21,175 nucleotides of DNA from a virus, in the IMG/VR virus record IMGVR_UViG_3300030102_000684, positions 1 to 21,175 of that record, one strand, 5' to 3'. The translations under genes and the position numbers were made by a program. Below are positions 1 to 21,175 of the stretch, one piece after another; the stretch's first letter is position 1, and each line of letters opens with the position of its first letter. The notes beneath the pieces were generated by a model, which was not told the origin of the DNA, made no database searches, and worked only from the letters and a program-made list of their open reading frames with translations.

Positions 1-498
1 TATGTTGCGTATAATTATTTAGAAAAAGTTTGGTATTATGGCACACTTGCAAGACAAGCATGGCTTGATAGAGGTATAAGAAACTTACCACAAGCAACTG
101 GTAATCAGTATCTTTATAACCATGAGGTAGGATTTGATGATGATGGATCTGCTATGACATCATTCATAGAATCTTCTGCTATAGACATAGGTGATGGTGA
201 TAAGTTTGTATCACTAAAACAAGTCATACCTGATATAACATTCAACGGATCTACAAGTGTTAATCCTGATGTATCATTTACTATGAAATCGAGAAACAAT
301 CCTGGTGCTAACTTTAATCAAACTACAGAAAATACAACACAGAGATCTGCAACCACACCAGTAGAACAATTTACACAAAAGTTAGATTATCGTTTACGAG
401 GAAGGTCTTTTGCTTTAAGAATAGATTCCACATCGCTAGGAACAAAATACAAATTAGGTACGCCAAGAGTTGATGTTAGGGAGGATGGTAGACGCTAG
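1..498 (+). CDS. Phage structural protein, C-terminal fragment (head/tail-junction type)
   Basis: The frame is open from the first base, so this is the C-terminal end (165 codons) of a gene that begins left of the window; the internal ATG at 154 is not the true start. The visible protein has a Trp/Tyr-rich opening (LEKVWYYGTLARQAWLDRG), then a conserved-looking LYNHEVGFDDDG and IESSAIDIGDGD stretch, and ends in RGRSFALRIDSTS followed by GTPRVDVREDGRR. From memory this resembles large beta-rich virion proteins of podovirus-like marine phages, sometimes compared with the P22 packaged-DNA-stabilisation (gp10) protein. That relation is family-level inference. The stop TAG overlaps the next gene's GTG by one base, so the two are probably translationally coupled. 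A tail-tube or other connector protein is the main alternative. Confidence 0.72.
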   Translation, partial: YVAYNYLEKVWYYGTLARQAWLDRGIRNLPQATGNQYLYNHEVGFDDDGSAMTSFIESSAIDIGDGDKFVSLKQVIPDITFNGSTSVNPDVSFTMKSRNNPGANFNQTTENTTQRSATTPVEQFTQKLDYRLRGRSFALRIDSTSLGTKYKLGTPRVDVREDGRR

Positions 499-887
499 TG
501 CTTATAACCAGTATTCCTCAATATATTCAAGGTATTACAAATGCAAAGGTAGATCTTACCACAACGGATCTTACAACTTTGTTTACAGTTCCTAGTGATG
601 CCGATTTTAACGCAGCAGTTATAAGTTCAATTTTAGTTGCTGAAGATAGTGGTAATGCTGATACAATAACAGTCACACTCGTAAGTGGTAGTGACACGTT
701 TGTATTATTTAAAGTTAAAGCAGTGGGAGCAAATACAACAGTTGAATTGCTTACACGAGATCTAATATTACAAAGTGGTGAAATATTAAAAGTACAAGCG
801 GCAACAGCAAATAGGTTGCACGTTGTGGCTAGTATTCAAGAGTTATCTAAAACAAGAGTAACAACAAGTGCATTGTCAAGAATTTAA
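498..887 (+). CDS. Small beta-rich virion protein
   Basis: This 129-aa protein starts at a GTG that shares its first base with the TAG stop of the upstream structural gene. It is rich in Thr, Val, Ser and Ala with alternating hydrophobic residues (VISSILVAEDSGNADTITV, FKVKAVGANTTVELLTRDL, LKVQAATANRLHVVASI), as expected of a small beta-sandwich. Similar short domains occur in phage decoration and tail-associated proteins. There are no catalytic motifs. The place between a connector-type protein and the ejection proteins supports a virion role. The exact role (head decoration, tail-fibre attachment or adaptor) cannot be decided from sequence. Confidence 0.75.
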   Translation: MLITSIPQYIQGITNAKVDLTTTDLTTLFTVPSDADFNAAVISSILVAEDSGNADTITVTLVSGSDTFVLFKVKAVGANTTVELLTRDLILQSGEILKVQAATANRLHVVASIQELSKTRVTTSALSRI

Positions 888-930
888 AAGGTATATAGAC
901 GAATTTGTTTAAATAAGATAAGGTAACAAT

Positions 931-1731
931 ATGAGTTTAGGTAAGTTATTAAAAAATATTGCACCAGTATTAATAGGAGCGACTTTAGGACCTGGCATTG
1001 GACAAACATTTGGTGCTAGTCCATTTATAAGTAGGGCTGTAACAGGAGCTTTAACTTCAAAATTGACAGGTGGAAAAACTAAAGATGCACTTAGAAATGC
1101 TTTGATTGCAGGAGTTGGTGGTGCTGCTTTTGATAAATTTAGTGGAGCAGAGCAAGCTGTTCCTTCTGGTGGAGAGGGAACAATTGTTCGTAGTGGATCA
1201 ACTCAACCTCCTGCTGGCAATCCTGAAATTGCAAAAAGAATGGGTGTAAGTTCTGTGCCTACAGAACAAACAACACAAAAAGTAGCAGAAGCATTTAAGC
1301 CAAGAACATTTAGTGCAGAGTTACTTAAATCTGCTGGTGTTGGTGGCGATAATTTATTTGCTCGTTTACTTAACACACCATTAGGAGAGGGCTTGACAGC
1401 AGGTTTAATAGCACAACTGTTATCTGGTGGTGATGAAGATGAAGATACAAGAACATCTTTTGAAAGAAGACCTTTTGGAACAGGTGGACCTGGTGGTAAA
1501 CTAGGAGGAATAACCTTTGCAAAAGAAGGTGGAGAGATGGGATTTCCAAGACGAACAGGTGGCATAGATCCATCAGAAGGTTCAGGTACAAAAGATGATG
1601 TTCCTGCAATGCTTATGGCTGGAGAGTTCGTCTTAACAAAAGATGCTGTAAAGGGGTTAGGTGATGGCAATTCACGAAAGGGAATACAAAGAGCCTACAA
1701 CATGATGGATCAATTGGAAGCGAGGGCATAA
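931..1731 (+). CDS. Internal virion / tail-associated protein with DDVPAMLMAGEFVL motif
   Basis: This 266-aa protein has an Ala/Gly-rich hydrophobic N-terminal half (KLLKNIAPVLIGATLGPGIG and later GGAAFDKF) that may associate with membrane. A Gly-rich linker (about 160-205) is followed by GTKDDVPAMLMAGEFVLTKD near residues 220-240. The 'DDVPAMLMxGEFVL' signature is widespread at the C-termini of phage tail and internal virion proteins; its function is not established. The ATG follows a purine-rich leader (gataaggtaac). The gene ends in TAATGG, with the last A shared with the next start, placing it in one translational unit with the following ejection-protein candidate. An AATTGTTCG word sits at 1182, in a near-complete palindrome. 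The role is inferred from neighbours and composition. Confidence 0.75.
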   Translation: MSLGKLLKNIAPVLIGATLGPGIGQTFGASPFISRAVTGALTSKLTGGKTKDALRNALIAGVGGAAFDKFSGAEQAVPSGGEGTIVRSGSTQPPAGNPEIAKRMGVSSVPTEQTTQKVAEAFKPRTFSAELLKSAGVGGDNLFARLLNTPLGEGLTAGLIAQLLSGGDEDEDTRTSFERRPFGTGGPGGKLGGITFAKEGGEMGFPRRTGGIDPSEGSGTKDDVPAMLMAGEFVLTKDAVKGLGDGNSRKGIQRAYNMMDQLEARA

Positions 1732-2654
1732 TGGCTGTACAAACTGTAGAAAATATACAAAGGTTACCTCCGTTCTTAGAGGGTCTGCAAAAAAGATTAT
1801 TGCAGACTGGATTTGGTGAGTTTGATGGTGAAGATCAAACCACGCCAGGTCTGCTTGATTCTCCCCTTAACTTACCTCAATTTCAAATTGCAGGCATAGA
1901 CCCTCTAAGAGAACGTGCAATATCACTTGGTGAAAACTTAGTAGGATCTTTTAGACCATTTGTTGAAGGAGCAAGAGATCAATCATTAGCTGGTCAGCAA
2001 GCATTAACATCTGGATTACAGTTTTTGCAACCTGAATCAATTCAACAATTTCAAAATCCATTTCAACAACAAGTTATAGATGTGGCAATGAATGAGCTTG
2101 ACAGACAAGCAGCGTTGCAAAGATCAAGAGCAGATGCTGCAGCGGTCGGAGCTGGTGCTTTTGGTGGTTCAAGACAAGGTGTGCAAAGAGCAGAAGCAGA
2201 CAGAGGATTACAAAGAGTTAAAGCAGATACATTGTCTAAGTTGTTAGCTAGTGGCTTTGGAACAGCTCTGCAAGCGGCACAGAATGCAGGAAGACTATCT
2301 GGTGGTCTTGGACAAGCCTTTGGCACTTTAGCAGGCACTACGGGTGATATAGGACGATTACAGCAGGCATTAGGTCAAGCAGATATATCACAGCTATCAC
2401 AGTTAGGTGCATTGAGACAGGGACAGTCACAAGCAGAACTAGATGCACAACGTCAAAACTTATTACAAACAGCTCAAGAACCATTCACAAGGTTACAATT
2501 AGGACAAAACTTATTACAAGGTATGCCAAGTGCTTCAATACCTTCTACGTTCCAACAAGCAACAACACCTGGTGCAAATCCATTCTTGCAGGGTATTGGT
2601 GCTTATACTACATTGTCACAAATTGCACCTTTTGGTGGTACAAAGTCTACATAG
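1731..2654 (+). CDS. Probable DNA ejection / internal virion protein (GAGAFGGSRQG family)
   Basis: This 307-aa Gln/Ala/Gly-rich, mostly helical protein starts in a TAATG overlap with the previous gene. The signature is FQNPFQQQVIDVAMNELDRQ (about residues 106-125) followed by ADAAAVGAGAFGGSRQGVQRA (about 134-155). This 'NPYQQxVID...AGAFGGSR' combination is familiar from podovirus proteins annotated as DNA-transfer or injection proteins. The rest is low-complexity helical sequence (LGQAFGTLAGTTGDIGRLQQ). Ejection proteins of P22 and T7 leave the capsid with the DNA and build a conduit across the envelope; that function is inferred here from motif and order, not shown. No signal peptide is seen. 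Confidence 0.78.
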   Translation: MAVQTVENIQRLPPFLEGLQKRLLQTGFGEFDGEDQTTPGLLDSPLNLPQFQIAGIDPLRERAISLGENLVGSFRPFVEGARDQSLAGQQALTSGLQFLQPESIQQFQNPFQQQVIDVAMNELDRQAALQRSRADAAAVGAGAFGGSRQGVQRAEADRGLQRVKADTLSKLLASGFGTALQAAQNAGRLSGGLGQAFGTLAGTTGDIGRLQQALGQADISQLSQLGALRQGQSQAELDAQRQNLLQTAQEPFTRLQLGQNLLQGMPSASIPSTFQQATTPGANPFLQGIGAYTTLSQIAPFGGTKST

Positions 2655-2663
2655 GATAGTTAC

Positions 2664-4604
2664 ATGGCAAAACAACCAACATTGTCAAAAGGATTAGTAG
2701 ATCAATTAGTACCTAGAAACAAAACATTAACTGATCTTCTTGGTTTTTATGGTCAAGGATTAATGGGTCAAGGACCTGCTGCAAAAACCTTTATTCCACC
2801 AGTTAAAAACATGGAACAAATGTATGGAAAGCCAGACACTAAAGGTGGAGAGGCATTAAACTTTTTAATGGATATACCACTTGCTGCCTTAGAAGGTGGT
2901 AGATTAATAACTGGAGGCATAAGTGCTTTAACTAATCCTGCTGGTAATGTTATTGCTGATTTTTTAAATCAACCTAGTGAGAAAAAAAGAAGAGAAATAG
3001 CACAAAAAAAAGCTCTTGATGCAAGTGGCTTAGAATTAGGGTTGCCAATAGATACATCTGTGCCTAGAGGGCAACTTGCACCCAATCCAATCATAGGACA
3101 AACTTTAGCAGAACGAAAAGCTGCTGAAACAAGAGCGCAAGAAAAAAAATCTCAAATAGATGAATTTGCTATAGGAGCAGGAAAAGACAAAGAAACAACA
3201 CCTGGCGTTGATGAAAAATCATCACCTAAATTTCAAGACCCTGAAGCAGAAATAGCAAAAATTGCTGCAGAAAAAGAAACTGATATAGCATCTGCACCTG
3301 ATGAAGATCTTGATTACACAGATACATACACAGAAGAAGAGCTTAAAGCAGTTACTGACCCTGAAGTAAAAAAACAAAACGCTCAAGTAGAGTTGTTTAA
3401 AGATGCCATGAAAGAAATAGAAGCTATGTATGGGAAAGATGCTTTTAAAGATAGATCAGATGTTAAAATATTAGATGATTATAAAAAAGATTTCGAAAGG
3501 GCTACTGGCATAGATATTTCTGGTGAGCCAAACAACAGAGCAGCTTTGATGGCATTAGGTTTAGCTCTTATGCAAAACAGAGCAGGTAAAGATTTTGACT
3601 TGTCAAACATACTTGGTGAAGTTGGTCGTGCTGGTGAAAAAGCATTACCTAAGTTTGAGGCAGCTAGAAAAGAAGCAAGAGCTGGTCAAATAGCTGCTGG
3701 TAAATATGCTCTACAAGAACAAAAAGCAGATCGTTTAGCGGCACTAGCCAAAGCTAAAGAAAAAAGAAAAGCTTTATTGGCACTTGGAAAAGAGTTTAGA
3801 GAGTATGGTCAAAAACAACAATTAGAATATTTAAAACACCAAAATGCTATGGATATTAAGCTACTTGAAAACGACATGAAACCTATAGACGCTAAAGGTA
3901 AAGTAACAACTACAACACTTGATGGAAATAATCTTCTCAAAGTGGATACAGCGTTTGTTACTGGATCAAGAAATAGAGTATTTTTAGCACCAGTACAACA
4001 AGCAGAAACACACGCTAATCAATATGTAAATCTATTAGAAGCACAAAATAGTATTGATAAAGTCAAAGGTATTTTAATTGATCTAGGAAAAGCAAACGAC
4101 TCAACTGCCATTGGACTTTTAAAAGGTAGAGTATTGAGTGTTCTTAAACCACTAGGTATAGGAGATACTGATTACTCAAAAGGAGTGGCTGAAATTATTG
4201 ACGCAGGGACTACTCCTGAACAAAAAGTAAGAGCTATTCAAGATAGATTAATATCACAATATAAAAAGTTCTTAACAAAAGAAACAGGAAATGGTGTGTC
4301 CGAAGGGGATATCAAGAGGTTGCAACAATTAATAGGAGAAATAAAAGTTGGGCAACCTTTATCTGAAAACTTAAATAGATTAGATCAACTTTCACAAATA
4401 TTCGCAGCACCACAAAGAGCTATAGAAAATCAATTTAATGCTTTCTCAAAAAGAGAAAATTATAGAAATGATGACGAATATAACAAAACTATGGCTATAC
4501 TAGACAAAGCAATTAGAACAGGAACTGGTCAAGGTGGTGGTGTTCAATATGGTTTAACAGTATCTGATGACGGAACAATAAATATAGATTTAACAAGAAG
4601 ATAA
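2664..4604 (+). CDS. Large helical internal virion protein (probable ejection protein)
   Basis: This 646-aa protein starts 9 bases after the previous stop, with AGGATAG upstream of the ATG. The N-terminal 110 residues hold a Gly/Pro segment and a short hydrophobic stretch (about 65-95). Residues 150-290 are highly charged. The block NRAALMALGLALMQNRAGKD followed by FDLSNILGEVGRAGEKALPK (about 288-330) leads into a long Ala/Lys/Glu helical or coiled-coil region to about 400. The C-terminal third is helical and ends in IDLTRR. The ALGLALMQNRAGKDF block recalls podovirus internal core proteins. Position within the ejection-protein run is the main functional evidence; no enzymatic motif is visible. 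Confidence 0.72.
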   Translation: MAKQPTLSKGLVDQLVPRNKTLTDLLGFYGQGLMGQGPAAKTFIPPVKNMEQMYGKPDTKGGEALNFLMDIPLAALEGGRLITGGISALTNPAGNVIADFLNQPSEKKRREIAQKKALDASGLELGLPIDTSVPRGQLAPNPIIGQTLAERKAAETRAQEKKSQIDEFAIGAGKDKETTPGVDEKSSPKFQDPEAEIAKIAAEKETDIASAPDEDLDYTDTYTEEELKAVTDPEVKKQNAQVELFKDAMKEIEAMYGKDAFKDRSDVKILDDYKKDFERATGIDISGEPNNRAALMALGLALMQNRAGKDFDLSNILGEVGRAGEKALPKFEAARKEARAGQIAAGKYALQEQKADRLAALAKAKEKRKALLALGKEFREYGQKQQLEYLKHQNAMDIKLLENDMKPIDAKGKVTTTTLDGNNLLKVDTAFVTGSRNRVFLAPVQQAETHANQYVNLLEAQNSIDKVKGILIDLGKANDSTAIGLLKGRVLSVLKPLGIGDTDYSKGVAEIIDAGTTPEQKVRAIQDRLISQYKKFLTKETGNGVSEGDIKRLQQLIGEIKVGQPLSENLNRLDQLSQIFAAPQRAIENQFNAFSKRENYRNDDEYNKTMAILDKAIRTGTGQGGGVQYGLTVSDDGTINIDLTRR

Positions 4605-4605
4605 A

Positions 4606-7600
4606 ATGGGTAAAGTTGTTTTAAATACACCACAAGGTAAAGTAAATATCACAATTGCAGGTGATAAACCTACTTTTGAAGAATCAATACAAATTAACAA
4701 CATAATCAGAAAATCAGGTGCTGGGCAATTACTCTCTAAACAAGAGCCAAATGTAGCTGATAAAGTCGAACAATTGTTCGATACTAACACAGGCATCAAA
4801 AGCAATGCTCTGCGTTCTGCTTTGAGTGTAGCTGAAACAAAAGAAGAAGAAGATGCAATACTTCGTAAATTTGATCTTAATGACGATGACTTTTTAAGAG
4901 ATAATAGAGGAAGATTGGCTTTAACACCAACTGGTGCATCTAAGTTTGGTCAAGAAACAGATAGAAATATACTTGTCGATGAAGAAGGATTTAGTAGATA
5001 CGACTTTTCTGATCTCGCAGGTATAGTTCCAGAATTAGCTGGAGGTATAAGTGGAGCTATTGCTGGTCAGTTGGCTATACCTATTCCTGTTGTTGGTGCC
5101 GCTATTGGTGCTGGTTTGGGAGCAGGTGGTGGACAAGCAGTAGAAGAGGTGGGAGAAGCTTTAGCTGGAGTTCAGAAACAAGATATAAAAGATATAGCTG
5201 GTGATGTAGGTAAAGAAGCAGCCATAGGTTTTTTTAGTGATTTAACATTTGGTTTAGCCGCTAGTGCTTTTAGAGCTGTAAGACGTGGTGTTACACCTGG
5301 CAAAGATCTTACAGCAACGGAACTTGATACAGCAGGTCTTTCTACATCACCTCCAATAGATGAAGCAGGAAATGTAATTAAACCAGATGATTTTGCAAAA
5401 TTATCTTCTGATGAAAAAATTGCAGCAACCAGTCGTGTTGTAACAAAAGATGATGGAACAGTTGTTCGTGGTGGATTTGGTATTAAGCCAACTTTATCAG
5501 CTATCCGCGCACCATCTATTGTAGCAAGAGTGCAAGCAATAGGTGAAAAAATATTTAAAACATCAGATCGTTTAAAAAATAATAACGATGTGATTAGACA
5601 AACTATAGATGCTTATAAAGATAAGTTTGGATTAGAAGGTGCTGACGCAGTTGACGTTGGACAAATACTTAAACGTGGTATGGTAGATAACAACGAAGCG
5701 TTAATTAAAGCAGAAAAAAAAGCACAAAAAGAAATTATTGATCAAATGAGAGGTGCAGTTGGTGTTTTTAAAAAAGCAGCAGACGAAAATGGTGCTGTTG
5801 ATGATGATTTGTTTGAAGTATTTAAAAGTGCCACAGATAACTTCGATACTTTTATATCAGGTAAATTTAGAGCTGTAGATGAAATCCTCCGTGACGATGC
5901 TGGATTAGGTCGTAATGGAATAATGTTCATAAATAAATTTACTGATCATTTAAAAAGAATTAAAAGTGATTATGCTCCACAAATAGCAGGATCGAAAGAT
6001 CCAGATGGTGCAGCTTTTAGAGACATATTAAGTCAATTTGAAAGCATTGGTGGTAAATTAGATGATGGACTAACTAAAGCTGTGTCTTTTAATCAACTTT
6101 ATAATTTAAGAAAAACTTTGAGTGATTTAAGAATGAGTTCTAATGATACTGTTAAACAAGAACTCGTAAACGTAAATGGCACAGGTTTACTTGACGAAAT
6201 AGATACTATGTTTAAACAAATGGGTGATGAAAATAGTCAATTGTTTAGAGATTTGTCTGGAAGATTAGGCAATACGACTACAACAAACAAATTTAGGAAT
6301 GCTGGAAAAGCTTTAAAAGGAGCGCAAGCAGAATACTTTTTAGGTAAAAGTATATTAGAAGACTTAGAAGCTTCTCAAGCAATTAAAAATTTAAGTAACT
6401 ATAGGACATTGCCTGGTGAAATAGATAAAGCTCCTATGAATATTGACATATACAAAAATGTAGTAAAAGCAAACAATCCACAGTTTTTACAAAGAGCAAC
6501 AGAATTTCTAAGAGACTATGGTGGTACAGTTGGTGGGAAAACAGGAGATGATCTTGCAGACGAATTTACTGCAAGAGCAGCTAATCAATTTTTAGAAAAT
6601 GCTATTGAAACATCGGGCATAAAAAACTTTAAAAATGTCAAAGATTTTAATGGAGCTAAATTTGCTCAAGCTGTCAGAGGTCTTGGCACAACAGCTAAAG
6701 CATTATTTGGTGATAAAACAGATGAAATTTTAAAATTAGCTGACGAAATTGGTGGTGTTAAAATATCAGGTTTGCAAGCTAGAAGTGTTCTAGATCAATA
6801 TAGAGATGCTGTGGGAAGAGGTAGCACTGAAAGTATAACTGGATTAAAAGATAAATTAAAAGAATTGGCTGACACTCAAAAAACACTTGCTAGAGAACAA
6901 AGAAATAGAATTATTAGCAAGTTACAAGACGAAACATTAGATTTAGATCCTTTAGAAGCCTCAAGGTTTATGGTGCAAAAGCAAACTAAAAACTCTGAAA
7001 TTAGACCAATAATTAATTACTTTGCTTCAAGACAAGATGATGCTTCATTACAAAAAATTAGATCGTATTATATAAATAGCATGATTGATGACTTTGGTGA
7101 GTCAGTTATGACAGATGGTAAATCTTTGAATGCTTTTGCAGATAGAATATTAGATGCAGCAGCCGATGGTAAACTACGAACAATTTTTCCAGAAGTTGGT
7201 GAAAGTATGGAGAAGTTTGGTAAGATACTTAAATTTAATGCAAGAGCTGCTGAAGGTGGTGATCTTGTTGCCGCTAATATAGCCGCTTCTCCATTTCAAA
7301 ATTTAGGTAAACTAGCTAAGTTTACTGTATTAGGTAATAGAATGTTATCACAAAGTTATTATGATGACATCATAGCTCAATATAATGGAATAACACTGAA
7401 ACAATTTAAAAGACCAGAAGATAGAGCAAGAAGTCTGGGATCTATAATTGGTAAATCTTTAAGTCAATCAACTGGTCAAACATTAGACAACATAATAGAT
7501 GAAGCAGAGAGTCAAGTTGATGCAGTTTTAGAAAGCTCTGGTATTAAAGATCAAATTAGAAGTGGTGTTCAACAACTTCAACCAGCCATTAACCAAGCCA

Positions 7601-7770
7601 GAACAGGAGTAAATCAAGTAAGAAATGTAGCATCTGCTCCAAATATTGCACCTCCAGCAGGAGGAACACAGTTGGCTGGTGTAGATATATCTAACCCTGC
7701 TAATGCTTTTTCATTAGGATTAAATCCATCTGATATAGCCATAGCACAGAGAACAAGAAGGACAGTATGA
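4606..7770 (+). CDS. Giant internal virion protein with hydrophobic glycine-rich segment (gp16-like position)
   Basis: At 1054 aa this is the largest protein in the window. The ATG is one base after the preceding TAA, which implies translational coupling. Residues 137-189 form a Gly/Ala/Ile-rich hydrophobic segment (LAGIVPELAGGISGAIAGQ followed by PIPVVGAAIGAGLGAGGG), a plausible membrane-inserting hairpin or glycine zipper. The rest is long amphipathic helix with many Lys/Asp/Glu. It resembles the largest ejection protein of T7-type phages (gp16) in size, order and hydrophobic patch, but I see no transglycosylase motif. The lytic enzyme is encoded immediately downstream instead. The 16-bp palindrome at 4766-4781 lies in codons 54-59 (VEQLFD). 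The stop overlaps the lysozyme start as ATGA. Confidence 0.75.
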   Translation: MGKVVLNTPQGKVNITIAGDKPTFEESIQINNIIRKSGAGQLLSKQEPNVADKVEQLFDTNTGIKSNALRSALSVAETKEEEDAILRKFDLNDDDFLRDNRGRLALTPTGASKFGQETDRNILVDEEGFSRYDFSDLAGIVPELAGGISGAIAGQLAIPIPVVGAAIGAGLGAGGGQAVEEVGEALAGVQKQDIKDIAGDVGKEAAIGFFSDLTFGLAASAFRAVRRGVTPGKDLTATELDTAGLSTSPPIDEAGNVIKPDDFAKLSSDEKIAATSRVVTKDDGTVVRGGFGIKPTLSAIRAPSIVARVQAIGEKIFKTSDRLKNNNDVIRQTIDAYKDKFGLEGADAVDVGQILKRGMVDNNEALIKAEKKAQKEIIDQMRGAVGVFKKAADENGAVDDDLFEVFKSATDNFDTFISGKFRAVDEILRDDAGLGRNGIMFINKFTDHLKRIKSDYAPQIAGSKDPDGAAFRDILSQFESIGGKLDDGLTKAVSFNQLYNLRKTLSDLRMSSNDTVKQELVNVNGTGLLDEIDTMFKQMGDENSQLFRDLSGRLGNTTTTNKFRNAGKALKGAQAEYFLGKSILEDLEASQAIKNLSNYRTLPGEIDKAPMNIDIYKNVVKANNPQFLQRATEFLRDYGGTVGGKTGDDLADEFTARAANQFLENAIETSGIKNFKNVKDFNGAKFAQAVRGLGTTAKALFGDKTDEILKLADEIGGVKISGLQARSVLDQYRDAVGRGSTESITGLKDKLKELADTQKTLAREQRNRIISKLQDETLDLDPLEASRFMVQKQTKNSEIRPIINYFASRQDDASLQKIRSYYINSMIDDFGESVMTDGKSLNAFADRILDAAADGKLRTIFPEVGESMEKFGKILKFNARAAEGGDLVAANIAASPFQNLGKLAKFTVLGNRMLSQSYYDDIIAQYNGITLKQFKRPEDRARSLGSIIGKSLSQSTGQTLDNIIDEAESQVDAVLESSGIKDQIRSGVQQLQPAINQARTGVNQVRNVASAPNIAPPAGGTQLAGVDISNPANAFSLGLNPSDIAIAQRTRRTV
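4766..4781. repeat. 16-bp perfect palindrome TCGAACAATTGTTCGA
   Basis: This is the only copy where both half-sites of the dispersed 9-mer are complete. It lies within the giant virion protein gene. A second near-complete palindrome, GAACAATTGTTC, is at 1178-1189. The shape CGAAC-N4-GTTCG also fits a Gram-positive-type LexA/SOS box, but its place deep inside a structural gene argues against ordinary promoter control. Confidence 0.8.
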
Positions 7771-8216
7771 ACGTAGAACAGCTAAGAGACACCCTGAAAG
7801 TTGATGAGGGCTGTGTTAATTCCATTTATTTAGATCACCTTAATCTACCCACGCTAGGTATTGGTCACCTTATAAACGAGTGGGATGAAGAGTATGGTAA
7901 GCCAGTTGGTACACCAGTATCAGAAGAAAGAGTCAATGAATTATTTGACAAAGACATCCAGATAACGATTGACGAGTGCGAACAATTATTCGGTAACTTT
8001 CAGGATTTGCCAGAAGAAGTGCAACAAATTTTGGCAAACATGATGTTTAATCTCGGCAGACCGCGTTTATCCAAATTTAGGAGGCTATGTAAAGCTGTAG
8101 CTGAGAGAAATTGGAAAGAATGTGCAATTCAAATGGAAGACTCAAAGTGGCACAAACAGGTAACCAAACGCGCTGATCGTTTAATCTCTCGTATGAATGC
8201 TGTTGATAGCACCTAA
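7767..8216 (+). CDS. T4-type lysozyme / endolysin (GH24)
   Basis: This 149-aa enzyme is predicted to cleave the MurNAc-GlcNAc bond of peptidoglycan. The T4 lysozyme catalytic triad is visible with identical spacing: Glu14 in VDEGC, Asp23 in YLDHL and Thr29 in PTLGIGH (T4: Glu11, Asp20, Thr26). The motif NMMFNLGRPRLSKF fits the C-terminal lobe. There is no signal peptide or SAR segment at the N-terminus, so a canonical endolysin role would need a holin, and none is seen in this window. The ATG overlaps the stop of the giant virion protein (ATGA), so it is made from the virion operon and could alternatively be a virion-associated lysozyme. The 3' end overlaps the convergent regulator gene by 36 bp. 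A CGAACAATT word is at 7979. Confidence 0.93.
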   Translation: MNVEQLRDTLKVDEGCVNSIYLDHLNLPTLGIGHLINEWDEEYGKPVGTPVSEERVNELFDKDIQITIDECEQLFGNFQDLPEEVQQILANMMFNLGRPRLSKFRRLCKAVAERNWKECAIQMEDSKWHKQVTKRADRLISRMNAVDST

Positions 8217-8393
8217 TCCTAGACTAGTAACTTTACTTTTGTATTTATTATATTCTTCTTTCTCAAACTCTTGATCTATAAAAAGACCAAGCTGTTGTCT
8301 AATGTTTCTTCTTTGATGATCACATATTTTAGTCAACTTTTCATAACTTTTAACATCTAAACCAACCGACTTGAATTTTGTTGTATCTGTCAT
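8181..8393 (-). CDS. Ribbon-helix-helix-type DNA-binding regulator (candidate)
   Basis: This 70-aa protein is the only convincing minus-strand gene. A strong Shine-Dalgarno (GGAGGTAG read on the minus strand, complement of about 8398-8405) precedes its ATG. The order is a short polar beta strand (KFKSVGLDV, residues 6-14), helix A (KSYEKLTKICDHQ) and helix B (NIRQQLGLFIDQEFEKEEYN), matching the Arc/CopG/MetJ ribbon-helix-helix fold. Such proteins bind DNA as dimers through the strand and usually repress their own promoter. It is divergent from the DUF1064-type gene with only 12 bases between start codons, and convergent with the lysozyme gene (36-bp overlap). A likely promoter and phased repeats lie at 8419-8453. 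Fold assignment is by eye. Confidence 0.72.
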   Translation of the reverse strand: MTDTTKFKSVGLDVKSYEKLTKICDHQRRNIRQQLGLFIDQEFEKEEYNKYKSKVTSLGLGAINSIHTRD

Positions 8394-8405
8394 TATACTA
8401 CCTCC

Positions 8406-8780
8406 ATGACCTATAAATACCCAATTATACCCAATAAAACCCGAAGACCCAACAAGTATTTTGCAAAAAAAACTGTTGCTATGGGCTTAAAATTTGATTC
8501 AAGATGGGAAGCAGAGAGATGGGGGCAACTAAAAGCTATGGAAAGAGCTGGTGTAATATCTGAATTAGAACGTCAAATAAAATATGAATTATCTATTAAT
8601 GATGTAAAAATTTGTGATTACATAGCTGATTTTAGATATTTACAACAAGAAGAAGATGGCTTCTCAAGATTAGTCGTAGAGGATGCAAAAGGTGTGCTGA
8701 CACCTGAGTTTAAGCTTAAAAAAAAGATGATGAAAGCCATACATAATATAGACATTCATCTATCATACAAAAAAAAATGA
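8406..8780 (+). CDS. DUF1064-type PD-(D/E)XK nuclease / resolvase-like protein
   Basis: This 124-aa protein matches the DUF1064 family of phage endonuclease-like proteins. It shows NKYFAKKTVAMGLKFDSRWE near residues 16-35, LERQIKYEL, YIADFRY (candidate metal-binding Asp) and VVEDAKG (Glu-Asp-x-Lys) in the order expected for a PD-(D/E)XK core. The family is thought to process branched DNA in replication or recombination, by analogy with T7 endonuclease I. The start at 8406 keeps the conserved NKYxxKKT block but lacks a good Shine-Dalgarno, because the same bases form the minus-strand gene's ribosome site. An internal ATG at 8481 would delete that block. The first 16 codons double as the putative operator of the divergent regulator. 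Confidence 0.78.
   Translation: MTYKYPIIPNKTRRPNKYFAKKTVAMGLKFDSRWEAERWGQLKAMERAGVISELERQIKYELSINDVKICDYIADFRYLQQEEDGFSRLVVEDAKGVLTPEFKLKKKMMKAIHNIDIHLSYKKK
8419..8453 (-). promoter_or_regulatory. Candidate autoregulated promoter and operator of the RHH gene
   Basis: Read on the minus strand there is a perfect TATAAT (complement of 8424-8429) with a weak TTGGGT -35 (complement of 8447-8452) at 17-bp spacing, about 30 bp upstream of the regulator's ATG. Over the same bases the + strand carries ACCC four times, at 8419, 8429, 8439 and 8447 (twice as ACCCAAT, once as ACCCAAC), that is steps of 10, 10 and 8 bp. RHH proteins often bind short direct repeats with near-helical spacing, so this is a plausible self-operator inside the first codons of the nuclease gene. 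Binding is inferred. Confidence 0.45.
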
Positions 8781-8791
8781 TAGTTTAGCTA

Positions 8792-8819
8792 TTGACATTG
8801 TTGTAATCATCGCTATATT
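8792..8819 (+). promoter_or_regulatory. Sigma70-type promoter for the recombination/replication genes
   Basis: A consensus TTGACA (8792-8797) is followed after 16 bp by TATATT (8814-8819), in the 79-bp gap between the DUF1064-type gene and the next ORF. It points into the recombination genes. Host RNA polymerase use is inferred from the consensus boxes. Confidence 0.7.
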
Positions 8820-8859
8820 TAACCTTGCAAGTAGAAATTTTAACGAAAGTGAGGTTAGT

Positions 8860-9294
8860 ATGGAACAGAATTTCTATGACATGAACGATCAACAGCTTTT
8901 ACAAGAAAAGATTTTCTTGAAGGCAGATATTGATCGACAAAAAAAGAAGTTGGAAGAGCTTAATTCTCTTTTATCAGCAAGGTTTTACAACTCTGCTCGT
9001 GAAGATTTACAGAGACAGGGTAAAGATTTTGGCACAACTACTGTGTTTTCTGAGCAAGAAGAGAAAGTTAAGGTCTCCATTAATAAAAAAGTAACATGGG
9101 ATCAACAAGCACTAAGAGATGCTTTTGATAGTATGGATGCTGAAGATGCAAGACATTATGCAAAAGTCACATACTCTGTGGAAGAGAGGAAGTACACTAA
9201 TGCTCCTCCAGCTATTGTTCAAAAGCTTCAGTCAGCTAGAACTGTCGAGCAAGGAACAGTGAATATTGATCTCGTTCAATCAGAGGAGGCTTAA
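8860..9294 (+). CDS. Hypothetical phage protein upstream of the Sak4-like ATPase
   Basis: This 144-aa protein starts with ATG after GAGG (8851-8854) and is the first gene of the promoter-driven replication run. Residues 10-45 look like a short coiled coil (LLQEKIFLKADIDRQKKKL). Residues 60-115 contain VFSEQEEKVKVSINKKVTWD and YAKVTYSVEERKY, suggesting an alpha/beta domain. No enzymatic residues stand out. Its stop is immediately followed by the TTG start of the ATPase gene, so it is probably co-translated and may assist recombination or annealing. I do not recognise a named family with confidence. Confidence 0.7.
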   Translation: MEQNFYDMNDQQLLQEKIFLKADIDRQKKKLEELNSLLSARFYNSAREDLQRQGKDFGTTTVFSEQEEKVKVSINKKVTWDQQALRDAFDSMDAEDARHYAKVTYSVEERKYTNAPPAIVQKLQSARTVEQGTVNIDLVQSEEA

Positions 9295-10158
9295 TTGGCT
9301 TTAGAAATAATCACTGCCGAACAACGTATGGCAGAAAAGAGAGGTCATAAGATGGTCATCTGTGGTCAAAGTGGTGTGGGCAAGACAACTCTTGCCCGTA
9401 CTCTTGATCCTGACAAGACTCTATTTATTGACCTTGAAGCAGGTGACACTGCTATAAAGGATTTTCCTATTGATGTAATAAGACCAAAGACATGGCAAGA
9501 GTGTCGTGATTTTGTTTGTTACATTGGTGGTGTTAATCCATCTCTGTCAAGAGAGCCTTATGACCATATACATTATGAAAGAGTAACGCAGGAATTTGGT
9601 GACAAGTTAGTCCAAATGCACAAATACGATACTATTTTTGTAGATAGTATTACAGTTGCAGGACGTTTATGTTTTCAATACTGTATGTCTCATCCCGATA
9701 ATGTCATTGAAAGATCAGGTAAAGTTGATACTCGTTCTGCCTATGGTATGCACGGAAGAGAGATGATGTCATGGCTCACTCATTTACAACATATTAGAGA
9801 TAAGAATGTTATTTTAGTTGGCATTCTTGATTCTAAGGTAGATGACTATGGTCGAACTAACTACGAGTTACAAATAGAGGGTTCTAAAACTGCACGAGAA
9901 TTGCCTGGTATTGTTGATGAAGTTATCACAATGACAGTCATGGGTGGTGGAGATGGTGTGCAACCATATAGAGCTTTTGTTTGTCAAACTCTTAACGAGT
10001 GGGGATACCCAGCTAAAGATAGATCAGGTAAGCTTGATGTTATTGAAGAGCCACATCTTGGCAAACTAATTAGCAAGCTTAACGGATCTGCACAGAAAAA
10101 GGATCTAACATTTGTTGATCCACAATCACAACCAACAGAGAGAGGAGAAGTCCAGTGA
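9295..10158 (+). CDS. Sak4-like RecA-fold ATPase (phage recombinase family)
   Basis: This 287-aa protein uses a TTG start, supported by a near-perfect Shine-Dalgarno (GAGGAGG at 9283-9289) and by abutting the previous stop. Walker A is GQSGVGKTT at residues 24-32. Walker B is in YDTIFVDSITVAG, where the hydrophobic strand ends in the expected Asp. LFIDLEAG and ILVGILDSKVDDYGR fit the AAA_24/RecA-like Sak4 group of phage proteins, thought to work with single-strand DNA binding proteins in annealing and recombination. The SSB-like gene follows directly, the usual partnership. GTG start and TGA stop overlap at the downstream junction. Confidence 0.88.
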   Translation: MALEIITAEQRMAEKRGHKMVICGQSGVGKTTLARTLDPDKTLFIDLEAGDTAIKDFPIDVIRPKTWQECRDFVCYIGGVNPSLSREPYDHIHYERVTQEFGDKLVQMHKYDTIFVDSITVAGRLCFQYCMSHPDNVIERSGKVDTRSAYGMHGREMMSWLTHLQHIRDKNVILVGILDSKVDDYGRTNYELQIEGSKTARELPGIVDEVITMTVMGGGDGVQPYRAFVCQTLNEWGYPAKDRSGKLDVIEEPHLGKLISKLNGSAQKKDLTFVDPQSQPTERGEVQ

Positions 10159-10754
10159 TTGATTTAAATAATGTCGGTGATATGTCACCATCAGGTGATT
10201 TCGAATTAATACCTGAGAATACTATTGCAAGAGCAATAATTACGATTAAACCTAATGCAGTCACAATGCCTGAGTTTAGTAATACTCCTATCTTTAAGGC
10301 ATCACAGACTACATCAGCTAAGTGGCTTGAAGTTGAGTACACCATAATTGGTGGTCAATTTGACAAACGTAAGTTTTGGCAAAATCACTTTTTTGATGGT
10401 GATGCTAAAGACGATAGTGGTGTATCTAAGTCTAAGAAGATTGGATTGCAATGGTTGAAAGCAGTTGTTGAAAGTCATAATAATATTTCAGCAATGGATG
10501 CTTCACCTGAAGCTCAAGCAGTTAGGCAAATAGATATGCAGAAAGGTGGAGTTGCATCCATCAATGGCATGAACGTATGTGTCAAGATCGGTATTGAGAA
10601 ATCAAATGATCCACAGTATTCTGATAAGAATAGATGTAAGGTCATATTGACTCAAGGCATGGAAGGATACATACCAAGTGGATCTGCACCAACTAATACA
10701 CCATCACCTGCACCTACCAATAATGGTAATGCAGTGCCTGATTGGGCTAGGTAA
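10155..10754 (+). CDS. Phage single-stranded-DNA-binding-like protein
   Basis: This 199-aa protein starts at GTG, overlapping the ATPase stop (GTGA), with AGGAG upstream. It has DUF669-like features: a beta-rich N-terminal domain (FELIPENTIARAIITIKPNA), the central KWLEVEYTIIGGQFDKRKFW segment, then KKIGLQWLKAVVE and INGMNVCVKIGIEKSNDP. A low-complexity Pro/Thr/Asn linker ends in NAVPDWAR. The lack of an acidic IPF tip is notable: a separate 70-aa protein (13323-13535) carries one instead. The predicted role is coating single-stranded DNA during replication and recombination with the Sak4-like ATPase. Function is assigned from family resemblance and pairing. Confidence 0.78.
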   Translation: MIDLNNVGDMSPSGDFELIPENTIARAIITIKPNAVTMPEFSNTPIFKASQTTSAKWLEVEYTIIGGQFDKRKFWQNHFFDGDAKDDSGVSKSKKIGLQWLKAVVESHNNISAMDASPEAQAVRQIDMQKGGVASINGMNVCVKIGIEKSNDPQYSDKNRCKVILTQGMEGYIPSGSAPTNTPSPAPTNNGNAVPDWAR

Positions 10755-10914
10755 TGATGGTAGGCATTGGAAGTGAATGGGGAAAGTACCAGTGACGTGC
10801 TGGCGTTCACTTCCAAACTTTTAGCAAGGGCTAACTGACCTTAGTCTACTTGCAAGTCGCTTGGGTAGTGCGATGCCCTAAAACTACCCACCATTTATAG
10901 CCAATGAGGATTAC
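10755..10914 (+). ncRNA. Structured gene-free leader with several hairpins (candidate RNA element)
   Basis: This 160-base gap is visibly richer in G+C than its surroundings and is full of inverted repeats. (1) An 11-bp perfect stem pairs 10767-10777 with 10806-10816 (TTGGAAGTGAA / TTCACTTCCAA), extendable by a G-T and a G-C pair, with an inner stem CCAG/CTGG (10789-10792 / 10800-10803). (2) TTAGC-AAGG-GCTAA spans 10821-10834. (3) The palindrome ACTTGCAAGT is at 10848-10857. (4) TGGGTAGT / ACTACCCA pairs 10862-10869 with 10883-10890, with GGG also able to pair with GCCC in the loop. A GAGGA ribosome site and ATG follow. It may be an mRNA leader, a processed small RNA or part of an origin; no known RNA family is recognised. 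Confidence 0.5.
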
Positions 10915-11139
10915 ATGAAAACATTTAGAGAAGCAAAAAGAGAACTTGAATCAAGAGTTAGATCGTTAAATGATACGATTAAATTTTTGAAAAGTAATTC
11001 TTATTATGAAGATTATTGTGCAAATTGTCATAATATTATGAAAGTTAATTTAAGACAATATGGAGAAAAACAAAGATTTTGCACTAACAAGTGTAGAAAT
11101 GAAAACTTTCAAAGAGAAAAATCTAACAATGATTCTTAG
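10915..11139 (+). CDS. Small zinc-finger-like protein
   Basis: This 74-aa protein has a good ribosome site (GAGGA at 10906-10910) directly downstream of the structured leader. A charged helical N-terminus (FREAKRELESRVRSLNDTIK) is followed by a Cys cluster: C35-x2-C38 (YCANCHN) and C56-x3-C60 (FCTNKCR), a probable single zinc site. Its 3' end overlaps the start region of the helicase gene. Small proteins of this sort are common in phage replication regions as adaptors or transcriptional modifiers; nothing here decides which. Confidence 0.68.
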   Translation: MKTFREAKRELESRVRSLNDTIKFLKSNSYYEDYCANCHNIMKVNLRQYGEKQRFCTNKCRNENFQREKSNNDS

Positions 11140-12811
11140 ACCATACCAAGAAATAGCAGTAGACGATGCTTCTGATGCACTTGACAAGCACAAAAACACA
11201 ATAGTTGTAGCACCAACAGGTGCTGGTAAAACAATTATGCTATCTGCATTGATTGGCAAACGATACAAAAAAGGCAAAAAGATTTTAGTTCTGCAACATC
11301 GGGATGAACTTGTAGGACAGAACAAAAACAAATTTTCTCGTGTTAATCCAAAAATATCTACATCTATCGTAGATGCTTCAGAAAAAAATTGGGATGGTAG
11401 TGCAGTATTTAGTATGGTGCAGACACTATCGAGACCGAACAATTTGGCTAATATGTCCAAAGTAGACATGATGGTGATAGATGAAAGTCACCATGCCATA
11501 GCCGATACATACATGAGAATTATCAACAAGGTTAAAGAAGCTAATGAATCTGTAGAGATTGTTGGCTTTACTGCAACACCTAATCGTGGAGACAGAAAAG
11601 GTTTAAAAGGTGTGTTCAATAACTGCTCACATCAGATTGAAATAGCTAACCTTATACGAGAGGGTTTCCTTGTGCCACCAAAGACATTCGTGATTGATGT
11701 CGGGGTACAAAAAGATTTACAAAATGTTCGTAAAACTGTGTCAGATTTTGACATGGGACAAGTCGAGCAGATTATGAACAAACGTGCTATCAACGAGAAG
11801 ATTGTTGAAGAATGGCAGGAGAAAGCAGGAAACAGAAAGACAGTTATATTCTGTAGCACAGTGGTTCATGCACAAGATCTATGTGATGAGTTTAGAAGAT
11901 CGGAGATCCGTGCAGAGATTGTGACAGGTGAGACACCATCGGAAGAAAGAAAACAAATACTACACGATCTGGAACATGGTGACGTACAAGTTGTGGTCAA
12001 TGTTGCAGTGTTAACAGAGGGTTTTGATGCACCACCTGTCAGTTGTATTGTGCTTACAAGACCATGCTCATACAAGTCCACAATGGTACAGATGATTGGT
12101 CGTGGACTACGAACAATAGATCCTGAAGAACATCCAAACGTAATCAAGAAAGATTGTATTGTGTTAGATTTCGGTACGAGTGTATTGACACATGGGTCTT
12201 TAGATGAGGGTGTTGATCTTGATGGCAAAGATAAGATGCAACAAGGATCAGCTCCTGAGAAAGTATGTCCTAATTGTAAATGTCTTATACCATTAAGTGT
12301 TCGTGTATGTCCTATGTGTGGACATGAGATCGAGATGCAAGCAAAAGAAATGCTTGAAAAGTTTGAGATGACAGAGGTAGATCTTATCGACAGATCACCA
12401 TTTAGATGGATTGATTTGTTTAACAATGGCAGATGTATGTCAGCTAGTGGATTTAATGGCTTTGGCTTAGTTGCACATTTAGATGACGTTTCTGTAGCCT
12501 TAGTTAAACGTACAAGGGGTAAACTTAGAGTTGTGGGTGTAGGAACTAAAGAACAAGCTTTGGCTTCTGCTGACGATTTTTTGAGGGAAATAGAAGATAG
12601 TGATGGAGCTAAGAAAGGTAAAAGGTGGCTAAACCAAGCCATGACAGATAGACAAAGAGAAGCTTTAGCAAGAGAAAATAAGATTGTAAGTCAGTTGGAT
12701 CTTAGTTTTAGCAAGTACAAAGCGGCGTGTTGGTTAAATTATTTGTGGAATAAGAAAGAAATTGATGGCAGAGTTTTAGATTATTACGAGGGAGATGAGA
12801 ATGCAGCGTAG
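11129..12811 (+). CDS. SF2 DNA/RNA helicase (DEAD/DEAH-like, RadD-type architecture)
   Basis: The chosen ATG at 11129 puts MILRPYQEIAVDDA (the Q-motif-like start usual for this family) at the N-terminus, giving 560 aa. The frame is open upstream to an ATG at 11060, but that would add 23 residues encoded by the zinc gene's overlap. Helicase motifs run in order: Walker A APTGAGKT (28-35), DESHH box (from 118), GFTATP (motif III), then NVAVLTEGFDAPP and QMIGRGLRT (motifs V-VI). A Cys knuckle (CPNCKCLIP...CPMCGHE) follows the two RecA lobes. It probably unwinds branched or duplex DNA in phage replication or recombination. CGAACAATT is at 11436. Start choice is the least certain point: none of the candidate ATGs has a strong Shine-Dalgarno. 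Confidence 0.88.
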   Translation: MILRPYQEIAVDDASDALDKHKNTIVVAPTGAGKTIMLSALIGKRYKKGKKILVLQHRDELVGQNKNKFSRVNPKISTSIVDASEKNWDGSAVFSMVQTLSRPNNLANMSKVDMMVIDESHHAIADTYMRIINKVKEANESVEIVGFTATPNRGDRKGLKGVFNNCSHQIEIANLIREGFLVPPKTFVIDVGVQKDLQNVRKTVSDFDMGQVEQIMNKRAINEKIVEEWQEKAGNRKTVIFCSTVVHAQDLCDEFRRSEIRAEIVTGETPSEERKQILHDLEHGDVQVVVNVAVLTEGFDAPPVSCIVLTRPCSYKSTMVQMIGRGLRTIDPEEHPNVIKKDCIVLDFGTSVLTHGSLDEGVDLDGKDKMQQGSAPEKVCPNCKCLIPLSVRVCPMCGHEIEMQAKEMLEKFEMTEVDLIDRSPFRWIDLFNNGRCMSASGFNGFGLVAHLDDVSVALVKRTRGKLRVVGVGTKEQALASADDFLREIEDSDGAKKGKRWLNQAMTDRQREALARENKIVSQLDLSFSKYKAACWLNYLWNKKEIDGRVLDYYEGDENAA

Positions 12812-13082
12812 TGAAGCTTTACAAAAAGCAGAACAATTAATCAACGGAGCTAGAGCAAGAACACATGGAGATGCAAAAGATACACATGAATCAATAGCTA
12901 AGATTATGAATGTATTGTGGAGACACAAACTTAAAGCAGAACTTACTTATGATGACATATACAAATTTTGTATAGTACAAAAGCTTGTACGAGACTCTCA
13001 GAACCCAAAGAATATGGACAATCCAATAGATGTAATAGGATATGGAGCTTTATGGGCAGAGGGTAAAAGTGGCAAAAATTAA
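12801..13082 (+). CDS. DUF6378-like phage protein
   Basis: This protein of about 93 aa overlaps the helicase 3' end. The ATG at 12801 is preferred because GAGGGAG (12788-12794) is well spaced from it; an in-frame ATG at 12795 would sit too close. The sequence ALQKAEQLINGARARTHGDA, then THESIAKIMNVLWRH and YKFCIVQKLVRDSQNPKNMD, and DNPIDVIGYGALWAE is the hallmark of DUF6378, a frequent phage protein of unknown function sometimes compared with MazG-type all-alpha nucleotide hydrolases. The family name comes from memory of the HGDxxxTH and NPKNxDNxxDxxGY patterns. It is part of the replication operon. Confidence 0.75.
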   Translation: MQRSEALQKAEQLINGARARTHGDAKDTHESIAKIMNVLWRHKLKAELTYDDIYKFCIVQKLVRDSQNPKNMDNPIDVIGYGALWAEGKSGKN

Positions 13083-13362
13083 CGTGAATTATCAACTCAA
13101 CATGAAGTCTAAGAGTGACGTGCAATATGTTCGTGAAGGCAAGATAGTTATACCTATTTTTTTAGAAGACGATAACGATCATGTCTTAGATCACATTGAT
13201 ACATACATTGCAGAGGCTATTGATGACACAGATGATGAGTTGTTAGGTGGTACGATAGTGGCTGAATTTTTAGGAGTCAGTCATTATTTTGATTTTATGG
13301 TAATGGAAGAAGGAGTAAAAAAATGGACGAACATGGTAACGGGGACAGACACAATACATTAA
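13069..13362 (+). CDS. Hypothetical small acidic phage protein
   Basis: The best start is GTG 13069 (AGAGGG at 13058-13063), giving 97 aa and a short overlap with the preceding gene; an ATG at 13042 lacks a ribosome site. The protein is acidic with a beta-like segment VREGKIVIPIFLEDDNDHVL, then DTYIAEAIDDTDDELLGGTI and LGVSHYFDFMVMEEGVKKW. No family is recognised and no catalytic or metal-binding motif is evident. Overlapping ends on both sides indicate a real gene in a coupled run. Confidence 0.65.
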   Translation: MAKINVNYQLNMKSKSDVQYVREGKIVIPIFLEDDNDHVLDHIDTYIAEAIDDTDDELLGGTIVAEFLGVSHYFDFMVMEEGVKKWTNMVTGTDTIH

Positions 13363-13535
13363 AGATATTGTCCGAACAATTTGCAAAGATAGGCTGGGAT
13401 AAAAAACTACAGAATTTGACACAAGATGAAGCTCTTGCCATAATTGATGCCATTCAATCAGCTAATGGAGAAAATAGTGGCATTCTCGACCTTAATCCAA
13501 ACTCAGTCGTACCCGAAGACGAAATCCCATTTTAA
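13323..13535 (+). CDS. Small protein with SSB-like acidic C-terminal tip
   Basis: This 70-aa protein has a good Shine-Dalgarno (AAGGAG at 13310-13315) and overlaps the end of the previous gene by 40 bp. The body is one short helical unit (LSEQFAKIGWDKKLQNLTQD and EALAIIDAIQSA). It ends VVPEDEIPF, which resembles the acidic Asp/Glu-Ile-Pro-Phe tip by which bacterial SSB recruits repair and replication proteins. The phage SSB-like protein has no such tip, so this could be a detached interaction tag, or a decoy for host SSB partners. It lies two bases upstream of the Cas4-like nuclease start. CGAACAATT lies at 13373, in codons for SEQF. The function is inference. Confidence 0.72.
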   Translation: MDEHGNGDRHNTLKILSEQFAKIGWDKKLQNLTQDEALAIIDAIQSANGENSGILDLNPNSVVPEDEIPF

Positions 13536-13536
13536 A

Positions 13537-14244
13537 ATGTTAGAACAAGATATATCAGATATAATAGACAAAGCCATTGTTGATCGGAACAAAGAGGTCA
13601 AGAAGAGAACCTACATTGGTGCTTCTAGTCTTGGTGACTCTTGCTCTCGTAAAATACAATATCGTTACATGGGTCAACCAGTTGATGATAATCGGGATTT
13701 TGATGCTAAGACACTTCGTATATTTCAGTTTGGACATGAGATAGAATTTAGTGTGGCTGGATGGCTCAGACAAGCTGGGTTTGATTTACGAGTCGAGGAC
13801 AAGAATGGCGAACAATTTGGTTTCAGCATAGCAGAAGGTGAAGTCAAAGGGCATATAGATGGTGTTATATGTAACGGACCTTTGGACACTGCATATCCTA
13901 TGTTGTGGGAATGTAAGTCAGCTAATGAAAAGAAGTTTAAAGAGTTTCAAACAAAAGGTGTAGCAGTAGCTAATCCTGTGTATGCAGCACAGGTTGCTTT
14001 GTATCAAGCTTATATGCAACTAACAGACAATCCTTGTTTATTCACAGTATTAAACAAGAATACAAGTGAGATATATTATGAGTTCATACCTTTTAACAAA
14101 GCCTTGGCACAAGAGATTAGTGATAAGGCAGTGGTAATATTAGAAGCCACAAAAGCAAACGAGATGTTGCCGAGAATTGCACAGTCTCGTGACTATTTTG
14201 CTTGCAAGTATTGTGAGTTTCAAGATAGTTGTTGGAGTAGTTAA
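13537..14244 (+). CDS. Cas4/RecB-like PD-(D/E)XK nuclease with Fe-S-type cysteines
   Basis: The ATG at 13537 gives 235 aa; an upstream in-frame ATG at 13444 would only add sequence read from the 70-aa gene. The order is diagnostic of Cas4/AddB-type nucleases: C36 in GASSLGDSCSRK, the HIDGVI Asp, the WECKSA Glu-x-Lys, the QVALYQAYM helix, and a C-terminal C223-x2-C226-x5-C232 (CKYCEFQDSC). The single early Cys plus the three late ones probably hold a 4Fe-4S cluster. The enzyme is expected to resect DNA ends during phage recombination or genome processing, in line with the nearby Sak4-like ATPase and helicase. There is no CRISPR array here, so a CRISPR role is not implied. CGAACAATT is at 13809. 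Confidence 0.88.
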   Translation: MLEQDISDIIDKAIVDRNKEVKKRTYIGASSLGDSCSRKIQYRYMGQPVDDNRDFDAKTLRIFQFGHEIEFSVAGWLRQAGFDLRVEDKNGEQFGFSIAEGEVKGHIDGVICNGPLDTAYPMLWECKSANEKKFKEFQTKGVAVANPVYAAQVALYQAYMQLTDNPCLFTVLNKNTSEIYYEFIPFNKALAQEISDKAVVILEATKANEMLPRIAQSRDYFACKYCEFQDSCWSS

Positions 14245-14278
14245 TATGGGGACAAAGAAGGTAGCATTGTCCCCATAT
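14244..14278 (+). repeat. Perfect 12-bp inverted repeat (strong hairpin)
   Basis: ATATGGGGACAA (14244-14255) is perfectly complementary to TTGTCCCCATAT (14267-14278) around an 11-base loop. It starts on the last base of the nuclease stop codon. No T-run follows, so it is not a standard Rho-independent terminator. It may be an RNA-processing or stabilising hairpin, or a protein-binding palindrome ahead of the primase-helicase gene. Confidence 0.8.
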
Positions 14279-14295
14279 ACTTCAGCCAATGAAGT
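14279..14295 (+). repeat. Second leader hairpin before the primase gene
   Basis: ACTTCA (14279-14284) pairs with TGAAGT (14290-14295) around GCCAA. It follows the larger hairpin directly and sits just upstream of the GAGGA ribosome site (14296-14300). AGCCAATGA in its loop and 3' arm also occurs in the leader at about 10899 and again near 14349, so the two structured leaders share a short element. Confidence 0.6.
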
Positions 14296-14307
14296 GAGGA
14301 TAGTATA

Positions 14308-16482
14308 ATGAACATTATAAAACTTGGCAATAAGAATAGGGATATGTCAGCCAATGAATTAGTCGATATGATTAGTCAGAAAGTCCCAGCCAGTGTACAA
14401 ATAGATGAACTAAAAAACACATTCCCACATGGAATTGTTCGGGGTGACGTGTTCACAATCGGGTCATTAGATGGAGAAGCTGGTAAGTCATTAAAGATAG
14501 ATATTAATCCCAGATCACCATATTTTATGAAGGGATCAGATTTCAATGGATCACAAGGAATCGGGGGTATTGTTAAGATATTGATGGAGGGTAGGGGTAT
14601 GCGCCTTCCTGAAATCAAAGAATTGTTCGGAAACTATCTGGATGATAATGCTCCTCCACCAGTTGATCAAGACATCCCACAAGAGCTTGGCATTACATTT
14701 AAAAGAGCTATTGATGTTAATACACCATACGACTCCGAACATTTATACCTGTCTGGTGATGGAGAAATCCTGTGTCGTGTTAGAAGATACAACATAAAAG
14801 ACAATGCTGGTAATCCAGTTATGGACAGTCATGGCAAGCCTAAGAAAGAGTTTAGACAGTTTACAGATTCACCATATCCAAGGATACCTGATGTAAGACC
14901 ATTGTATAATATACCTAACATTGTGGCTTCTGAGAAAGTTATATGGGTTGAGGGAGAGAAGTGTGCTGATGCTTTGAATGAGATTGGTTACACTGCTACC
15001 TGTACTATGGGGGGTGCAGGAATGTTATCTCGTAAGTCAGCTAGTCGTTTTGATTTTAGCCCATTACGAGACAAAGAACTAATTATATGGGGAGATAACG
15101 ACAACGCAGGTCGTAAGGTAGCTGAACTGGTTCAGGAACTGGCATTGAATGCAGGAGCTAAATCGGTTACTACATTAACTCCTCCCAGAGGTAAGCCAGA
15201 GGGATGGGATGCAGTTGATGCCATATCTGAGAGCTTTGATGTACAACATTTCTTAAACACAACAGTTAAGCATACCAAACGTAACATCAATTTACTGGAT
15301 GATAGTTTACTGGTCAGCAGATTCGAAGGGCAAGCACCCGAACAAAAGTTCTTAGTCGATGGCACATTTCCGTTAGGTGTGCCAATAATATTCTCTGCAG
15401 CAGGAGATGCTGGTAAAGGTATGATGACACTGGATCTAGCAATGAAAGTAGCATCGGGTCAGCCTTTAGCAGAGAGTTTTGGTAGCACTATAGGTGAATT
15501 TGGTAATGTTGTGATCTTTACAGCAGAGGATGATGAGTCGGAAATGCACAGGAGGATTGAGCGTTTAGATCCGAACAATTTAAGATTTTCGTACAGGCAT
15601 GAGCTTCGTGTGGTCTCATTACCTAACGTAGGAGGTGTGTTTCCAATACTTCAGGACACAAGAGATGGCTATAGTACCAGTGATGAGTTTGATAAACTTT
15701 ACGAACAAATCTTGCAAATGAATGATTTGAAATTGATTATCTTTGATCCGTTAGCATCATTTGTCCATGCAGATGTAAATGCAGATCCAGCAGCAGGAGC
15801 TGCCTTGACTGGTTTACTGGCACAAATAGGAACTGAAACTGGAGCTTCTGTGGTCATGTGTCACCATATGACTAAGGTTAAAGATGATACAATCATAAAT
15901 ACTCCTGAACAAGCAAGGTTGCTTATTCGTGGTACGTCAGCACTGGTTGATGGTGTCAGATGTGCTTTTGCACTATGGCAAGTTGATGAGGCTACTGGTC
16001 GTAGACGTTGCCAAGATATAGGCACAGAATATGAAAGAAACAGATGTTTTGATGGTGCAGTTGTTAAAAGTAATGGACCTGCTAACAGAAACATTAGACA
16101 TTTCGTCAGAAATAGTTACTCTGGATTATTAGAAGACAAGACAGAGGAGATTAAACGATTACACTCTGGCACAAACAGAGAGATTAAGAAAGATGCCTTG
16201 TTTTCTTGGATTGCAACCTGTGAAAGGGAGGGCAGAGCTTTGACACAACAGTCAGGAGCAGATGCAATAGGACAAAGATTAGCATCGGATCACGATGCAC
16301 CACAGGTCTTGCAGAACTTAACTCAACGAAGTATTGACGGAATTGTTCGGGAACTTATCAGAGAAGCACGGATTGGGAAGTATGCCTTCTCAACATCGGG
16401 TGGTCGTAAATGGCTCGGAACAACAGACGGGGTTATGTCTCGTGGTGAATACGAAGCTTCAACAGCAACGGATAATGTCTAA
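14308..16482 (+). CDS. Replicative primase-helicase (TOPRIM plus RepA/AAA_25-like ATPase)
   Basis: This 724-aa protein starts at ATG with GAGGA seven bases upstream. The N-terminal 110 residues resemble the start of phage primases (SPYFMKGSDFNGSQGIGGIV). The TOPRIM core is visible: VEGEK at 214-218 and WGDNDNAG with Asp263 and Asp265, which bind the catalytic metals for primer synthesis. The RecA-like ATPase half begins near 330, with Walker A SAAGDAGKGM (363-372) and Walker B LKLIIFDPLASF, then MCHHMTK. Gly rather than Ser/Thr follows the Walker A Lys. The fusion probably unwinds and primes at the phage fork. It carries four exact 9-mer words (14433, 14621, 15572, 16341). Its stop overlaps the next ORF's ATG. 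Confidence 0.9.
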   Translation: MNIIKLGNKNRDMSANELVDMISQKVPASVQIDELKNTFPHGIVRGDVFTIGSLDGEAGKSLKIDINPRSPYFMKGSDFNGSQGIGGIVKILMEGRGMRLPEIKELFGNYLDDNAPPPVDQDIPQELGITFKRAIDVNTPYDSEHLYLSGDGEILCRVRRYNIKDNAGNPVMDSHGKPKKEFRQFTDSPYPRIPDVRPLYNIPNIVASEKVIWVEGEKCADALNEIGYTATCTMGGAGMLSRKSASRFDFSPLRDKELIIWGDNDNAGRKVAELVQELALNAGAKSVTTLTPPRGKPEGWDAVDAISESFDVQHFLNTTVKHTKRNINLLDDSLLVSRFEGQAPEQKFLVDGTFPLGVPIIFSAAGDAGKGMMTLDLAMKVASGQPLAESFGSTIGEFGNVVIFTAEDDESEMHRRIERLDPNNLRFSYRHELRVVSLPNVGGVFPILQDTRDGYSTSDEFDKLYEQILQMNDLKLIIFDPLASFVHADVNADPAAGAALTGLLAQIGTETGASVVMCHHMTKVKDDTIINTPEQARLLIRGTSALVDGVRCAFALWQVDEATGRRRCQDIGTEYERNRCFDGAVVKSNGPANRNIRHFVRNSYSGLLEDKTEEIKRLHSGTNREIKKDALFSWIATCEREGRALTQQSGADAIGQRLASDHDAPQVLQNLTQRSIDGIVRELIREARIGKYAFSTSGGRKWLGTTDGVMSRGEYEASTATDNV

Positions 16483-16684
16483 GAAGTTTAGATACACTAA
16501 ACAATCCAAAAATTATAACGAATTACGCGCCTTCACAAAAAAGATATTAAAACAAAAAACTGTGCCAGATGAGTCCGAACAATTATTCGAAGACGATCCC
16601 AGAGCTGCCAAAGAAATCGAATATGGTCGAGTCATAAAAAAATCTACATATGTATTTTCAAAAAATATTTTAAGTGATTTATAA
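16475..16684 (+). CDS. Small basic hypothetical protein
   Basis: This 69-aa ORF overlaps the primase stop; an upstream ATG at 16334 in the same frame is less likely because it would add 47 residues read through the primase gene. The N-terminus is Lys-rich (MSKKFRYTKQSKNYNELRAF), followed by DESEQLFEDDP and KSTYVFSKNIL. No family is recognised. CGAACAATT at 16576 encodes SEQL and is followed by ATTCGA. It ends the replication run just ahead of a promoter. Confidence 0.62.
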   Translation: MSKKFRYTKQSKNYNELRAFTKKILKQKTVPDESEQLFEDDPRAAKEIEYGRVIKKSTYVFSKNILSDL

Positions 16685-16702
16685 AAAAATTTATTTTTAT
16701 TC

Positions 16703-16732
16703 TTGACATCTATGTAATGAATACCATATACA
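16703..16732 (+). promoter_or_regulatory. Sigma70-type promoter for the accessory module
   Basis: TTGACA at 16703-16708 is followed by TATACA at 16727-16732 (18-bp spacer; CATATA two bases earlier is an alternative -10). It lies in the 81-bp AT-rich gap after the small basic gene and points into the 78-aa ORF. An AGGAG ribosome site follows. Confidence 0.6.
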
Positions 16733-16741
16733 ACTATTATG

Positions 16742-16769
16742 AACTATCATAATAGGAGCAAGTAGATGA
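16742..16769 (+). repeat. Leader repeat, copy 1
   Basis: AACTATCAT (16742-16750) and AGGAGCAAGTAGATGA (16754-16769) include the ribosome site and ATG of the 78-aa ORF. Both blocks recur at 18493-18522 before another small gene, with spacers of 3 and 5 bases. This suggests a shared translation or regulatory leader. Confidence 0.6.
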
Positions 16770-17002
16770 AGTTTAAGAACAAAGACGTACAAAGAGTATA
16801 TGATCATGCACTTACTTTAAATCCAATGGATTTGCACGGATTAGGTACAACTTCTGCAACATTTCAAAGTGGTTATAAGTTCGGTTTAAATGGTCATATT
16901 GATGCTTATACAAAGTATGGCAAAGTTAAGAATACAAAATTATATGCAATTTATCATGCTGGTGTAGCTTTAGCTATGAGGGAGAAACGTGATGAAGTTT
17001 AA
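16766..17002 (+). CDS. Hypothetical 78-aa phage protein
   Basis: The gene starts at the ATG inside leader repeat copy 1, with AGGAG seven bases upstream. The protein has Gly/His/Tyr-rich middle sequence (FQSGYKFGLNGHIDAYTKYG) and a helical end (KLYAIYHAGVALAMREK). No family is recognised. It is the first gene after the 16703 promoter and overlaps the next ORF by 11 bases. It contains none of the AATTGTTCG words common in the flanking replication genes. Confidence 0.65.
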   Translation: MKFKNKDVQRVYDHALTLNPMDLHGLGTTSATFQSGYKFGLNGHIDAYTKYGKVKNTKLYAIYHAGVALAMREKRDEV

Positions 17003-17246
17003 AATCATATGGGACAAAAAGGATCAGCCAACTCTTGAGGAAGCTCAAGAGTTTGTTGGTGGTTGGGTTGAGTGTGTACGTTTGAGTAACGGAGATACTT
17101 TGCTTATTGATGAAGAGGGTAAGCTTAAAGGTAAGGAAGTTAATCAAACTGCTACTATGCACTTTGTAGCTAGTTATGGCATGACAGACGTTATTGCAGG
17201 AGATGCCATGTTGATTGCAAAAGGAGCAAATACAAAATGGAAATAA
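16992..17246 (+). CDS. DUF3846-like phage protein
   Basis: This 84-aa protein starts at ATG 16992, well spaced from GGGAG (16980-16984); the adjacent GTG at 16989 is less likely. The pattern LEEAQEFVGGWVECVRLSNG, then DEEGKLKGKEVNQTAT and DVIAGDAMLIAKG matches what I recall of DUF3846, a small phage and host family with an alpha/beta fold and unknown role. The stop overlaps the 407-aa gene start. Family assignment is by eye. Confidence 0.72.
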   Translation: MKFKIIWDKKDQPTLEEAQEFVGGWVECVRLSNGDTLLIDEEGKLKGKEVNQTATMHFVASYGMTDVIAGDAMLIAKGANTKWK

Positions 17247-18460
17247 ATGATAAGCCATTGATGGCAAGTGAAATCATTGGTGCTTTGGGTCAGCCTAAAA
17301 GAGCCATTGCACATTTTAAAAGTGGATCTATTGCAGAGGGCAAAGCTAGAGAAACTCAATCTATGCTTGTTAATGCACAGAAGTTTAAGGTCTCTAATAA
17401 GCTTATAGATCATGCAGGAGAGGCATCTATGTCTAAGCCTCATGTATTGCTTGAGATGATTAAAACTGCAATACCACCATTTAAGAATATGTTTATAGAA
17501 TGGGATGAACATCATCGTGTTCATCTTTTAAAAAATCTTTATCATAAATATTTGCCACAATATGTGGGCAAGATCGAAGAGCCTAAAGATTATTTAGATC
17601 GTATTGGTTATCACATATATGAGTATGAACATCCAAGTGGGGATAGTTGGTATATGTATGATATGTGGTGCATGATTGATGGTAAATGGTTTTGTTCTCC
17701 ATTGTCTTCCGTTGTTCGTAATGAAGAAGAATGGGATATGAATATTGCCTTTTCTAATTATGTTATGAAAGAGCAGGCATCAAGAGAATTACCTACTGAT
17801 ACTAGAAACTTAATGATGGATTCAGAAGTCTTTATAAAAGAAGTTGCACATCAAAGTATTAAGATTATTGGGCATCCTTATTCTTTGGCACATTTTAATG
17901 ACAGTGATAAGTTGTTTAGGGCAAAGTCATTAGATCATAATCGTGATGAATATAAGTTAATGCTCGATATTTATTCGAGGTTTACCACTGTGCAAAGTAG
18001 AGCCATGCACTGGCTTATTCCAAAGGAGAAATTTAAGCAAGGTTGGGATAATGATGAGATGGCAGAACTTTCTAAAACTCATTTGTCATTAATTCAAGGT
18101 GGTGACGTTAGGTTTATCGTTAGTGTGCTTTCTATCCTTAATTACGATTTAATCGTCAAGGAGACACAGAAACCTGCTGATCATAAGGTAAAGCACGTCA
18201 GATTTGGAAGAAGTGTCCCTACGAATGAATATAGCCTTTTAAATATAGAATTACCTAAACCTAGAGGTAAGACTGTTTATGAAAAGATATTTACAGGTCA
18301 AGGCACTCCTAAGAAGTGGCATATGAGACGTGGGCATTGGAGACGTTATCGTGACAAGGATGGCAATGTAACCAAAAGGATTTGGATTGATCAATGTGAA
18401 GCAGGTAGCAAAGAGCATGGTCAAAAGGTTAAAGATTATAATTTGCAAAAAAGCAGTTGA
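17237..18460 (+). CDS. Unknown 407-aa phage protein with basic RRGHWRRY C-terminal motif
   Basis: The ATG at 17237 follows AAGGAG (17221-17226) and overlaps the previous stop. Residues 1-60 are Ala/Lys/Ser-rich helices. The middle has aromatic-rich segments (YHIYEYEHPSGDSWYMYDMW and CMIDGKWFCSP), then long helices (about 170-310). The C-terminus is basic: KKWHMRRGHWRRYRDKDGN followed by RIWIDQCEAGSKEHGQ (about 355-395). A His-x-x-x-Gly-His-Trp-Arg type motif followed by a Trp strand is common at the ends of many uncharacterised phage and plasmid proteins; its function is unknown to me. No AATTGTTCG word is present in 1.2 kb. A nucleic-acid-binding or host-takeover role is possible but not shown. 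Confidence 0.75.
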   Translation: MEINDKPLMASEIIGALGQPKRAIAHFKSGSIAEGKARETQSMLVNAQKFKVSNKLIDHAGEASMSKPHVLLEMIKTAIPPFKNMFIEWDEHHRVHLLKNLYHKYLPQYVGKIEEPKDYLDRIGYHIYEYEHPSGDSWYMYDMWCMIDGKWFCSPLSSVVRNEEEWDMNIAFSNYVMKEQASRELPTDTRNLMMDSEVFIKEVAHQSIKIIGHPYSLAHFNDSDKLFRAKSLDHNRDEYKLMLDIYSRFTTVQSRAMHWLIPKEKFKQGWDNDEMAELSKTHLSLIQGGDVRFIVSVLSILNYDLIVKETQKPADHKVKHVRFGRSVPTNEYSLLNIELPKPRGKTVYEKIFTGQGTPKKWHMRRGHWRRYRDKDGNVTKRIWIDQCEAGSKEHGQKVKDYNLQKSS

Positions 18461-18485
18461 CTATGCAATCAATGCAATGTAACAA
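18457..18485 (+). promoter_or_regulatory. Weak candidate promoter before the 59-aa gene
   Basis: TTGACT (18457-18462) with a poor TAACAA at 17-bp spacing (18480-18485) lies in the gap after the 407-aa gene, upstream of leader repeat copy 2. The -10 match is weak, so this is only suggestive. Confidence 0.25.
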
Positions 18486-18492
18486 TATCAAA

Positions 18493-18522
18493 AACTATCA
18501 TTTAAAAGGAGCAAGTAGATGA
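18493..18522 (+). repeat. Leader repeat, copy 2
   Basis: AACTATCAT (18493-18501) and the 16-base AGGAGCAAGTAGATGA (18507-18522) repeat the leader at 16742-16769, again ending in the ATG of a small gene. Confidence 0.6.
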
Positions 18523-18698
18523 GTAGATATAAAGATCAGATGATAGGAGTGATGGAAGAGTTTTACTCCTATCTTAATGATGATGGTATGACGAATGAGC
18601 AAGCCATTGCCAAAATTAAACAATCTCATGGTGAGCATTGGGAAGAATTTGTTCGTGATGAGATCAAACGTGAGGAGCAAGAATATGGGGGAGTATGA
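18519..18698 (+). CDS. Small acidic helical protein, 59 aa
   Basis: ATG 18519 sits in leader repeat copy 2 behind AGGAG. The protein (MSRYKDQMIGVMEEF then YLNDDGMTNEQAIAKIKQSH and EFVRDEIKREEQEYGGV) is acidic and mainly helical. No family is recognised. Its last codons supply the ribosome site of the zinc-ribbon gene, which overlaps it by 14 bases. Strong leader and coupling make it likely real despite its size. Confidence 0.62.
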   Translation: MSRYKDQMIGVMEEFYSYLNDDGMTNEQAIAKIKQSHGEHWEEFVRDEIKREEQEYGGV

Positions 18699-18810
18699 GT
18701 GTATAGATTGCAATGAAATGTATCACTTGGATGAGCCACCTGAAGGCTATTCAATTTGTTGGGATTGTAGAGAGGAGAGGAAAAATGCGACCACTAGTGA
18801 AGAGAATTGA
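18685..18810 (+). CDS. Tiny zinc-ribbon protein, 41 aa
   Basis: ATG 18685 has GAGGAG (18672-18677) seven bases upstream, better than the in-frame ATG at 18595 which would read through the previous gene. Cys pairs C6-x2-C9 and C25-x2-C28 (ECIDCNEMYHL...SICWDCREE) form a compact zinc ribbon. It overlaps both neighbours. Such small ribbons occur in phages as nucleic-acid or protein adaptors; no specific role is indicated. Confidence 0.65.
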   Translation: MGEYECIDCNEMYHLDEPPEGYSICWDCREERKNATTSEEN

Positions 18811-19201
18811 CATGGCATTGCACATACAAGAGTTGTGTGCAAAGCATAATATTACTGTAACTTATCAATCGCTTGATGATGAGATTCCAAGGTATTATGC
18901 TAATCCTAGTAGAAAGCATATTCATATTAGACCAACTAAGAACACAGGTTATTATGTTTCTGCTTTGCATGAGATTGGACATATACTTGGAGATGATCAA
19001 ACTTACAATAATACTGTAAAGGAGAGAGAAATTGGTGCATGGATTTGGGCAATGCTTAATGCAAAAGTTTGGACAGATACGGCAGATCGTGTCATGGCAA
19101 GGGCTTTATCGTCTTATGGTGTCAGTGAAGAGAAGAGTAGGGAGATCCAACAAAGATGGAATCCCTGCCACAGAGACGATGAAGAACAAATCGCAGTTTA
19201 A
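18785..19201 (+). CDS. Small HExxH metallopeptidase-like protein
   Basis: The ATG at 18785 has AGGAGAGG just upstream and gives 138 aa; a longer in-frame ATG at 18713 adds 24 residues inside the zinc-ribbon gene and is unlikely, and ATG 18812 is a second alternative. HEIGH at residues 62-66 (SALHEIGHILGDD) is a classic HExxH zinc site. A downstream Glu in VKEREIGAWIWAM (about 80-82) could be the third ligand. The helix after it (ARALSSYGVSEEKSREIQQR) fits compact phage and ImmA/IrrE-like peptidases. The substrate is unknown; cleavage of a host or phage regulator is one inference. It lies in the motif-free accessory module. Confidence 0.75.
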   Translation: MRPLVKRIDMALHIQELCAKHNITVTYQSLDDEIPRYYANPSRKHIHIRPTKNTGYYVSALHEIGHILGDDQTYNNTVKEREIGAWIWAMLNAKVWTDTADRVMARALSSYGVSEEKSREIQQRWNPCHRDDEEQIAV

Positions 19202-19316
19202 TAAAATCTTTATGAGGAATTTAATTGCTCATATCAACAATGCAACTCCCACTAGGGAGTTGTCTTTGTTTGAAAAGGTGTATGTAAAGATCATCAAACT
19301 ATTTCGAGGATTATAA
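19179..19316 (+). CDS. Possible 45-aa protein
   Basis: From ATG 19179 (overlapping the metallopeptidase end) the ORF reads MKNKSQFNKIFMRNLIAHIN to a basic, hydrophobic end (FEKVYVKIIKLFRGL). The longer ORF from 19032 is a shadow of the peptidase gene. The ribosome site is weak, but the stop joins the next ATG as TAATG, which favours a real gene. A short amphipathic membrane-active peptide is conceivable. Confidence 0.45.
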   Translation: MKNKSQFNKIFMRNLIAHINNATPTRELSLFEKVYVKIIKLFRGL

Positions 19317-19477
19317 TGAAACATAAGAAAAACAAATGGTCTAAAAAAGAAATTAAAAATTATATGGATAAAATTGAACAAGATAGGTGGGAGTTGGCTT
19401 ATCGTTTTCTCAGTAGAATTAATAAAAGATCTAAACCCCTACCACAAGAATTTTTTATTCTAGAGACAGATAGATGA
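19316..19477 (+). CDS. Small basic protein, 53 aa
   Basis: ATG 19316 shares its A with the preceding TAA; CGAGGA (19305-19310) provides a ribosome site. The product (MKHKKNKWSKKEIKNYMDKI then EQDRWELAYRFLSRINKRSK) is Lys/Arg-rich and helical. No family is recognised. It ends in an ATGA overlap with the next tiny gene, as expected for coupled phage genes. Confidence 0.58.
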   Translation: MKHKKNKWSKKEIKNYMDKIEQDRWELAYRFLSRINKRSKPLPQEFFILETDR

Positions 19478-19602
19478 AACATAAAGATACATTATCAAAA
19501 ACCCATTCTACGTCTCGTAAATGGGAAAAGAGCATGAAGAAAAGAACTAAAAAGTCACAACGACAATTAGATAAAAAGGTAGCTAAATATGATCGATATT
19601 AA
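19474..19602 (+). CDS. Tiny Lys/Arg-rich protein, 42 aa
   Basis: It starts in an ATGA overlap with the 53-aa gene and overlaps the methyltransferase start by 14 bases. The sequence is MKHKDTLSKTHSTSRKWEKS then MKKRTKKSQRQLDKKVAKYD, very basic. It begins MKHK like its upstream neighbour. It could bind nucleic acid. Evidence is position and coupling only. Confidence 0.5.
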   Translation: MKHKDTLSKTHSTSRKWEKSMKKRTKKSQRQLDKKVAKYDRY

Positions 19603-20863
19603 GATCGGGGATTGTAGAGAAAAGCTTAAGGAATTACCGAACAATTTCTTTCATACAGTTATTACATCACCACCATACTGGGGTTTACGAGATTATGGAA
19701 CTGGTAAATGGATCGGAGGAGATCCAAATTGTTCGCATATTGCTGGTAAATCCCGTAATGATGCTGATCGGGAGTTTGGTACAAAAGAGACATTAACTGT
19801 ACAGTATCGTGACGTTTGTAAGGATTGTGGTGCAGTCAGGGAAGATAATCAGATAGGTATGGAAGCTAGCCCTGAAGAGTATGTCCGTAAAATTGTTCGT
19901 ACTTTTCAGGAGGTCAAACGGGTGCTTCGTGATGATGGAACTCTTTGGCTCAACTTGGGAGATAGCTATTCTAGTGGTGGCAGAACATCAACAACTAATC
20001 AAACTGTTAGAGGAGATAAGGATTACGGGGTCACTAGACCTCCCGTATCGGGCAGTATAAAGCCAAAAGATCTCGTAGGCATACCTTGGAGGGTAGCACT
20101 GGCACTTCAGGAGGATGGATGGTATCTCAGGCAGGATATTATATGGCACAAACCTAATCCTATGCCTGAAAGCGTGAAGGATAGATGCACGAAGGCACAT
20201 GAGTATATATTTTTGTTGTCTAAGTCAGATCAATATTACTACGACAGTCAAGCCATTATGGAAGAAGCACAAGACTGGGGAACTCGTGATCGTGCTAATG
20301 GTAAGTATCACAATGAGGGAACTGGATTAAATCCACATACTGGTCTTGAGAAGTCATATACTCACAGGAATAAAAGAAGTGTGTGGACTGTACCAGTTAA
20401 GCCATATCACGATGCTCATTTTGCAGTATTTCCAACTACTTTAATAGAACCAGCGATTCTTGCTGGTTGTCCTCCGAAGATTTGTTCGGAGTGTGGGACT
20501 CCATATGAACGAGAAATGGTGACAATCGAAGTCCCTGAACGGGAAACTAGGGACAATATGGTCGGTGTTATACCAAAAAGAGATAAAACCAGCCGTATGA
20601 ATAGCAAAGATATGAAGCCATTGATACAGGAGGACAGGGGATTTACGAAAAATTGTTCGTGTTCAGGAAGCCAGACATCTGCTGGTCGAGTGCTTGATCC
20701 ATTCGGTGGGTCAGGTACGACTGCACTGGTAGCTGATCGACATGGCAGAGATGCTACGATTATAGAACTTAATCAAAAGTATGTGGATATAGCTGAGAAT
20801 AGGCTAGGTTCAGATGCACCTTTATTTACAGAAATCAAAAGGGAGGTTGTAAATGAAAGCTAA
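19589..20863 (+). CDS. DNA methyltransferase, beta-class (TSPPYW), N4-cytosine or N6-adenine
   Basis: This 424-aa protein starts at ATG with AAGGT upstream. The N-terminal GDCREKL and catalytic TSPPYWGLRDYG (Ser-Pro-Pro-Tyr at 27-30) come first, and the SAM-binding motif VLDPFGGSGTTALVADRHGR (Gly373 to Gly376) comes last, the circularly arranged beta class. Cys clusters in between (VCKDCGA; ICSECGT; NCSCSG) suggest zinc-binding target-recognition inserts. No restriction endonuclease lies nearby, so it is probably a solitary phage enzyme that protects phage DNA or modifies regulatory sites. SPPY-type enzymes can methylate cytosine N4 or adenine N6; the target is not predictable. The gene contains four exact copies of the AATTGTTCG word. 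Confidence 0.92.
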   Translation: MIDIKIGDCREKLKELPNNFFHTVITSPPYWGLRDYGTGKWIGGDPNCSHIAGKSRNDADREFGTKETLTVQYRDVCKDCGAVREDNQIGMEASPEEYVRKIVRTFQEVKRVLRDDGTLWLNLGDSYSSGGRTSTTNQTVRGDKDYGVTRPPVSGSIKPKDLVGIPWRVALALQEDGWYLRQDIIWHKPNPMPESVKDRCTKAHEYIFLLSKSDQYYYDSQAIMEEAQDWGTRDRANGKYHNEGTGLNPHTGLEKSYTHRNKRSVWTVPVKPYHDAHFAVFPTTLIEPAILAGCPPKICSECGTPYEREMVTIEVPERETRDNMVGVIPKRDKTSRMNSKDMKPLIQEDRGFTKNCSCSGSQTSAGRVLDPFGGSGTTALVADRHGRDATIIELNQKYVDIAENRLGSDAPLFTEIKREVVNES

Positions 20864-21175
20864 AGGAAAGACCTGTTGTAACTGCAACGAAGAAATTGTT
20901 CGGGGTATGGCATTCCCGTTAATGGAAAAAAGCATATGTATGAGTTGCTTTGTTCACTTTGGACTGGCACAGAAAATGGACATCAGTATGCTACACTACC
21001 AAAATTGTTCGAAGGAGCATTGTTTTAAATGCGAATATGCCTTCATAAAAGCACTGTGGGCATTGGACTACAAACAGACACAAATGGGCAACTGGTACAG
21101 GAGGACTCCAGACCCGAAAATTGTTCGGATTTATGATGATTTACTTACCAACATACCAACTTACTCGGTAAGTAG
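20853..21175 (+). CDS. Cysteine-rich zinc-binding-like protein, 3' end beyond the window
   Basis: ATG 20853, with GGGAGG six bases upstream, opens a frame that runs to the window edge (107 codons) without a stop, overlapping the methyltransferase end. Cysteines come in pairs: C8-x2-C11 with C29-x2-C32 (TCCNC...ICMSC), and C52, C57 and C60 (NCSKEHCFKC). Two zinc sites are likely. The tail contains YRRTPDPKIVRIYDDLL. No family is recognised. Three exact AATTGTTCG words lie in this fragment, the densest cluster in the window. Confidence 0.65.
   Translation, partial: MKAKGKTCCNCNEEIVRGMAFPLMEKSICMSCFVHFGLAQKMDISMLHYQNCSKEHCFKCEYAFIKALWALDYKQTQMGNWYRRTPDPKIVRIYDDLLTNIPTYSVS

Follow-up and report, generated by a model that had tools for sequence, protein, structure and literature searches.

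The window, which comprises the 21,175 nt of the IMG/VR virus record IMGVR_UViG_3300030102_000684, contains a gene-free gap of 160 nt (10755-10914) between the stop codon of a 199-aa ORF and an ATG at position 10915. The upstream gene (10155-10754, + strand) belongs to phrog_2300 and encodes a protein with a P/Q-rich tail ending PDWAR, for which no Pfam family was found. An AlphaFold model of this protein (mean pLDDT 86) has as its best match in the PDB the PrgE protein of pCF10 (8s4s, E 9.5e-5), followed by RPA and SsbA, and the gene product is predicted to be an OB-fold, SSB-like protein. The ORF that begins at 10915 (10915-11139, + strand) encodes a 74-aa Cys-rich protein and is a variable insertion which most relatives do not have; a Shine-Dalgarno-like (SD) GAGG that would serve it can be seen in the sequence at 10906-10909 (+ strand). 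It is followed by an SF2 helicase gene with ResIII and Helicase_C domains (11129-12811, + strand), the conserved start of which is the ATG at 11129 (MILRPYQ). The start given by the ORF caller, 11060, is probably wrong, as relatives align from ATG 11129. Together, the neighbouring genes encode the SSB, a Sak4-like ATPase, the helicase, a Cas4-like nuclease and a primase.

The gap is richer in G+C than its surroundings, as the first-pass annotation had stated (45-47% versus 23-39% in most flanks). When compared with dinucleotide shuffles, the + strand of the 160-nt gap has a more stable predicted fold (-50.4 versus -41.4 kcal/mol, z -2.6, 1/200), and the - strand gives a z-score of -1.7. Judged by comparison with its relatives, this interval is made up of two unrelated things, a 55-bp hairpin insertion and a conserved structured core.

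The insertion (10768-10822, + strand) has an 11-bp stem (10767-10777 with 10806-10816) and an inner CCAGT/GCTGG helix. The nested stem reported at 10767-10816 is a genuine pairing, but it is separate from the conserved RNA, because it lies within an insertion that nearly all relatives lack. Among 29 intergenic regions only those of the window and L014 contain it, and it is missing from all other relatives except L014/L061; at the insertion point, relatives read GGCAT followed without interruption by AGCAAGG. Viral contigs encoding relatives of the 199-aa protein (63-98% identity) usually have about 109 bases in the gap, fewer than the window. Copies of the hairpin that are 94% identical over 51 nt are found in an unrelated phage group (L074-L078), where they lie between a repressor-like gene and a replication operon and show a paired change in the inner stem, from CCAGT/GCTGG to CCAGC/GTTGG. 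On this comparison the 55-bp hairpin is a dispersed element and no part of the conserved RNA. In two contigs of the L074-L078 group a further hairpin, which resembles the first in its outer stem but has a different loop, adjoins it in tandem.

The conserved core (10821-10893, + strand) is recognised by a covariance model with 52.4 bits and E 1e-14. Its five helices, PA, P1, P3, P4 and PK, all read on the + strand, constitute, according to the aligned sequences, a nested double pseudoknot that is kept by compensation. PA pairs GCAA (10824-10827) with TTGC (10850-10853), and P1 pairs GGGC (10828-10831) with GCCC (10875-10878). P3 is a hairpin, ACTG/TAGT (10834-10845). P4 pairs GTCGC (10856-10860) with GCGAT (10870-10874), and within its loop lies the 5' strand of PK, TGGGTAGT (10862-10869), which pairs with ACTACCCA (10883-10890). 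The 3' strands of PA, P4, P1 and PK are assigned by covariation. The order of strands is PA5', P1 5', P3, PA3', P4 5', PK5', P4 3', P1 3', an A-rich linker (10879-10882, + strand) and PK3'; PA crosses P1, and PK crosses both P4 and P1. The last two A residues of the linker are nearly invariant in the family (alignment columns 90-91, with A in 50/56 and 54/56 members), and few unpaired bases overall are invariant, mainly AA. P3 is weak in the window, where an extended GGCTAA/TTAGTC hairpin competes and is preferred by an energy model that is unable to score pseudoknots.

Several pairings that had been proposed for this region exist, although their significance differs from that first suggested. 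The 8-bp TGGGTAGT/ACTACCCA pairing is real, but instead of making a simple hairpin it supplies the second helix of the H-type pseudoknot built around P4. Similarly, the GGG/CCC pairing (10828-10831 with 10875-10878) is real and covaries, but it is not an ‘alternative’, as it coexists with PK and P4. A tetraloop hairpin, TTAGC AAGG GCTAA (5 bp), can be formed, but it is not conserved, its stem being broken in L015, L027 and L028, and a 10-bp palindrome, ACTTGCAAGT, is present but incidental, reading ACTTGCAACT in L015, L017 and L020.

Within the clade of the window, the sequence from 10823 onward is nearly invariant, and the core has changed little in L028, where the protein is only 63% identical. 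In L112-L116 (40% protein identity) the same architecture is spelled with different letters. When 28 members are aligned with plain MAFFT, 88.6% of cells are paired and 22 of 27 pairs have changed on both sides, with a covariation score of 0.440 versus 0.156 in shuffles (0/500). The whole family was opened through 80 helicase relatives of 60-99% identity. A covariance model built on PA, P3 and P4 only, to which P1 and PK were unknown as pairs, found 81 matches in 97 loci. Across 56 distinct rows, covariation over the five helices is 0.490 versus 0.166 in shuffles (0/500), with slid controls at or below 0.123. P1 and PK alone, which took no part in alignment building, score 0.393 versus 0.125 in shuffles, with slid controls at or below 0.133. 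With our own structure parser, the observed scores were reached by 0/720 shuffled sequences; this and the other shuffle counts should not be read as probabilities, since sequences that share ancestry can outscore shuffles.

At the level of individual helices, P1 is paired in 98.6% of cells, using CG, GC, UA and AU pairs, and P3 has both-side changes in 4/4 pairs across the family. P4 is 95.4% paired with double changes in 6/6 pairs, and PK has double changes in 7/8. Clean exchanges of pairs between near sisters indicate that the signal extends beyond deep phylogeny: GCGGC/GCCGC becomes GCGGU/ACCGC between L137 and L138 and GUGGC/GCCAC between L195 and L192, CUCGC/GCGAG becomes CUCGU/ACGAG between L017 and L020, and L028 differs from its own clade in PA (GCAAG/CTTGC to GTAAG/CTTAC). 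In other clades PA is TCTAG/CTAGA. Homologues thus do carry compensatory changes, in every helix and over 56 distinct members, and the structured RNA put forward by the first-pass annotation is strongly supported by this analysis.

In P1, P4 and the inner pairs of PK, G-U combinations outnumber A-C combinations 27:9 (p 0.004, from cells that are not independent). The excess of G-U over A-C argues that the mRNA-sense strand seems to be the constrained strand. A replication origin, which had also been proposed for this region, gains no positive support, with one copy per phage and the constraint on the mRNA-sense strand.

In one clade, the SSB gene is followed by an ORF of 92-129 aa, the ATG of which overlaps or adjoins the SSB stop codon; it is termed winged-helix-like here from a reading of its sequence, with no database match behind the name. 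In nine of its members (L149, L153, L155, L157, L160, L164, L168, L176 and L181) the nucleotides are doubly used, the entire structure falling within the 5' portion of this ORF. In these nine sequences 94% of cells are still paired and double changes are seen in 9 pairs (0/500), and the encoded amino acids vary across the structure. As pairing is compensated inside an ORF while the amino acids change, selection acts on the nucleic acid itself. The clade therefore offers a natural experiment for distinguishing constraint at the RNA level from that at the protein level, and a function in RNA from one in ssDNA.

The sense strand might instead fold as ssDNA, serving phage replication or recombination independently of transcription, as has been considered for STAXI. 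The set of neighbouring genes would suit such a role, as would the survival of function within coding sequence and the scarcity of G-U pairs, which make up about 4% of cells. Nevertheless, the G-U bias described above points the other way, intermediates with U-G pairs, as in L190, suit RNA, the orientation is always that of the transcript, and hallmarks of an origin were not found; a structure in ssDNA is considered unlikely.

The element is carried by a large group of uncultured, mostly marine phages. At 80 helicase loci, the RNA is present in 68; a further four are cut by the contig end, five are without the RNA despite having an SSB gene, and three have a repeat tract. Whole-record searches of 34 phages returned exactly one credible match in 31. 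The exceptions are L148, with none, L112, where the element was missed by the model and is visible by eye, and L151, whose one match, at E 0.07, is not considered credible. The distance from the SSB stop codon to the RNA is -4 to +19 nt in nearly all cases, and where no ORF is inserted the RNA is about 15-29 nt from the helicase start. Insertions occur on either side of the RNA.

These distances bear on the idea that the element marks a boundary of mRNA stability or processing, at which the knot would block exonucleases or designate a cut, so that the message for SSB, needed in abundance, would last longer than that for the helicase or be uncoupled from it. In favour of such a boundary, the element is anchored directly to the SSB stop codon even if further ORFs come after it, copies inside coding sequence are tolerated, and a sequence-specific ligand pocket is not obvious. 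However, in L146, where an insertion parts the RNA from the SSB gene, the RNA remains 20 nt before the helicase, and no conserved RNase site was seen. A boundary function is judged rather unlikely.

The interval between the RNA and the helicase is a hotspot for small Cys-rich or HNH-like ORFs, with examples at 10915-11139 of the window and in L001, L004, L012, L016, L026, L128-L131, L134, L136 and L182. At several of these loci the helicase starts ATGATTCTTAGA, the TAG of which terminates the inserted ORF; in insert-free relatives the helicase start is mostly ATGATTTTAAGA. In L147, L148 and L194, the SSB gene and the RNA are replaced by a C-poor (9-13% C), G+T-rich tract, which extends up to about 750 nt before the helicase and is full of GGCAGTT words. 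A clade that is devoid of the RNA (L151, L152, L156, L183 and L188) has kept the SSB gene, the winged-helix-like ORF and the helicase, and in most of its members AGGAGGT directly follows the SSB stop codon.

The Rfam search suggested in the first-pass annotation matched no family: there were 0 matches to Rfam 15 at the gathering threshold for the window and 20 members, and permissive searches gave nothing credible at E of up to 5 for the window or up to 10 for 20 short members including L195. No description of the element was found in the literature searched, a scope outside which a 2017 survey of 224 motifs falls. Among 50,697 records of phage isolates there was no full match, only partial matches of 27-33 nt, and the model found nothing near the relatives of the SSB in Wolbachia WO, AcaML1 and Megaira phages. 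In 395 cellular genomes of one bacterial phylum there were six weak matches, none of them credible; of the two best, the one that looked the more complete on inspection is inside an oxidoreductase coding sequence. The S-LBS1 match was rejected, as it overlaps coding sequence and is without PK. The element, which has no match in Rfam 15, may thus be a previously undescribed family of structured nucleic acids. It adds a structured family with an unusual fold and strong covariation to phages without an isolate in the collection searched.

An intrinsic terminator or attenuator was also discarded, there being 0 terminator-like sites in 10600-11200. The same result bears on the notion that the operon transcript gives rise to a small RNA acting in trans. 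Though a stable, compact, single-copy element after a stop codon has the appearance of such a molecule, it has no terminator in that interval and lies within coding sequence in one clade, and the sequences of P4, PK and the loops vary freely, leaving no conserved stretch for pairing with a target. A small RNA is thus regarded as highly improbable.

The position of the element, its sense orientation and its nearness to the RBS suggest control in cis of the gene that follows the SSB gene. It may be understood as a structured mRNA element that acts in cis where the SSB and helicase genes meet, a reading to which we attach about as much belief as doubt. Most likely it would be a translational operator: a phage protein would recognise it on the shared transcript, and translation of whichever gene follows the SSB gene would be controlled in this way. 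By analogy with T4 gp32, which acts on a pseudoknot in the leader of its own mRNA, the first candidate for the regulator is the SSB-like protein, though only a tentative one. It is more speculative, and less likely than not, that the element represents a new class of nested double pseudoknot, able to work both between and within coding sequences, through which the SSB-like protein would sense its own surplus and tune the helicase or the inserted gene.

A hairpin covers the SD in 23/43 cases, against 21.0 expected from shuffles. Direct masking of the SD is thus unsupported, and an SD-sequestering hairpin was rejected as a general feature, being no commoner than in shuffles. Ribosomes crossing the structure in the coding clade fit poorly with a simple 5'-UTR operator, and the retention of gene order in the RNA-less clade counts against the operator reading.

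The first-pass annotation had raised a switching leader as one possibility, and this is only weakly supported: the GGG/CCC pairing belongs to the main fold, yet in the window it competes with the extended GGCTAA/TTAGTC hairpin. Some relatives have a UCUAGC copy before the SD, which copies the PA 5' strand and is complementary over 6-8 nt to the PA 3' strand. The copy stands out in the L123-L131 group, as well as in L177, L179, L190, L192, L195, L197 and L199, and is absent from the clade of the window, from the L132-L143 group and elsewhere. Being limited to some subclades, a competing copy was set aside as a general mechanism. A riboswitch, in which the pseudoknots would be stabilised by a small molecule and access to the downstream start would change, could exploit this copy in the two subclades that have it, as a possible competitor for the PA 3' strand, and a compact double pseudoknot adjoining the RBS would be in keeping with that. 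But the competing copy is missing in the window clade, few unpaired bases are invariant, no metabolic gene is linked, and none of the matches in the single bacterial phylum sampled (395 genomes) was credible. A riboswitch is accordingly judged very unlikely.

The strand order of the HDV ribozyme, P1, P2, P3, P4, describes a nested pseudoknot topology, and PA, P1, P3 and P4 occur in the same order. Unlike HDV-like ribozymes, the phage element has an additional helix, PK, and no Rfam match, and with only 0-1 nt between the P4 3' and P1 3' strands there is no room for the catalytic C of J4/2. An HDV-like ribozyme was therefore rejected, the topology being alike and the catalytic joining segment missing.

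That structured elements can occur close to genes for SSB and helicase is already known, examples being STAXI and the ssNA-helicase motif. The latter is a structured element found near helicase genes, and possibly functions as ssDNA. It is named as an RNA family in PMC10044938, and the 21 phage members gave no Rfam 15 match of any name at E up to 5-10. STAXI (Weinberg 2010, RF01728) comprises pseudoknots that lie close to genes for SSB and other proteins that handle DNA, and is subject to an RNA-or-ssDNA ambiguity (PMC2864571). The phage element resembles it in its gene neighbourhood and in this same ambiguity. However, STAXI is a tandemly repeated pseudoknot of Enterobacteriales, whereas the phage element is a single nested double pseudoknot without a match to RF01728.

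In phage T4, gp32 nucleates at a pseudoknot in the mRNA and extends from there across the RBS, repressing translation, and the gene 32 pseudoknot overlaps an inserted homing-endonuclease ORF, segG (PMC535899). The present element shares with the gene 32 operator a phage SSB gene, here assigned by predicted structure, and an mRNA pseudoknot, here supported by covariation, near an RBS (SD 10906-10909); the present element, too, overlaps or abuts inserted ORFs. The T4 pseudoknot is about 28 nt long with a UUAAA-containing tract after it, while the present element is built of five helices, with pairs that cross, and its 3' tail is short. In addition, the T4 operator is autogenous and lies in the leader of the SSB gene, whereas this element follows the SSB stop codon and precedes the helicase. 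It provides a test case for the use of mRNA pseudoknots, beyond the T4 group of phages and as known from gp32 in T4 itself, in balancing SSB, required in bulk, against helicase, of which little is required.
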